Assembly (NCBI GenBank): GCA_002928515.1
Contig: PERI01000002.1
Coordinates: 310,001-374,000 of the forward strand
Direction of reading: 5' to 3'
Source: Hyphomicrobium sp.
GTDB lineage: Bacteria > Pseudomonadota > Alphaproteobacteria > Rhizobiales > Hyphomicrobiaceae
Length of the DNA stretch: 64,000 nt
Position 1 is the stretch's first letter. Every line of letters starts with the position of its first letter. Positions 1-64,000 of the stretch are shown piece by piece. The notes beneath the pieces were generated by a model. It saw only the letters and a list, made by a program, of their open reading frames with translations, was not told the DNA's origin and did no database searches. Both the position numbers and the translations under genes were made by a program.

Positions 1-32
1 GTTGATGGAACAAGCGCGCTGCAGTGTTGGCT

Positions 33-1079
33 TCAGCGACGGCGGGCCGCACCTTGATGCCCTGCCGCAATGGCCGACAACGCTAATATGAGACGTTCAG
101 CAAGCACGTCTTCCAAAGCGGAAGTCCGACGCGCTGTCAAAGCTGTTTCAGAGATCCGGGTGAGCGCTTGATCGAGACTTTGGCGTGTCCAGGATCGAAC
201 TTGGGCAGCAAATGCATCGCGTTGTTTGAAATGCAGAGGTGGGCGTAACATGCGCAGCGCGTCGTCGATGGTGCTGCCGTTGTCCATGTCGCTGCGCACG
301 CGATGTAGTTTGAGAAAGTAGCGCTGAATGATGAGTATGATGACTTGGGCGTTCTCGCCAGACCCTAGGGCGCGTCCGTAATCCGTAACAGCATTCGTGC
401 TTCGTCCAAGTGCTGCGGCTTCGGCAATACGCTCTAACGCCAAATCCGCGGCATCTCCGACGATGGCTTCGACGTCGTCAACGGTGATGATGGGACGGCC
501 ATATGCAAACAGAGCAAGCTTTTCGATTTCGGCTCGTGAAAGTGCCCGGTCAGCGCCCAATCTACTCAGCAAGAGTGAGCGGGCGTCGTTTTCGAGTTTT
601 GCGCCATAAGGTTCCAGCACGCTTTGAATGAGCCCATCGAGGTCGGCTTGTTGGTCCGGGTAGCATCCGATCGCTGCGGCATCTGCGCGTTCCTCAAACA
701 AGCGCCGTAAAGCATCGTCGGTCTTTAGGTTAGCCGCCTCGACGATGAGAAAACCTTCAAGTGGACCGTCTTGAAGTATTGGCTTCAAGAGTTGAGCTGA
801 TATGCGTCGTCCTGCGATGGCGCGAACGATTTTGCGGCCTGAAAACATGGGTCTGGTTTGCAATTCAATGGCCAGACGTCCGCTATCTTCGTCAAGATTC
901 GTGTCATCGAGGCGCAGGATCTCGCCTTGCGGGTTCTCGCGCGCTGCGATCAGTTTCGCCAAATGCTGCGCACGCTCGGAAACGAGGCCAGGATCAGAAC
1001 CATAAAATAGCACTGCGGAAGTGGCCTGAGGCGGCGCTTTCAAAAACGCAGCGGCTTGCTGGGTTTTGATCGCGACCAT
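33..1079 (-). CDS. holA: DNA polymerase III subunit delta
   Basis: The product is the delta subunit of the clamp-loader complex, which opens the beta sliding clamp and loads it on primed DNA. At 348 aa it has the usual length for the family. The N-terminal block with YGSDP (about residues 25-30) and the C-terminal helical collar region fit HolA. As expected for delta, there is no Walker A motif. The ATG at 1077-1079 starts the protein at MVAIK, directly ahead of a conserved-looking N-terminus. It is the last gene of the leuS-lptE-holA run on the minus strand, 72 bp after lptE, an order common in alphaproteobacteria. The assignment rests on overall similarity and context. Confidence 0.93.
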   Translation of the reverse strand: MVAIKTQQAAAFLKAPPQATSAVLFYGSDPGLVSERAQHLAKLIAARENPQGEILRLDDTNLDEDSGRLAIELQTRPMFSGRKIVRAIAGRRISAQLLKPILQDGPLEGFLIVEAANLKTDDALRRLFEERADAAAIGCYPDQQADLDGLIQSVLEPYGAKLENDARSLLLSRLGADRALSRAEIEKLALFAYGRPIITVDDVEAIVGDAADLALERIAEAAALGRSTNAVTDYGRALGSGENAQVIILIIQRYFLKLHRVRSDMDNGSTIDDALRMLRPPLHFKQRDAFAAQVRSWTRQSLDQALTRISETALTARRTSALEDVLAERLILALSAIAAGHQGAARRR

Positions 1080-1151
1080 GCAGGTTAGGCCCTTAGGTTA
1101 AATTATCTCGGGACACTCTATTCGAGATGGGGAGAGATCGGCCGACCAATA

Positions 1152-1727
1152 TCAGGCAGCGCCTGCAAGGTGCGCCAGCAAACGGGTCCGCAGCTCCTCG
1201 CCGACAGTTTTTGCAGCGCGATTTTCTGCATCTTCGCGAGCCCGGACGTTGGCAAAAATCGATGTCACGCGCTGGAACGGGGCGCGACTGTAGCTCTTGC
1301 CTTGGGCGATCACGGTTTTATCTGAAACGCGGATTAGCTTGTAGGACGTGTCGAGGTTGTAGACCTGTCCGGCTGCATTGCCATCTTCACCGACGAGTGT
1401 CGAAGACAAGGATTCGCGGATGGCGATATCCAAGCGATATTCCGGTGGCAATGGAGCTCCACCACCTGTGGTCTGGAAAATCAGCTCATTGCGAATGCGT
1501 TGACCGACTCGGCCAGGGATAGGTGCAATATCGACTTTAGCGAGTTTTTCATTGGCGCCTGCGCCACCAATCGATGACGCGCCGTGCAGTGGCCTGAAGC
1601 CTGTTGACCCGTCTCCGCAAGCGGAGAGCAATGTCAGAGAAGCGGCGCCAAGTGCGAACGCAATGCTGCGCAGCCCCTTATTCAAGGTGCGCCACCCAGA
1701 TACGTGCGATGCGTCAGCCGACAACAT
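1152..1727 (-). CDS. lptE: LPS-assembly lipoprotein LptE
   Basis: LptE plugs the LptD barrel in the outer membrane and helps insert lipopolysaccharide. The 191-aa product has an N-terminal hydrophobic segment (about residues 21-36) ending in the lipobox LLSAC, so it should be cleaved and lipidated at the cysteine near residue 37. The rest is rich in beta-strand patterns typical of LptE (RlpB). The ATG at 1725-1727 lies inside the end of leuS, overlapping it by 14 bp, which suggests translational coupling. Sequence conservation in this family is low, so the call depends on the lipobox, the length and the leuS-lptE-holA order. Confidence 0.88.
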
Positions 1728-4338
1728 TCACAATCCTTTGCGGGACTACGATGACTTTTTTTACAGGCCGTCCCTCAAGTGCGCGGATCACGGGTTCTAA
1801 TTTCAGGGCTGCGGCCTCAACATCCTCAGTCTTGGCCGTCCGCGAAATCACCAGTTCGTCCCGGCGCTTGCCATTTACCTGTACGGCAATGGTCACTTGA
1901 TCGTCAACGAGGAGGGGGGCTTCGACGCTTGGCCAGGGTTCGTTCGCGAGCAACCTGTTGTATCCAAGCCGCGCCCAGCATTCTTCGGCCAAATGCGGCA
2001 TCATCGGGCCGATCATGGTCACCAGGAAGCTTGCAGCCTCGCGGGCCGCATAAGCCATGTCTGGGCCGCCTTTACCGAGTGCGGATTGGAGCACATTGGC
2101 GAATTCGTGAACATTGGCGACCGCGACGTTAAAGCGTAACGCTTCGATGCTGCGGCCCACCTGGTCCAAGGCGCGGTGCGCGGCTTTGCGGACTTCGAGG
2201 GCGTCGGCGCCGAATTCGGCAGGGCGTTTTAGGCTCGCGTCGGGGTATTTTTCCGCGATGTCATCCACGATGCGCCAGACACGCTGAATAAAACGTCCAG
2301 CCCCAGCGACGCCGGCCTCGGTCCAAATCACGTCGCGTTCTGGAGGGCTGTCGGACAGCATGAACCAGCGCGCACAATCGGCACCATAATGGGCAATGAT
2401 GTCATCGGGATCGACGAGGTTCTTTTTCGATTTCGACATCTTTTCAATCGAACCGATGGCGGCTGGCCGTCCGGTGGCGATTTCGACGGCTTTGCGCGTC
2501 GAGCCATCGCCTTCAAAGCGCACGTCTGTCGGCAGCAGCCAGTAGCCGTCTTGCGATAGATAGGTTTCGTGCGTGACCATGCCTTGCGTGAATAGCGCCG
2601 CGAATGGTTCGCGCGTGTTGGTTGCAAAGGACAGGTGGCCTGTGTCGCTCATGGCGCGGGCAAAGAAGCGCGAATACAGCAGATGCAAAATCGCATGCTC
2701 AATGCCGCCGATATACTGATCGACCGGCAGCCAATATTGCGCAGCTTTTTTATCGACCGGCTTTTGTGATTTCGGTGCCGTGAAGCGCACGAAATACCAA
2801 GAGCTATCGACAAACGTATCCATGGTGTCGGTTTCGCGTTGTGCGGGCTTTGCACACTTGGGGCACGGACAATGCTTCCATGTAGGATGACGGTCGAGCG
2901 GATTGCCTGGCTTGTCAAACGTCGCGTCTTCTGGAAGCGTGATGGGTAGATCCGTTTCCGCGACTGGCACCACACCGCAATCGGCGCAATGGACAACTGG
3001 GATCGGACAGCCCCAATAGCGCTGGCGTGAAATGCCCCAATCGCGCAGGCGGAAATTGACTTTGCGTGCGCCCTGCGGCTTTCCGTTGAGAATTTGTTCT
3101 TCCAGCCGCATCGCGGCTTCTTCGAACGCTGTTTGCGTCGAGAGCCCATCGAGAAAGCGTGAATTCATCATCACGCCATCATCTTCATACGCTTTATTTT
3201 TAAGAGCGAATGTCGCTGCGTCTTCGCCTGGTGGGAGAATGACGGGCACGACAGGGAGTTCGTAGCGGCGGGCGAAATCCATATCGCGCTGATCGCCTGA
3301 TGGGCAGCCAAAAATTGCGCCGGTGCCGTAGTCCATGAGGATAAAGTTAGCGACGTAAACCGGTAGTTGCCAGTTTGGGTCGAAGGGATGCGTGGCTCGG
3401 ATTCCGGTGTCAAAGCCGCGCTTTTCAGCGGCTTCGATTTCTGCAACCGATGTGCCCATGCGGCGGCACTCGTCGCAGAATTCTGCGAGCTTGACGTTGT
3501 TTTCCGATGCGGCGCGCGCGATGGGGTGATCGGCTGCGACGGCTAGAAACGATGCGCCGAACAAGGTGTCCGGTCGCGTCGTATAGACTTCGAGTTCAGA
3601 AATATTTTTGGGCGCGGTTTTGCTATCGAGCGCCCAGCGGATCAACATGCCTTCTGACCGGCCAATCCAGTTGGCCTGCATCAGGCGAACTTTTTCCGGC
3701 CAGTTGGTCAGTGTGTCGAGGTCACGGAGTAGCTCGTCCGCATAGTCCGTGATTTTGAAAAACCATTGCGTGAGCTCGCGCTGTTCGACAAGTGCGCCTG
3801 AGCGCCAGCCACGGCCGTCGATCACTTGCTCGTTGGCGAGCACGGTATGATCAACGGGGTCCCAATTGACCTTTGACGATTTGCGGTAAGCAATGCCTTT
3901 GTTCAGCAGGTCGAGAAACAGTTTTTGCTGGTGCTGATAATAGTCGGGCGAGCAGGTGGCGATTTCGCGCGACCAATCGAGCGACAGGCCCATTGATTTC
4001 AGTTGACCGCGCATCGTGTCGATATTGGCATACGTCCATTTGCCAGGATGAACCTTGCGCTCCATGGCAGCATTTTCAGCGGGCATGCCGAATGCGTCCC
4101 AGCCCATGGGATGCAGAACATTGAATCCTTTGGTGCGCTTATAGCGCGCGAACACGTCGCCCATCGCGTAGTTGCGCACGTGTCCCATGTGGATGCGTCC
4201 CGATGGGTAGGGAAACATCTCGAGCACGTAGCATTTGGGCTTGGACTCGTCCTCCGAGGCCTCGAAAATGCGACCTGTTTCCCATGCGTGTTGCCAGTGT
4301 TTTTCGCGCTCGGGCGCGTTGTAGCGTTCGGTGGACAT
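1714..4338 (-). CDS. leuS: Leucyl-tRNA synthetase
   Basis: This class I aminoacyl-tRNA synthetase charges tRNA-Leu. The HIGH motif appears as HMGH (residues 50-53), the KMSKS motif is intact near residue 632, and the CP1 editing domain lies between. Two CxxC pairs near residues 480-540 suggest a zinc ribbon. I chose the ATG at 4336-4338 ([10 protein letters not shown], 874 aa) because the 27 residues upstream in frame do not look like LeuRS. It is first in the leuS-lptE-holA operon; the 3' end overlaps lptE. The region upstream to 4752 belongs to the divergent fic promoter. Confidence 0.97.
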
Positions 4339-4565
4339 GGGGGTCGTGAAATCTCTTTTTGTGGGGCCGGTTTTAGAGCCAGGGCGGCGTAATGAGCCTG
4401 AAAGGTTAAGTGGGGTCAAGGCGGGTGGGACTGGCTTGCTTGCTCGCTAGCAATATGTCGACATTTTTCGATTTTGAGGACACATGCCCACGGATATGTC
4501 GCTGCCAGATCCATGTTTGGTTGGATATGTGCATGAATCCGTGATTTGTGGACACGTCGCGTTAA

Positions 4566-4701
4566 ATATGGTATAAATTTACATTTTTTGTACCATATAT
4601 TCTGAGAAGTGGCATTGGCGGCGCCTCGTTGTGCGCTTTATGGAATAAAATTATCAATTTTGTTCCATATTTCACTCCATGTGGCGATGTCTGTTCCGTA
4701 T
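4566..4701 (+). promoter_or_regulatory. Repeated palindromic operator upstream of fic
   Basis: The AT-rich gap between leuS and fic holds two inverted repeats of the same design: ATGGTA (4568-4573) with TACCAT (4591-4596), and ATGGAA (4640-4645) with TTCCAT (4663-4668). Each pair is separated by exactly 17 bases. A third half-site, TGTTCCGTAT, lies at 4692-4701. The right-hand arms share TGTWCCRTAT. The repeats, their equal spacing and the base composition are seen directly. That they bind a dimeric regulator of fic is inference. The rest of 4420-4752 shows no gene. Confidence 0.55.
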
Positions 4702-4752
4702 TGAATTAAATGTGGCGCGAAAAACTGATTCTAGATCCACGGGGCTACAGCA

Positions 4753-5919
4753 ATGAGACATGACCCCGGCACACCTTACAATTCCCTGCCATTGTTACCG
4801 CCAGCTCAAGACCTTGAGACCAAGGCCGTCCTCAAGCGCTGTGTCACCGCGCGTGCGGCGGTTGCGGAGTTGCGGCGTGCTGGCGAACTCATTCCCGACC
4901 AATCGGTGTTGATCAATACAATCCCGTTGCTCGAAGCTAAAGACAGCTCAGAAATCGAAAATATCGTCACGACGAACGATGCGCTTTTCCTTGAAGCGAG
5001 CCAAGTCGAAGACGGCAATGACCCTGCTGCGAAGGAAGCGCTTCGTTATCGTGCGGCGTTATTCAGCGGCTACGAAACTCTGAAGAGCCGACCACTTACG
5101 GCGCGCACTGCGATCGACATCTGTAGCCAGATCAAAGGCGTCGAAATGGATGTGCGCAAAACGCCTGGGACGCAGCTCAAAAACAGCTTCACCGGCGATG
5201 TGATCTATACGCCGCCGGACGGTCAGCAGCGGCTGCGCGATTTGCTTGGCAACTGGGAAATGTTTGCGAATGCCGACGACGATATCGATCCACTCGTGCG
5301 CATGGCCGTGCTGCATTACCAATTCGAAGCGATCCATCCGTTTTTGGACGGCAATGGGAGAACGGGCCGCATTCTCAACATCTTGGTTTTGATCCAAGCG
5401 GGCCTACTCGATATTCCGACGCTTTATTTGAGCCGTCATATCGTCCGCACCAAGGGCGACTATTATCGACTGCTGCAGGGCGTTACGTTGCGTGGCGAAT
5501 GGGAGCCATGGATCATCTATATGCTGACGGCGATCGAGAATACGGCAACCTGGACCAACGCACGCATTCGCGCGATCCGCTACCTCATGCAAAATACTAC
5601 GGATTATGTTCGCGCCAATGCGCCGAAAATCTACTCGCGGGAACTGATTGAGATCATATTCGCACAGCCTTACGTGCGCATTTCGCATCTGATCGAAACC
5701 GATATTGCCGAACGCCACGCAGCCGCTCGCTATCTCAAGCAGCTTGCTTCGATTGGTATTTTAAGCGAGGAAAAACGCGGTCGCGATAAACTTTTTATTC
5801 ATCGCAAGTACATGGATCTGCTGGGCCGTGACGATCACGAATTCCCACCTTATTCGGTGCCCACTAACGAGATATCGCAGACGCGTGGACTGAAATACAA
5901 AAGGCGGAGCGAGGACTGA
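4753..5919 (+). CDS. Fic family protein (AMP-transferase), class II
   Basis: Fic enzymes usually transfer AMP from ATP to a hydroxyl side chain of a target protein. The core motif HPFLDGNGRTGR (residues 195-206) is complete, including the catalytic histidine. An (S/T)xxxE(G/N) inhibitory motif, SSEIEN (residues 65-70), sits before the Fic core, as in class II Fic proteins that hold themselves inactive. After the Fic domain (about 110-260) the C-terminal 100 residues look like a winged helix. No toxin/antitoxin partner gene is adjacent. Length (388 aa) matches the stand-alone Fic_N-Fic-wHTH architecture. The ATG at 4753 follows a diverged upstream region with tandem palindromes. The target is unknown. 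Confidence 0.92.
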   Translation: MRHDPGTPYNSLPLLPPAQDLETKAVLKRCVTARAAVAELRRAGELIPDQSVLINTIPLLEAKDSSEIENIVTTNDALFLEASQVEDGNDPAAKEALRYRAALFSGYETLKSRPLTARTAIDICSQIKGVEMDVRKTPGTQLKNSFTGDVIYTPPDGQQRLRDLLGNWEMFANADDDIDPLVRMAVLHYQFEAIHPFLDGNGRTGRILNILVLIQAGLLDIPTLYLSRHIVRTKGDYYRLLQGVTLRGEWEPWIIYMLTAIENTATWTNARIRAIRYLMQNTTDYVRANAPKIYSRELIEIIFAQPYVRISHLIETDIAERHAAARYLKQLASIGILSEEKRGRDKLFIHRKYMDLLGRDDHEFPPYSVPTNEISQTRGLKYKRRSED

Positions 5920-5933
5920 TCCATCGCTCCGCC
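5903..5933. terminator. Hairpin at the fic/glcG-like convergent junction
   Basis: A perfect 10-bp stem, GGCGGAGCGA (5903-5912) with TCGCTCCGCC (5924-5933), overlaps the fic stop codon. A short T-rich stretch follows on the plus strand. The gene on the other side (ending at 5962) converges, so it may serve both. Confidence 0.6.
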
Positions 5934-5961
5934 GTTTGGTTGTCGATTTAGCTCGTAACTT

Positions 5962-6366
5962 TTAGCACGTATGCGCGGCAGCACCGGCTTCAGCCACTTC
6001 ATGATCCTGAGCGCCGCCTCCGCCTGATACGCCAATCGCGCCGATGACGACGCCGTTTTTGTCCTTCAACGGAATGCCGCCTGCGAAAATCATCACGCGG
6101 TCGTGGTTCGATGCGTGGATACCGAAAAACTGATCGCCTGGCTGGCTATTTTCAGCCAATTCCTTGGTTGAAATGTTGAAGGCGCGCGACGTGAATGCTT
6201 TGTTGATCGAAATATCGATCGAACCAATCCAGGCATTGTCCATGCGCGCGTGGGCAATCAAGTTTGCACCTTCATCAACGACGGCGATATTCATCGGCTG
6301 GCCGATTTCACCCGCCTTCTTTTCAGCGGCGGCAATGATGCGGCGGGCGTCGGCAAGCTTCAGCAT
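5962..6366 (-). CDS. GlcG/HbpS-family (DUF336) protein
   Basis: This 134-aa protein belongs to the GlcG/HbpS/DUF336 fold family (older names: heme-binding or heme-degrading domain protein). Markers are the N-terminal LADARRIIAAAEKKA helix, the NIAVVDEGANLIAHARMD strand-turn, and a glycine-rich end (IGVSGGG) near residues 112-118. In characterised members the fold binds heme or small molecules, but the ligand here cannot be told. It is a single gene between convergent fic and a divergent PLP-binding protein gene. The C-terminus ends in His-Thr-Cys. I see no signal peptide, so it should be cytoplasmic. Confidence 0.8.
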   Translation of the reverse strand: MLKLADARRIIAAAEKKAGEIGQPMNIAVVDEGANLIAHARMDNAWIGSIDISINKAFTSRAFNISTKELAENSQPGDQFFGIHASNHDRVMIFAGGIPLKDKNGVVIGAIGVSGGGGAQDHEVAEAGAAAHTC

Positions 6367-6486
6367 GATCAGGTCTCCGGGATGTCATATATTGGTTGTG
6401 GCAGGCGATAGAAGTTCGCTTCTATGTAGTGTGCAGCGCTAATTACCACCAGTGACAACTTGTTCCGCGTGAAAATCACTGTTGCG

Positions 6487-7197
6487 ATGATGAACGAGAC
6501 GGGCCAAGAGACAAATGTGATCCAGCAAAATCCAACAGATACGTCGCTTGATCGGCTCGCCGCGGTACGTGCGCTAGTCGAAGGTGCCGCTACGGCTGCC
6601 AAGCGCAGTTCAAGTTCCATAGAATTAATCGCGGTTTCAAAAACGTTTGCGGCCGATGAGATTCGACCCTTGCTCGAAGTGGGTCATCGTGGCTTCGGTG
6701 AAAACCGCGTGCAAGAGGCGCAGGGTAAATGGCCAGATCTGCGTCATGACTATCCAGATCTAGAGTTGCACTTGATCGGTCCGCTGCAATCGAACAAAGC
6801 CAAAGAGGCCGTTGCCTTGTTCGATGTCATTCATACGATTGATCGGCCGAAAATTGCCAAAGCCATTGCCGAAGAAATAACGGCTCAGTCACGCAAGCCG
6901 ACACTGTTCGTTCAAGTCAACACCGGCGAAGAACCGCAGAAGGCTGGCGTGGCACCGCGCAATACGGCTTCGTTTGTCGCTATGTGTCGCAATGAGTTGG
7001 GTCTCGAAATTGCGGGTCTCATGTGTATTCCGCCGGTTGAGGATGAGCCGGCTATTCATTTCGCCTTTTTGTCAAAGCTTGCGCGCGACGTTGGTTTAAC
7101 GGGCCTCAGCATGGGCATGAGTGGCGATTATGAGACCGCGATTGCGTTTGGGGCGACGCATATCCGGGTTGGCAGCGCCATTTTTGGCAGCCGCTAA
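6487..7197 (+). CDS. YggS/PLPBP family pyridoxal phosphate homeostasis protein
   Basis: The family binds pyridoxal 5'-phosphate in an alanine-racemase-like barrel and keeps vitamin B6 pools balanced; no catalytic activity is established. The PLP lysine is in AVSKTF (Lys52 from this start), followed by the usual GENRVQEA, HLIGPLQSNK and SMGMSGDYETAI blocks; the last of these contacts the phosphate. An in-frame TTG at 6460 would add 9 residues. I prefer the ATG pair at 6487/6490, since family members have short N-termini. Neither start has a strong ribosome binding site. Confidence 0.93.
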   Translation: MMNETGQETNVIQQNPTDTSLDRLAAVRALVEGAATAAKRSSSSIELIAVSKTFAADEIRPLLEVGHRGFGENRVQEAQGKWPDLRHDYPDLELHLIGPLQSNKAKEAVALFDVIHTIDRPKIAKAIAEEITAQSRKPTLFVQVNTGEEPQKAGVAPRNTASFVAMCRNELGLEIAGLMCIPPVEDEPAIHFAFLSKLARDVGLTGLSMGMSGDYETAIAFGATHIRVGSAIFGSR

Positions 7198-7299
7198 GTC
7201 CACAGTTTTCCATAGCAAAATTTACGCGCGCCGCATCGTCGTGCCGGTGTGATGCTAGCGTTCTGGGAATGATTCGTTTGCGCGCGGCTGCTGCGCTGA

Positions 7300-8238
7300 A
7301 TGGGGATGACCATGACCGCTGCTCAGAAAAAAGATCCCGTTGAAGCCGAGGCTGCTGCGGCTGCCTCAGAAGCTGCGAGAGACGCTCGCAACGAAATCAT
7401 AGAAACAGCGCAGAAAGCAAAGCCCGCCGCAGCGCTCACGAAGCTGCAAAAATCGAAACTAGAAGCCATCGAAGCCGCCAAATCCAAATGGCACGACTTC
7501 TCGGTCGATGTTTGGATTACGCCGTTCAACTCCATCGAGTTCGGATTTTGGAAGCGCGATCGTAATCGGGGCAAGTCGCGTCAGTTCACAACCGACATGG
7601 ACGTGTTCGCTGAAATTATCGAAAACGGCGAGCGTACGGGTGTGCTTGGATATCGCAAAGAGCTTTGGAACGATGCGACTGGAACTGACAAGCGGCTCGT
7701 GTTCAAGCTGTTTTCTGAAACGCTCAATTGGCGCGCGAGCATGGACTTGATGCTGGGCCGTTCCATCCAGCAAACGCTGGGTGCGCGCGGATTGCCGGTG
7801 ACGACGTTCTCGATCAACACTAGCGACGATGATTTCGTCATCTATCTCGAGCGTTCAGCCAACAAATGGCCGCTGATGCCCGAGAACTTCTCGTTTTTCA
7901 TTATGGATGATGGGGTGCCGAAGTTTTATCGCTTCCGGCGCGATTTCATCAATATCGGTGGCGACTACGCGCTGGTCGATCAGTTCGGCGAGAGCGTCGG
8001 TCATATTGATGGGGCCATCCTGACCATTGGCGGGCGGTGGCGCTGCACTGTGCGCGGTGATCATGCCGATCCGCGCGTACTCATGGTCATGAAGCTGTTT
8101 GCTGGCATGATTGTGTTCAACACCGAAGCTCAGCGACATGTGAAAACGTTGGCACGCGACATCAAAGCAGGTCGCATCACGCCCGACATTCAACGTCAGG
8201 AATCTGATCTTTACATGAACCCACGGCGCGTTCGGTGA
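7300..8238 (+). CDS. Hypothetical protein with LURP-one-like C-terminal region
   Basis: I do not recognise a named family for the whole 312-aa protein. The first 65 residues are Ala/Glu/Lys-rich and probably helical. The middle (residues 66-180) contains DVWITPFNSIEFGFW and looks globular. Around residues 195-270, the pattern of alternating beta strands with YALVDQFGESVGHIDGAIL resembles the LURP-one-related/Tubby-like fold, which binds membranes or lipids in some proteins. There is no signal peptide or membrane segment. It sits alone between the PLP protein and amt genes, all on the plus strand but with wide gaps. The fold suggestion is inference. Confidence 0.7.
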   Translation: MGMTMTAAQKKDPVEAEAAAAASEAARDARNEIIETAQKAKPAAALTKLQKSKLEAIEAAKSKWHDFSVDVWITPFNSIEFGFWKRDRNRGKSRQFTTDMDVFAEIIENGERTGVLGYRKELWNDATGTDKRLVFKLFSETLNWRASMDLMLGRSIQQTLGARGLPVTTFSINTSDDDFVIYLERSANKWPLMPENFSFFIMDDGVPKFYRFRRDFINIGGDYALVDQFGESVGHIDGAILTIGGRWRCTVRGDHADPRVLMVMKLFAGMIVFNTEAQRHVKTLARDIKAGRITPDIQRQESDLYMNPRRVR

Positions 8239-8370
8239 GACTAGCCTGCCTAATTCTACATCATTAAGATTGGTTATTTGACTTAAATGTAGGCATTTCG
8301 CTGATGGTCGATCGCTGGGGAAACTTGGCTATGGCGCTGAAATGCCTGCAATAAATAGCGATGCGCATGT

Positions 8371-8386
8371 TGGCATAATTCTTGAT
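8371..8386 (+). promoter_or_regulatory. Sigma54-like promoter upstream of stand-alone amt
   Basis: TGGCAT-N5-TTGAT matches the -24/-12 layout TGGCAC-N5-TTGCW except for the last position of the -12 GC. The spacing is correct, and it lies about 95 bp before the amt start. A very similar element precedes glnK. No clear NtrC half-site pair is visible nearby, so this is a moderate-to-weak call. Confidence 0.35.
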
Positions 8387-8480
8387 CGCTCTGCCCGATG
8401 TTGGACCAGCCCGCACGTATTGTGGGCATCCGCATAACAACCCAGCAAATGGGACATCGGGGTAAGGGGGCGCGACGGTT

Positions 8481-9692
8481 ATGGAGCAGGCTCAACAAGG
8501 GGCTGACGTATTTTTTCTACTGATGGGAGCCATTCTCGTCTTTGCAATGCACGGCGGGTTTGCGTTTCTCGAAGTCGGTACCGTTCGACATAAGAACCAA
8601 GTCAACGCACTCGTCAAAATTCTCGTTGATTTCGCGATATCAACGGTTGCGTATTTCGCAATCGGTTACTCGATTTCTTACGGCGTTTCCTTTTTGGCGA
8701 ACGCGGAAACACTCAGTTCCGCTCAGGGATTGGATCTCGTAAAATTCTTCTTCCTTGCAACGTTCGCAGCGGCCGTTCCGGCCATTGTGTCGGGTGGCAT
8801 CGCCGAGCGCGCACGCTTCGTGCCGCAATGCGCGGCGACGGCACTGTTGGTTGGCTTTGCTTATCCGCTGATCGAGGGTGCGGTCTGGAATAAGAACTTC
8901 GGACTTCAAGACGGATTTTTCGCCACGACTTTGGGCGCACCGTTCAAGGATTTTGCGGGCTCTATCGTCGTTCATGCGTTCGGTGGATGGGCAGCTTTCG
9001 CTGCAGTGCGTCAGCTTGGAGCGCGTATCGGCCGTTACGATCGCGGTCGTTCGATCAGCCCGCCGCCATCTTCGATCCCGTGGTTGGCGATGGGGTCGTG
9101 GTTGCTGTGTGTGGGTTGGTTTGGCTTCAACGTGATGAGCGCGCAAAGCTTGAAGGGTATTTCCGGTCTGGTCGCGATCAATTCTTTGATGGCGATGTGC
9201 GGTGGCATTCTCGCTGCGCTGATTGCAGGCCGTAACGATCCGGGTTTTGTTCATAACGGTGCGTTGGCAGGGCTTGTTGCCGTGTGCGCAGGCTCGGATG
9301 TGATGCATCCTTTGGGTGCGCTTGCAACGGGCGCTGTGGCTGGCGTGGTCTTCGTTCAGATGTTCCAAATATCGACCAACAAGTGGCAGATTGACGATGT
9401 GTTGGGCGTATGGGCACTGCATGGATTGTGCGGTCTGTGGGGTGGCATTGCGTGCGGGATCTTCGGATTGACGGCACTGGGTGGCCTGGGTGGCGTGACG
9501 TTTGCCTCGCAACTCGTCGGTTCGCTTGCTGGCGCGCTGTTCGGATTTATCGCCGGTACAGTGATTTACTTCATCGTCGATAAGCTGTTCGGTTTCCGAA
9601 TGTCGGCGGACGATGAGCGTCGAGGCGCGGATTTAGCGATCCACAAAATTGGCGCGAATCCCGAAGATGATGTGCGGCTCGGTCGCGTGTAA
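8481..9692 (+). CDS. Ammonium transporter (Amt family), without PII partner
   Basis: This is an Amt/Mep/Rh channel of 403 aa with about 11 membrane helices and no cleavable leader. The conserved conduction residues are present: Asp157 in the DFAG motif, twin histidines at 165 and 314, the phenylalanine gate at 95 and Phe216 in GWFGFN. A strong ribosome binding site (AAGGGGG, 8464-8470) precedes the ATG. No glnK gene adjoins it, unlike the second amt at 23.6-25.2 kb. The two sequences are clearly divergent paralogues. A sigma54-like element upstream suggests nitrogen control. It could also be a methylammonium transporter or sensor; substrate cannot be told from sequence. Confidence 0.93.
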   Translation: MEQAQQGADVFFLLMGAILVFAMHGGFAFLEVGTVRHKNQVNALVKILVDFAISTVAYFAIGYSISYGVSFLANAETLSSAQGLDLVKFFFLATFAAAVPAIVSGGIAERARFVPQCAATALLVGFAYPLIEGAVWNKNFGLQDGFFATTLGAPFKDFAGSIVVHAFGGWAAFAAVRQLGARIGRYDRGRSISPPPSSIPWLAMGSWLLCVGWFGFNVMSAQSLKGISGLVAINSLMAMCGGILAALIAGRNDPGFVHNGALAGLVAVCAGSDVMHPLGALATGAVAGVVFVQMFQISTNKWQIDDVLGVWALHGLCGLWGGIACGIFGLTALGGLGGVTFASQLVGSLAGALFGFIAGTVIYFIVDKLFGFRMSADDERRGADLAIHKIGANPEDDVRLGRV

Positions 9693-9715
9693 TTTTGAAC
9701 TGATTTTACCGACGA

Positions 9716-9752
9716 AAAAATCGGCCGGAGCGATCGTCGCTTCGGCCGATTT
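9716..9752. terminator. Long hairpin terminator after amt
   Basis: A near-perfect hairpin (AATCGGCCGGAGCGA, loop TCG, then its complement with one G-T pair) has A-rich flank on the left and TTTGTT on the right. It sits between amt and the convergent dehydrogenase gene and can act on both strands. Confidence 0.8.
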
Positions 9753-9775
9753 GTTATGAGCGGATGGACAAATAA

Positions 9776-11119
9776 TTACGACTTTGGCGCTGACAGCGAC
9801 GAGGTATTTCCTGCACCCGTCACGCGCCAGATTTTGTTTCCAACATCATCGGCGACAAGGAGCGCTCCATCTTTGGCGATTTCCACGCCGACAGGTCGGC
9901 CTAGAGCGTTGCCATCGGCATCCAAAAAGCCGGTCAACACATCTTGTGGTTCACCATTCGGCTTGCCATTGGCGAACGGAATGAAGATGACTTTGTAACC
10001 ACTGGGGGGTTGGCGATTCCACGAGCCATGTTGGCCAATGAATGCGCCGTTGGAGAAAGTTGCTGGCAAAGTCGAAGCGGGACCGAACGTTAGCCCGAGT
10101 GCCGCCGTATGCGCGCCAACTGCGTAGTCAGGCATGATGGCTTTGGCGACGAGATCGGGACGTTGTGGCTCAACGCGGGTATCGACGTTCTGTCCAAAAT
10201 AGCTGTAAGGCCAGCCATAAAAGCCGCCGTCTTTTACGGACGTGAGATAATCCGGAACCAAGTCATTGCCGAGTTCGTCGCGCTCGTTGACGACCGTCCA
10301 TAGCTCGCCGGTCGTGGGCTCGAATGCCATTCCATTGGGATTTCGCAAGCCAGAAGCAAACACGCGGGTTGCGCCTGTGGCTGCATCAACTTCTAAGATG
10401 GCCGCGCGATTTTCTTCTTCCGCCATGCCGTGCTCTGCAACATTGCTATTGGAGCCAACGGTCACAAATAACTTGCTTCCGTCTTTGCTGGCCATGACGT
10501 TTTTGGTCCAATGATGATTACGTGGACCGCCTGGTAAATCGGCGACTTTCTGTACCGCTGAAGTTATTTTTACATCTCCCGTGCGATAGGGAAATTTCAC
10601 GAGTGCGTCAGCGTTGGCGACGTACAGCGTCTCGCCAACGAGTGCCATGCCAAACGGTGAATTCAGACCTTCGATAAATGTGTGCTTGGTTGCCGGTCCG
10701 CCATTGTCTGAGGGACGCAGTAACGTGATGCGATTTGCGCTTTTTACGCCAGCACCTGCTTTGCCCATGAAATATTTCATGAACCAAGCTTTGATGCCTT
10801 TGTTGGCTTCTGGCCTTTCGGGTGCATTGGTCTCAGCGACGAGAACATCACCGTTCGGCAAGACATGCATCCAGCGGGGGTGATCGAGATCGGCAGCAAA
10901 TTCGCTGACAGACAAATTTGCAGCGGGGGTTGGTTTTCCGCCTTGCATCCATCCTTTTGCATCCGCCACTTTGACGGTAGGAATGAGACTGCTTTCCGGC
11001 TTAGGTAATGTCGGATTTGGTCCGTAGCCGATTTGTTGCTCAGCAATTGCGCCCGTTGTCTGTATACAAACAGCACACGTAATTGCGAATGCAGTTGAAT
11101 ATTTTCTGTTGCGCTTCAT
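9776..11119 (-). CDS. Exported sorbosone dehydrogenase-like beta-propeller protein
   Basis: The protein (447 aa) starts with a basic-hydrophobic signal peptide cut near residue 26 (AIA-EQ). The rest is a six-bladed propeller of the PQQ-dependent sugar/sorbosone dehydrogenase type: repeats with [54 protein letters not shown] and IGQHGSWNR. Members oxidise aldoses or sorbosone in the periplasm with PQQ, but the true substrate is rarely known. It is monocistronic. A second, distinct propeller dehydrogenase is at 31.7-32.9 kb. No PQQ synthesis genes are in the window, so the cofactor source is unknown. Confidence 0.85.
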
Positions 11120-11231
11120 CGCGTTTACAGCATCCCTTGATCAATGCGCCGTCGCCATCAAAATAGATTACGGCTGATACATTGAGGTACGCACGCGCGA
11201 TTGAAAAGTTCCCTGAACAGAGCGACCCTTC

Positions 11232-12209
11232 TCAATAAAGAGAAGGGACGTAGAGCGATTTCGGCACCGGCTCGCGTGTGTAATCGGGATTGTGCACGCG
11301 GGCAGGCAGAGCGATTGGATCGCGTTGCACGTCGTCATAGGGAATTTGACTGAGCAAATGTGCGATGCAGTTCAAGCGCGCGCGCTTTTTGTCATCCGCT
11401 TCGACGATCCACCACGGGGCCTCGGGTCGATGGGTGCGTTCAAGCATTGCTTCCTTGGCCTTGGTATAGGCCTCCCAACGACGCCGCGACTCCAAATCCA
11501 TCGGCGATAACTTCCATTGCTTGATGGGATCGTGGATGCGCATTTGGAAGCGGAGGTGCTGTTCGGCATCTGTAATCGAGAACCAATATTTCACCAGAAT
11601 GATGCCTGATTGAACGAGCATCTTTTCAAATTCTGGCACGGTGTGAAAGAATTCTTCGACGTCATTGTCGGTGCAAAAGCCCATGACGCGCTCAACACCT
11701 GCACGATTGTACCATGAGCGATCGAACAGCGTGATTTCGCCTGCGGCTGGGAGGTGAGGCACGTAACGCTGGAAATACCATTGTGTGCGTTCGCGCTCGC
11801 TTGGCGCTGGCAAGGCGACCACGCGCGCGACACGTGGGTTCAAGCGCTGGGTAATGCGCTTAATCACGCCGCCCTTACCTGCTGCGTCACGACCTTCAAA
11901 TATGACGACGACTTTGAGTTTTTTATGAACAACCCAATCTTGCAAGCGCACGAGTTCGCGCTGCAAACGAAACAGCTCTTTGAAATAGATTTGGCGATCG
12001 AGAAGCCCGGCATCGCTATCGCGATCTTCGCCATCGAGGAGTTTCGACAGACGGTCATCGTCCATTTCCATTTCAAATTCTTCATCGAAGCTATCGGCAA
12101 TTTCAGCTTCTACGCGAGCAGCGAGTGCGCGATCGTGTTTGTCTTGATCTTGGGTCATGTCAGCCTGTGTTTGATGTGCGCGCGGCGTGAGAATTTCTAA
12201 TGACGACAT
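11232..12209 (-). CDS. ppk2: Polyphosphate kinase 2
   Basis: PPK2 enzymes phosphorylate nucleotides with polyphosphate, or run the reverse. The 325-aa product has the P-loop GRDAAGKGG, the lid segment with ERERTQWYFQRYVPHLP, and a Walker B-like DRSWYNRA. The acidic N-terminal 60 residues are typical of class I members. An in-frame GTG at 12236 would add nine residues; I prefer the ATG at 12207-12209, but neither has a good ribosome binding site. A near-perfect inverted repeat (ACGGGCGT at 12222-12229 with ACACCCGT at 12233-12240) overlaps the alternative start and may be an operator. Single gene. Confidence 0.93.
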   Translation of the reverse strand: MSSLEILTPRAHQTQADMTQDQDKHDRALAARVEAEIADSFDEEFEMEMDDDRLSKLLDGEDRDSDAGLLDRQIYFKELFRLQRELVRLQDWVVHKKLKVVVIFEGRDAAGKGGVIKRITQRLNPRVARVVALPAPSERERTQWYFQRYVPHLPAAGEITLFDRSWYNRAGVERVMGFCTDNDVEEFFHTVPEFEKMLVQSGIILVKYWFSITDAEQHLRFQMRIHDPIKQWKLSPMDLESRRRWEAYTKAKEAMLERTHRPEAPWWIVEADDKKRARLNCIAHLLSQIPYDDVQRDPIALPARVHNPDYTREPVPKSLYVPSLY

Positions 12210-12236
12210 AGGGTAAATGTTACGGGCGTGTGACAC

Positions 12237-12560
12237 CCGTCATTGATCTCAGCTTCTGCAATTGAGAGGAATTGTTTCGGAATGTTTCAAATATCGCGGA
12301 GGTATTCGGCTCACATTTGGTTATTAAATTGCGTCATGTTGTCTTCAATTTCAGCATGGATTTCGCGCGATAGTCGCAGAAATTGACAAGCTTGAGCGTG
12401 TGCTCATCCGCTAACTCACCTCTTTCACTTAGAAAAATTCAATTCCCGCAATAGTTGTGCGCATTCAGTCGATATGCCGCGCGCAGGATTGTCCTCTTGT
12501 TTTCGCCTCATTACGCGGCTCGATGCCGAAATTGTTTGAAGCGAATACAGGAGAGTACAG
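12237..12560. other. Intergenic region between ppk2 and a small exported protein gene
   Basis: This 324-bp gap separates divergent genes, so it should hold both promoters. Apart from the imperfect inverted repeat at 12222-12240, I see no convincing promoter, operator or small gene. Confidence 0.5.
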
Positions 12561-13049
12561 ATGCGATTAGGATTATTCGCAGTGGCGCTGGCACTGGCTG
12601 CGCTGGTTGGCGGACCGAAAGCAGAAGCGCGTCCCTACTACGAAGAGACGGGCTATGGCGTTGAGTCGTGGGGCACACCCAATCGCGGGTATTCACAGCG
12701 CAGCAGATCGAACAGCCGGACATATCAAGTCCGTCGTTATGAAACGACTTCCTATGAAAGCCGTGGCCGCTATCGCGGTGGCGTTGGCCCGCGTCCTGGC
12801 CGTTGGTGTGGTTGGTGGATGCGCACGCAGCTCGGTGGCGGTCCGGAATTCAACTTGGCCCGCAACTGGCGCAAGTATGGTCGTCCATCTGGTCCGCAGG
12901 TCGGAGCGGTTGTGGTTTGGAACAGTCACGTCGGCATCATCACGGGTCGCGCTGCCAACGGTAAGTGGATCGTGAAGTCGGGTAATGACGGTGGCCGCGT
13001 TCGTGAGCGCGCACGCTCAGTCGCTGGCGCGACGTTCCGGGTCGGTTAA
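12561..13049 (+). CDS. Small exported CHAP/NlpC-like protein
   Basis: The 162-aa product has a clear signal peptide (residues 1-22, cut after EA or AEA) and then an Arg/Tyr/Ser-rich low-complexity stretch to about residue 75. The C-terminal part contains RWCGWWMR (cysteine about residue 90) and, about 45 residues later, NSHVGIITG. The Cys...His arrangement after GAVVVW is like CHAP-type amidase/endopeptidase folds, so a peptidoglycan hydrolase is possible. Activity is inferred only. Related small proteins are common in Hyphomicrobiales. A ribosome binding site (AGGAGAG) lies just before the ATG. A strong terminator follows. Confidence 0.8.
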   Translation: MRLGLFAVALALAALVGGPKAEARPYYEETGYGVESWGTPNRGYSQRSRSNSRTYQVRRYETTSYESRGRYRGGVGPRPGRWCGWWMRTQLGGGPEFNLARNWRKYGRPSGPQVGAVVVWNSHVGIITGRAANGKWIVKSGNDGGRVRERARSVAGATFRVG

Positions 13050-13089
13050 CACAGTTCAAGTAACTCGCTCTTCCCGTTTGGGACTTTAA

Positions 13090-13118
13090 GGCAAGCCGAG
13101 TTATCGGCTTGCCTTTTT
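13090..13118 (+). terminator. Rho-independent terminator
   Basis: Perfect 10-bp stem GGCAAGCCGA / TCGGCTTGCC with a GTTA loop, followed by five T residues, 41 bp after the stop of the small exported protein gene. Confidence 0.9.
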
Positions 13119-13132
13119 GCTTTGAAAGGCGA

Positions 13133-14131
13133 CTACAAATTGAGTTGGTAAGAGTGAGGAACCCAGCGAAAGCCCGAGCCCTGCAATCGCTCGACGTAAC
13201 CCATAGATGGGAACGGCATGTGATATCCGACTACTGGAAATTTTTCAGTCGCTGCCATCTCGAAGATTCGCTGACGCGTTAATGCGGCTTGAGCTTTGTC
13301 CACGTCGAAGGCGCAATGCCAATCTGGACGGGCCAATGATGCGACTTGATGATGTGCGCAGTCGCCCCACAACAAGAGCGATTGATTGTTGCTCTCGATT
13401 AGAAATGCGAGGTGACCAGGAGTGTGGCCGTACGCTTCGATTGCGCGAACGCCAGTGACGATATCTTCGCCCGGTTTAATAAACGAAAATCTATCCGCAA
13501 TCTGCTTTGTGTTGGTACGAAAAATGACTGCGAGTTTTTCTAGTTCGCCTGAGTGTTTACCTTCAGGAGCCCAAAAATCATAGTCGATTTGGCCGATGAA
13601 ATAGCGTGCATTCGGAAATAGCGGAGAACCGTTTTCCAACAATCCGCCGATGTGATCGGGGTGGCCATGACTAAGAACGACGATATCGATTTGCTCTCGT
13701 GCAAAACCTGCAGGCGCTAACTGTTTTGCTAGCCATCCGCCGTTTGGGCGCGGTACAAATCCGTTTTCGCCATTGCCAGTATCGAACAAGATAAGTTCTT
13801 TGCCAGTGTTAATCAGCGTTGGCGAAAAACCCGGTTGATACTTTTTCTCTGGAAGTCGATTGTCACGCATCAACTGCTGCACATCAGCTTCTGATGTGTT
13901 TGCGCCGATGATGGGATACGGCCCATCAATAAAGGCCTCAGAGTCTGAAATGGTCGTGATTTCGAATGCACCAAGTTTGCAACGGTAGAATTTTGGTTGG
14001 GCCAATCCGATGAATGGCGCTGCCGCAAACGCTCCAGGGATCGAGCTATTTGCTACAATCGTTGCGAGTCCTGTAGCTAGACCTGATACCATCACGTCGC
14101 GTCGGTTAGGTGTTTTAGTTTGTTTATGCAT
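13133..14131 (-). CDS. Tat-exported metallo-beta-lactamase-fold hydrolase
   Basis: The MBL fold uses one or two metals to hydrolyse varied substrates. The metal-binding motif SHGHPDH is present (HxHxDH), with later histidine/aspartate ligands in GHTPGHLAF, GDCAHH and YHMPFPS. From the ATG at 14129-14131 the N-terminus has the twin-arginine motif NRRDVMVSG followed by a hydrophobic segment and AFA, so export by Tat is likely. A GGAG ribosome binding site lies about 11 bases upstream. The longer in-frame start at 14212 would overlap the divergent AraC gene. The substrate is unknown; lactonase activity is possible for this subfamily. The divergent AraC-type gene may control it. Confidence 0.85.
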   Translation of the reverse strand: MHKQTKTPNRRDVMVSGLATGLATIVANSSIPGAFAAAPFIGLAQPKFYRCKLGAFEITTISDSEAFIDGPYPIIGANTSEADVQQLMRDNRLPEKKYQPGFSPTLINTGKELILFDTGNGENGFVPRPNGGWLAKQLAPAGFAREQIDIVVLSHGHPDHIGGLLENGSPLFPNARYFIGQIDYDFWAPEGKHSGELEKLAVIFRTNTKQIADRFSFIKPGEDIVTGVRAIEAYGHTPGHLAFLIESNNQSLLLWGDCAHHQVASLARPDWHCAFDVDKAQAALTRQRIFEMAATEKFPVVGYHMPFPSMGYVERLQGSGFRWVPHSYQLNL

Positions 14132-14187
14132 CGCGTCGCTGCTCCTCAAACTTCTGAATTGTCTAACGCCCTTTGCTGCACTAGGGC

Positions 14188-15024
14188 ATGTCGGATGAGT
14201 TTTGTCGGACACTAGCGATGACGTCTTCGAAACGCTTGTATGAACGTGCTGTGAAAAACGAAGCGCCTTTGGCGCCGCTTTGGCATGTCGGTGATGGAAA
14301 AATGTTGTTTGCTGGATGTCTCGGACGCAATGTCATGCATAGTCACAGCGTGCCGGTGCTACTTGCAGCAATATATGAAAAGTTTGTCTTGCGCATTGGT
14401 GGATGTAAGTGGGTGTATTGTCGGACTGCCGTTATCCCCGCGGGTACGGCTTACGAGTTTGATGCGGGCCATCGACCGCTCGCTGTTATTTACTTGGAAC
14501 CAAACGTTGCGTCGGCTGATGCGCTATTGCCGTTTGTTCGGACGGAATGCGAGATGAGTGGGGCGGTGGTTGGTCAGGGTGGTCAATTAGGTTTGATACG
14601 TGATCTGTATGAAACTGCTGATAGCCCGCAATGGGTCTGCCAAGCCTTAGATGACCTTATCGGTTTCTCAAAGGTAAAGGGTGCGCGCTTGCGCGACGAA
14701 CGTATTGCGCGCGCTGTCGATAGCTTATCTCAGCCCAACGGGCATACCCTTTCTATCGACGACATCATAGCACAGATCGGTCTTTCACCGTCGCGCTTCC
14801 AACATCTTTTTACTCAGTTTGTCGGTGTGCCGTTTCGTAGTTATAGATCATGGTCACGAATGAGGTTTGCTGTTCGAGAGATTATTGCGGGCAGTAATTT
14901 TACCACTTCCGCGCATGCGGCTGGTTATTCAGATCAATCGCACTTTGCTCACGATTTCAGGCGTATCTTTGGGGCGCCCGCATCGTGCAGCTTGGCAAAT
15001 GTGCGGCAGTCGCCCTTACCATGA
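14188..15024 (+). CDS. AraC-family transcriptional regulator
   Basis: The C-terminal ~95 residues (about 180-275) form the double helix-turn-helix of AraC/XylS regulators: SIDDIIAQIGLSPSRFQHLFTQ and then AAGYSDQSHFAHDFRRIFG. The N-terminal 170 residues look like a cupin-type ligand domain. The gene is divergent from the MBL-fold hydrolase with only 56 bp between their starts, so it likely controls that gene and itself. An internal ATG at 14218 is an alternative start, ten residues shorter. The length, 278 aa, is normal for the family. The effector is unknown. Confidence 0.9.
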   Translation: MSDEFCRTLAMTSSKRLYERAVKNEAPLAPLWHVGDGKMLFAGCLGRNVMHSHSVPVLLAAIYEKFVLRIGGCKWVYCRTAVIPAGTAYEFDAGHRPLAVIYLEPNVASADALLPFVRTECEMSGAVVGQGGQLGLIRDLYETADSPQWVCQALDDLIGFSKVKGARLRDERIARAVDSLSQPNGHTLSIDDIIAQIGLSPSRFQHLFTQFVGVPFRSYRSWSRMRFAVREIIAGSNFTTSAHAAGYSDQSHFAHDFRRIFGAPASCSLANVRQSPLP

Positions 15025-15142
15025 AGCACTAATCAAAACATGTTTGGCGATAAAAGCACGTTGCCTTGTTTTTGCCCTAAGTGTTTGACGTCAATGTATT
15101 TGGCTCATTGAGTTGATTTGGGAATTGGGTCTGGGGGTGGTC

Positions 15143-15997
15143 GTGTTGAAGCCGAGCATTATTTTGCCGGTGGTCCTCGCTCTAAGCGGTCTTGCTATCG
15201 GCGGCTTTTGGTTTGGTATGAGCAGCACACCTAATGCCGAAGAGCGTGCGCGCGTCGCTGCCTTGCAGCCTGTTGACCTTGTGCGGGCACCGATGGTCCG
15301 TGCGCCGCGATTTGTCGAAGGCGACACCGCATCTATTGCGCGCGAAATCCAGAAAGAGCTCAATCGTGTGGGTTGTTACGATGGTGCCATCAATGGCCTT
15401 TGGTCTGCGCGCACGCGCCAGTCGATGAAGGACTTTATCGATGGCGTCAACGCGCGTCTGCCGATCGATAAGCCGGATGAGGTCTTGCTCAGTCTCGTGA
15501 TGGGTCAGTCAGAGATTGTATGCGGTGGTGGGCCAACGCAGGCGGCCAACGTGCAAACCGACACACAAACCGAACCGGGCACCAGCTCCGTACACATTGT
15601 ACCGGTTGTGACCGCTCTAGTGCCCAGCGACGGACTTGTTGCTCAGGATCATCGTCAGTCGCGTGACAACGATATTTCTGCCGGTGCAACAGCGATAGCA
15701 GCCGCTGCCGCTACGGCTGTTGCGATTGCGCCGGTTCGTAGCGATCTGCCGGGCAAAAGCCAGCCGCTGGAAATCTTGCAAGGCAGTTCAGAGCCGATGG
15801 TGTCGGCTGCTCGTGTCGTGCCGCCCGATGCAGAGGCTATCCGTGACGACCAAGCCCATATTCGATCAGACCAGAAGACATCGAAACATCAAAAGCGAAC
15901 CCGACGCAGCTCAAGGTATAAAAACAAGACGCCTAAATATATGCGATCATTTGTACGCAGCGTGAAGGGCACGCTGGCATCCTTCGGGATACGGTGA
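15143..15997 (+). CDS. Membrane-anchored protein with peptidoglycan-binding-like domain
   Basis: One N-terminal membrane helix (about residues 5-24 from this GTG start) is followed by a small domain around residues 60-115, with EIQKELNRVGCYDGAINGLW, which has the helical pattern of a PG_binding_1-like repeat. The remaining 160 residues are low-complexity, Ala/Thr-rich, and end in a strongly basic tail (Lys/Arg). The start is uncertain: TTG at 15113 and GTG at 15137 are in frame; GTG 15143 follows a G-rich stretch. Such proteins are frequent in Hyphomicrobiales and have no assigned role. Cell-envelope location is inferred. Confidence 0.72.
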   Translation: MLKPSIILPVVLALSGLAIGGFWFGMSSTPNAEERARVAALQPVDLVRAPMVRAPRFVEGDTASIAREIQKELNRVGCYDGAINGLWSARTRQSMKDFIDGVNARLPIDKPDEVLLSLVMGQSEIVCGGGPTQAANVQTDTQTEPGTSSVHIVPVVTALVPSDGLVAQDHRQSRDNDISAGATAIAAAAATAVAIAPVRSDLPGKSQPLEILQGSSEPMVSAARVVPPDAEAIRDDQAHIRSDQKTSKHQKRTRRSSRYKNKTPKYMRSFVRSVKGTLASFGIR

Positions 15998-16083
15998 TAG
16001 TCGGGCTTATCGGTGCTTGGCATAGACTGTTGGGCTAATCCCCGGTATGGCGACATTCGATATTCTCACCGCACAAAGTCTTG

Positions 16084-17295
16084 ATGTCCCATTCCATCCA
16101 CACGTTGACCTCCGGCGCGATCCTTTCGCCATTTACGCAGCTTCGACGTTTGCTGTCCGGCGTAGAGCCTGGTCATGCTCAGCCGATCGAGCTGACAATT
16201 GGCGAACCGCGTGAGGCGATGCCTCAATTTATTTCGACCAAACTCAACGAAGCTTTCGACCTTTACGGCAATTATCCACCTATTCGTGGTTCGGACGCAC
16301 TCAAAAGCGCGATTGCTGGTTGGTTGGCGCGACGTTACGCGATTGCAGGCGGCGTCGATCCAGCGCGCGAAATTTTGGTTCTGAATGGCTCGCGCGAAGG
16401 ATTGTTTTTCGCGTGCATTCCGGCGGTCGGTCGAAAATCCATTTCGCAGCAACCTGCGATCCTGATGTGCAATCCTTTTTATTCAGCCTATGTCGCTGGC
16501 GCATTGGCGGTTGGCGCCGAAGCCGTGCCGCTGAATGCCACGCGCGCGACCGGCTATCTGCCAGACCTCGATGCGTTGTCTGATGATCGCGAGCTGCTTT
16601 CGCGCACGGCGGCGTTGTTCATTTGCTCGCCTGCCAATCCGCAAGGCGCGGTTGCAAGCGCGGTTTACATTCGCCAGGCTCTGGAGTTGGCGCGTGCCTA
16701 CGACTTCATGCTGTTCTTCGATGAGTGTTATTCGGAAATTTATACAGATGTTGCGCCGACCGGGGCGCTGGAAGTTGCCGCAGCAACGCCAGGGCGGCTC
16801 GCCAATCTCGTTGTCTTCAACTCGCTGTCCAAGCGTTCCAACTTGCCTGGATTACGCAGCGGATTTTGCGCGGGCGATGCCACGTTTCTCGAAAGCTTCG
16901 CCGAAATTCGCAACATGTGCGCACCTACAGTGCCAGGACCCGTGCAACACGCATCGGCCGCTGCATGGGATGATGAAGTCCACGTCGAACTCACGCGGGC
17001 AGCCTATAAAGAAAAATTCTCTATTGCAGACAATATGTTAAGCGACAATTACGGTTACAAGCGCCCCGCTGGCGGGTTCTGCCTTTGGCTCGATATGAGT
17101 CAATTCGGTGGGGGAACTGAAGCGGCGGTAACCTTATGGAAACGCGTGGGCGTCAAAGTCATTCCAGGTCGCTTTCTGGCCCTGACCGGCCGTGACGGAA
17201 CCAACCCTGGCGTGGACTATGTTCGCGTCGCCCTGGTTCAAGATCCCGCAACGATCCGGGAAGCGCTCGAACGCACGATGTCCGTGCTGCGTTGA
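16084..17295 (+). CDS. dapC: PLP-dependent aminotransferase, DapC-like
   Basis: This class I/II aminotransferase (403 aa) has the fold-type I features: substrate loop near YPPIRG, NPFYSAYVAGA, the DECYSE block with the aspartate that contacts the PLP nitrogen, and the Schiff-base lysine in SLSKRSNLPGLRSG. Similar alphaproteobacterial proteins are called N-succinyldiaminopimelate aminotransferase, an enzyme of lysine and peptidoglycan precursor synthesis. The window also holds asd, dapB and dapF, which fits, but they are not linked to it. The ATG at 16084 follows an in-frame TTG at 16081. It stands directly before ftsK with a 27-bp gap, so they may be co-transcribed. Confidence 0.82.
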   Translation: MSHSIHTLTSGAILSPFTQLRRLLSGVEPGHAQPIELTIGEPREAMPQFISTKLNEAFDLYGNYPPIRGSDALKSAIAGWLARRYAIAGGVDPAREILVLNGSREGLFFACIPAVGRKSISQQPAILMCNPFYSAYVAGALAVGAEAVPLNATRATGYLPDLDALSDDRELLSRTAALFICSPANPQGAVASAVYIRQALELARAYDFMLFFDECYSEIYTDVAPTGALEVAAATPGRLANLVVFNSLSKRSNLPGLRSGFCAGDATFLESFAEIRNMCAPTVPGPVQHASAAAWDDEVHVELTRAAYKEKFSIADNMLSDNYGYKRPAGGFCLWLDMSQFGGGTEAAVTLWKRVGVKVIPGRFLALTGRDGTNPGVDYVRVALVQDPATIREALERTMSVLR

Positions 17296-17322
17296 AATGA
17301 GTTCGTTCGCGCTGGATTGTTT

Positions 17323-19953
17323 ATGTCGCTGGATACAAGAGGCATTGATCCTCAACGGCTGTTCCCGCAGTCGATGGAGGACCGGCTTATAGGCTGGCTC
17401 GGCCGTGCAGGAGGTCTTTTCCTTCTTGCAGGTGTGGCTGTGCTTTGGGCGTGTCTGCTGTCTTGGTCTGTCACTGACCCAAGCCTGACGCATGCGACGG
17501 CGACTGAGCCGCGCAACTGGCTTGGACCGTTGGGTGCGATCCTTTCCGATCTGCTTTTGCAAACTTTGGGGTTTGCGGCGGCGCTTGCGCTCCTTGCGCC
17601 CGTCATGTGGAGCTTAGAATTGCTCAGTGCGGAGCGCATCGAGCACGGCCGTGGCAAGTTGGGTTTTTATCCGTTGTCGGTACTGGCCTTGGCGGGCGCG
17701 CTATCGGCATTGCCTGTGGTTGCGAGTTGGCCGCTGCATCATGGCTATGGCGGCGTCATCGGCGATGGCGTGTTGCGCCTTGTGGCTAGCCTATTTGCAT
17801 TTGTGAATGCTCAGCGTTCCGGTCTGGCTGCTGGCGTCCTTTTATGGATCGTGGCGCTCGCATTGTGGGCACGCTCCATCGGCTTCGATAGTGAAGCAGC
17901 GGTGCACACTGTGCGCAGAGCTTTGCAGAATTATTTCCGTGACCGGCACGTGCGTGCGGTGAGAACCACACAGCGCGTTGAGACACTCTATGATGAACAT
18001 GTGGATACGCAGCATCCCTCATTTGAAGATATCGATCAGCGTATTGAACCTGAATTCGATCATACTGATGGCTTAGCTTCAGGTCAGCTCTTGAGAGAGC
18101 CTCTTGGTCCGCACAGCGTTGTGCCGCGCGAATATCGCGGATCAGGAAGAGATCATCGGCACAATCCTAGCAACGCGGCTTGGGGCGAAGAACCAGCATT
18201 TCCATTTTTGCCGGGTGCCGATACCGCTCGCACATCGCACATCGCAACGGATGACCTTTCACCGCGAGAGACAACATTCGATGCATTTACAGATGCTGAA
18301 AGCCAAGCCATCGCGCAAAGGTTCGCACCCGCGCGTGCGGATCGTAAACCGAGCGTCGCACCGAAACCGAATGTAAAATCAGTTCTGAATAAGAACTCTC
18401 AAACTGCAGCGGTAGCCAGCCCTCCAACACGTCGCAGACCGGAACCCGGTTGGCAGCGGCCGTCGTTGAATTTGTTGATGCGTCCGGTGCCGACAAAGCC
18501 AGGGGCAGAATTTACCCAGTCGGCTCTGCGCGGCCATGCGCGATTGCTCGAAGACGTCTTGGGTGATTTCGGCGTCAAAGGCGAAGTCAAAGACATCAAG
18601 CCCGGCCCGGTGGTCACTTTGTATGAGTTGGAGCCTGCGCGCGGCACGAAATCTTCGCGGGTTATTGGATTGGCTGACGACATTGCACGCTCGATGAGTT
18701 TGGCGAGTGTGCGTGCTGCTGTCGTTTCTGGTCGCAATGCCATCGGCCTTGAATTGCCGAATATGCGTCGCGAGCCGGTGCTGCTGCGCGAAATTTTGGA
18801 ATCGGAAGCTTACAAAGCGAGCGATGCGACTCTGCCACTTGTGCTGGGCAAGAGCATCGGTGGCGAGCCTATCGTCACAGATCTCTCACGGATGCCGCAT
18901 TTGCTTGTGGCTGGTACCACCGGATCGGGCAAGTCGGTTGGCATCAACGCGATGGTGTTATCGCTGCTTTATAGGCATGCGCCCGAAGACTGCCGTCTCA
19001 TCATGATCGATCCGAAGATGTTGGAACTGTCGGTTTACAACGGCATCCCACATTTATTGACGCCGGTTGTGACCGATCCGCAAAAGGCAGTTGCGGCTTT
19101 GAATTGGGCCGTGTCGGAAATGGAAGAGCGCTATAAGCGTATGGCGTCACTGTCGGTCAGAAATATTGACGTGTTCAATAATCGCATTCGCAATGCCAAA
19201 AAACGCGGTGAGTTGTTGTCCCGCACGGTGCAAACCGGTTTCGATCAGTCCGGTCGCGCTGTGTTTGAAAATCAGACGATGGACCTTGCACCACTTCCCC
19301 ACATCGTCATCGTCGTCGATGAATTCGCCGACCTGATGATTGTTGCTGGCAAAGATGTGGAGCAAGCTGTGCAGCGCTTAGCGCAGATGGCGCGCGCTGC
19401 CGGCATTCATCTGATCATGGCCACTCAACGACCGTCGGTTGATATCATTACCGGTACGATCAAAGCGAATTTCCCAACGCGAATTTCTTTTAAAGTGACG
19501 TCGAAGATCGATAGCCGGACGATATTGAACGACCAGGGTGCAGAGCAATTGCTGGGCCAAGGCGATATGTTGTTCTCGACCGGGGCTGGTCAAATAATGC
19601 GTGTGCACGGCGCGTATGTTGCCGACGAAGAGGTCGAGGCGATTGCCGATGCTTTGCGGCGTCAGGGCACACCCATTTATGTCGATGGCATACTCGATGC
19701 ACCGAAAGTTTCGGAGATTGCCAGCGGTGCGCGTGAAACGAGCGACGATGACTTGTACGATCGTGCGGTTGCCATCGTGCTGCGTGACCGCAAAGCATCG
19801 ACCAGTTACCTACAACGACGGTTATCGATTGGATATAACCGCGCGGCTGATCTCATCGAGCGTATGGAACGTGAAGGTTTGATTTCCGCTGCCAACAATG
19901 TCGGGCGTCGCGATATTCTGGTTGCTGGAAGCGGTAGTGCTGATGCGGCCTAG
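17323..19953 (+). CDS. ftsK: DNA translocase FtsK
   Basis: FtsK couples septation to chromosome segregation by pumping DNA at the septum toward dif. The 876-aa protein has four to five N-terminal membrane segments (about residues 25-190), a variable linker (190-390) with acidic and basic stretches, and the RecA-like motor with Walker A GTTGSGKSVG (about residue 531) and the DEFADLM Walker B region. The last ~65 residues are the winged-helix gamma domain that reads KOPS sites. I chose ATG 17323 over an in-frame TTG six bases earlier. It follows the dapC-like gene and precedes a lolA-like gene. Confidence 0.96.
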   Translation: MSLDTRGIDPQRLFPQSMEDRLIGWLGRAGGLFLLAGVAVLWACLLSWSVTDPSLTHATATEPRNWLGPLGAILSDLLLQTLGFAAALALLAPVMWSLELLSAERIEHGRGKLGFYPLSVLALAGALSALPVVASWPLHHGYGGVIGDGVLRLVASLFAFVNAQRSGLAAGVLLWIVALALWARSIGFDSEAAVHTVRRALQNYFRDRHVRAVRTTQRVETLYDEHVDTQHPSFEDIDQRIEPEFDHTDGLASGQLLREPLGPHSVVPREYRGSGRDHRHNPSNAAWGEEPAFPFLPGADTARTSHIATDDLSPRETTFDAFTDAESQAIAQRFAPARADRKPSVAPKPNVKSVLNKNSQTAAVASPPTRRRPEPGWQRPSLNLLMRPVPTKPGAEFTQSALRGHARLLEDVLGDFGVKGEVKDIKPGPVVTLYELEPARGTKSSRVIGLADDIARSMSLASVRAAVVSGRNAIGLELPNMRREPVLLREILESEAYKASDATLPLVLGKSIGGEPIVTDLSRMPHLLVAGTTGSGKSVGINAMVLSLLYRHAPEDCRLIMIDPKMLELSVYNGIPHLLTPVVTDPQKAVAALNWAVSEMEERYKRMASLSVRNIDVFNNRIRNAKKRGELLSRTVQTGFDQSGRAVFENQTMDLAPLPHIVIVVDEFADLMIVAGKDVEQAVQRLAQMARAAGIHLIMATQRPSVDIITGTIKANFPTRISFKVTSKIDSRTILNDQGAEQLLGQGDMLFSTGAGQIMRVHGAYVADEEVEAIADALRRQGTPIYVDGILDAPKVSEIASGARETSDDDLYDRAVAIVLRDRKASTSYLQRRLSIGYNRAADLIERMEREGLISAANNVGRRDILVAGSGSADAA

Positions 19954-20099
19954 CCTTTAAGTGCCGTCTCCAGGGACGGGACGCGTGTTGGTGCGATGCG
20001 CTGTTGCGTCGTCTTTACCAAGCCTGTTTTCCAATGGCCTAATTGGATCGTCTGCCGCGTTATCGACGCATTTCTTGCGGACACAGCCATAGAGATTTC

Positions 20100-20123
20100 G
20101 AGCCCCGTTTCGCGGGGCTCTTT
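20100..20123 (+). terminator. Hairpin between ftsK and lolA-like gene
   Basis: Perfect 8-bp stem GAGCCCCG / CGGGGCTC with loop TTTCG, then TTTC. The T-run is short, so termination may be partial. It lies 147 bp after the ftsK stop and about 35 bp before the lolA-like start. Confidence 0.6.
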
Positions 20124-20156
20124 CGTGCTATTTGGCGGGCGGCTTGGGGAACCACG

Positions 20157-20909
20157 ATGGAACGAACAATCATGTTTGCAAAGGCTATCGTGTTGACTTC
20201 GCTTGCTGGAGCTTTTTTGTCGGGCGCGGCGATTGCCCAACAGGCACCAGCCCCGCAACCTGCAACGCCACCGGCTGCTTCTCAACCTAGCAAACCACCT
20301 GTCGATGGATGGGCCGGAGAAGTTGCCCCGGTGAAATCCACCGATGGACTTACGTTGGATGAGAATCAGTCGAAGGTAGTGAAAATCGTCAGTGACTATT
20401 TCTCAGCTTTGAACGACATGAAGGGCAATTTCGTTCAAATCGGTGCTGACAACAAACGTATGCGCGGTAAGTTTTTCGTGAAGCGCCCTGGTCGGTTTCG
20501 CTTCGACTATTCGCGACCGTCACGACAGATCATTGTTTCGGATGGCGTGAACATGGCCATTCAGGATCTCGATTTGAACAACGAAGATCGCCTGAAACTT
20601 GACGACACGCCATTCCGCATGTTGTTGCGTAAAGATGTCGACTTATTGCGCGATGCCAAAATTTATGAAGTGCAGCAGTCTGAAGATCAGATCGTGCTTG
20701 GGTTGCAGGACAAAAGTCCGGATACGCCAGGCCGTATTCGACTGTATTTAGCCACTAAGCCGACGCTAGAACTGAAAGAATGGGTAACAACCGACGCACA
20801 GGGCCTGGACACGCGGGTCGAGGTCTCCGCCCTTGTCAAGGGTGAAGACATTGATGCAAAAATCTTTAAAATTCAGCAGCTTGGAGCCCATCGTACAACT
20901 CCCAATTAG
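20157..20909 (+). CDS. lolA: LolA-like outer-membrane lipoprotein carrier protein
   Basis: LolA ferries lipoproteins through the periplasm from LolCDE to the outer membrane. From the ATG at 20157 the 250-aa product has a signal peptide ending in AIA-QQ, a Pro/Ala-rich linker (about residues 28-50), and then the LolA domain: NDMKGNFVQIGADN, GKFFVKRPGRFRFDY and SDGVNMAIQD, all typical. A GGGGA ribosome binding site is seven bases upstream. The frame stays open for 38 codons further upstream, but these overlap the terminator hairpin and do not look like a protein. Its place directly behind ftsK is common in alphaproteobacteria. Confidence 0.88.
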   Translation: MERTIMFAKAIVLTSLAGAFLSGAAIAQQAPAPQPATPPAASQPSKPPVDGWAGEVAPVKSTDGLTLDENQSKVVKIVSDYFSALNDMKGNFVQIGADNKRMRGKFFVKRPGRFRFDYSRPSRQIIVSDGVNMAIQDLDLNNEDRLKLDDTPFRMLLRKDVDLLRDAKIYEVQQSEDQIVLGLQDKSPDTPGRIRLYLATKPTLELKEWVTTDAQGLDTRVEVSALVKGEDIDAKIFKIQQLGAHRTTPN

Positions 20910-20985
20910 GGCTGAGATAGGCAAATCAGTGTGTTGCTCTAGAGACTCTCAGCAAGCGCCGTCCTGTGGATAACATGGATCATTC

Positions 20986-21003
20986 GATCACGTTTTCGTG
21001 ATC
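20986..21003. repeat. Palindrome downstream of lolA-like gene
   Basis: Perfect inverted repeat GATCACG-TTTT-CGTGATC. There is no T-run after it, so it is either a weak 3'-end hairpin or an operator for the small RNA candidate that follows about 100 bp later. Confidence 0.4.
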
Positions 21004-21110
21004 GATGCTGTAACCCCCTATTGAAAAAACACGCAGTGCGCTTAACTCACAGTCATGCAGGCGGCGTCACCCTGTATTCGGTAGTGCCCCCCGTCTCACC
21101 GAAGATGCCG

Positions 21111-21194
21111 CCTCTGGCACCGGCTTCCCTCCCGGTGCCGAGCGCGAATAGCGCAAATCGCGCCCAGTCCCTCCCCCCGGGACTGGGCGTTTCT
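21111..21194 (+). ncRNA. Candidate small RNA with C/U-rich loops
   Basis: Two strong hairpins follow each other in the lolA-cNMP gene gap: GGCACCGG / CCGGTGCC (21116-21123, 21132-21139) with loop CTTCCCTC, and an 11-bp stem CGCCCAGTCCC / GGGACTGGGCG (21161-21171, 21179-21189) with loop TCCCCCC, followed by TTTCTATTT. The second is a good intrinsic terminator. Unpaired CCUCC-like loops that could pair with ribosome binding sites are the hallmark of the alphaproteobacterial 'cuckoo'/alpha-r14 type small RNAs; the likeness is by eye. The 5' end is not determined. The gap 20910-21303 holds no convincing protein gene. Confidence 0.55.
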
Positions 21195-21303
21195 ATTTCC
21201 AGCAATCGATGTCGATTTATTTTCCCTGAGGCAATGCGAGAAGGAGATCGTTGGCCGTCATCTGAACATCTGTGCCGAACAAATGCATCTCACATTTGAT
21301 GAC

Positions 21304-21822
21304 TCAGTGAATCAATGACGAGCGATAATTTGTGTTCGAACTGGGTGCGGGTAATTGATCGAAATTTGCAACTTGTGCCAACGCATCATCGACCGATTGC
21401 AATTCTAGCGCGAGGCGTTTTAAGCGTGCTGTTATTTGGCTCGTCATATGCTCAGCCAGACTTAAATCCTGCTGCATGAGGGCATGCATGTCTGTGCGGG
21501 TGATGCGCAGTGCGCGCACCGTACTGCGCGCGATGACGGTGGACGTGTGAATTGTTTCGACAAGCATGGCGAGTTCGCCGAGCATCGAGCCCTCGATGAC
21601 AGGCTCTGATTGTGAACTTTCATCCGATTGACTTAAGCGGACTGCCTCACCGGAAATAATAATGATGGCGGCGTCGCCACTTTGATCTTCTTCGATCAAT
21701 GGTTCGCCGGGCTGATACACTATGCGATCCGCGCAGCGCACGATTTCAGTCAATTGAATGGGTTTGAGGCCGCGAAACAGCGGCAAAGCCAAAAAAGGTT
21801 TGACGAGGGCATCGATTGCCAT
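21304..21822 (-). CDS. Cyclic-nucleotide-binding domain protein without DNA-binding domain
   Basis: The 172-aa protein begins with a cNMP-binding jelly roll (about residues 8-125): FRGLKPIQLTEIV, YQPGEPLIEEDQSGDAAIIIISGEA and GSMLGELAMLVE are the typical strands and phosphate-cassette region. The arginine of the standard cassette is not obvious, so nucleotide binding is uncertain. No helix-turn-helix follows; the C-terminal 45 residues are helical, then Asn/Ser-rich. It resembles small 'Crp/Fnr-like' single-domain proteins that act through partner proteins. It shares the minus strand with the response regulator upstream, 277 bp away, so co-transcription is possible but not evident. Confidence 0.82.
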   Translation of the reverse strand: MAIDALVKPFLALPLFRGLKPIQLTEIVRCADRIVYQPGEPLIEEDQSGDAAIIIISGEAVRLSQSDESSQSEPVIEGSMLGELAMLVETIHTSTVIARSTVRALRITRTDMHALMQQDLSLAEHMTSQITARLKRLALELQSVDDALAQVANFDQLPAPSSNTNYRSSLIH

Positions 21823-22099
21823 CGGTCACGCTCCACTCGGTTTGTCATTCGGGACTGGAACGCAACAGAAGCAACATTCAACGCAAGACGGCGGGCGGAC
21901 CTATCGATCAACAACCTGACACGCAAACAGCGTTGAGAACTTAAAGCAACACTGGGGCTATTGAGCACGACGGAGTCGTGGCGTCCACCCATGGTATGAC
22001 AGAATGTGGATAGATGACGCAAAACTGGGACAAGTTTGTCAAAGCACAACAAGAGTGTTGATAGCGTCAAACTGATTCATATGAAACATGTCGCCGAGC

Positions 22100-22786
22100 T
22101 TATGGCGCGAGCTTGTAGCCGCCACTTTCAGTAATCAGTAGTTCTGCATTCGATGGATCTTTTTCGATCTTTTGGCGAAGTCTGTAGATGTGCGTTTCCA
22201 GCGTGTGCGTGGTGACTCCGGCATTATAGCCCCAAACTTCATGCAGCAACACATCGCGCGATACGACTTTGTCGCCTGAGCGATAGAGATACTTTAAAAT
22301 TGACGTTTCTTTTTCTGTCAGACGGACCTTGGTCCCCGTCGCATCAACCAGCAGCTTTGATGCGGGCTTGAACGTGTACGGACCAATTGCGAAGATCGCA
22401 TCTTCGCTTTGTTCGTGCTGACGCAATTGGGCACGAATGCGCGCCAGGAGCACTGCGAACTTGAACGGCTTGAGTACATAATCGTTCGCACCCGCATCGA
22501 GCCCAAGAATTTGATCGGCGTCAGACGTATTGCCCGTCAGCATCACAATTGGTGTTTTGAAGCCGCCTTTGCGCAATTGCTTGACTGCCTCGCGGCCATC
22601 CATGTCGGGTAGACCGACGTCGAATACGACGAGATCAAATCGACCAGCTTTTGCCGCTTCCATTCCCTTGGAGGCCGTGTTGGCTTCTGCAACTTCGAAC
22701 TCGTCGTGCAGGATGAGCTGATCCTTGAGAGAGGTGCGGAGATCCTCGTCGTCATCGACGAGAAGGACCTTACGGGCCGTGCTCAT
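22100..22786 (-). CDS. OmpR/PhoB-family response regulator
   Basis: The receiver domain (residues 6-120) has the acidic pocket DDDED, phospho-acceptor Asp56 in FDVGLPDMDG, the threonine in MLTGNTSD and the lysine in LKPFKF. The C-terminal winged helix (about 130-228) has the OmpR pattern, with RLTEKETSILKYLYRSGD and the recognition helix THTLETHIYRLRQKIE. No histidine kinase is next to it, so it is an orphan regulator here. Divergent from it is an L,D-transpeptidase gene, and downstream is a cNMP-domain protein. Its regulon cannot be read from the sequence. Confidence 0.93.
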   Translation of the reverse strand: MSTARKVLLVDDDEDLRTSLKDQLILHDEFEVAEANTASKGMEAAKAGRFDLVVFDVGLPDMDGREAVKQLRKGGFKTPIVMLTGNTSDADQILGLDAGANDYVLKPFKFAVLLARIRAQLRQHEQSEDAIFAIGPYTFKPASKLLVDATGTKVRLTEKETSILKYLYRSGDKVVSRDVLLHEVWGYNAGVTTHTLETHIYRLRQKIEKDPSNAELLITESGGYKLAP

Positions 22787-22909
22787 GGATTATGGCTCCA
22801 ATTTCAAATCGACTGGTTGGGTCAAACGTCTAGCATCTCGACGTTCGGCAACATAGGCTTTGAGGGCGATGAGACAAGGGGATATGAGGGGAATTGCTTG
22901 CGATCAACC

Positions 22910-23464
22910 ATGATAACTCAGGGCCATACTCAACGAATCGTGAAGCCTAGCCACGCTGTCGTCCGGGTGCGCAGGGCTTCCGCGTGTCGCGGCGTGCTCT
23001 CATTTTCTGGTCTAACAATCCCATGCGCGCTTGGCCGTAGCGGCATCCGAGCCATCAAGCGGGAGGGTGATGGGGCCAGCCCACGCGGCTCATGGTCGGT
23101 CGTTTGCGTCCTCTATCATCCCGGTCGTGTGCGACGCCCACGAACACGTTTGCCGGTGCATCTGATCGGCGTTGATGATGGTTGGTGCGATGAGGTTGGC
23201 GATCGCAATTACAATTGTCGCGTGAAACATCCCTATCCGGTCAGCGCAGAAAAAATGCGCCGAGACGATGGACTGTACGATTTCGTTGTCGTGCTCAACT
23301 ACAACATGCGGCCGCGCGTGCAGGGTCGAGGCAGTGCCATTTTTCTGCATGTCGCGCGAGATGGCTATCTTCCGACAGAAGGCTGCATCGCCGTCAAACG
23401 TGATCACCTTCAGCGCATGTTACTAACATTGTCGCGATACAGCATAATCCGCATCGGCCAATAA
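22910..23464 (+). CDS. L,D-transpeptidase (YkuD) family protein
   Basis: YkuD enzymes cross-link peptidoglycan with a catalytic cysteine. The motif is present near the C-terminus: HVARDGYLPTEGCIAVKR, with the His and the Cys spaced as HxxxxxxxxTEGC. The domain starts at about residue 30 with TIPCALGRSGI. The frame is open back to 22706 inside the divergent regulator gene; I start at ATG 22910, giving 184 aa. No signal peptide is visible from this start, as is common in this short alphaproteobacterial subfamily (ErfK-like without leader), so its site of action is unclear. Confidence 0.82.
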   Translation: MITQGHTQRIVKPSHAVVRVRRASACRGVLSFSGLTIPCALGRSGIRAIKREGDGASPRGSWSVVCVLYHPGRVRRPRTRLPVHLIGVDDGWCDEVGDRNYNCRVKHPYPVSAEKMRRDDGLYDFVVVLNYNMRPRVQGRGSAIFLHVARDGYLPTEGCIAVKRDHLQRMLLTLSRYSIIRIGQ

Positions 23465-23493
23465 AAAGGCCCGGTCGCTGGAAGCGCCGGGCC
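23463..23493 (-). terminator. Terminator of glnK-amtB
   Basis: Read on the minus strand: GGCCCGG stem with an inner CGCT/AGCG stem and one bulge, then TTTTT. It abuts the stop codon of the convergent L,D-transpeptidase gene. Confidence 0.8.
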
Positions 23494-23543
23494 AAGATGG
23501 CAACATCTAGGGGAAGATGTGCTCGGGAGATGAGGAGGAATGA

Positions 23544-23568
23544 AACGCGGCTCGATGTGAGCCGCGTT
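23544..23568 (-). terminator. Hairpin just after amtB
   Basis: Perfect 10-bp stem AACGCGGCTC / GAGCCGCGTT with a 5-base loop, 14 bp after the amtB stop. No T-run follows; it probably protects the 3' end, while the hairpin at 23463-23493 terminates. Confidence 0.6.
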
Positions 23569-23581
23569 CCAGTGTCGTATC

Positions 23582-25171
23582 CTAGTAGTTGTAAGCGCGC
23601 TCGCCGTGATCGGTGATGTCGAGACCTTCGCGTTCCTTGTCCTCGACTGGACGCAGACCGATGAGAATATCGACCAGTTTGAACAAGATCGCCGAGCCGA
23701 TACCGCACCACAGGACGGTGAGGCCAACGCCCTTTGCCTGCGCCGTCAGCTGGGTCATCATGTCGTAGGCGCCGACCTGAAGCGTGCCTGGAACCGAGAG
23801 ATAATCCGGGATACCAGCGCCGCCCCATTCCGGGTTGACGAGCAAACCAGTGGCAAGTGCGCCGATGATGCCGCCGACGCCGTGGATGCCGAATACATCC
23901 AAGCTATCGTCGTAACCCAGTGCGCTCTTGATGGCTGTGCAGAAGATGTAGCAGACCACACCGGCAACGAGGCCGAGTACGATCGAACCCATCACACCCG
24001 CAAAACCGCAAGCCGGTGTAATGGCCACCAGACCTGCAATGACGCCCGAGACCAAGCCAAGAATCGATGGCTTACCCTTGGCGATCCATTCAACCACGAT
24101 CCATGCCAGTGCAGCCGCGGCTGTGCACACAAACGTGTTCAGCATCGGAACTGTGATGAATGAAGAGGCTTCGAGGTTAGAACCGACGTTGAAGCCGAAC
24201 CAGCCAACCCAGAGAAGAGCTGCACCGATCATGGTCATTGTCAGTGAGTGTGGAGGCATGGCTTCGCGGCCGTAACCGACGCGCTTGCCGAGGATGATCG
24301 CGCCGACAAGACCGGCGATACCAGCGTTGATGTGGACAACAGTGCCGCCTGCGAAGTCGAGGCCGCCCCATGCGAAGATCTGACCGACGTCAGCCAATAC
24401 GGCATCGTAGGCAGCTTTGGCTTCAGCCGGTGCATTTTCGCCGCCTGCTGCTGCAAGAGCCTTAGCAGCATCGCCGAATACGTCCGGACCGCCCCAGTAC
24501 CAAACCATGTGTGCCATCGGGAAGTACACGAACGTGACCCAGAGAGCAGCAAACAGCATCCATGCCGAGAATTTCATACGTTCTGCAACAGCACCAATGA
24601 TGAGAGCTGGCGTGATGCAGGCGAATGTCATTTGGAAAGCAATGAACAAGTACTCAGGAATGTAGACGCCGTTGGAGAACGTCGCTGCCATTTTCGTCGA
24701 ATCGACCCCTGAGAGGAACGCTTTCGAGAAGCCACCGACGTAGGCGTTCAATTCGCCGCCGTTGGTGAAGGCCATCGAGTATCCGTAGGTGACCCAGATT
24801 AGCATCACCATGCAGATCGTGGCGAACACCTGCATCGACACCGACAGCATGTTTTTGGTTCTGACCAGACCGCCGTAGAACAGCGCGAGGCCTGGAACCG
24901 TCATCAGCAAGACCAGGATTGTTGCAGTGTACATGAAGGTGATGTCGCCCTTGTCAGGCGTCGGTGCGGCGGCAGCCGGTGCGGCTTCGGCAGCAGGCGC
25001 GGCTTCAGCAGGTGCTGCTGCTGGTGCTTCGGCTGGTGCCGTGGTTGCCGCCGGGTCAGCTGGCGGCGCTGCGTCCTGCGCCATAACGGGTAGCGCGGTG
25101 AGCGCCAGCGCTACAACGCAAAAGGCTCCCAAGGCCTTTGCATGTCGCGCCAAGTTTCGAAAGTTCATCAT
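23582..25171 (-). CDS. amtB: Ammonium transporter AmtB (glnK-linked)
   Basis: From the ATG at 25169-25171, preceded by GGGAGCT, the product is 529 aa. It has a signal peptide ending at VMA-QD, an Ala/Pro/Glu-rich spacer (about residues 32-75), then 11 membrane helices. The Amt hallmarks are present: MTFACITPALIIGAVAER, LDFAGGTVVHINAG with the Asp and first pore His, GWFGFNVGSN, and FGIHGVGG with the second pore His. An extra ~20-residue Ala-rich insert lies before the LDFAGG motif. It is second in the glnK-amtB operon (50 bp apart), so GlnK should gate it. It is distinct from the Amt at 8.5-9.7 kb. Confidence 0.96.
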   Translation of the reverse strand: MMNFRNLARHAKALGAFCVVALALTALPVMAQDAAPPADPAATTAPAEAPAAAPAEAAPAAEAAPAAAAPTPDKGDITFMYTATILVLLMTVPGLALFYGGLVRTKNMLSVSMQVFATICMVMLIWVTYGYSMAFTNGGELNAYVGGFSKAFLSGVDSTKMAATFSNGVYIPEYLFIAFQMTFACITPALIIGAVAERMKFSAWMLFAALWVTFVYFPMAHMVWYWGGPDVFGDAAKALAAAGGENAPAEAKAAYDAVLADVGQIFAWGGLDFAGGTVVHINAGIAGLVGAIILGKRVGYGREAMPPHSLTMTMIGAALLWVGWFGFNVGSNLEASSFITVPMLNTFVCTAAAALAWIVVEWIAKGKPSILGLVSGVIAGLVAITPACGFAGVMGSIVLGLVAGVVCYIFCTAIKSALGYDDSLDVFGIHGVGGIIGALATGLLVNPEWGGAGIPDYLSVPGTLQVGAYDMMTQLTAQAKGVGLTVLWCGIGSAILFKLVDILIGLRPVEDKEREGLDITDHGERAYNY

Positions 25172-25221
25172 GATAGCTCCCTGATTAGACAAACTGATGC
25201 TCAATAAAAAAACGCGCCGTC

Positions 25222-25668
<447 letters not shown>

Positions 25669-25755
25669 ACTCAGTAACGTTCTATTAAGATGTTGAATCA
25701 GCTTGATAAACACATTTTACTGTCGGCTCGACCCAGAGGTGAGGCCATTCAATAC

Positions 25756-25770
25756 GCACAAAAATTGTGC
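25756..25770. promoter_or_regulatory. NtrC-like binding site upstream of glnK
   Basis: GCAC-N7-GTGC is the half-site arrangement of the NtrC (GlnG) consensus. It lies about 95 bp upstream of the -24/-12 element, the usual distance for an enhancer-type site. Confidence 0.55.
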
Positions 25771-25789
25771 AATTAAGACAAAAAGACTT

Positions 25790-26695
25790 CTATTTGAGCA
25801 CAAACGCCGTGTCGCGCTTGCGCATCAAGCCTTCCTGGACCGTGGATGCCACGAGGCGGCCTTGACGGTCATAGATGGCGCCGCGGCAATACCCTCTGGC
25901 GCCGGACGCGGATGGGCTGTCCTGGACGTAGAGAAGCCAGTCATCGGCTCGGAAGGGGCGATGGAACCACATCGCATGATCGAGGCTGGCCAATTGGATA
26001 TCTCGGTCGAAGAGCAGCTTGCCGTGGGCAATCAGGGCTGTGTCGAGCAAGGTAAAGTCAGACGCGTAGGCGAGCACCGCTTGGTGGATGAGGGGGCTAT
26101 CGGGCAAGGCACCGTTGGTGCGCAGCCAGATTGATTGCGTGGCGGGTCGCGGGTCGCGGCTGGCGTAGCGCGATGCATCGACAATACGGACATCGATGGG
26201 GTGCTCGCGGTTCCAGTAGGCCCGCATGTTTTCAGGCAGGTGTGCGAGCATGCTGCTCATCAGGGCTTTGGCGCTGGGCAGGGTTTCTGGTGGAGGTACG
26301 TCGGGCATCGTCGATTGATGCTCGTAGCCGTCTTCGGCTTTGTGGAACGAGGCGCTCATGGCGAAGATAGCGCGATCCTGTTGAACGCCTCGGACGCGCC
26401 GAGTGGTAAAACTTCCGCCATCGCGAATCCGCTCGACTTCATAAACGATATCGATTTGGGGGTCGCCGGCGAGGAGGAAGTAGCCATGCAAAGAATGGAT
26501 CGCCCGGTCGCTTTCGACGGTATTTGCGGCTGCCATTAAGGCTTGGCCCAAAACCTGGCCACCATATACGCGTTGCCAGCCTTCAGTCGATCGTGGACCG
26601 CGAAATGTATTGTCGTTGATGTGCTCAAGGGTCAGAGTTGCGATTAAGGTATCGAGAGCTGTTGAGGCACGGGCAGTATCGTTGGTCATAACCAC
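25790..26695 (-). CDS. tesB: Acyl-CoA thioesterase II
   Basis: TesB hydrolyses acyl-CoA to free acid and CoA. The double hot-dog fold is complete in the 301-aa product: LGQALMAAANTVESDRAIHSLHGYFLLAGD in the first half, AYASDFTLLDTA carrying the catalytic Asp, and ASTVQEGLMR with the catalytic Gln in the second. The start is the ATG at 26693-26695, divergent from the ubiH-like gene with about 150 bp between. It is a single gene with its own promoter. Confidence 0.94.
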   Translation of the reverse strand: MVMTNDTARASTALDTLIATLTLEHINDNTFRGPRSTEGWQRVYGGQVLGQALMAAANTVESDRAIHSLHGYFLLAGDPQIDIVYEVERIRDGGSFTTRRVRGVQQDRAIFAMSASFHKAEDGYEHQSTMPDVPPPETLPSAKALMSSMLAHLPENMRAYWNREHPIDVRIVDASRYASRDPRPATQSIWLRTNGALPDSPLIHQAVLAYASDFTLLDTALIAHGKLLFDRDIQLASLDHAMWFHRPFRADDWLLYVQDSPSASGARGYCRGAIYDRQGRLVASTVQEGLMRKRDTAFVLK

Positions 26696-26849
26696 CTCGC
26701 GCTTGCGTTATCGACAGCCATGAAAAACCGCGTATGGAAGACTTATGGATGCGCGATGTCTGGTCCGGACAATGGGCCGGAAACCGTGATCGTGTGTCAA
26801 GCAACTTCCATGTCGCTGTTGCGAACAATTATCGAGAAGGTTTTATAGC

Positions 26850-28088
26850 GTGTCGTCGCAGCCCGATCATTTTGACGTCGTCATCTCAGGCGCGAGCTTT
26901 GCCGGTTTGGCTTTGGCGCGCGGTCTGTCACAAGCCTTCGCTGGCGACATTCGAATTGCACTGCTTGATCGTGCGCTATCGCCCAGTGCGCATAAAGGCG
27001 ACGGTCGTTCCTTTGCGATATGGGCGGGTGCTAAAACCATTCTTGAAAGTCTCGGCGCTTGGTCTGCGATTGCGGAACATGCCGAGCCTATGACCTCTAT
27101 CGAAATTACAGACAGCGCACTCGATGATGGTGTGCGCCAGACACGCGTCACATACGATGCCCGAACTTCGGATGGTGCTCCGGCCGCGTTCATGGTGCCT
27201 GCCGTTGTGTTGCACCAAGCCTTGCTCGACACGATCTCGTCTGATGACGCCATCTATTGGATTGCGCCAGCCGAGGTCACAGGCGTGGCGCTGGATGAGC
27301 CCAACATCGGTGTTTCGCTGGCCAATGAGCGCACGATTTTCGGCGCGCTGTGCGTGGCCGCCGAAGGACGCTTGTCGACTTTGCGTGATGCGGTTGGCAT
27401 CAAAACAGTCGGTTGGGGATACGAGCAAACCGGATTGGTCGCGACTGTTGCGTTTGAACTACCGCACAATGGAGTAGCTATTCAGCATTTTCTACCTGGC
27501 GGCCCTTTTGCCGTCCTACCGCTCAAAGATAACCAAGCCTGCATCACGTGGAGTGCTGCGTCCGACGAAGCCCAACGCATGATTGCACTGTCTGATGCAG
27601 ATTTTTTACGCGAACTCGACGCGCGTATCGGTGGGCGCTTTGGTGCCATCACGCTGGTCGGTGCGCGTCAGTCATGGCCATTAGCTTTGAAAATTCCGCG
27701 CGCATTGACGGCGCGTCGCTTCGTTTTGATTGGCGATGCCGCGCACGGCGTGCATCCAGTAGCCGGTCAGGGCGTCAATCTCGCGCTGCGCGATGTGGCG
27801 GCGTTGATTGAATGCGTCACCGATGCTGCGCGTTTGGGGTTTGATGTTGGTCATCAACCTGCGCTTGAACGCTATGCGCGTTGGCGGCGGTTTGACTCGA
27901 CGATGTCTGCAACATTGTACGATGGATTGAATCGTGTGTTTAGCATCGACAATACAATACTGCGCGCTGGACGTGGCGCGGCGCTGGGCTTGGTCGATCG
28001 CAGCGACGATCTCAAGCAATTGATTATTTCCGAAGCGGCAGGATTGAATGGCGAATTGCCAAAGCTGATGCGTGGCGTTGCCGTTTAA
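26850..28088 (+). CDS. UbiH/UbiF/COQ6-type FAD monooxygenase
   Basis: These flavoenzymes hydroxylate the ubiquinone ring. The 412-aa protein starts at GTG with the FAD-binding beta-alpha-beta motif VVISGASFAGLALARGL. The second FAD signature is FVLIGDAAHGVHPVAGQGVNLALRD (about 295-320). Which ring position it hydroxylates cannot be told from this; alphaproteobacteria have several paralogues (UbiH, UbiF, UbiL, UbiM). It converges on rimM, with their ends overlapping by 4 bp. Confidence 0.9.
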   Translation: MSSQPDHFDVVISGASFAGLALARGLSQAFAGDIRIALLDRALSPSAHKGDGRSFAIWAGAKTILESLGAWSAIAEHAEPMTSIEITDSALDDGVRQTRVTYDARTSDGAPAAFMVPAVVLHQALLDTISSDDAIYWIAPAEVTGVALDEPNIGVSLANERTIFGALCVAAEGRLSTLRDAVGIKTVGWGYEQTGLVATVAFELPHNGVAIQHFLPGGPFAVLPLKDNQACITWSAASDEAQRMIALSDADFLRELDARIGGRFGAITLVGARQSWPLALKIPRALTARRFVLIGDAAHGVHPVAGQGVNLALRDVAALIECVTDAARLGFDVGHQPALERYARWRRFDSTMSATLYDGLNRVFSIDNTILRAGRGAALGLVDRSDDLKQLIISEAAGLNGELPKLMRGVAV

Positions 28089-28648
28089 TCAGTGCCATCG
28101 TCTTTGTGAACTTCGGCTTCTTGAGGTTCGGGATCACCCACCATCACCGGAGCAACGACGGTGACGCGGCCATTTTCAAAATCGACGATGGGTACATTTG
28201 TCTTTGTAAAGGGGATGAGTTCGGTCGTGCTCTCGTCGTCCTTGCGAATTTCTATCAAGTCTCCTGCGCCGAAATTCTGAACGGCGATGATGCGGCCTAA
28301 CGCACTGCCGTCGCCAGTGATGGCAGTTAGGCCGATCAGATCGGCATGGTAGAATTCTTCATCGTTAGCTGGCGGTAGTTTTGCGCGCTCAACATACAGA
28401 TCTTGACCGCGCAGGGCTTCGGCAGAGTTGCGATCTGTGACGCCGTCGATGCGTGCGACGATGCCTTTGTCGGTTACGCGCACCACGCGGAGCTTGTAGA
28501 ATTTCGCGCCGTTTGCATCTGACAATGGGCCGTAGGATGCAATGTCTGCGGGTGAGCCGGTAAATGTGCGCACCAGGACATCGCCACGGATCCCATGTGC
28601 ACTCGCGATTTGCCCGAGCAGAATCAGGCGTTGCTTTGTTGAGTTCAT
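28085..28648 (-). CDS. rimM: Ribosome maturation factor RimM
   Basis: RimM assists assembly of the 30S head around S19. The N-terminal RimM domain (LLGQIASAHGIRGDVLVRTFT) and the C-terminal PRC-barrel (EEFYHADLIGLTAI...LIPFTKTNVPIVD) are both present in 187 aa, with an acidic tail. The ribosomal order ffh, rpsP, small gene, rimM runs on the minus strand. TrmD and rplS, which usually follow rimM, are not here. The 3' end overlaps the convergent ubiH-like gene by 4 bp. Confidence 0.95.
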   Translation of the reverse strand: MNSTKQRLILLGQIASAHGIRGDVLVRTFTGSPADIASYGPLSDANGAKFYKLRVVRVTDKGIVARIDGVTDRNSAEALRGQDLYVERAKLPPANDEEFYHADLIGLTAITGDGSALGRIIAVQNFGAGDLIEIRKDDESTTELIPFTKTNVPIVDFENGRVTVVAPVMVGDPEPQEAEVHKDDGTD

Positions 28649-28674
28649 AATGCCGTGATGCCTTCCTCGCCCGA

Positions 28675-29031
28675 TTAGAGCACGGGGCCTAAATAGGTGA
28701 CTTCGATAGCAACCGATTCACCACCAATATTAACCGTCGTGCGTTGATTTTCAGCTTCTGGATCGAGCGTACCTAAAACCGCCAGAGAGGCCCCCTCAGC
28801 GCTCGCCGTAAAACCCGTCACCAAGACACCTTCGGGCGGGATTTCGGCTCTCATACGCAAATCTATGGCTTGTGAGGAGTTGGCTTTCGACACGGTACCT
28901 AGATAGACGCCGCCATGGGGGTCTGAGCCCATGATCTGACCGTCCCGAAAGATGACGAGTGCTTCGTCATCTGCTCGCTCAGGTTGCAAGCCCGAACTGT
29001 ATGCAATTCGATAAATCCCATCTCGGAACAT
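28675..29031 (-). CDS. GrlR-like small protein between rpsP and rimM
   Basis: From the ATG at 29029-29031 the product is 118 aa. It begins MFRDGIYRIAYSS and continues EALVIFRDGQIMGSDPHGGVYLG, a pattern seen in the GrlR/calycin-like family ('T3SS negative regulator GrlR' in databases, though most members have nothing to do with type III secretion). The frame is open further upstream through the rpsP terminator, but that part is low-complexity and not credible. It sits 26 bp before rimM, so it is probably co-transcribed with it. The role is unknown. Confidence 0.75.
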   Translation of the reverse strand: MFRDGIYRIAYSSGLQPERADDEALVIFRDGQIMGSDPHGGVYLGTVSKANSSQAIDLRMRAEIPPEGVLVTGFTASAEGASLAVLGTLDPEAENQRTTVNIGGESVAIEVTYLGPVL

Positions 29032-29126
29032 CCGGGTACGTCTCTTTGTGCTGAAGCATGGAGAATCGAGCTTGTTGTCAACGCGTTCCAAGAGTTGGGC
29101 CAGTTGTATTGCAGACGATAGATCGC

Positions 29127-29157
29127 AAAAACCCCCCGGTTTGGCCGGAGGGTTTTT
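29127..29157 (-). terminator. Terminator after rpsP
   Basis: Inverted repeat AAAAACCC...CCGG / CCGG...GGGTTTTT with a five-base loop, 22 bp after the rpsP stop. It works in either direction; here it should end the ffh-rpsP transcript, at least in part. Confidence 0.8.
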
Positions 29158-29179
29158 GTTGCCACATAGGTCGTCTTTG

Positions 29180-29566
29180 TTATGCGGCGTCGCCAGCAGA
29201 GGCGGCGGCAGCAGCAGCTTCTGCGGCCTTGGCTGCTTTCTCGGCTTCGGCTGCAGCGCGTTCTTGCGCTTTCTTCTTTGGCTTTGCCTTATCGGGATTG
29301 TTTTGAGCTTCGCGCTTTGCGAGACCAGCGCCGTCGAGGAGACGCAGGACGCGGTCGGTAGGCTGGGCGCCAACGCCGATCCAGTGCTTGACACGATCTT
29401 CCTTCAATTTCACGCGCTCAGGGTTGTCCTTCTTGAGCATCGGATCGAAGGTGCCAATCTGTTCGATGTAGCGGCCATCGCGTGGCGCTGTGCCGTGAGC
29501 GACGACGACATAATAGTATGGGCGCTTTTTAGAACCGCCGCGCGAGAGGCGAATTTTGACTGACAT
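29180..29566 (-). CDS. rpsP: 30S ribosomal protein S16
   Basis: The N-terminal 80 residues are standard S16 ([34 protein letters not shown]). A C-terminal extension of about 45 residues, rich in Ala/Glu/Lys, is typical for Hyphomicrobiales S16 and brings the length to 128 aa. It is 52 bp after ffh on the same strand. Confidence 0.97.
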
Positions 29567-29618
29567 TGCGATCTTCTCCAGTTTGATGATTGTGATTGAG
29601 ATGGGTAAATTTCAAACG

Positions 29619-31232
29619 TCACTTTTTCTTTCCGGGGAAACCCGGAAATTTCGGAATGCCGCCGCCGAGCCCTGGCAATCCGCCAAGGCCAGCGAGGTTT
29701 TTGGGTAAGCTGCCTGTTTTGCCGAAACCTGGTTTTCCGATTCCTGGTTTTCCGATTCCGGGCAGGCCACTGGCGATTTGTTCTTTCAAGTCGGCAGGTA
29801 ATTGTTCAAGTGCTTTGGGATCGAGCTTTGCCAGTTCGGCTTGCATCGATTCCAATTCTTGCGCCGAGGGTGCCGGACCGGCGTTGCCGCCGCCGGGCAT
29901 GCCCATCATGTTCGCCATCCGGCCCATCATGCCAGGATTACGGCCCATGGTTTTCATCATGTCCGCCATCTGGCGATGCATCTTGATGAGCTTGTTGATC
30001 TCTTCGACCTTCGTGCCGGAGCCTGCCGCAATGCGCCGCTTGCGTTTTGCGTCAAGCGTTTTCGGATTTCTGCGTTCGAACGGCGTCATAGAGGAAATGA
30101 TGGCGCGCTGATGTACGAGGCTTTTGTCGAGACCGGCTTCGTTGATCTGGCCTTTGATTTTGCCAACGCCCGGCAACATGCCGAGCACACCGCCCATGCC
30201 GCCGAGCTTCTGCATCTGCTTTAATTGTTCGCCGAGATCTTCGAGGTCGAACGACCCCTTCTTCATTTTCTCAGCAATTTTGGTAGCTTTTTCGACGTCG
30301 ATGGTTTGAGCTGCGCGTTCGACGAGGCTGACGACATCGCCCATGCCGAGAATGCGCGAAGCAATGCGTGCGGGATGGAAGTCTTCGAGTGCATCCCACT
30401 TTTCGCCGACGCCGATCAGTTTAATCGGTTTGCCGGTGACAGCGCGCATCGACAGTGCAGCGCCGCCGCGGCCATCGCCATCGGCACGTGTCAGAACAAT
30501 GCCGGTGACGCCGATGTGGCCATCGAAGGCCTTGGCTGTGTTGACGGCGTCTTGGCCGGTCAACGCGTCGGCGACGAGCAAAACTTCATGCGGGTTGATC
30601 GCGGCTTTGACGTCGCGCACTTCGTCCATCAATTCTTGATCGACGGTGACACGCCCGGCGGTGTCATAGATGATGACGTCGTAGCCGCCGAGACGGGCTG
30701 CTTCGGTGGCGCGTTTGGCAATTTGGATCGGCGTTTGGCCAGCGATGATCGGCAACGTCGCAACGCTCGTTTGTTCGCCAAGCACGCGCAATTGTTCTTG
30801 TGCAGCGGGACGACGCGTGTCGAGCGAAGCCATCAAAACTTTTTTGCGATCGCGGTTCGTCAGGCGATAGGCAATCTTCGCCGTGGTCGTGGTTTTGCCA
30901 GAGCCTTGCAGGCCGACCATGAGAATTCCGACCGGTGGACTTGCGTGTAGATCGATGGGTTGTGCGTCCGAACCCAACATCGCGGTCAATTCGTCGTTGA
31001 CGATTTTGACGACCATCTGGCCAGGAGTGACCGAGCGCAGGACTTCGGCGCCGACGGCTTTGGCTTTCACTTTGTCGGTGAAGTCGCGCACCACATCGAG
31101 GGCGACATCGGCTTCAAGCAGTGCGCGGCGAACTTCGCGCATGGCTTCGCCAACATCGGCTTCGGTCAGCGCACCGCGCCGCGTCAGCTTGTCGAGGACG
31201 CCTGAGAGGCGGTCTGTGAGCGATTGGAACAT
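29619..31232 (-). CDS. ffh: Signal recognition particle protein Ffh
   Basis: Ffh binds signal sequences of nascent membrane proteins and docks with FtsY. The N and G domains (residues 1-300) carry the P-loop GLQGSGKTTTTAKIA, DTRRPAAQEQL and DTAGR. The M domain (about 330-480) has the Met-rich segments, e.g. MRMADMMKTMGRNPGMMGRM-like stretches on helix turns. A Gly/Pro/Lys-rich C-terminal tail of about 50 residues follows, longer than in E. coli. The SRP RNA gene is not in the window. FtsY is encoded at 35.2-36.3 kb. The ATG at 31230-31232 starts at MFQSLTDRLSG, the normal N-terminus. Confidence 0.97.
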   Translation of the reverse strand: MFQSLTDRLSGVLDKLTRRGALTEADVGEAMREVRRALLEADVALDVVRDFTDKVKAKAVGAEVLRSVTPGQMVVKIVNDELTAMLGSDAQPIDLHASPPVGILMVGLQGSGKTTTTAKIAYRLTNRDRKKVLMASLDTRRPAAQEQLRVLGEQTSVATLPIIAGQTPIQIAKRATEAARLGGYDVIIYDTAGRVTVDQELMDEVRDVKAAINPHEVLLVADALTGQDAVNTAKAFDGHIGVTGIVLTRADGDGRGGAALSMRAVTGKPIKLIGVGEKWDALEDFHPARIASRILGMGDVVSLVERAAQTIDVEKATKIAEKMKKGSFDLEDLGEQLKQMQKLGGMGGVLGMLPGVGKIKGQINEAGLDKSLVHQRAIISSMTPFERRNPKTLDAKRKRRIAAGSGTKVEEINKLIKMHRQMADMMKTMGRNPGMMGRMANMMGMPGGGNAGPAPSAQELESMQAELAKLDPKALEQLPADLKEQIASGLPGIGKPGIGKPGFGKTGSLPKNLAGLGGLPGLGGGIPKFPGFPGKKK

Positions 31233-31373
31233 TTACTGGCTCACGGCGATGGTCGCTTCGCGACCCGCCTCCGCTAGGGCGGCGCCACGCGCCGGCGGGA
31301 CTTGCCCGCTCGTCTCGCTGCGCTCGTCGAAGTGTTCTTGCCGCACGGCTTAACTTTCTAAATCAGCAAAACG

Positions 31374-31405
31374 AAAAAGCACCCGAAAGCGCCACGCGCT
31401 GTCGG
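31374..31405 (-). terminator. Terminator downstream of the sugar dehydrogenase region
   Basis: On the minus strand: CCGA-c-AGCGC-gtg-GCGCT-t-TCGG, then GTGCTTTTT. It implies a minus-strand transcript arriving from 31.4-31.7 kb. The rest of the 500-bp gap (31233-31732) carries the ffh promoter region and the short frame at 31521-31718; I see nothing else definite. Confidence 0.6.
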
Positions 31406-31520
31406 ATGTTGACCCCCCCTGCCTCCCGGCATACCGCTTGGGTGTGCCATGTGCAGGGCGGCGGCTCTGAGTTTCAGGGCCGTCGGAGTAGCGGGTGTAT
31501 GCTAGATGGCGGGGTTCAAG

Positions 31521-31718
31521 TCAACCTTGGCCGGATGCCGCGGACCTTGACTGTCCTTTCAGCATGCGGTGCCAGCGACGCGTCAGGCGAAAGACGCGGC
31601 GCTGATAGCGGCGTTCTTCAGGGGTGAGGCAAATGCAGCCGTAGCAATATGCGGGCCGGGTGCGCGCAAATGCGATGCGGAAGAGGAGTTTATTGGGCTG
31701 GTCCCTGGCGGCAGGCAT
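31521..31718 (-). CDS. Possible small basic protein after sugar dehydrogenase
   Basis: A 65-codon frame starts 15 bp after the stop of the dehydrogenase gene and ends 116 bp before a terminator-like hairpin on the same strand. The product is Arg-rich (about one in five), with a CYGCIC cysteine cluster around residues 25-30 and a LTPEERRYQRRVFRLTRRWHR helix-like stretch. I do not recognise it. It could be a genuine small gene co-transcribed with the dehydrogenase, or a chance frame. The ATG at 31725-31727 would add three residues. Confidence 0.35.
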   Translation of the reverse strand: MPAARDQPNKLLFRIAFARTRPAYCYGCICLTPEERRYQRRVFRLTRRWHRMLKGQSRSAASGQG

Positions 31719-31732
31719 GATGCACACTCAAC

Positions 31733-32887
31733 CTATGTGGCAGGCGTAATCCGTAAAAGTTTACCATCGGCGTCATCGGTTAGGACCCACACGGCACCGT
31801 CTGGGCCTTGGCGTACATCTCGGATCCGATCGCCGCGATCTGCAAGCAATTTTTCTACAGCCACGACTTTGTCTCCGTCCAGAACAAGTCGTTCTAGCAC
31901 GGCGCCGGCAAGACCACCTGCCAAGACATTGCCTTTCCAGTCTTTGAAGAGATCGCCGGTATAAAATGCCAAGCCTGACGTGGCGATCGATGGCTTCCAG
32001 TAATAAACCGGTTGCTCAAGTCCGTCTTTGCTCGTGCCTTCGCCAATTTTGCCGCCGCCGTAGTTTTCGCCCCAGGTGATAATGGGCCAGCCGTAATTTT
32101 TTCCAGCGCGTGGGATGTTCAATTCATCGCCGCCTTGCGCGCCGTGCTCGGTGGTCCACAGGGTACCGGTCGCAGGATTGAGCGCAGCGCCTTGTAGATT
32201 GCGATGGCCATAGCTCCAAATTTCGGGTCGCTTGCCGTCTTGTCCGACGAAGGGGTTGTCCGTGGGTACTGTGCCGTCGGCGTTGATGCGGATGACTTTC
32301 CCCAAATGCGTATCGAGATCTTGCGCCAAGTCGCGTTGCGAGGAGCGCTCGCCGGTTGTGATGAACAATGTGCCGTCAGTATTCCAGACTAGGCGCGATC
32401 CGAAATGATGACGTCCGGAGAAGGCTGGCTCTTGTCGGAAGATGACGAGGCCGTCTGAAATTTCGCCGCCATTATCTTTGAGTGAAAGTTTTGCGCGCAC
32501 CACCGACGTGCCGTTTTTGGAGTTCGCGCGTGGTTCTGAGAACGAAAAATATATTAGTCCTGAGGTCGCGAAGTCGGGGGCGAGTAGCACATCCAGCAAG
32601 CCCGCTTGGCCGCCTTGAACGACATTGGGTAGTCCTTTGATAGGCTCTGAAACTTTTCCGTCCATAGCGACGATGCGCATGGTTCCGGGACGTTCAGTGA
32701 CGAGGATGCGACCATCGGCTAGGAACTGCATGCCCCACGGGTTTTCCAGGCCATTGGCCACTTCGGTGACGGTGATCGGTGTTTTGGGTGCAGCAGGGGC
32801 GTTCGTCTGCTCGGCTGCAACGGAGCCAGTTGCCAGGATTACTGCCGATATAACAGCGGGGGCCATGGTTTTCGTCAGCATTTGCAC
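31733..32887 (-). CDS. PQQ-dependent sugar dehydrogenase (YliI/Asd-like)
   Basis: A signal peptide (cut near AEQ, about residue 25) precedes a soluble-glucose-dehydrogenase-type beta-propeller: GLENPWGMQFLADGRILVTERPG, GGQAGLLDVLLAPDF, SGRHHFGSRLVWNTDGTLFITTGER with the catalytic His region, GHRNLQGAALNP, TEHGAQGGDELN and KNYGWPIITWG. Such periplasmic enzymes oxidise aldoses with PQQ. The 384-aa length is typical. It differs from the sorbosone dehydrogenase-like protein at 9.8-11.1 kb. Divergent from dapF with about 46 bp between the starts. Confidence 0.92.
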   Translation of the reverse strand: MQMLTKTMAPAVISAVILATGSVAAEQTNAPAAPKTPITVTEVANGLENPWGMQFLADGRILVTERPGTMRIVAMDGKVSEPIKGLPNVVQGGQAGLLDVLLAPDFATSGLIYFSFSEPRANSKNGTSVVRAKLSLKDNGGEISDGLVIFRQEPAFSGRHHFGSRLVWNTDGTLFITTGERSSQRDLAQDLDTHLGKVIRINADGTVPTDNPFVGQDGKRPEIWSYGHRNLQGAALNPATGTLWTTEHGAQGGDELNIPRAGKNYGWPIITWGENYGGGKIGEGTSKDGLEQPVYYWKPSIATSGLAFYTGDLFKDWKGNVLAGGLAGAVLERLVLDGDKVVAVEKLLADRGDRIRDVRQGPDGAVWVLTDDADGKLLRITPAT

Positions 32888-32933
32888 CTCGATTGATTTG
32901 TGTTTTGTCGCTTAGGTGGCCATATATGGTGGC

Positions 32934-33803
32934 ATGGCGACAAGCACCAGCATCCCGTTCGTGAAAATGAATGGTCTCGGCAACGAAATCGTTGTCGTCG
33001 ATCTTAGGACAAGCGCGAAAATATTCACGCCTGACGAAGTTTCGGCCATTGCTGCGGAGCGATCTTCGCGCTTCGATCAGATGATGGTGTTGCACGCGCC
33101 TAAGACCAAGGGGACGCAGGCGCACGTGCGCATATATAACGCAGATGGCTCGGAAGCCGGAGCATGCGGAAACGGCATGCGCTGCGTTGGCTGGTTGTTG
33201 TCGAAGTCGCTCGGCCAAGATGCCTTCAAAGTTGAAACTCGTGCAGGTGTGCTCGACGTCATCGTGCGCGATCAGTCGTCGATTACCGTCGATATGGGTG
33301 AGCCCAAGTTCGATTGGCAAGATATTCCTTTAGCGGAAGAGTTTCGCGATACGCGTGCTATTGAATTACAAATCGGTCCCATCGACGATCCGATTTTACA
33401 TTCGCCGTCGGCTGTCAATGTTGGAAACCCGCACGCGGTGTTCTGGGTTGATGACGTGATGAGTTACGATCTGGAAAGGTTTGGGCCGATGCTGGAAAAT
33501 CATCCGGTATTCCCCGAGCGTGCCAATATCTCTTTAGCGCGTGTGACAGCGCCAGACGCCATTATACTGAGAACTTGGGAGCGGGGCGCTGGCTTGACGC
33601 TCGCGTGCGGGTCTGCTGCGTGTGCGGCCGCCGTGTGTGCGGCTCGCAAAAAATTGACGGGTAGAAAAGTCACAGTCACGCTGCCGGGCGGACCGTTGGT
33701 CGTTGAGTGGACGAGCCAAAATCGTGTTTTGATGACGGGGCCGGTCGAGTTCGAGTACGAAGGTATGATCGACTCTGGTAAACTGTCCGAAGTGCCAGTT
33801 TAA
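32934..33803 (+). CDS. dapF: Diaminopimelate epimerase
   Basis: DapF interconverts LL- and meso-diaminopimelate, the last step before lysine and the peptidoglycan building block. Both catalytic cysteines are present, in GACGNGMRC and in LACGSAACA. From the ATG at 32934 the product has 289 aa and starts close to the family's conserved [10 protein letters not shown]. An in-frame GTG 18 bases earlier is less likely. It is followed by mtaB and ftsY, as in many Hyphomicrobiales. Confidence 0.96.
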
Positions 33804-33893
33804 CGCAGCACCAGCGTGCAGTAGTTCTAGCACCCCTTGCCGATGTCGGTTACGTCGTAGGCGCGGTTTCGCACCTTGGATTGAGCCTGTTTC

Positions 33894-35168
33894 ATGACTG
33901 TCTCTACGTCAGATCCTGTCGTCATTACGCTCGGCTGCCGACTCAATGGATTTGAGTCTGAGGTGATGCGTCGGCACGCGGCTGATGCGGGGCTCGATAA
34001 CGCTATCATTATCAATACCTGCGCTGTAACGGGCGAAGCTGTGCGCCAAGCCGCTCAAACCATTCGTCGGGTGCGTCGTGAGCAGCCGTCGGCACGCATT
34101 ATTGTGACGGGGTGCGCGGCGCAGATCGAGCCTGAACGATTTGCAGCGATGCCCGACGTCGATCATGTGATCGGCAACAGCGAAAAATTGAAGGCTGAAA
34201 CTTTCGCCGGGTTGGCGACTTCGGATTTTGAGCGCGTGCGCGTCAACGATATCATGAGCGTGCGGGAGCATGCGCCGCACATGATCGATGGCTTGGCATC
34301 GCACACGCGCGCGTGGGTGCAAGTTCAGAATGGTTGCGATCATCGCTGTACGTTTTGCATTATTCCATATGGACGTGGGCCGTCTCGGTCAGTGCCCGCC
34401 GGTGAGGTTGTCGCGCAAATCGACAGGCTTGTGGAGAGCGGCGTTGCCGAGATCGTTTTAACCGGTGTCGATATTACGTCATACGGTCCAGATCTACCCG
34501 GCAGTATGACGTTGGGTAAGTTGGTCCAGCAGATTTTACGTCATGTGCCGGATTTGAAGCGATTGCGGCTGTCTTCGATCGATCAAGTCGAAGTCGATCG
34601 CGATTTAATAGCCGCTATCGCGGATGATGCGCGTGTTATGCCGCACCTGCATCTGTCGATGCAGTCAGGCGACGATATGATTTTGAAGCGCATGAAGCGG
34701 CGCCATAGCAGCACTGATGCTATTCAATTTTGTGAAACCGTGCGCCGCTTGAGACCGGATGTGGTGTTCGGCGCCGATCTCATCGCAGGTTTTCCTACTG
34801 AGTCGGATGAGATGTTTGAGAATTCCATGCGCATTGTCGATGCCTGCGGTCTCACCTATTTGCATGTGTTTCCGTTTTCGCCGCGCGAGGGCACACCAGC
34901 TGCACGCATGCCGCAATTGGATCGCGGGCTCATCAAGTCGCGTGCTGCGCAATTGCGCGCCAAGGGTGCGGAGCAACTGAACCAATATCTGGCCAATCAA
35001 ATCGGTCGGACCGTCGAAGTGTTGACTGAGAACGGCGGCACGGGGCGAACACCACAGTTTACAGAAATGAAATTTTCAAGACCTGATGTTCCGACGGCTG
35101 GCCAAATCGTTTCCGCAAGAATTGTTGACTGCACTGAGACGCGTTTGATTGGAGAAATTGCCGCGTGA
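33894..35168 (+). CDS. mtaB: tRNA t6A37 methylthiotransferase MtaB
   Basis: This radical-SAM enzyme adds a methylthio group to t6A at position 37 of tRNAs reading ANN codons. The N-terminal UPF0004 domain has the three cluster cysteines (LGCRLN, INTCAVTG, VTGCAAQ), the radical-SAM core has NGCDHRCTFCIIPYGRG, and a TRAM-like C-terminus follows. Length 424 aa is usual for MtaB and shorter than MiaB. Its stop overlaps the ftsY start by 4 bp (GTGA), a sign of translational coupling. Confidence 0.95.
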   Translation: MTVSTSDPVVITLGCRLNGFESEVMRRHAADAGLDNAIIINTCAVTGEAVRQAAQTIRRVRREQPSARIIVTGCAAQIEPERFAAMPDVDHVIGNSEKLKAETFAGLATSDFERVRVNDIMSVREHAPHMIDGLASHTRAWVQVQNGCDHRCTFCIIPYGRGPSRSVPAGEVVAQIDRLVESGVAEIVLTGVDITSYGPDLPGSMTLGKLVQQILRHVPDLKRLRLSSIDQVEVDRDLIAAIADDARVMPHLHLSMQSGDDMILKRMKRRHSSTDAIQFCETVRRLRPDVVFGADLIAGFPTESDEMFENSMRIVDACGLTYLHVFPFSPREGTPAARMPQLDRGLIKSRAAQLRAKGAEQLNQYLANQIGRTVEVLTENGGTGRTPQFTEMKFSRPDVPTAGQIVSARIVDCTETRLIGEIAA

Positions 35169-36289
35169 GCGAACCAGAACGCAAAAATAAAGGACTGTTC
35201 GGGCGTCTGTTCGGTGCAGCACAAACCACGTCAACTCATACGGATCATACGGTTGATGTTGCGAGCACTGCTGATACTGAAAAAGCTGTAGAGGTCGAAA
35301 CTGATCATGCGATGACGCCGCCAGATGAAGCGTCTGCCGAAGACATCCAAATCCAAGCCGATCCAGAGCCAGCTAAAGTTGGATGGTTTCAGCGTCTCAA
35401 GGCAGGGCTCGGCAAAACGTCGGCGAAATTGTCAGACGGAATTACCGGGCTTTTCACTAAGCGCAAACTCGATGAGGCAACACTCGAAGACTTGGAAGAT
35501 TTGCTTATTCAATCCGACATTGGATTAGTAACGGCACAGAAAATTATCGACGCTATTTCGAAGGGCCGATTTGAGAAAGGTATTTCGGCTGACGAAGTGC
35601 GCTCAATTCTCTCCGATGAAGTCGAACGTGTGCTGGGGCGGGTCGCCAAACCGCTGGTCATCGATCCTGCGCGAAAGCCTCATGTGATTATGATGGTGGG
35701 GGTCAACGGCACCGGTAAAACTACGACCATCGGCAAATTAGCTTCTAAGTTCCGACGCGATGGGCTGACAGTGGTGCTAGCGGCTGGCGACACGTTTCGA
35801 GCTGCCGCCATCGACCAGTTGAAGGTTTGGGGTGAGCGGGCCGGTTGTCAGGTCATTTCACGCGCGGTGGGGTCAGATTCCTCTGGGCTTGCTTTTGACG
35901 CTCTCAAAGAAGCTCAAGCGCTTGGTGCCGATGTTCTTTTGCTCGATACCGCCGGGCGGTTGCAGAACAAAAAAGTGCTCATGGAAGAGCTGGAAAAAGT
36001 GACGCGCGTCTTGAAAAAGCTGGACGAGAGCGCACCTCATGATGTGGTCCTTGTTTTGGACGCAACGACGGGGCAAAACGCGCTGTCTCAAGTCGAGGTG
36101 TTCGGTGCGCAGGCTGGTGTCACCGGGCTTGTCATGACCAAACTTGACGGCACGGCGCGAGGGGGAATTTTGGTCGCGATATCTGAGAAATTCGGTCTGC
36201 CGGTGCACGCCATAGGCGTTGGCGAGGGTACGGACGATTTGCAACCCTTTGAAGCTGCCGAGTTTGCGCGCGCGATTGCGCAGAGTTGA
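35165..36289 (+). CDS. ftsY: Signal recognition particle receptor FtsY
   Basis: FtsY receives SRP-ribosome complexes at the membrane. The start is GTG, overlapping mtaB. The N-terminal ~75 residues are acidic and variable (A domain), then come the N domain (GWFQRLKAGLGKTSAKLSDG) and G domain with GVNGTGKTTTIGKLA, DTFRAAA, DTAGR and TKLDGTARGG. Total 374 aa. Ffh, its partner, is encoded 4 kb upstream on the other strand. Confidence 0.97.
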   Translation: MSEPERKNKGLFGRLFGAAQTTSTHTDHTVDVASTADTEKAVEVETDHAMTPPDEASAEDIQIQADPEPAKVGWFQRLKAGLGKTSAKLSDGITGLFTKRKLDEATLEDLEDLLIQSDIGLVTAQKIIDAISKGRFEKGISADEVRSILSDEVERVLGRVAKPLVIDPARKPHVIMMVGVNGTGKTTTIGKLASKFRRDGLTVVLAAGDTFRAAAIDQLKVWGERAGCQVISRAVGSDSSGLAFDALKEAQALGADVLLLDTAGRLQNKKVLMEELEKVTRVLKKLDESAPHDVVLVLDATTGQNALSQVEVFGAQAGVTGLVMTKLDGTARGGILVAISEKFGLPVHAIGVGEGTDDLQPFEAAEFARAIAQS

Positions 36290-36359
36290 CATCAAGCTGT
36301 CGTCATCTGTCCGCGTCATTATAACGAGAAGAAAAGAGATTCGGGAGTTCCTCGCCAAG

Positions 36360-36986
36360 ATGTCAGCGCGCAGACGACTTTATCCGTTCAATGCCGAACA
36401 GACTGTCAATATTTTGAGCGAGTTCGGCCCGCTCGTCACGATGTTTGTCGTCAACGCAATGTACGGCATCAACGAAGGAACGTGGGCGCTAATTATCACG
36501 ACCGTCATCGCGATTGCGGTCATGTTTTATATGTTCCGGCGACCGCCGATCTTTCCATTGATCGCATCTACCGTCACGGTTGTGTTCGGAGCTCTCACAC
36601 TCATCACGCATGATGCGATGTGGGTGCAGATTAAAGTGACTATCTTCAATGCCTTGTTTGCAGTGTTTTTGTTGGTTGGTCTTCGTTTCAAGCGCAACTT
36701 TTTCAAATATGTGTTCGACAAGACGTTTCACTATACCGACGAGGGCTGGAACAAGTTTACGTGGAGCTTTGCCCTGTTCTTCTTGCTGACCGCTGTCGCA
36801 AACGAATACGTGCGGCTGACGTACAAGGAAGATCATATTTATAGTATCCTTGGACACCAGATGAATGGCGTCAATGTTTGGATCCTATTTAAGATCGCGA
36901 TTGTGTTGCCGATTACCGGCATTTACGCGTGGGTCTTGACGCGTATCATGCATAAATATCGCCTGCCCGACCAAGCGGCAGAGTAA
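36360..36986 (+). CDS. YciB/IspZ-like inner-membrane protein, first copy
   Basis: A 208-aa protein with five to six membrane helices and the YciB/IspZ layout: [13 protein letters not shown] (compare ELGPL in the family), [22 protein letters not shown], and [22 protein letters not shown], with the conserved 'LTDEGWxxLT' region. YciB proteins affect envelope integrity and septation. It differs clearly from the second copy right behind it, which is closer to the standard sequence. Start ATG 36360, 70 bp after ftsY; the longer frame back to 36219 runs inside ftsY. Its stop overlaps the possible first ATG of the next gene (TAATG). Confidence 0.82.
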
Positions 36987-37597
36987 TGGGTGGAAACAGC
37001 ATGTCGGACGACACCAAGACGCCAGCACCGTTAGCCGCGTCCGAAGCCCCTGAGTTTGACCGCAAACAACTTATCAAGTTGGGTGTCGAGCTTGGGCCAT
37101 TGGTAGTGTTCTTTATTGCAAACTCGCGCCTGGGCATTTTCTGGGGTACCGGCATTTTTATGGTCGCGACGATTATCTCGTTGCTTGTCTCGCGTGCGGT
37201 TCTCGGGCGAATACCTACCATGCCGCTGGTGTCGGGTTTCTTCGTCGTCGTTTTTGGCGGTCTGACGCTCTGGCTTCAAGATGACCTATTCATCAAGCTG
37301 AAGCCTACAATTGTGAACGTCTTGTTCGCGACCATTTTACTTGGCGGTTTGGTCGCAGGGCGGTCACTTTTGAAGGTCGTCTTTGATGACGTGATGCGCC
37401 TGACGGAAGAGGGTTGGAAGCAACTGACGTTGCGATGGGGCTTATTCTTCGTATTTCTCGCAATTTTGAATGAAATTATATGGCGCAATTTTTCGACTGA
37501 TTTCTGGGTCAGTTTCAAAGTTTTCGGCATTATGCCGCTCACCTTTGCGTTCGCGCTTGCCCAGATTGGCTTGCTCAAGAGGCACGAACAGCCTTGA
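36986..37597 (+). CDS. ispZ: Septation protein A / YciB (IspZ), second copy
   Basis: The 203-aa protein matches YciB/Isp[44 protein letters not shown] and [34 protein letters not shown], with about five membrane helices. A start at ATG 37001, with GGTGGAAA before it, would be five residues shorter and is at least as likely. It follows ftsY and the first YciB copy as an operon. The role in cell division and envelope maintenance is known only broadly for the family. Confidence 0.92.
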
Positions 37598-37873
37598 CCT
37601 AACGGATCGTAAATAGGTCCTCTAGATTTCAAACATTATCTATTTCTACTTTTTGCCGCAGCATTTTGATTGCTTTGTCGAAGGCGAATATTAGCGCCAC
37701 ATTTGAGTTCTTCTGGACGATGAAATCGCCAATATGTTTTATTACCAGCCATGTTGGCGGACCGTGATTTCGTGAATGTTTCTCGACGCCGAATTTTAGA
37801 ACGCAAGGCCGGTGTGATGATCGACGTGTGTTGACCTCATGGCTTTGCCAATTGATAGCGTCAAGGAACGGCG
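37598..37873. other. Intergenic region before marR
   Basis: This AT-richer stretch (276 bp) should contain the marR promoter. The minus-strand frame at 37629-37976 overlaps marR antisense and lacks protein-like composition. I see no terminator after ispZ. Confidence 0.4.
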
Positions 37874-38347
37874 ATGGCCCGCGAGACAACGACACACCGA
37901 TTGGACAAATCTCCGCTGCATCTTTTGCATCGTGCTGGTCAAGGCGCGACCGAGGCGTTCGAGAGAGAAATGGCAACCGATAGCCTGACGCCGCGTCAGT
38001 TTGCTGTACTGGTCACCGTTTCGCAAAACGAAGGATTGAGCCAGACTAATCTTGTCGAGCAAACAGGAATCGATCGCTCGACGCTTGCCGACGTCGTGCG
38101 TCGCATGCTCAAGAAGGGGTTGATCAAAAGACGTCGTACGCGTCACGACGCGCGCGCTTATTCCGTCAAGTTGACGGACGAAGGATCACGTATGCTCAAG
38201 ATTGCCGATCCTTTGGCTGACCGGGTGGATGACCGCATTCTGTCGAGCTTACCGGTTGCTCGTCGTGAGCGCTTTATGCAGGATTTGCGTGCGATCGTTC
38301 ATGGTATGGGGCGTACATCTGCTAAGCGGCCACTCGATCAAGCTTGA
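37874..38347 (+). CDS. MarR-family transcriptional regulator
   Basis: The 157-aa product is a MarR winged-helix dimer: LTPRQFAVLVTVSQNEGLSQTNLVEQTGIDRSTLADVVRRMLKKGLI covers helices up to the recognition helix, and KRRRTRHDARAYSVKLTDEG is the wing. No divergent or neighbouring target gene is obvious (ispZ upstream on the same strand, asd convergent), so the target is unknown. A small hairpin with T6 follows, overlapping the end of asd. Confidence 0.93.
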   Translation: MARETTTHRLDKSPLHLLHRAGQGATEAFEREMATDSLTPRQFAVLVTVSQNEGLSQTNLVEQTGIDRSTLADVVRRMLKKGLIKRRRTRHDARAYSVKLTDEGSRMLKIADPLADRVDDRILSSLPVARRERFMQDLRAIVHGMGRTSAKRPLDQA

Positions 38348-38401
38348 GTGAGCTAAACGCTCCACGGGCGCCTAGATATCAAGAACACCGAGCGTCTTTT
38401 C

Positions 38402-38423
38402 GCAGCTATTAAGCTGCTTTTTT
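38402..38423 (+). terminator. Small terminator of marR inside the asd 3' end
   Basis: GCAGCT-ATTA-AGCTGC-TTTTTT on the plus strand. The stem is only 6 bp, but the T-run is perfect. The element overlaps the last codons of the convergent asd gene. Confidence 0.55.
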
Positions 38424-39440
38424 CGGGAGCAGGCGGCGCTCGATGAGCGTTTCAGCGATTTGCACTGCGTTCAAAGCTGCGCCCTTCAATAGATTGTCGG
38501 ACACGATCCACATCGCTAAGCCGTTCTCAACGGTGGCATCTTCGCGAATACGTGACACATAGGTTGAGAATTCACCGGCAGCCTCGACCGGGGTGATGTA
38601 GCCGCCAGGCTCACGTTTATCAACGACCATGATGCCCGGCGCATTGCGCAACACTTCGCGCGCTTCCTCTGGGCTTATGGGCCGCGCAAACTCAATATTG
38701 ACCGATTCCGAATGGCCGACAAATACCGGTACGCGCACACACGTTGCCGTAAGACGAATTTTCGGATCGAGAATTTTCTTGGTCTCGACAAGCATCTTCC
38801 ATTCCTCTTTCGTGTAACCGTCTTCCATGAAGACGTCGATGTGAGGAATGCAGTTGAACGCTATTTGCTTTGGAAATTTCTTGGGTTCCATTTCCTGACC
38901 CGGCACATACTTGCCCTTGGTCTGGGTCCACAGTTCGTCCATCGCTTCTTTGCCCGCACCCGATACCGATTGATAGGTCGAGACGACAACGCGCGTAATG
39001 GTTGCTGCGTCATGGAGCGGCTTGAGAGCTACGACGAGCTGCGCCGTGGAGCAATTCGGATTGGCGATGATGTTCTTTTTCGTATAGCCGCCGATGGCGT
39101 CGGCATTGACTTCGGGGACAATCAGCGGAACGTCCTGATCGTAGCGCCATTGCGACGAGTTATCGATCACAATGCAGCCTTGCGCGCCAATGCGCGGAGC
39201 CCATTCCTTGGACACCGTTGAACCAGCCGACATCAAACAAAAATCGACGCCCTTGAAATCGAAGTTTTCTAGGTCGCGGCATTTCAAGGTTTGGTCGCCG
39301 AACGAAATGTTCGTTCCCAGCGACCGGCGCGAGGCTAATGGGATTAGCTCATCGACGGGAAATTTCCGTTCGGAAAGAACGTTGAGAATTTCGCGTCCGA
39401 CATTGCCGGTGACGCCGACGATCGCAACCCGATAGCCCAT
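38409..39440 (-). CDS. asd: Aspartate-semialdehyde dehydrogenase
   Basis: Asd makes aspartate semialdehyde for lysine, threonine, methionine and diaminopimelate. The NADP-binding GVTGNVGREILNVL, the active-site cysteine in NPNCSTAQL and the substrate-binding region (VPVFVGHSESV) are all in place in 343 aa. It follows leuB on the minus strand with a gap of about 150 bp, an arrangement (leuB-asd) common in alphaproteobacteria. Confidence 0.97.
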   Translation of the reverse strand: MGYRVAIVGVTGNVGREILNVLSERKFPVDELIPLASRRSLGTNISFGDQTLKCRDLENFDFKGVDFCLMSAGSTVSKEWAPRIGAQGCIVIDNSSQWRYDQDVPLIVPEVNADAIGGYTKKNIIANPNCSTAQLVVALKPLHDAATITRVVVSTYQSVSGAGKEAMDELWTQTKGKYVPGQEMEPKKFPKQIAFNCIPHIDVFMEDGYTKEEWKMLVETKKILDPKIRLTATCVRVPVFVGHSESVNIEFARPISPEEAREVLRNAPGIMVVDKREPGGYITPVEAAGEFSTYVSRIREDATVENGLAMWIVSDNLLKGAALNAVQIAETLIERRLLPKKAA

Positions 39441-39592
39441 GAATACGTCCTTGAATATTGCGCGCGATCCTCAAAAAGTGAGGGCGCGGTCTAATGGTGT
39501 CTCAAGTGGGATGCCATACGCGGGACTGTCTGCGGTTTCAAGAACCTTGATTGCCGCTGGCGCCGCCGCCAATCTTCACTTTGAAAAAGGGC

Positions 39593-40708
39593 TTAAGCCG
39601 TCAACGCTCTGAGTTCGGTCTCGATGGCTTGCCCCATTTCCGTCGTGCCGACCTGACGCATTCCGGGCTGCATGATGTCGCCGGTACGTAGCCCCTTATC
39701 CAGAACGCGGGCAATGGCGCGGTCAACGAGGTCCGCCTCTTTGCCCATGTCGCATGAATAGCGTAACGCCATCGCGAAGGATGCAATCGTTGCAATCGGA
39801 TTGGCGAGACCCTTACCTGCGATGTCAGGCGCCGAGCCGTGAACGGGTTCATAAAGCGCTTTGCGCTTGCCGGATTTTGAATCGGGAGCGCCGAGCGAAG
39901 CGGACGGCAGCATGCCGAGCGATCCGGTCATCATTGCGGCTTCGTCAGATAGGATGTCGCCGAACAGGTTATCCGTGACGATCACATCGAACTGCTTTGG
40001 ATTTCGGATGAGCTGCATGGCGCAGTTGTCAGCAAGGATATGTTCGAGCTGCACGTCAGGTGCGTAAGATTTATGGACTTCAGTCACAACTTGGTTCCAC
40101 AGCACGCCGGTTTTCATGACGTTGCGCTTTTCCGCCGAGTGGACTTTGTTGCCGCGTTTGCGGGCGAGATCGAAAGCGACCTTGGCGATGCGTTCGATTT
40201 CGCGCGATGTGTACAATTGCGTATCGATCGCGCGACGTTCGCCATTTTCTAACGTGACGATTTCTTTTGGCTCGCCGAAATAAACGCCACCCGTCAACTC
40301 GCGCACAATCATGATGTCGAGGCCTTCGACAAGTTCACGCTTTAAGCTCGAAGCATCAGCCAACGCGGGATAGCAAATCGCTGGGCGCAGGTTGGCAAAT
40401 AAGTCGAGATCTTTGCGCAGGCGCAGCAGGCCAGCTTCAGGGCGGTGTTCATAAGGCACCTTATCCCACTTCGGGCCGCCCACCGCTCCGAACATCACGG
40501 CATCGGCCTTCATGGCTTTGGCCATAGCCGCGTCTGTGATGGCAACGCCATGGGCGTCATAGGCAGCGCCACCGACCACATCGCGTTCGACCGCGAATTT
40601 CGCACCGTTACTGCGGGCGTTGAAAAACGCGATCACGCGCTCGACCTCGGCAATGGTTTCGATACCAATTCCGTCACCAGGGAGCAGGAGAATCGCATGC
40701 GTGGTCAT
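39593..40708 (-). CDS. leuB: 3-Isopropylmalate dehydrogenase
   Basis: LeuB oxidises and decarboxylates 3-isopropylmalate in leucine synthesis. Typical motifs: [10 protein letters not shown] at the N-terminus, [24 protein letters not shown], and the NAD-binding [26 protein letters not shown]. The 371-aa length is normal. leuC and leuD are not in the window. Confidence 0.97.
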
Positions 40709-40827
40709 AATGGTGCCTATCGGATGTCAAGGAGGGGATTTACTGGATGCGGAGTGCTACCTTTTCGGCAGTCGGTCGGCAAGCGACGTGGCAGATAAAT
40801 GGCACTTTGGCGCACGGGGCAATCGAT

Positions 40828-41820
40828 ATGAGATCAGTTGTGAGCGTCGCATTTGGTTTGTTGACCCTTGCTGCCGCCCAGGCCAACGAGCCGCCTCAAC
40901 TGTCATTACCGCTCATCTGCGAGCCCCACAAAACCTGTTTTATTCAGAGCTATGTCGATCTCGATACCAGTCCTGCGGTGCGCGATTATGCCTGCGGAAG
41001 TGCGACTTATAACGGTCACAGTGGCGTTGATTTTCGCGTTTTGTCCGCTGCGGCGTCAGGTGCAGGTGTTGCGGTCATTGCAGCGGCAGACGGGACCGTG
41101 ACCGGTGTTCGCGATGGTGTGGCCGATGCATTCGCCAGCCAGAGTAAACCGAGCGCCATCGCTGGCAAGGAGTGCGGCAACGGCGTCGTGATCGATCATG
41201 GTGGCGGTTGGGAGACGCAATACTGCCACTTGAAGCAGGGGAGCGTGAAGGTCGCGCAAGGGGCTGCTGTCAAACGCGGAGATCGCTTGGGTGATGTCGG
41301 ATATTCGGGCATGGCAGATTTTGCCCATCTGCATTTGTCGGTGCGTCACGACAATAAAATTGTCGATCCGTTTCTGCCTCAATCGCAAGGTGGATCGTGC
41401 GAGCGTTCCAGTCGGAGTGCGGGGCTGTGGCAACCGGCAGTCGCGGCTGCTTTTCCCTACCGACAAGGTGAAATTATCGGTGTCGGTATCGTCGGCGCGC
41501 CACCCGACCATGCGACGTTGGAAGCCGATCACGGCAAAATCGAGCCGTTGAACACAAGCTCGCAAGCGATGGTCATTTATGGCCGTTTCGTCAATTTGAT
41601 GAAAGGTGATCGACTTCGTTTCGTCATCATGGGGCCAGTCGGGACCATCGTCGAGACCGTGAGCGACCCATTGGCGAAAAGCAAGGCCACGTTCACATCG
41701 TATGCAGGCAAGAAACGCAAAGCGGATTTATGGCCGCCGGGACGTTATGAAGGTCGTGTCGAACTCGTGCGCGAGGGTGGCGTTATCGCGACCAGCGTTG
41801 CGACGCACGATTTGCGCTGA
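40828..41820 (+). CDS. M23-family peptidase (exported)
   Basis: A short signal peptide (about 18 residues, ending AQA-NE) precedes an M23/LytM domain: NGHSGVDFRV supplies the first zinc His and Asp, HGGGWETQYCHLK, and HLHLSVRHD the HxH ligand. M23 enzymes cut peptidoglycan cross-links. About 150 residues of extra C-terminal domain follow, beta-rich, of unknown role. Length 330 aa from ATG 40828; the frame extends upstream to 40747 without a good start. An active enzyme is likely since all ligands are present. Divergent from leuB. Confidence 0.88.
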   Translation: MRSVVSVAFGLLTLAAAQANEPPQLSLPLICEPHKTCFIQSYVDLDTSPAVRDYACGSATYNGHSGVDFRVLSAAASGAGVAVIAAADGTVTGVRDGVADAFASQSKPSAIAGKECGNGVVIDHGGGWETQYCHLKQGSVKVAQGAAVKRGDRLGDVGYSGMADFAHLHLSVRHDNKIVDPFLPQSQGGSCERSSRSAGLWQPAVAAAFPYRQGEIIGVGIVGAPPDHATLEADHGKIEPLNTSSQAMVIYGRFVNLMKGDRLRFVIMGPVGTIVETVSDPLAKSKATFTSYAGKKRKADLWPPGRYEGRVELVREGGVIATSVATHDLR

Positions 41821-41836
41821 TTGCTCGCGACGACTG

Positions 41837-42427
41837 TTAAAAGGGTAGCGGAAACGCGAGAGTGAATCCGCCGATTGTGGCGATCATCCCAAATGCGCCG
41901 AGTATTGCACTGCCAATCAGCAAAGCGTTGCCGCCTGAAATGATCGCAATCGACGCCAGCACGATAGCGATTTGTAAAAGGGCTTGGCCGTAGTCAAAAT
42001 AAGGATCGCGTGTGAGCGCGTCATCACGCACGGCTTCGAGCGCTTTACCTTTGGTCCACAGTTCGTCGAGGCCCTCTTGCTTTTCAGGATCGGTCGTAAG
42101 CTTTTGTGCTTGGGCGCGATAATCAAGGATTTTTGAGTTGATGTTCTGTTTAACTGCATCAGGCATGTCTGGCGTCGTCGCTAGCATGATTTCGAGATTG
42201 TCAGCTTCGATGCGGAGCGATTGTCGGCGGGCATTCTTGGCTTGAAAGAATGCCCACGTATTTGCCGCTTCAATATTCTTGAGCATCACATCTTTCGACG
42301 CATTGCCCCCGCCCATGCCGCATATGGCGAGAATGACCGCAAGGATGCCGATATAAACACCTATCAGTTTGTCGCGTTGGCGCGGATCCTTTAAGATGGC
42401 ATCGCGTGCTACGTCATCCACTGACAT
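41837..42427 (-). CDS. DUF4337 membrane protein
   Basis: 196 aa with an N-terminal membrane helix (about residues 22-40), a soluble helical middle with AANTWAFFQAKNARRQSLRIEAD, and two helices at the C-terminus (about 150-190). The pattern, including the NTWAFFQAK motif, is that of DUF4337, found across proteobacteria without known function. It converges on the M23 gene with a 16-bp gap. Confidence 0.8.
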   Translation of the reverse strand: MSVDDVARDAILKDPRQRDKLIGVYIGILAVILAICGMGGGNASKDVMLKNIEAANTWAFFQAKNARRQSLRIEADNLEIMLATTPDMPDAVKQNINSKILDYRAQAQKLTTDPEKQEGLDELWTKGKALEAVRDDALTRDPYFDYGQALLQIAIVLASIAIISGGNALLIGSAILGAFGMIATIGGFTLAFPLPF

Positions 42428-42474
42428 CGGCTCCCCTCTTTCTGTTTCAAGAACTCAGATCGACGCCGACACGC

Positions 42475-43149
42475 TCACATTATGCGGTCTTCAGGCGGGG
42501 CTGCGAGCGAACGTGCGGGCAATAAATCTTTGCGATCAATGGACCGCCCGTCTGCACCTAAGCGATACAAAATAGGTGCGCCTGTCGCCAATTCCCGTTC
42601 GAGAATTTCTTCGCCGTCGATGTCTTCTAAAATCATAATCATGGCGCGCAGAGAATTGCCGTGGGCCACAACCATCACGTTTTTGCCTTCCGCAATCTGG
42701 GGCCAGATGACGGCGTCGTAGTAAGGGCGCACGCGGGCTAGCGTGTCCTTCAGGCTTTCACCGCCGGGTGGCGGGATGTCGAATGAGCGACGCCAGAGTA
42801 GCACCTGCGCTTCGCCCCATTTTTTGCGAGCTTCGTCTTTGTTGAGACCCGACAATTCGCCGTAGTCGCGCTCGTTCAGTGCGAGGTCTTTCGTGATTGG
42901 TACGTGCGTCTGATTGAGTTCACCAAGGATGATATCGAGTGTGTGCTGAGCGCGTTTCAAGCCGCTGGTGAAAGCAATGTCGAACTTGATGCGATGATCC
43001 TTGATCATGCGACCGGCAACACGCGCTTCGATCAGGCCTTTGTCGGTCAGATCGGGATTACGCCAGCCGGTGAACAGATTGAGACGGTTCCACTCACTTT
43101 CGCCGTGGCGAACCAAAACCAGCACGTTATCGGAAAGGGCATCTGTCAT
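42475..43149 (-). CDS. gpmA: 2,3-Bisphosphoglycerate-dependent phosphoglycerate mutase
   Basis: GpmA interconverts 3- and 2-phosphoglycerate. The phospho-histidine motif VRHGESEWN and the downstream [26 protein letters not shown] and [11 protein letters not shown] signatures are intact. At 224 aa it is of the short alphaproteobacterial type. It follows dapB by 43 bp on the minus strand. Confidence 0.96.
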
Positions 43150-43192
43150 GTCGTGTGGCAGTGTCTCCGTGCGTCGAACGCGTGTGTTGGTG

Positions 43193-43990
43193 TCAAATAC
43201 CCAAAACGTCGGTCATGGAATAGAGACCCGGCGCGCGGCCTTTTCCCCATAGCGCAGCGCGCACAGCCCCACGGGCAAAAATGCCGCGGTCGGCCGCAAG
43301 ATGGGTGAGTTCGATGCGCTCGCCGTCGCCAGCAAAAATAACCGTGTGATCGCCCACGACGCTGCCACCGCGTAATGTTGCAAAGCCAATGTCACCAGAT
43401 GTTCGCACGCCAGTGTGTCCATCGCGAACGCGGACTGAGCGGTCTGAAAGATTGATTTTTCGACCTTCGGCGGCGGCTTCACCGAGCATCAGAGCGGTGC
43501 CCGATGGGGCATCGACTTTCATGCGGTGATGCATCTCGACGATTTCGATATCGTAGTCTTCGCCCAAAGCTGCTGCGACGCGACGCGTTAAAGCTGCAAG
43601 CAGATTGACGCCCAAGCTCATATTGCCAGCTTTGATGATGGCGGTACTTTTGGCAGCATCGGTGACTGTGGCAAGCGAGGTTGCATCGAAGCCGGTCGTG
43701 CCGATGACGTGCACGGTGCCATGCGCGGCTGCAAGCTTGGCAAATTCTGCTGTCGCTTTTGGAGATGTAAAATCAAGGATGACATCGGCGTTTGATATCA
43801 CGTCCGCTGCATTTGAAGAGACGACGATACCAAGAGGATCTAGGCCTGCGAGAGTACCAAGGTCGTGGCCAAGCGTTGCAGCTTGCGGTGGTTCCGTTCC
43901 GCCACTGACTTCGCAGCCGGGCGTTGCGGCGATGGCGCGAACCAACTCTCGACCCATGCGACCAGCGGCGCCCATAACGGCGATTTTCAT
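43193..43990 (-). CDS. dapB: 4-Hydroxy-tetrahydrodipicolinate reductase
   Basis: DapB reduces the product of DapA in diaminopimelate/lysine synthesis. The N-terminal nucleotide-binding [10 protein letters not shown], the IGTTGF block and the catalytic [16 protein letters not shown] are all present in 265 aa. It forms a likely operon with gpmA. Confidence 0.97.
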
Positions 43991-44112
43991 AGTGGCTCCC
44001 GGGGTGGCTGATCACATTGAATGTGCCGGGGATATAGCAACCACACTTGGCGATAGGAAGTGCACAGCGCGAGATTTCGCGCATCGTGAACACTTGGCAG
44101 CGTCAGGCTGCG

Positions 44113-44649
44113 TTATGTCCTCTCACCGTCGGCACGCGCGAGGGCCTGTGAGATCAGTGACTTTGCCTCGTCCACATGTCCCCAATGGTCAATCTTCACC
44201 CATTTGCCGGGTTCAAGGTCTTTATAGTGTGAGAAGAAATGTTCGATCTGCTCGATCGAGATCGTGGGTAAATCCGTGTAGGTTTTGACCCCGCTGTAGC
44301 GTTTGGTCAGTTTGTCCGAGGGCACAGCTATGATTTTCTCATCGCCGCCGCCATCGTCCTCCATCACGAGTACGCCCACAGGGCGACAATTGATGACGGC
44401 GCCTGGAACAATGGCCCGCGTGTTGCAAACGAGGACGTCAATTGGGTCGCCGTCGGCTGACAATGTGTGCGGCACGAACCCATAATTTCCTGGGTAGCGC
44501 ATCGGCGTGTAAAGGAAGCGATCGACGAACAGAGTTCCTGAAGCTTTATCTAATTCGTATTTGATCGGTTCGCCACCGACAGGCACTTCGATGACGACGT
44601 TGATGTCGTCGGGCGGTGAGTTGCCAGCAGAAATGGCGTCGAGGCGCAT
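44113..44649 (-). CDS. ppa: Inorganic pyrophosphatase
   Basis: Family I pyrophosphatase, which clears PPi from biosynthesis. The metal-binding signature DGDPIDVLV is present, with [15 protein letters not shown] and YPGNYGFVP before it. I place the start at the ATG 44647-44649 (178 aa, [10 protein letters not shown]), preceded by GGACC; the frame runs another 52 codons upstream to 44805 and would overlap the GNAT gene, with residues unlike the family. Confidence 0.95.
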
Positions 44650-44801
44650 CGCGTGGTCCTTCGTCAGGATGAGATTTGTCTTGGTCGATAGCGTGTGGAT
44701 AGGCTCGGGCACAGACATGACGCGAATTTTGTCACGATACAACGCGGCTTTGGTGCAGGTGGTTTGAAAATTGGGCGCCTTGCGTCCATCTGTTGTCGCG
44801 G

Positions 44802-45311
44802 TCAACCCCAGGAATAAGCGATTTTTTCCAGCACTTTACCGCTGAACTTTTCGGTTGTTGAGCCAACGGGGCGTCCGCCACGGCGCCAATAAAAGTCGCC
44901 GGCCTCCTGATTATCTGCAAGTGCCCAAACGACCAGCCCATCTAACGAATCCAGATCAAGTCGATGGCGACAGGCTTCAAACAGATGCTGTCCAAGTCCC
45001 AGGCCTTGATAAATCGGCGTGACGTAGAGTTCGTAAATCTCGCCGCATGGGCGCTGCACGCTTCGGGCAATGCCGCAGGTCGCGTAGCCGACAATGCGAC
45101 CGGCCACTTCGAGCACAAGAAAATGTCGTTCGGTGCGGATCGATGCGCGCCACCACGCTTTGTCGCGTCGCTGAACGAGGCGTGACAAGTGCAGAGTTGG
45201 GATGATGCCGGTGTAAGCATTCAACCATGCGTCGCGGAAGATGCCGACGAGGTGTTCGGCATCGGCGGCTTTAGCTTTACGAACGGAAATCGCAACGCGG
45301 CCTTCGATCAT
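44802..45311 (-). CDS. GNAT-family N-acetyltransferase
   Basis: The 169-aa protein has the GNAT fold: [20 protein letters not shown] at the start, then the acetyl-CoA loop [23 protein letters not shown] (Q/RxxGxG/A) near residues 90-110, and [22 protein letters not shown]. The substrate is unknown. It is upstream of ppa on the same strand, with about 150 bp between. Confidence 0.9.
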
Positions 45312-45376
45312 GGCGCGAGCTTAGCGCATTGCGACGATGGCGTCATTACGCGCGAAGAGTTTCATGCGAGCAAAGT

Positions 45377-45408
45377 AAAAGCGCCCGAAGCGATTTGCTT
45401 CGAGCGCC
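45377..45408 (-). terminator. Terminator after phasin gene
   Basis: On the minus strand a full 11-bp stem, GCGCTCGAAGC / GCTTCGGGCGC (one G-T pair), is followed by TTTTAC, 36 bp after the phasin stop. Confidence 0.85.
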
Positions 45409-45444
45409 AAATTTACCAGCGTAGGCTGACTTTTTTCGCGAGGC

Positions 45445-45921
45445 TTAGCCAGCGGTCTTGAACTGTTCGAACGACTTGGTCGTTGCAGAGCCGACGGTTT
45501 CCATCGTCTGCTTAGCGACCTTGTTAGACAATTCGAAGAGTTCCTTCGACTGCGAACCAGCGATTGCAATTTGCTGCTGCCAGTAGTTGGCCTGGAGACG
45601 TGCAATTTCTGGGAACGTGCGTGCGCGCGCCATAGCTTGAGCAACTTCGAAGGCTGCTTCAGTGTTTGCGAGTGTGTTGGCAACGATCTTTTCGCCGATC
45701 GACTTTGCGCCAGCCTGGGTCGTGAGAAGGACGTCTTCTGCAACCTTGGCGTTGTCCTTCGCGGCTGCCGTCATTTTATGGTAAGCGTCGCGCGACTTGG
45801 CGACGGCATCTTCAGCGAACGCCGACAGATTTTCTGGAACCTTGGCGTCTTTGCCGGCTGTGAAAATTTCTTGTGCCTGACGTGTGAAATCCTGGACTTG
45901 GCGTGTGAAAGGATCGGTCAT
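45445..45921 (-). CDS. Phasin family protein
   Basis: A 158-aa all-helical protein with the Phasin_2 pattern: FTRQVQDFTRQAQEIF, AKSRDAYHKMTAAAKDNAK, NTLANTEAAFEVAQAMARA and ELFELSNKVAKQTMETV. Phasins coat polyhydroxyalkanoate granules; some Hyphomicrobiales members have other surface roles. No PHA synthase gene is in the window. A 7-bp inverted repeat lies upstream. Good ribosome binding site (GGAGAG) before the ATG. Confidence 0.9.
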   Translation of the reverse strand: MTDPFTRQVQDFTRQAQEIFTAGKDAKVPENLSAFAEDAVAKSRDAYHKMTAAAKDNAKVAEDVLLTTQAGAKSIGEKIVANTLANTEAAFEVAQAMARARTFPEIARLQANYWQQQIAIAGSQSKELFELSNKVAKQTMETVGSATTKSFEQFKTAG

Positions 45922-46011
45922 AGGGGGTCTCTCCTGGGTTCAACTCGTTATGCTGAATGCGACCCAAAAGGCCGCGTCGTGAACTTGCCCTTCTGATATA
46001 TGTCACCTTAT

Positions 46012-46042
46012 GGTGCAGCGCAATATGTTTTTGCTCTGCACC
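46012..46042. promoter_or_regulatory. Palindrome upstream of phasin gene
   Basis: Inverted repeat GGTGCAG-N17-CTGCACC, 91-121 bp upstream of the phasin start, in a stretch with several more TGCA-type words. PhaR repressors of alphaproteobacteria bind TGC-rich sites near phasin genes, so a PhaR role is a guess worth testing. Confidence 0.35.
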
Positions 46043-46171
46043 TCAGAAATGCATCATTTGACGCAGTAATTGCCCAATACGTCAGCAGAATTGCATCTTG
46101 TGTGGCATGATTGAATGTCACAATGTGGTTTTTGTCTCGCAACTGCGAGACACGTGTATATGCAGCCGCTT

Positions 46172-47539
46172 TTAGCGAAGTGCTGGAAATACATCGCGAT
46201 AGCCTAGAGCGCTCGCATCGAACAGCACGTCAGACGGTGTCAGTCGGCGGGCCAAAGCCAGTCCGTTCAGAGTACGGCAACGTGAAAGCGCAACGTAGGT
46301 TTGGCCGTGGGCGAAGGTTCCTCTGCCCAGATCGACATAGACATTATCGAGGGTCAGGCCTTGCGCTTTGTGGATGGTCAGGGCCCAAGCCAACCGCAGC
46401 GGAAATTGCTTAAAGGTGCCTGCAACCGTCTCGACGATTTTCTCGGCCGTCTGATCGTAGGCATAGCGGCGATGTTCCCACGAGACCTGCTCGATTTCGT
46501 ACTCTTTGCCATCAATCTTGATCCAAACTTGCTTGGGACTAAGCCGGGAAATGCGCGCTACTGAGCCGTTCACCCAACGGCGGTCCGGATCGTTGCGCAG
46601 CATCATAACTTTAGCGCCTGGTTTGAGATCGAGGGCTGCGTCGGCGGGTTGAACGTTGATGTTGAACTCGCCGGTGATGCCGGCATCGAAGCGGCTTAAG
46701 TCGCCGGGAAGTGCATCCAAATAGGCTGTGTTGATGCGGCGGGCTGCGGCGTTGGTCGGTGTCAGTATTACGTAGGGCTCGCCCTCGGCGAGCGTTCGGA
46801 TCGGGTGCACGCGGGTGTTGAGAAGTGTGAGGTCGTCGTCATCGACATCGCCATTGCGGATGGCGTTGAGCGCACGGATCAAATCATCGTCGGTTTGTCG
46901 AAAGACTTGGCCCAATTCCAGCAACGACGTGCCTGGACCGTCTTGAAGTGCCGAAATCGAGAAGAAAAACGGCCCGCCGTGAGCGTCTGAGAGATGAGCA
47001 GCGATCTCCCCATCATTGACGACCGGGGGCAGCTGATGGAGATCGCCGAACATCAACAAGCGTAAACCCCCGAACGGCTCGTTGGGGCGTCCGCGATTGA
47101 TACGTAGCGATTGATCGATGCCCCACATCAAGTCCGATCGCACCATCGAGACTTCGTCGATGACGAGAAATTCGAGTTTGCGCATGAGCCGACCGTTGCG
47201 GCTGCGGCGTATATCGCTCGATTGAATGAGGCGAGGCGGTAATCCAAAAAATGAATGGATGGTCTGGCCGCCAATATTTATGGCTGCCAATCCGGTCGGG
47301 GCCAAAACCACCATACGATCACCTGCGGCGTCGCATAAAGCACGCAGCAGCGTTGATTTTCCGGTCCCTGCGCGGCCTGTAACGAAGAGATGCCCGCCTG
47401 GCTGGGCGATGAACTGTCTGGCGGTTTCGAATTCCGTCGTTGGGGTAACGCCATCGGGCCAGCGCATATCCCGACTGATTTGCAAATGATCTTTCACGTC
47501 TTGAGAGCCCCGCGCGCGGCGCCATGCCGAATTCATCAC
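46172..47539 (-). CDS. Pif1/RecD-like DNA helicase
   Basis: A superfamily 1B helicase of 455 aa. Walker A is GRAGTGKST (about residues 55-63), motif Ia APTGLAAINIGGQTIHSFF, motif II FLVIDEVSMVRSDLM, motif III LMFGDLHQLPPV, motif V HKAQGLTLD, and motif VI YVALSRCRTLNGLAL. This resembles Pif1/Dda-type 5'-3' helicases. Start: ATG at 47537-47539 or the next codon. Function could be replication fork or repair; nothing next to it hints which. Confidence 0.93.
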   Translation of the reverse strand: MMNSAWRRARGSQDVKDHLQISRDMRWPDGVTPTTEFETARQFIAQPGGHLFVTGRAGTGKSTLLRALCDAAGDRMVVLAPTGLAAINIGGQTIHSFFGLPPRLIQSSDIRRSRNGRLMRKLEFLVIDEVSMVRSDLMWGIDQSLRINRGRPNEPFGGLRLLMFGDLHQLPPVVNDGEIAAHLSDAHGGPFFFSISALQDGPGTSLLELGQVFRQTDDDLIRALNAIRNGDVDDDDLTLLNTRVHPIRTLAEGEPYVILTPTNAAARRINTAYLDALPGDLSRFDAGITGEFNINVQPADAALDLKPGAKVMMLRNDPDRRWVNGSVARISRLSPKQVWIKIDGKEYEIEQVSWEHRRYAYDQTAEKIVETVAGTFKQFPLRLAWALTIHKAQGLTLDNVYVDLGRGTFAHGQTYVALSRCRTLNGLALARRLTPSDVLFDASALGYRDVFPALR

Positions 47540-47607
47540 AGCGGTGCCGCCTCAGCTTGGCTTTGTCAAACATGTCGCTGCAGACGTGCTGTGGACGGAC
47601 AGCCAAT

Positions 47608-47638
47608 AAAAAAGCGCGAAGCTTACACAGCTTCGCGC
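47608..47638 (-). terminator. Terminator of the small periplasmic protein gene
   Basis: On the minus strand: 9-bp stem GCGCGAAGC / GCTTCGCGC with a 7-base loop, then TTTTTTA. 33 bp after the stop at 47671. Confidence 0.9.
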
Positions 47639-47670
47639 CAATCTTCATTCAATCGATGACAGTCGCGAGA

Positions 47671-47928
47671 TTAGTCGCGGATGATGGCCATCAACTTGTA
47701 GTCCTTGTCGAACTTCAAGTCATACGCAGCGCCATCTTTGCACTTTGCATCGTCAAGTTCGTAAAGGCCTGTGCCTTCGCTTTCCTTTTCCCACTTGCCG
47801 CCTTCGCAGCCCCAAGCAGAAGCTGCAGCCGAAGCCTTCTTCGCTTCGTCTTCAGACAACGGATCATCGGCAAGTGCTGGCATAGCGAACATTGCAGCAG
47901 CGGCTGCCATGATTGCAAAACGCTTCAT
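47671..47928 (-). CDS. Small periplasmic PepSY-like protein
   Basis: 85 aa with a signal peptide (cut at ALA-DD, residue 21), then a mostly acidic mature chain with two cysteines (WGCEGGKW and DAKCKDG). The end, DAAYDLKFDKDYKLMAIIRD-like, has the beta pattern of a half PepSY domain. Its own terminator and the gap on both sides mark a single gene. I know no function. Confidence 0.8.
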   Translation of the reverse strand: MKRFAIMAAAAAMFAMPALADDPLSEDEAKKASAAASAWGCEGGKWEKESEGTGLYELDDAKCKDGAAYDLKFDKDYKLMAIIRD

Positions 47929-48046
47929 GTGATAGACCTCCAGAAATCAGTTAACGGGTATCGCGTCCTACAGGTGGCGCGCACGGCGAGAACATTCAAC
48001 AGCGCTCGGGAAAAATTCCCGAAGCCATTTTGTCACGGCCTCATTT

Positions 48047-49885
48047 TTATGCAGCGCCGGCTTCTCGCTCAGATTCCCTTTTGCGTTCCTGGCGCTTGCG
48101 CTCGTTGGGGTCGAGCCAACGCTTCCTTAAGCGTATCGATTCCGGTGTCACTTCGACGAGTTCTTCATCGGTAATGTAGCTCATGGCCTTCTCAAGCGTC
48201 AGGCGCATGGGTGGCGTCAACGTCAGCGCTTCGTCTTTTCCAGATGCGCGAACGTTGGTCAGCTTCTTGCCTTGTACGACGTTGACGATCAGATCGTTGT
48301 CGCGCGTATGTTCGCCGACAATCATACCCTCATAGACGCGCGCCTGTGCGCCGATCATGAAAGCTCCGCGATCTTGTAAATTGAAGATCGAGTACGCGGT
48401 CGCTTCACCCATGCCATTAGAAATCAGCACGCCCGTTCGGCGTCCTTGGATCTCGCCTTTGAATGGTGCGTAGGCGTGGAACAAGCGGTTCATGACGGCT
48501 GTGCCGCGCGTATCTGAAAGCAGTTCTGACTGATAGCCAAGCAATCCACGCGTCGGCACGAGGAAGACCATGCGCGTGCGACCACCGCCAGAAGGGCGCA
48601 TTTCCATCAGATCGCCGCGACGTTCGGATAACTTCTGTACCACGACGCCGGTGTGAGCATCATCGACGTCGATGATGGTTTCTTCGACAGGTTCCAATTT
48701 TTGATTGGTTTCTTCGTCGGAAATAATCACGACTTTGGGTCGCGAAACCGTCAGTTCAAAGCCTTCGCGGCGCATGTTTTCGATGAGAATGGCAAGCTGA
48801 AGTTCTCCGCGACCGGACACGGTGAAGGAATCGTTATCGTCGCTTTCTGCGACTTTGATGGCGATGTTTCGTTCCGCTTCGCGCAACAGTCGGTCGCGGA
48901 TCACGCGGCTTTGGACTTTGCTGCCTTCTTGTCCGGCAAATGGTCCATCGTTGATGCGGAATGTCATCGACAGTGTCGGTGGATCGACAGGCTGCGCTTG
49001 GATAGGTGTTTCAACAATTGGATCGCACAACGTGTCGGCAACGGTTGCTTCGCTCATGCCTGCGACGGCGACGAGTTCGCCAGCGTGGGCTTCCTCCACC
49101 GGTACGCGTTCGAGACCACGGAACGCCAAAACTTTCGACACACGGAAGTTTTCAACCAATGAGCCGTCGTGGCGGATGGCCTTGAGCGACATGTTCGGCT
49201 TGATCGTGCCCGATGAAATGCGGCCTGTGAGAATACGGCCGAGAAACGCGTCCGCCTCAAGTGTTGTTGCCAGCATTGTCATGGGACCGTCATCGACGGC
49301 AGGCGGTGGCACATGGTTCAAGACCAGATCGAATAATGGCGCGAGATCGACTTTCGGTCCTTCAGGGGCCATCGCCATCCAACCGTCGCGGCCTGATCCG
49401 TAGAGAACAGGGAAGTCGAGTTGCTCGTCGGTGGCATCGAGATTTGCGAACAAATCGAAAATTTCGTTCAGGACGTCGAGGTGGCGTTCGTCAGGTCGGT
49501 CGATTTTGTTGATGGCAACGATCGGACGCAGGCCGCGTTTCAGCGCCTTCGACACGACGAATTTCGTTTGTGGCAGAGGGCCTTCTGACGCGTCCACCAA
49601 AACGACGACGCCATCGACCATGTTCAAGATGCGCTCCACCTCGCCGCCGAAGTCGGCATGGCCCGGCGTATCGACGATATTGATGCGGGTATCTTTCCAG
49701 ACGACGCTTGTGCATTTTGCAAGAATGGTAATGCCGCGTTCGCGCTCTATGTCGTTGGAGTCCATGGCCCGTTCGGCCACTTTCTGGTTTTCGCGGAAAG
49801 CGCCCGATTGCTTCAGCAGTTCGTCGACGAGGGTTGTCTTGCCATGGTCAACGTGCGCGATGATCGCGATATTTCGGAGTTTCAT
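48047..49885 (-). CDS. typA: Ribosome-associated GTPase TypA/BipA
   Basis: TypA is an EF-G-like GTPase that helps ribosome assembly and stress response. The G1 motif AHVDHGKTTLVDELL is at residues 9-23, then VDTPGHADFGGEV (G3) and AINKIDRP (G4), followed by the EF-G domain III/V-like and BipA-specific C-terminal regions. At 612 aa it is the usual length, with a basic tail. Divergent from the J-domain gene. Confidence 0.97.
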   Translation of the reverse strand: MKLRNIAIIAHVDHGKTTLVDELLKQSGAFRENQKVAERAMDSNDIERERGITILAKCTSVVWKDTRINIVDTPGHADFGGEVERILNMVDGVVVLVDASEGPLPQTKFVVSKALKRGLRPIVAINKIDRPDERHLDVLNEIFDLFANLDATDEQLDFPVLYGSGRDGWMAMAPEGPKVDLAPLFDLVLNHVPPPAVDDGPMTMLATTLEADAFLGRILTGRISSGTIKPNMSLKAIRHDGSLVENFRVSKVLAFRGLERVPVEEAHAGELVAVAGMSEATVADTLCDPIVETPIQAQPVDPPTLSMTFRINDGPFAGQEGSKVQSRVIRDRLLREAERNIAIKVAESDDNDSFTVSGRGELQLAILIENMRREGFELTVSRPKVVIISDEETNQKLEPVEETIIDVDDAHTGVVVQKLSERRGDLMEMRPSGGGRTRMVFLVPTRGLLGYQSELLSDTRGTAVMNRLFHAYAPFKGEIQGRRTGVLISNGMGEATAYSIFNLQDRGAFMIGAQARVYEGMIVGEHTRDNDLIVNVVQGKKLTNVRASGKDEALTLTPPMRLTLEKAMSYITDEELVEVTPESIRLRKRWLDPNERKRQERKRESEREAGAA

Positions 49886-50174
49886 ACTTGGACCTGAGGT
49901 TAACGCGCCACCATCAGGGCCATGGGACTACCTAGGGGCAGCTTGGGCTTATGCGGCGCAAAATCTGACCGCGACCTAGCACGCTCGCGGCCTGACGGCT
50001 AGGCGGAAGGCCGATTGCGTGGTGCGGCTTAACGGGTTTGCGACGTGAATATTGGCGCAATATGAGGCGGTACATCAGTTCGCCTAGCATGGAACTTGCG
50101 ATTGAACCGGCAAGAGTTTGGCTAGGCGGTCATTGAGTGCCTTGTCCGTCTCAAAGCGGCACAGAGCAGGTCTT

Positions 50175-50705
50175 ATGTTTGAACGCAATCGGATCGATAA
50201 CCCACAACAGAACGCCACTGTCGCGGCTGAGATCACGCTGGCAAATGGTGAGGTTGCTAAAGGGCGGTTTCACATTACTGCGGCGCGATCGATTTATGAC
50301 GTTCTCAATAGCGGAACGCAATTTCTCGATTTTGAAAGCTACGACGGTGATCGATCGCTGATAGCTAAAGCAACGCTTGCTAGCATAAAGATTGTTTCGG
50401 TGCCGCAAGCTGGCTCGTTGAACGCGCGCATGCGCGACGGCGATGGCTTCAATCCCAGATCTGTTTTAGGCGTCGGGTCCGATGCATCGTGGGATGATAT
50501 TCGACACGCTTATCTTGCGCTGTCCAAAACGTATCATCCCGACCGATTTGCTGGCGTCGCATTGCCCAGCGAAGTGTGCGATTATTTGGCTGCTATGGCG
50601 CGTCGCATCAATACGGCTTATGCAGCCTTAGAGGCACCGAAACAGAGCGCACGACGGGCAGTTGTTGAAAAGGCGCAGCCGATTTTCACATCGCGCCCGA
50701 GTTAG
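50175..50705 (+). CDS. J-domain protein, stand-alone
   Basis: From ATG 50175 (AGCAGG ahead) the product is 176 aa. Residues 95-160 are a J-domain: NPRSVLGVGSDASWDDIRHAYLALSKTYHPDRFAG, with the HPD motif that stimulates Hsp70 ATPase. The N-terminal 80 residues (AEITLANGEVAKGRFHITA) form an uncharacterised beta-rich region. There is no G/F or zinc domain, so it is a specialised co-chaperone. No DnaK gene is nearby. An upstream in-frame GTG/ATG at 50118 is less likely. Confidence 0.85.
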   Translation: MFERNRIDNPQQNATVAAEITLANGEVAKGRFHITAARSIYDVLNSGTQFLDFESYDGDRSLIAKATLASIKIVSVPQAGSLNARMRDGDGFNPRSVLGVGSDASWDDIRHAYLALSKTYHPDRFAGVALPSEVCDYLAAMARRINTAYAALEAPKQSARRAVVEKAQPIFTSRPS

Positions 50706-50723
50706 AGTGCCGCGACGCGACGG

Positions 50724-51506
50724 TCAGGATTTTCTCGCGCTGCTCTCTTGCCCATTGGCGTCTTTTTCTTTTGCGCGCTCGGTTTCCAGTAAGTCTGAAA
50801 TATCTTTTCTCGGCGATGGATCACGATCCATTTTGCTGCGCTGGTATGTTTGCCGAACCAGGGCTGATACGTGGGCGCCAGGTACCTTTGCGCGTCGTGC
50901 GCCTGATACGAGTAGGGGGTGATCGGGTTCTTCGAGGTCGAGCTCTTCGAGGAAAGTTTCACGCAAAGCATAAAAGCATTGCAAGATGCAATCGCGGACG
51001 AGTTTGCGCTGTTCCGAAGATGCTTCGGGCTGAATGCGCGGGTCGAGCGTCTGGATTGCGCGACGCATGTCGTGCAGCGGTGCGTAGGGATAAAGCCCGA
51101 TCAAACCGTCTGTTTCACCAGCATTGCGATAAACGATCCGCATCGTGTCGATGGTCTCACTAATCCGACTAAAGGCTGTGAGATAATCATCTGTCGAGAG
51201 ATAGGGTTTTTCGCAGAAATTGAGCAGTGTCGATTTGGTGCGCACGATACTGCGCCATTCCTCTTCGAGACTTTCGACGAACTTGGAGCGCTTTTGGAAG
51301 AGATTTGACAGATACGCCACGCCGCCCGTCGCGATGAGCAGCGACATGTCACGCATGAATTCGTAAAGCTGACCTGCAACGTTGACGACAAATGTCGGGA
51401 TGCCAGGAATATCGTCCGCAAACTTTGCCGCCAGCAAAATCAGCAAAATGAAAAATAGTGACCAGTACAGTCGTGACAGTGTGCGGTTGACAGAATTGCG
51501 GGTCAT
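50724..51506 (-). CDS. Two-helix membrane protein of unknown function
   Basis: 260 aa. Two hydrophobic helices lie near residues 12-28 and 42-66 (the second weaker), and the remaining 190 residues are soluble and helical, with a highly charged C-terminus (Asp/Glu/Lys/Arg-rich last 40). I recognise no domain. The gene shares strand and neighbourhood with the caspase-like gene (68 bp apart), so they may form an operon. Convergent with the J-domain gene. Confidence 0.75.
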   Translation of the reverse strand: MTRNSVNRTLSRLYWSLFFILLILLAAKFADDIPGIPTFVVNVAGQLYEFMRDMSLLIATGGVAYLSNLFQKRSKFVESLEEEWRSIVRTKSTLLNFCEKPYLSTDDYLTAFSRISETIDTMRIVYRNAGETDGLIGLYPYAPLHDMRRAIQTLDPRIQPEASSEQRKLVRDCILQCFYALRETFLEELDLEEPDHPLLVSGARRAKVPGAHVSALVRQTYQRSKMDRDPSPRKDISDLLETERAKEKDANGQESSARKS

Positions 51507-51574
51507 GCGGTGACATCGTCCGATGCGCTAGTGATGCACTATAAAATTACTGCCGTCTGGCAAAAGGTTAGCGG

Positions 51575-52714
51575 CTATTCAGGTACTGCGTTCGGTGTTG
51601 TGGTCTGTGTCTCTAGAGTCGCGATATCTTTTTTAAGGCGACCGAGTTCCTGTGACCGCCGCGCCATTTGCAGATGAATTTTACCGACCTTTTGATTGAC
51701 GTCCGATGACGGCTCGCCGCTGCGATAGACATCGAAGATGCGCTGTTGGTCGTCTTTAATCGCTTCATTCAATTGGCGAACGCGTTCCTTCAAATTCTCA
51801 AGCTTGACGAGATCGAGCGTGCTTTTCTGATCGGCCTTGGCTTTCAATTGCTCTTCGAGTTCTTGAATGCGTTTTTGTGTGGCCTTTGCTTGCGCATCGG
51901 TGTCCGGTGCCGCGCCGGGCGTAAAGGCTGTGTTGAAATAGAAATCTCCGACCAATGCTGAATGATCCCATGGCACCTGCTTGCCGCCGGTATCGGCCAG
52001 AACTTGTTTGCGGACACCGATCATCACGGCCGTTAGATTGCGGCCTGGATCTTTGATGCCTTTGGCGAGGGCTGCTGTGAACGGTGAGTTTCGGCCGGTC
52101 CCGTCGAGTGCAACGTTTCCTGGTTGTGTCGAATACGCGACGAACGTGCCGACACCGGTTTTTACTTCGGCTAGCCCTTGTCCAATGCTGCTCGATCTCG
52201 TGCCCATCGTGCGTGCCAGATTGCGGGCCAGTGGATTGTCGCGGCAGGCATCCAGGAACACGATATTGGTTTTGCCTTCTCGATTGAGTTCCATCTGCTT
52301 CAAGATGAAATCCAAACTAACAGTGTCGAAATCCAAATCGCGTTCGTTGGCGATCATGGCATCAACGGGCACGAGATGGTTGCGACCAGAAACTTGCAAT
52401 CCGTGTCCGGCATAAAAGAAAACGGCTGTGTCGGCATCGACGAGGGCGCGGGAAAATTCGCGCACTTTGGCATCGAAGCCTTGCTTGTCGAGATCAATAC
52501 CCAGGATCACGTTAAAGCCGAGGCCGGTTAGGGCTTCTGCCATGTCGTTGGCATCATTGGCTGGGTTGGCCAACGGACCTGCGTGGGTGTATTTTGAATT
52601 GCCGATGACGAGGGCGGTGCGTTTGTCGGCCTGTGCTGTTGCGATGAAAACTATCGTGCTCACCAGCACAGCACTGATGACAACTAAGCCATGCCTTATT
52701 ATACGCAACACCAT
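51575..52714 (-). CDS. Exported caspase-like (C14) protein
   Basis: A signal peptide (residues 1-28, ending TAQA-D) precedes a caspase/metacaspase fold: ALVIGNSKYTHAGPLANPANDAND is the usual opening, YAGHG supplies the catalytic His104, and VFLDACRDNP the catalytic Cys157. The C-terminal 110 residues are a long coiled coil (KRIQELEEQLKAKAD, LKERVRQLNEAIKDD). 379 aa in all. Such exported caspase-like proteins are common in Hyphomicrobiales and are not shown to act in cell death. It likely cuts after Arg/Lys if metacaspase-like, which is inference. Confidence 0.88.
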   Translation of the reverse strand: MVLRIIRHGLVVISAVLVSTIVFIATAQADKRTALVIGNSKYTHAGPLANPANDANDMAEALTGLGFNVILGIDLDKQGFDAKVREFSRALVDADTAVFFYAGHGLQVSGRNHLVPVDAMIANERDLDFDTVSLDFILKQMELNREGKTNIVFLDACRDNPLARNLARTMGTRSSSIGQGLAEVKTGVGTFVAYSTQPGNVALDGTGRNSPFTAALAKGIKDPGRNLTAVMIGVRKQVLADTGGKQVPWDHSALVGDFYFNTAFTPGAAPDTDAQAKATQKRIQELEEQLKAKADQKSTLDLVKLENLKERVRQLNEAIKDDQQRIFDVYRSGEPSSDVNQKVGKIHLQMARRSQELGRLKKDIATLETQTTTPNAVPE

Positions 52715-52780
52715 ATCAAATCCCCTCGATCACCCTCTGTCTAGAAAAGCGTTCGATTGCGACCGATCCAAGACGCGGTG

Positions 52781-54004
52781 TCAGCGGCCGCGCAATCCGA
52801 GCGTGCGCAGACGAAGGGCATTCAATTTGATGAAACCTTGCGCGTCTTTTTGATCGTAAGCACCCTTGTCGTCTTCGAAGGTCACAAGTGTCGGTGAATA
52901 TAGAGACTTTGCGCTGGATCGCCCGGTGACGATGACATTGCCCTTATAGAGTTCGAGCGTGACTTCGCCCTCGACGTGCTCTTGGCTCTTGTCGATCAGC
53001 GCTTGCAGCATTTCGCGTTCTGGTGCGAACCAGAAACCATTGTAAATCAACTCGGCATAGCGCGGCATGATCTCGTCTTTGAGATGCGCGGCACCGCGAT
53101 CCAGCGTGATGCTTTCCATTGCGCGATGGGCGCTAAGTAGGATTGTTCCGCCCGGCGTTTCATAGACGCCGCGCGATTTCATGCCCACAAAGCGATTTTC
53201 AACGAGATCGAGACGGCCGATGCCGTTGTCACGACCCAGATCGTTGAGGGCTTTGAGCAGCGTCGCGGGGGACAGCTTTTTGCCGTTCAGAGATACCGCA
53301 TCGCCCTTGTCGAACCCGATGGTGATGGTCGTCACTTTGTCGGGTGCATCCATCGGCGAAATGGTTCTTTGATAGACAATCTCTGGCGCTTTCTTCGCAG
53401 GGTCCTCCAGCACCTTACCTTCAGATGAGGAATGCAAAAGGTTGGCATCGACCGAAAATGGGCTTTCGCCTTCTTTATCTTTCGCAACGGGGATCTGATG
53501 CTGGCGCGCGAAGTCGATCAGATCTTCGCGACCTTTGAACGTCCACTCGCGCCACGGCGCAATAATCTTGATGCCGGGTTCGAGCGCATAATAGCCAAGT
53601 TCGAAACGGACTTGGTCGTTGCCTTTGCCGGTGGCACCATGGCAGACGGCATCGGCGCCGACCTTGCGCGCGATTTCGATTTGTTTTTTTGCAATGAGCG
53701 GGCGGGCAATCGAGGTGCCCAGCAAATAGACACCTTCGTAAACGGCATTGGCGCGGAACATCGGGAATACATAATCGCGCACGAATTCCTCGCGCACGTC
53801 TTCGATGAAAATGTTTTCTTCCTTGATGCCTAGCATCAATGCTTTTTGCCGTGCCGGTGATAGCTCTTCGCCTTGGCCTAAGTCGGCAGTGAATGTCACG
53901 ACTTCAGCATTGTAGGTTTCTTGCAGCCACTTCAGGATGATCGAAGTGTCGAGACCGCCCGAATAGGCGAGCACGACTTTGTTGATTTTGCCTTTGTTGG
54001 CCAT
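52781..54004 (-). CDS. argG: Argininosuccinate synthase
   Basis: ArgG joins citrulline and aspartate in arginine synthesis, using ATP. The PP-loop [16 protein letters not shown] is at the N-terminus. Further blocks [14 protein letters not shown] and [15 protein letters not shown]-like (here [13 protein letters not shown]) are intact. The start is the ATG at 54002-54004 (407 aa); the frame upstream to 54046 is not family-like. Confidence 0.97.
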
Positions 54005-54147
54005 GGCGAATGTCCTGGTCAGTGGGTGTCGGTAGGCAGGTCTCAAGATACGGGGCTATGAAGCCCGGCACTCTTACCAGGACCAAGATGGGTGGCAAGG
54101 GCATGCGCCACTCGGAAGCGGCTGCATTCGCCGTCAACACTTATGAA

Positions 54148-54930
54148 TTAAGCTTTTCCAATATGTCTCGGTTGGTTCGTGTCGATGACCGTTGCTTTTA
54201 AAACCAGAACAATCAGCAAGGTCAGCAGCGCCGAAATCACGACGTCGGTGAAAAAATGCGCGCCCATGGCCATGCGATTGGCGGAGATCACAATGGTCCA
54301 AACCGTTGCCGCTGCGATTATCGGCAGACGAAACGCACGGTGGCAAATGAAGGCGAATGCAATGAGGACCATTGCGGTCGAAGCTTCGCCCGACACAAAC
54401 GAACAATTGGTCGCGCATTCACCCCAAGGCCACCAAGGCGATGTGTATTGGGCCGAACCGCCGAAGGCTTCTATGGCTTCGGGTCGCGATCGTCCCCAAT
54501 GCTCTTTCAAAATCAGATTGACGACGATGCCAGGTCCAATGGCAAACGCGCCCGTCAGAAAAACTAGGTTGTTATCGGTCGGCCATTGCCATGCGCGACC
54601 GCGAATTAGGCGGATGGCGATGAGCGCCAGGACCCAGACGATGATAATAGTTGGAACCATGCGACCCGCGCTGCGTAAAGTTTTGAGGAGCGGATCGCGC
54701 GCCAGCCAAAAACCTTCGATTGGACAATAAAAGAATGATGCGATCGATGTATCGAGGTTCGGTTGCAGCCAAGCGGCCATCGAAATAGCCATCATCGCGG
54801 CGATTACAATGCGAATGATTGGACACGATTGCGTGCGGTTTAGTGCATCGCTTGCAATGAACGATTGCGGCGCTTTCTGGCGCTTCACCGCCATCTGGCG
54901 AGGCGGCATCATCCAGTCTTCAAAAACCAT
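54148..54930 (-). CDS. PAP2-family phosphatase, LpxE-like
   Basis: A 260-aa membrane protein with six helices. The three PAP2 motifs are present: KEHWGRSRP, CSFVSGEAS (SGE instead of SGH) and SANRMAMGAHFFTD. The SGE variant and the GECATNCSFVSGEAS context are like lipid A 1-phosphatase LpxE and relatives; others in the family act on undecaprenyl or phosphatidylglycerol phosphates. The substrate is therefore a guess. An internal start at about residue 14 (MAVKRQK) is possible. Confidence 0.85.
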   Translation of the reverse strand: MVFEDWMMPPRQMAVKRQKAPQSFIASDALNRTQSCPIIRIVIAAMMAISMAAWLQPNLDTSIASFFYCPIEGFWLARDPLLKTLRSAGRMVPTIIIVWVLALIAIRLIRGRAWQWPTDNNLVFLTGAFAIGPGIVVNLILKEHWGRSRPEAIEAFGGSAQYTSPWWPWGECATNCSFVSGEASTAMVLIAFAFICHRAFRLPIIAAATVWTIVISANRMAMGAHFFTDVVISALLTLLIVLVLKATVIDTNQPRHIGKA

Positions 54931-55064
54931 CGCCGTTCCCCCCGGACCAGCAGTCAGTCGTGATGAGGGAACTAGGCGGCGATTATTGAAGCCACATGAC
55001 AGTCTTAAACTGTCACAACGCTGTCGCGCTTGAATTGTGCGCGATGGAAATTCGGTTCAGAAAA

Positions 55065-55847
55065 TCAGTGGCGCGTGTTGCGCCGTGTGCCATCGCCCAT
55101 GATGATATTCGTCGGAAATGGCCACTCAATGACCTGCGTGGATGCGTGTCCGCCGTCTGAGCGATAGGCTGAAAAAACTTTGAGAGCTTGCTGGCGAGCT
55201 GCTTCGGCAGCATCGAGTGCCGAGGTGCTGGCGCGCGCTGCGGGAAGTGCCATCGCATATGGCATGCCGGCCGACACCATCATGGCTGCCATCGGCGATT
55301 GATACATCGTCCATGACATGGCGGGCGACGACCAGAACGCGCGCATCATTCCCAACCAGACCTCTGGACCTGTTGCCGTGGCTTGTGTTCCGAATGCTTG
55401 ATTTAAAAATAGATTTGAAAACGGTAAGCCGAATGGACGTGCAAACATATCTGTTGCAGGGCGCGATGCGGAACTATTTGCGCCCATCATGAAAGCCCAT
55501 GGGTTCATGACGGACATAAATGCAGTCGGAGCGCTAGAAGTATTCGACGGCTGCCAAAATGAAATTGGATTATTCTGCGATTTCGAGTGGCCCCGCCATG
55601 CATCGAAAGCCCACGCCCACGCTGCAATTGGATCGGTCGGCATCGGAGCGGGTTCTTGCGCGCGCTTGGCATTGGGGTTGAATGCCAATGCGGCTTGATC
55701 CTGCCAGACCTTAGTCGCGGCAAGGGACAGCTCAGCACACTGAAACATCGCATCGGCAGCGCTTCTAATGAAGCGCCAATGGAGTTCGGCGTCGTACACG
55801 GGTGGCCTGCTTTCCCTGAAAAATCGAGAATAGCAGAATTGTTGCAT
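55065..55847 (-). CDS. Hypothetical protein, Ala/Met/Trp-rich
   Basis: 260 aa, no signal peptide, rich in Ala, Met, Ser, Phe and Trp. The opening (about residues 20-60) is an amphipathic helix (FIRSAADAMFQCAELSLAAT), then low-complexity Pro-rich linkers; near the C-terminus (about 200-230) there is another Ala-rich helix (SALDAAEAARQQALKVFSAY). The amphipathic, Ala-rich design recalls granule-associated phasin-like proteins, but the likeness is by composition only. Start uncertain; ATG 55751 (MFQCAEL) is an alternative. Unrecognised. Confidence 0.6.
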   Translation of the reverse strand: MQQFCYSRFFRESRPPVYDAELHWRFIRSAADAMFQCAELSLAATKVWQDQAALAFNPNAKRAQEPAPMPTDPIAAWAWAFDAWRGHSKSQNNPISFWQPSNTSSAPTAFMSVMNPWAFMMGANSSASRPATDMFARPFGLPFSNLFLNQAFGTQATATGPEVWLGMMRAFWSSPAMSWTMYQSPMAAMMVSAGMPYAMALPAARASTSALDAAEAARQQALKVFSAYRSDGGHASTQVIEWPFPTNIIMGDGTRRNTRH

Positions 55848-55930
55848 TGCAGCAACGGCGCAATTTTATTTCCGCCTAACTTATACGACTGCGAGCTTCA
55901 ATTTAGAGAAAAAATTTCATATTCAATGCA

Positions 55931-56527
55931 TTAGGCCCTAGTAGGCTCGGTTGATGCGGTTGCCATTTTGAGGGATGCCGCCATTTTAGCCGCGGTGCGA
56001 TCTGCAACCGTCATCCGAGGGGTCGAAGTCGTGTTGATAGGCGGTGCGATAGGTTTTGGCGTTTCAACTTTGCGCTTTGTGGTGGGGCCGTCCGATGTTG
56101 CGTCGGGTCCGGAATGGCGTCCGGCGACCAGCCAATAGACGAACCCGGCGAACAATCCGGCCGTCGCAAATGCTGTCATGGCATAAGAGTTGTAAATCGT
56201 GGGCTGGCCGGCAACTTCACTGGCGTATTGCGCATAAAATCCGAGTGCTGCAATGCCAACACCTGCGATGAGATAATACCCTAGGCTTCGAATTTTTTGC
56301 CACTCGCCAATACCGGCTGCAATTAGTGTGAAGGCTGCCGCAAAGATTGCAGCGTGGGTTGCGGCCAGAAGCCCCCACACCAAAGTCTGCGACGCTTTTT
56401 CAGGCAGAGCTTCCGACGGAAGAGCCATCAGCTCGGCTGGTGTTGTGACAAAGAGAACCGTGACCAGTCCTGCGGCTATACATGCAAGGATAAAGCCGAT
56501 GGTGACACGCACCAGCATTTTGAACAT
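55931..56527 (-). CDS. Four-helix membrane protein of unknown function
   Basis: 198 aa. Four hydrophobic segments lie at about residues 5-28, 50-72, 82-103 and 115-135, followed by a 60-residue soluble tail rich in Pro, Lys, Thr and Ala. I recognise no motif. It sits between the phasin-like unknown and rlmN on the same strand, but gaps of about 80 bp on each side do not show an operon. Confidence 0.7.
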   Translation of the reverse strand: MFKMLVRVTIGFILACIAAGLVTVLFVTTPAELMALPSEALPEKASQTLVWGLLAATHAAIFAAAFTLIAAGIGEWQKIRSLGYYLIAGVGIAALGFYAQYASEVAGQPTIYNSYAMTAFATAGLFAGFVYWLVAGRHSGPDATSDGPTTKRKVETPKPIAPPINTTSTPRMTVADRTAAKMAASLKMATASTEPTRA

Positions 56528-56607
56528 TTGCGACCCCGTTCATACGCACACACACTTGAGCGGTGACTATATTCTACATGCTTATCGCTACAATTCTCAA
56601 TGGCAAA

Positions 56608-57810
56608 TCATGCGCTCGTGTCGGAGCCCGCCGCGAGTGCGCTCGCGCGGACTTTGATGCTTTCAGATTTCAATTGTCCGCAAGCAGCAAAAATATCGCG
56701 ACCGCGCGGTGTGCGGACCGGGCTTGCGTATCCGGCTCGGTTCACGACGTCGGCAAAGCGTTCTATGGTTTCCCAGTCTGAACACTCGTAACGTGTGTTG
56801 GGCCATGGATTGAATGGGATGAGATTGATTTTGGCTGGGATGCCCGCCAACAAACGGACGAGCGCACGCGCTTCGGCGAGACTGTCGTTGACGCCTTTCA
56901 ACATCACGTATTCGAAGGTGATGCGTTTGGCGTTCGATAATCCCGGATAATCGCGGCAGGCCTGCAAAAGCTCGGCGATTGGGTACTTCTTGTTGATCGG
57001 CACCAGTTCGTCTCGCAAAGTGTCGTTGGTGGCGTGGAGTGAGATGGCCAGCATCGTACCCGATAGTTCGCCCCAACGCGGAATTTCAGGAACGATGCCA
57101 GAGGTTGAGAGCGTAATGCGACGCTTCGACAATGACAGACCATCGCCATCAGAAGCGACGTCCATGGCATCCTTTACGTTATCGAAGTTATAGAGCGGCT
57201 CTCCCATGCCCATTAGCACGACGTTGGTGATCTTGCGTTCGGCTGTTGGCAGTAATCGGCCATTCTCTGGAACGGCTGCACCTGCCCAGTCGCCGATGCG
57301 ATCTCGGGCTAATAATATTTGACCAACAATTTCCTGGGCTTCGAGATTGCGCACGAGCTTCTGCGTGCCCGTATGGCAGAACGAGCATGTCAGGGTGCAC
57401 CCGACTTGGCTTGAAATGCACAGTGTGCCGCGATCGCTCTCTGGGATGTAGACGGTTTCGATTTCGGGTGCACGCGCATCGCGGTCGCGCTTGGGTAAGC
57501 GCAGCAGCCATTTGCGCGTACCATCAACGGAAATTTGTTCGGTGACGATTTCAGGTCGCGCCAATGTGTAATGATCGGCAAGGGTGCGACGCAAATCTTT
57601 GGAGACGTCGCTCATGTCGTCGAAGCTCGTCACGCCGCGCGCGTAGATCCAACTCCACAACTGAGCCACGCGCATTTTGTGCTGCTTGTCAGGAACGCCT
57701 GCCTTGGCAAGCGCATCCTTCAGACCCGCGCGCGTCAACCCGGCCAGCGAAGGCTTGGCCGTGTCGGCGTCGTTCAGGATCAAGACCGTATTTTCGGCCG
57801 CACTAACCAT
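56608..57810 (-). CDS. rlmN: 23S rRNA/tRNA A2503/A37 methyltransferase RlmN
   Basis: This radical-SAM enzyme puts a C2-methyl on A2503 of 23S rRNA and A37 of some tRNAs. The cluster motif is CTLTCSFC (CxxxCxxC), with the preceding LCISSQVG. The methyl-carrying cysteine near the C-terminus is in [11 protein letters not shown]. The 400 aa include a short alphaproteobacterial N-terminal extension. Confidence 0.96.
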
Positions 57811-57904
57811 GTTGGTTTCGACTTTCGCAAAAGCGTGAAACGTTGTTTTTAGCGATGTTCGTTGGTTGTGAATAGCGACTTGGTCGCACAGCCCGCTTGG
57901 CTGA

Positions 57905-59212
57905 TTAGAGAATAAACCGGCTTAAATCGGCATTTTTAGCCAGTTCGCCGACACGGTTTTGCACGTATGCACCATTGATCGTGGTGGATTGTCCGCTGCG
58001 GTCGGATGCATCGAACGAGACTTCATCGAGCACGCGCTCAAGGATGGTTTGCAGGCGTCGTGCGCCGATGTTCTCAACGGTTGCGTTCACTTCCACCGCC
58101 GTGTCAGCGATTTTGTCGATGGCATCGGGTGTGAAGGCGAGTGTCAAACCTTCGGTCGCCATGAGCGCTACGTACTGCGTGATGAGGCTGGCTTGTGGTT
58201 CGGTCAGGATGCGGCGAAGGTCGTCACGCGTGAGTGCTGAGAGTTCTACGCGGATCGGCAATCGGCCCTGCAATTCAGGGAGCAAGTCCGATGGTTTTGC
58301 GACGTGGAATGCACCAGATGCAATGAAGAGCACGTGATCGGTCTTCACGGGTCCATACTTGGTCGTGACCGTCGTGCCTTCGATCAAGGGAAGCAAATCG
58401 CGCTGCACACCTTCGCGCGAGACTTCAGCGCCGCTGCGGGTCGTTTCACCGCGCGAGCAGATCTTGTCGATTTCATCCAGGAACACGATTCCGTTGTTTT
58501 CGACGGCTGCGATGGCTTCGCTCGTGATCAGATCATTGTCGATCAGTTTGTCGCTTTCTTCTGCGATGAGAAAGTCGAAGCTGTCTTTCACGGTCACGCG
58601 CCGCGACTTGGTGCGCTGGCCGAGCGCTTTGCCTAACATTTCGCCAATGTTGATCGTCGACATCGAGCCGCCTCCCGGCATTTCGAACATTGGTAAAGAT
58701 GGCGCAGATTCTGCGACCATGATGTCGATTTCTTTGTCGTTCAGTTCATTGCCACGTAGTTTTTTGCGGAAACTTTCGCGCGTCGATGGCGATGACGTTG
58801 CGCCGACAAGGGCATCGAGTACGCGTTCTTCTGCCGCTTTCTCGGCCTTGGCGCGCACGTCTTTGCGCTTTGAATCTTTGACGAGAGCGATGCCGACTTC
58901 CACGAGATCGCGAATGATGCTTTCCACATCGCGGCCGACATAGCCGACTTCGGTGAACTTCGTTGCCTCGACTTTGAGAAATGGTGCGCCTGCCAATTTT
59001 GCCAAGCGTCGCGAAATTTCCGTTTTACCAACACCGGTCGGGCCGATCATCAGAATGTTCTTGGGTAAGACTTCGTCGCGCAATTCGCCGGTCAACTGTT
59101 GACGGCGCCAACGGTTGCGTAACGCAATTGCGACGGCGCGCTTTGCATCACCCTGACCGACGATATACCGGTCGAGTTCAGAGACGATTTCGCGGGGTGA
59201 GAAGTTCGTCAT
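57905..59212 (-). CDS. hslU: HslU ATPase of the HslVU protease
   Basis: HslU unfolds substrates for the HslV peptidase. Walker A is [15 protein letters not shown] (about residues 55-69), Walker [11 protein letters not shown], and the C-terminus ends in DLSRFIL, the tail that inserts into HslV. The I-domain (about 110-240) is present. Length 435 aa. It is the third gene of hslV-GNAT-hslU, 8 bp after the GNAT gene. Confidence 0.97.
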
Positions 59213-59220
59213 GGGTTTTT

Positions 59221-59748
59221 TTAGTCCGTTTGAAATTGCATGATGAGGACGCCGACAGTCTTGCCTTCGAGATGTGGGACGGGTCGAAATCCTGCTTTTG
59301 TGTAAGCGCGCACAGCTCGGAAATTGTCAGGGTCAGGATCGATGATGATGGTTCGGTGTCCGTCGCTGGCAAGACTTTTGGCGAAAATTTTGAGTACGGT
59401 CGATCCCACCCCTTGTGATAGTTTGTCTTCTGGACCAATCGATAAATCGACACCCACCGCGTCTGATGGCAAGTCCAACAACCACGGATTGTCTTTGACC
59501 CATTGTTCGGTTTGATGCGGTCCAATATCCCAGGCTTGAATGTAGCCAGTTGGGATACCGTCAAGCTCGAAAATAAATGGTCGGGTGCTGTCTCTGCCCT
59601 CGATCATATCGCGAATGTGATCAATCTCGGGCTCTGTTGGTCCCCACCACTTTTGCCAGTGTGGGCTTGAAATCCATTGAGTAAGTATCGGTAGGTCGCT
59701 TGAAGTGACACGACGGAATGTGATGGTCGGTGCCGTCACCATCGGCAT
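59221..59748 (-). CDS. GNAT acetyltransferase within the hslVU operon
   Basis: The 175-aa protein has a GNAT fold of the AAC(6')/Acetyltransf_8-like type: [27 protein letters not shown] at the start, [21 protein letters not shown] as the CoA loop, and [21 protein letters not shown]. The ATG at 59746-59748 overlaps the hslV stop by one base (TGATG), so its translation is coupled to hslV. Antibiotic substrates are possible for the subfamily but not shown; the operon position suggests a protein or housekeeping target. Confidence 0.88.
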
Positions 59749-60311
59749 CACGCGTCGAGGCTTTCGACGACAAAGTTGGTATTCGTATAAACACAAATCT
59801 CGGCGGCAATCGCCATCGCCTTGCGAGCAATGGTTTCTGCATCGAGGGGTTCGTCGATCAGGGCGCGGGCGGCGGCGAGGGCGTAATTGCCGCCCGAACC
59901 TATACCCATGACGTGGCGCTCGGGTTCGAGCACGTCGCCCGTGCCGGTCAGAACTAAGGTTGTTCCGGCGTCTGCGACAATCATCATCGCCTCCAGGCGG
60001 CGCAGATAACGATCCGTGCGCCAGTCTTTTGCCAGTTCGACGGCCGCGCGCTGCAACTGGCCAGGGTATTGTTCCAGTTTGGCTTCGAGGCGCTCAAACA
60101 ACGTGAAGGCATCTGCTGTCGCGCCGGCAAACCCGCCTATGACGTCGCCGCGCCCTAACCGCCGCACCTTACGGGCGTTGGACTTAATGATGGTCTGGCC
60201 CAGGCTCACCTGCCCGTCGCCTGCAATCACGACCCGATCGCCCTTGCGAACGGTGAGTATGGTCGTGGCGTGCCAGGAGGACTGGTCTGAATTTGTTGGT
60301 GTATAGGTCAT
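59748..60311 (-). CDS. hslV: HslV peptidase of the HslVU protease
   Basis: HslV is the N-terminal-threonine protease of the complex. The 187-aa precursor has a 15-residue propeptide ending in His-Ala before [10 protein letters not shown], so Thr16 is the likely nucleophile after processing. [29 protein letters not shown] and the C-terminal [15 protein letters not shown] are family hallmarks. First gene of hslV-GNAT-hslU. Divergent from hisB with a gap of about 190 bp. Confidence 0.97.
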
Positions 60312-60505
60312 CTTATGATGTGAAACATTGGGCGCGGGGCAATCTTAATCAAGAGCGAACCTTCACGATGTATGAATTTCGGGACAGCGCTGGCGGCGTG
60401 GGGCTATCCCAGGATCGTTGCAACCTGTTAAACGCTGGGTAGCCACGGCACAAGGCGCTTAACTGTACCTCAAGCCATGGCGATGATGCCGACCGGAGAC
60501 GAGAC

Positions 60506-61102
60506 GTGACACGCACCGCCACCATCACGCGCAAGACCAAAGAGACCGAGATTACGGCGAGCGTCGATCTCGACGGAACCGGCGCTTATGACATCGAAAC
60601 CGGGATTGGTTTTCTCGACCATATGCTGGAGCAACTTGCACGCCATTCGCTGATCGATATCAGGCTGCGGGCTAAAGGCGATCTGCACATCGATTTCCAT
60701 CACACGGCAGAAGATACCGGCATCGTCATCGGCCAGGCCATCGCCAAAGCACTTGGCGATAAGGCTGGCATCGTGCGCTATGCCGATGTTCATTTGCCGA
60801 TGGACGAAACACTGACGCGTGTCGCCGTCGATGTATCGGGCCGCCCGTTCCTGATTTGGAAAGCTGACTTTTCGCGCGCTAAGGTCGGCGAAATGGATAC
60901 CGAGCTGTTCCGCGAATGGTTCCAAGCCTTTGCGCAGAACGCAGGCATCACCCTGCACGTCGAAAACCTTTACGGTGAGAACAATCACCACATCGCAGAG
61001 ACTTGCTATAAAGGCCTTGCACGCGCGTTGCGTGCCGCGATCACGCTTGATCCGCGTCAGGCCGGTCGCATCCCCTCGACCAAAGGTACGCTGGTCGGTT
61101 AG
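60506..61102 (+). CDS. hisB: Imidazoleglycerol-phosphate dehydratase
   Basis: HisB removes water from IGP in histidine synthesis. The metal-binding histidine clusters [26 protein letters not shown] and [19 protein letters not shown] are complete. The start is GTG at 60506 (198 aa), following a GGAGACGAG ribosome binding site. It heads hisB-DUF2628-hisH. Confidence 0.96.
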
Positions 61103-61139
61103 TTTCGTTGGGTCATTGTAGTAAGTTGGTTGGTGGGCG

Positions 61140-61667
61140 ATGGCATTTGGATTGTTGGGTTCTGGGAGTTCGTCGGTGGTCACCTATACTGTCCATGAGA
61201 GACCTGATCCAGCACCCGACCGCCTCGACCGGGGCGATGCGCTCGTGTTTATCAAAGACGGTTTTTCGTGGTTGACGGCGTTGTTCCCGCCGCTTGGCTT
61301 CATTTCAAAATCGCTCTGGCTTGCGACGTTTCTTTATCTCGTGGTGGTGTCGGCGATCGTTGCCGGATTGACTCACATTTCATTCGAGCCGACGTGGACG
61401 TCGATCCTTGTCACGGCATTGAACATTTATCTCGCGTTCGAAATCTCCAGCATTGAGCGGTGGTCATTGGATCGCGCGGGATGGCGCATGCTCGGTGTTG
61501 TGACAGGCCGCAATCTTGCCGATTGTGAGCGCCGTTTCATGGAGAGCTGGTTGCCGTCGCAGCCGATGATCGCCACGGCGGGCGAAGATCATGAAAATCA
61601 GTCCGCTCTGGCCAATAAATCTCGTTTTCTGACCTCGCGGCCTTGGCCTTTCCCCGCACAATCTTAA
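61140..61667 (+). CDS. DUF2628 membrane protein in the his operon
   Basis: 175 aa with two to three hydrophobic helices (about residues 57-75, 80-100). The N-terminal [38 protein letters not shown] pattern is DUF2628. The role is unknown; its place between hisB and hisH is widespread in Hyphomicrobiales. It begins 37 bp after hisB and ends 10 bp before hisH. Confidence 0.88.
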
Positions 61668-61677
61668 AGTCCGATCC

Positions 61678-62334
61678 TTGATGCAACGCGTCGTCCTCAT
61701 TGATTACGGATCTGGAAATCTCCATTCCGCTGCCAAAGCCGTGGAGCGCGCTGCGCGCGACGGCGAGATATCGGTCGAGGTGATCGTCAGTGCGCGGCCG
61801 AATGATGTGCATCGTGCAGATCGCGTGATTTTGCCTGGTGTTGGTGCTTATGCCGATTGCAAGCGTGGGCTTGAAGCGGTGCCGGGCATGATCGACATGC
61901 TCGAAGAGGTTGTGCGCAAACACGCGCGGCCGTTCCTCGGCATTTGTGTGGGTATGCAATTGATGGCAGAGCGCGGATTAGAGCACGCGGTGACGCCAGG
62001 GTTCGGTTGGATCAAAGGCGACGTGCAAGCGATTGCACCCAACGATGCGGCGTTGAAAATTCCGCACATGGGATGGAACACGCTGAACGTGGTGACGCCG
62101 CACGCGCTATTGGATGGTCTTGCCACCGGCCCGAACGGATTGCACGCGTATTTCGTGCATTCATTTCATCTGCAAGCGAATGAGCGTCGCGTCGTCGTGG
62201 CAGAAACCGATTACGGTGGACCGGTGACGGCCATGGTTGCGGATGGCAACATCGCCGGCACACAGTTCCATCCTGAAAAGAGCCAGACGCTCGGCCTCAG
62301 GCTGCTCGCGAATTTTCTACGCTGGACGCCATAA
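61678..62334 (+). CDS. hisH: Imidazole glycerol phosphate synthase, glutaminase subunit
   Basis: HisH releases ammonia from glutamine for HisF. The glutaminase triad is visible: Cys in [11 protein letters not shown], and His and Glu in FHPEKSQ near the C-terminus. 218 aa. It converges on a minus-strand gene, the two overlapping by 38 bp. hisA and hisF, usual next genes, are not here. Confidence 0.96.
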
Positions 62335-62701
62335 CGCGAACTGGACTTGGCTGCGGCGCGACAATCGCGTGCATGGCGGAATGCAATGCCGCCCACATCA
62401 TGCGCGGTGCGCTGAACATTTCTTCTTGTTCCTCATCTTCGAGGCGACCTTGAAGCCAAGCCATGCGCGCGGTGAGGGAAGATTCCTTGCGGCTTAATTC
62501 GTGAATACGCAACTCGCTCTGGTCATCGAACAAAATAGCGAGGCGTTTTTTAATCTGCTCAGCGGTGAGCCAGGATTTGACGTACCAAACGCCATCGCCT
62601 GAGCGCACGTATTGGCTCGATATGTAGGGCAGTGAGAACGAGACAGCCCAGGTGTCTTGGCCGGCAAATTTGGGGGTGTGGTGGATCAGATAGGTTTTCA
62701 T
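62297..62701 (-). CDS. Cas2/SinR-like small protein, copy B
   Basis: 134 aa. The N-terminus [12 protein letters not shown], then [21 protein letters not shown] and [10 protein letters not shown], matches the layout of the Cas2-fold 'SinR-family' small proteins and closely parallels the neighbour at 62920-63282. A shared [19 protein letters not shown]-type segment (about residues 68-86) also aligns. The C-terminal 45 residues are different and Ala/Met-rich. It overlaps the end of hisH by 38 bp, convergently. Nuclease activity should not be assumed: catalytic residues are not evident. Function unknown. Confidence 0.65.
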
Positions 62702-62799
62702 GGCGATGCATCCGGGGGAGAGGACGAGTTGCGGGAGAGTTCAAGATCAGGCGAGATACTCGGGACGCAACACACACAACTGCAACGCATGACGCTCAG

Positions 62800-62842
62800 A
62801 AAAAGTTGGGAGCCGGGGATCGAGGGGGATCAAATCCCCGGC
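62800..62842 (-). terminator. Probable terminator after copy A
   Basis: On the minus strand, GCCGGGGAT / ATCCCCGGC (9 bp, 13-base loop) is followed by TCCCAACTTTTT; the T-run is seven bases from the stem, so strength is uncertain. Confidence 0.5.
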
Positions 62843-62857
62843 ATCACCATTTCGAGA

Positions 62858-62916
62858 CTTTGAGTGGGACGGACCAGCGGGAACGGGCTTGGGGGAGAGG
62901 CCCGCCCCACTCAAAG
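62858..62916 (-). repeat. Long inverted repeat after the copy A stop codon
   Basis: A perfect 11-bp pair, CTTTGAGTGGG (62858-62868) with CCCACTCAAAG (62906-62916), encloses an inner CGGGC / GCCCG stem. It starts three bases after the stop of the gene at 62920-63282 on the minus strand, giving a 59-nt structured 3' end. Confidence 0.6.
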
Positions 62917-62919
62917 ACC

Positions 62920-63282
62920 TCAACAGGCTTTTGCGAACGGCAACTCGGGTTCCATCGGCTCTGGCGCCGGAGGAGCCGGGAAGGCGATGATGTTGCTGTC
63001 GGGGGCAATGTCGAGACCGGCGCGACGCTGACGGAACCAGCGTAGAGAGGTGTTGGTCAAAACCGCTTCGCGCTTCACAGCCTGAATGACGAGGCCATCG
63101 TCTTCGCCGAGAAGGTCTTTCATCTCGGCTTCTAGCTCGAACTCTTCGAGCACCGATGAGACGTACCAAGTGTTCGACAGAGGGCGGGCCCACTTCTCAC
63201 CGAGACCCATAATGACTTGAGCCAGAACGTGCTGGTTGCGGTTCGGTTTTGCGAGATCATACGAGATCAAATACGTGCGCAT
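62920..63282 (-). CDS. Cas2/SinR-like small protein, copy A (probably SOS-controlled)
   Basis: 120 aa from the ATG at 63280-63282, which has the strongest ribosome binding site in the region (AAGGAGA, seven bases upstream). MRTYLISYDLAKPNRNQ and WYVSSVLEE, DDGLVIQAVKRE have the pattern of SinR-family proteins, which share the ferredoxin-like fold of Cas2/VapD. The second half (LTNTSLRWFRQRRAG, then Pro/Glu-rich) is unassigned. The promoter carries two LexA-type boxes. No cas1 or repeat array is near, so a CRISPR role is unlikely. The longer frame to 63366 is not plausible. Confidence 0.7.
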   Translation of the reverse strand: MRTYLISYDLAKPNRNQHVLAQVIMGLGEKWARPLSNTWYVSSVLEEFELEAEMKDLLGEDDGLVIQAVKREAVLTNTSLRWFRQRRAGLDIAPDSNIIAFPAPPAPEPMEPELPFAKAC

Positions 63283-63360
63283 CGCGGCTCTCCTTATGCG
63301 GGGTGGCGGGTCGAGATTACGCGACTTAGACCCAGGGTGGGGCGGCTTTACGGTCGCCCT

Positions 63361-63375
63361 GAACATAGGAAGAAC
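63361..63375 (-). promoter_or_regulatory. LexA-type SOS box 1
   Basis: GAAC-N7-GAAC on the plus strand (GTTC-N7-GTTC on the minus strand), extended as GAACAT-N5-GAACAT. It lies 79-93 bp upstream of copy A and overlaps a possible -10 (CATGTT) of its promoter; a TGGACA -35 sits 17 bases further up. Confidence 0.65.
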
Positions 63376-63391
63376 ATGCCACGAATCATTG

Positions 63392-63405
63392 GCACTGTCC
63401 AGTGC
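63392..63405. promoter_or_regulatory. Perfect palindrome between the two LexA boxes
   Basis: GCACTG-TC-CAGTGC lies midway between the LexA-type boxes and covers the possible -35 region of the copy A promoter. It may bind a second regulator. Confidence 0.45.
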
Positions 63406-63407
63406 TT

Positions 63408-63422
63408 GTTCGAAAAATGTTC
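63408..63422 (-). promoter_or_regulatory. LexA-type SOS box 2
   Basis: GTTC-N7-GTTC on the plus strand; on the minus strand GAACAT-N5-GAACAA, matching box 1 in its extended form. 126-140 bp upstream of copy A. Confidence 0.6.
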
Positions 63423-63484
63423 TCTTTGAGTTCCCCTATGGTTTTCCACGGGGAACATCGATCCGGCCTTCCTGCGACACCGCG

Positions 63485-63850
63485 TCAGGTGTCTGAAAAC
63501 AGGCTCATTTGGGCCGGATGTGGGGCCGTGGAGACGCGTCGATGGGGGCCGGGGTCAATGCGGGTGTCGAGACCCGGATAGCGGTCCTGGAAAATCCTCA
63601 AGGCCGTGGCGCGACTGCCGGGAAACCGGACCTCTTCCCAGATCTCATACAGGCGTCGGGGGTCGCAGCCGTAGCGGCGCACCAGCTCCGTGGGGCGCAC
63701 TCTAATCCAGCGCGCGATCCAGATGTTGACCGCGTCGTCCTCCGTCAGCGGGCGGGGCGGTGCCATCGGCGATGGGGCGGTCAGAAACGCGTGGCCGATG
63801 GGCCGGTTTGTGGAACGTGATGTGGAACGGGCCATCGGACGCAAACTCAC
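63485..63850 (-). CDS. Small HTH-like protein ending in a beta-clamp-binding motif
   Basis: Up to 121 aa from GTG 63850; ATGs at 63835 and 63766 are alternatives, the last giving 93 aa and starting at MAPPRPLTEDD. The core (TEDDAVNIWIARWIR, then TELVRRYGCDPRRLYEIWEE) looks like a helix-turn-helix. The final residues are AQMSLFSDT: QMSLF fits the QL(S/D)LF-type peptide that docks on the DNA polymerase III beta clamp. It is upstream of the LexA-box promoter and copy A on the same strand. Not a named family to me; a DNA-replication or repair link is inferred from the motif and context. Confidence 0.6.
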   Translation of the reverse strand: MSLRPMARSTSRSTNRPIGHAFLTAPSPMAPPRPLTEDDAVNIWIARWIRVRPTELVRRYGCDPRRLYEIWEEVRFPGSRATALRIFQDRYPGLDTRIDPGPHRRVSTAPHPAQMSLFSDT

Positions 63851-64000
63851 TTCGACTTTATAATGCTTTGCTCGATCTTATGTCGCACAGCTTGACGCGA
63901 GGCGCGATACACGATTGATCGCAGCCAATGACAGCATTCTGATGGCCGCATTTGGAGACATTCACAGCGCGCGCCTCAAGCCCAATCGAGACTGACGTGA
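63851..64000. other. Right edge, no gene seen
   Basis: The last 150 bp should contain the promoter of the HTH-like gene. No second LexA box or long frame is visible here. Confidence 0.4.

Follow-up and report, generated by a model that had tools for sequence, protein, structure and literature searches.

A solitary Cas2-like gene of the Hyphomicrobium family, predicted to be LexA-controlled and preceded by a conserved pair of opposed SOS-type boxes

The 64,000-nucleotide stretch of Hyphomicrobium DNA analysed here in full (the window) carries a group of LexA-type boxes upstream of a small gene, which raises the question of whether this gene belongs to the SOS response and what its product might do. 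An earlier note had described two boxes of the GTTC-N7-GTTC form and a strong ribosome-binding site before the gene. Both boxes were confirmed as exact: the proximal box B (GTTCTTCCTATGTTC) at 63361-63375, with its GTTC strand on the minus strand, and the distal, opposed box A (GTTCGAAAAATGTTC) at 63408-63422 on the plus strand. A third exact box, A2 (GTTCTCTTTGAGTTC, 63419-63433, plus strand), has one half-site in common with box A, bringing the promoter to three exact boxes in 73 bp, and the same triple array was seen in some orthologous promoters. The ribosome-binding site was found as AGGAGA at 63289-63294 on the minus strand, six bases before the ATG of the gene, here named P1 (62920-63282, minus strand). 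From its open reading frame and translation, its orthologues, an AlphaFold model, and Foldseek comparisons, P1 was read as a 120-residue solitary Cas2-like protein whose gene is predicted to be LexA-controlled. In the P1 leader (63283-63360, minus strand), inspection by eye of the leaders of the genus showed a conserved GGGTC...GACCC element together with a GC-rich stem whose sequence varies; the predicted RNA hairpin folds differed between leaders, and the leaders aligned poorly.

P1 gave no family match in NCBIfam, a chance-level match alone in Pfam (E 0.17), and no match in a search of plasmids. Orthologues were recovered in 32 of the 36 genomes of the family, the genome of the window included (absent from G003, G012, G014, and G029), and in none of the 24 genomes from other families of the order. 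A pattern-based scan of the genome collection yielded 65 P1 loci, and the close orthologues stem from Hyphomicrobium records. Within a class-wide sample, in which up to 11 candidates per genome were scored, weak matches to the P1 profile occurred in at least 7 of 384 other genomes; the proteins concerned are short and Cas2-like and lack the C-terminal tail of P1. Phage relatives of such short Cas2-like proteins were noted in 59 records (37 from Staphylococcus, 10 from Enterococcus, and others; for example GQ478081), and the phage matches listed were annotated as hypothetical proteins or were unannotated.

Structural comparison was performed with the AlphaFold model of P1 (pLDDT 75, pTM 0.62). 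In the Foldseek search, 15 of the top 20 chains were titled CRISPR or Cas2, with a best E-value of 1.6e-3 and none reaching 1e-3; the remaining chains of the top 20 were BPSL1038 (rank 8), TT1823, SSO8090, PF1117, and GhoS, and generic, unrelated ferredoxin-like folds appeared from rank 21 onward. On the basis of this model, a Cas2-like fold was assigned to P1 with moderate confidence. Sequence searches of solved chains with P1 found nothing, and no curated Cas2 profile of Pfam or NCBIfam was matched by P1, while comparison with the PADLOC Cas2b profile gave an E-value of 8e-4. In a wider alignment, 3 of 12 members matched the Pfam Cas2 profile (best 5.4e-5), and all 12 matched phrog_1090. The Cas2-type aspartate at the end of strand 1 (Asp9) was invariant in the 26 aligned P1 sequences. 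A search for cas1 found the gene in none of nine genomes, the control search being positive in 9 of 14. P1 would thus resemble Cas2-type proteins in its working and probably shares their descent, but is not taken to be a CRISPR Cas2; its most likely role would be that of a nuclease or nucleic-acid-binding dimer in the damage response.

Upstream of the promoter lies P3 (63485-63850, minus strand), which loci comparison and modelling describe as a conserved helical, helix-turn-helix-like protein with the C-terminal motif QMSLF. It lies on the same strand as P1 and was recovered in 58 of 66 loci, within 320 bp of P1 in 52 of those. The predicted model was helical; a Foldseek search gave no significant match (best E 0.4, with many helix-turn-helix entries), and the copy in the window had no match in Pfam or NCBIfam. 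A C-terminal motif of the QLSLF type was present in 58 of 58 P3 proteins versus 0 of 2185 other mechanical open reading frames of the same loci, and QMSLF and QLSLF are presumably beta-clamp-binding motifs. Co-regulation of P3 through a box of its own was considered but is not supported, as a box occurred within 350 bp upstream in only 5 of 58 loci, all five being GTTCGTCAAGCGTTC. Downstream of P1 lies P2 (62297-62701, minus strand; E 1.5e-4 to the P1 profile), a diverged tandem paralogue that lacks Asp9 (HHTPK) and could represent either a partner of P1 or a remnant. Also in this part of the window, a DUF2628 protein (61140-61667, plus strand) was observed between two candidate hisB and hisH genes.

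A second reading of the product would make P1 no nuclease but a non-catalytic adaptor with a Cas2 fold, perhaps one linked to the sliding clamp. The C-terminal tail of P1, about 35 residues long, ends in [QE]-x-E-L-P-[FL] in 46 of 65 proteins by a loose pattern, an ending that we take to resemble clamp-binding peptides, and the clamp-type motif of P3 would suit such an arrangement; the tail pattern is missing in the other 19, however, and the invariance of Asp9 argues for catalysis, leaving the adaptor a possible but rather doubtful alternative. A nuclease or nucleic-acid-binding dimer is the role carried forward below.

Whether the boxes are a property of this gene was assessed from the orthologous loci, and the conservation on which the earlier note had staked its proposal was observed. 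An exact box B was present within 400 bp of P1 in 64 of 65 loci (the exception being L082). An exact opposed box A lay 46-48 bp from box B in 53 of the 65 loci and at 58 bp, one half-site register off, in a further four, giving an exact opposed pair in 57 of 65 loci and none in eight. Taking box B as the reference point, all 64 loci that hold it showed a box A 46-48 bp away that departed from the motif at one position at most. With one locus taken per protein cluster, box B and the exact pair were found in 46 and 40 of 47 loci, respectively, at a 90% identity cut, in 26 and 23 of 27 at a 75% cut, and in 15 and 14 of 16 at a 65% cut. In whole genomes, the exact paired pattern occurred in 31 of 60; 29 of these belong to the family (36 genomes) and 2 to other families (24 genomes), and the reversed control of the paired pattern gave no occurrence in the 60 genomes. 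In all 29 family genomes the pair adjoins P1, as determined by comparing the places of the two. G036 and G051, the two genomes of other families that carry the pattern, were examined by reading one frame at each pair site, and the P1 search found P1 in neither.

Column conservation was computed on the 45 of 66 promoters with exact boxes 47 bp apart. Because these promoters were selected on their half-sites, the invariance of the half-sites in this alignment proves nothing. The unselected columns between the boxes were strongly conserved, namely an A after the first GAAC, CTGGAC, GANTC, GCAT, and a TA before the last GTTC, and the columns flanking the box pair mostly carried under 0.5 bit. From these columns and their positions, CTGGACA at 63396-63402 (minus strand) is proposed as a candidate -35 element and CATGTT at 63373-63378 (minus strand), which overlaps box B, as a candidate -10 element. 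TGGACA and CATGTT would then be separated by a 17-base spacer, and box A would lie just upstream of the -35 element. By a loose pattern, CTGGAC was found between the boxes in 53 of 64 promoters; the list returned by a generic sigma-70 scan did not contain the candidate pair. An EcfG-type promoter, for which the motif is GGAAC...CGTT, was rejected at P1 after the motif was found by eye not to be conserved among orthologous promoters.

The conserved GANTC (63383-63387) is part of TGATTCG (63382-63388, minus strand), which fits the extended GcrA/CcrM motif YGAKTCK. In 57 of 64 promoters a GANTC precedes box B by 11-13 bases, and for the full YGAKTCK each of the two orientations was seen in 20 of 64; in the window, GANTC is depleted (65 sites versus about 302 expected). 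The genome carries gcrA and one gene with a RAMA domain, which we take to be the domain of CcrM and which would link that gene to CcrM. The P1 promoter is possibly gated by GcrA/CcrM on this evidence. In the portion of PMC7987155 that was consulted, the extended GcrA motif is quoted as YGAKTCK, and GANTC at SOS promoters such as those of ruvC and imuA is described as perhaps conserved merely through overlap with the LexA box. Unlike that overlap, the GANTC of the P1 promoter sits outside the LexA half-sites.

The identity of the regulator was addressed through known SOS genes. The genome contains lexA, with a GTTC-N7-GTTC box of its own at C1:355687. Among 30 lexA-family loci, an exact box was found within 400 bp at 26, among them all 16 canonical lexA loci read from the genus, a set made without the lexA genes of G001, G002, G016, and G020. 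The four lexA-family loci without an exact box were L186 and L187 (second lexA-like genes), L184 (16 bases upstream), and L165 (a near-match). For recA (loci L188-L217, the contig-end locus L191 giving 88 bases of upstream sequence), an exact box was found within 400 bp in 5 of 30 loci, and in the genus Hyphomicrobium within 800 bp in 0 of 20, whereas lexA keeps its box; for uvrA, an exact box was found within 700 bp in 10 of 30 loci. The regulon here is not the textbook one, because recA and uvrA are often without an exact box.

Scoring with a LexA matrix, a check proposed in the earlier note, was performed with a matrix of 32 distinct boxes taken from lexA, recA, and uvrA in other genomes; left out of it were the lexA and uvrA sites of the window genome, a second site at L161, and the G010 uvrA site. 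Among the 61 sites of the genome, box B ranked 5th, A2 10th, the box of lexA itself 12th, and box A 13th. Random spacers reached the score of box B in 0.9% of cases and that of box A in 16%, so that the fit of box A is moderate, as is that of the lexA box. The top seven include the sites at NrdJ, at ssb (lying 270 bp upstream), and at a PA0069 radical SAM gene; another is found at a Y-family polymerase, assigned from profile matches below curated cut-offs, and two (L023 and L024) are without a clear SOS gene. As a separate observation, a PA0069-family radical SAM protein at L146:1454-2674 has a LexA-type box near its start and ends in GGQLALF, a clamp-type motif.

It is improbable, in our estimate, that a regulator other than LexA reads the opposed GTTC-N7-GTTC elements. 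Such a regulator would accord with an unusual promoter, in which a fixed-distance opposed pair is confined to a single gene in each family genome and is accompanied by conserved GANTC and CTGGAC, and with the want of an exact box at recA in the genus. Against it stand the same type of box at every canonical genus lexA read, the fit of the box B spacer to the matrix derived from sites at lexA, recA, and uvrA, and a Caulobacter SOS box, GTTCttgttatGTTC, which, as given in the part of PMC12700426 consulted, is nearly identical to box B. LexA is the regulator assumed in what follows.

The count of boxes must itself be read with care. GTTC-N7-GTTC matched five times in the whole window, versus a shuffle mean of 2.82, and five or more matches arose in 11 of 100 shuffles; in the whole genome the motif is rarer than its reversed control (61 versus 121 sites). 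A single box alone would mean little, because the bare pattern is common and shows no enrichment in window or genome; the signal is the box cluster. In 300 Markov-1 resamples of the window, two boxes fell within 75 bp in three resamples and three boxes in none, which bears out the contention of the earlier note that the clustering is unlikely by chance, now for three boxes rather than two. The P1 promoters (65 of 400 bp each) held 128 boxes versus 8 in the remaining 309,686 bp of these loci, a density about 190-fold higher. A chance or neutral origin of the cluster, for which the lack of enrichment in the genome is the one argument, was rejected as next to impossible on the resampling, the density, and a conservation of the boxes that spans P1 proteins down to 43% identity.

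The proposal of LexA boxes before an undescribed SOS gene is supported by the conservation of the boxes in orthologues and by the same type of box at lexA. We consider it very probable, from sequence comparison, that P1 is, in the Hyphomicrobium family, an SOS gene under LexA repression, with a two-dimer lock, a solitary Cas2-like product, and a suggested GcrA/CcrM timing. In the undamaged cell, one LexA dimer would occupy box B, covering the -10 region and the transcription start, and a second would sit at box A, directly before the -35 element; the promoter would be held shut because both dimers lie in the footprint of RNA polymerase. Upon DNA damage, RecA-stimulated self-cleavage of LexA would free both boxes, and P1 would be made from its strong ribosome-binding site to act, through a Cas2-like fold with an invariant Asp9, as a putative nuclease or nucleic-acid-binding dimer in the damage response. 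Such double repression suggests that P1 would be costly if made without control, and the position of GANTC between the -35 and -10 elements suggests that GcrA and CcrM methylation may also set the cell-cycle timing of firing. A bolder and distinctly tentative extension is that P1 could be a family-wide SOS effector derived from a domesticated, CRISPR-free Cas2 nuclease, in which the lock of two LexA dimers and a GANTC licence would require damage and cell-cycle stage to coincide, and which might act with P3, perhaps at stalled replication forks.

The open-access PMC literature was searched by titles and the starts of abstracts, and within these no solitary Cas2-fold gene under LexA was found; Hyphomicrobium, LexA, and the SOS response occurred together solely in a review on plastic-waste resistance genes. 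A family-conserved Cas2-fold gene under LexA-type boxes offers a concrete candidate for the role of orphan Cas2-like proteins, and its promoter lends itself, as a small natural system, to testing how two LexA sites act together with a methylation site.

Among known systems, the SOS regulon of Caulobacter and other alphaproteobacteria is alike in having GTTC-N7-GTTC boxes over the promoter and the same box type at lexA. According to the part of PMC12700426 consulted, a single LexA box is the rule in Caulobacter, at about 97% of SOS promoters, whereas the P1 promoter has two opposed boxes at fixed spacing; P1 differs from that regulon also in that it was found in none of the 24 genomes sampled from the other families. 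In the colicin genes cea8 and cka, as described in the consulted part of PMC4482635, two LexA sites and a second regulator delay a costly product. The P1 promoter is alike in combining two LexA-type sites with a candidate second regulator, which would be GcrA/CcrM instead of the AsnC or IscR of the colicin genes; unlike these, P1 is chromosomal and conserved in a bacterial family, and its product is no colicin. P1 matches phrog_1090, an uncharacterised phage protein family, at E 6.5e-10; searched against phage records, P1 itself gave weak matches (best E 4e-3). Closest in kind is BPSL1038, a solitary Cas2/VapD-like nuclease which, from the portion of PMC10491678 consulted, shows that such folds can be nucleases. 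It is alike in a Cas2-like fold without CRISPR, the fold of P1 being that of a model, and in the Cas2-equivalent aspartate. In place of the D(X20)SST motif of BPSL1038, P1 has D9(X26)SNT, of which only T38 is nearly invariant besides the aspartate. Two further differences from BPSL1038 are the C-terminal tail of P1, some 35 residues long, and the LexA-type boxes in its promoter.
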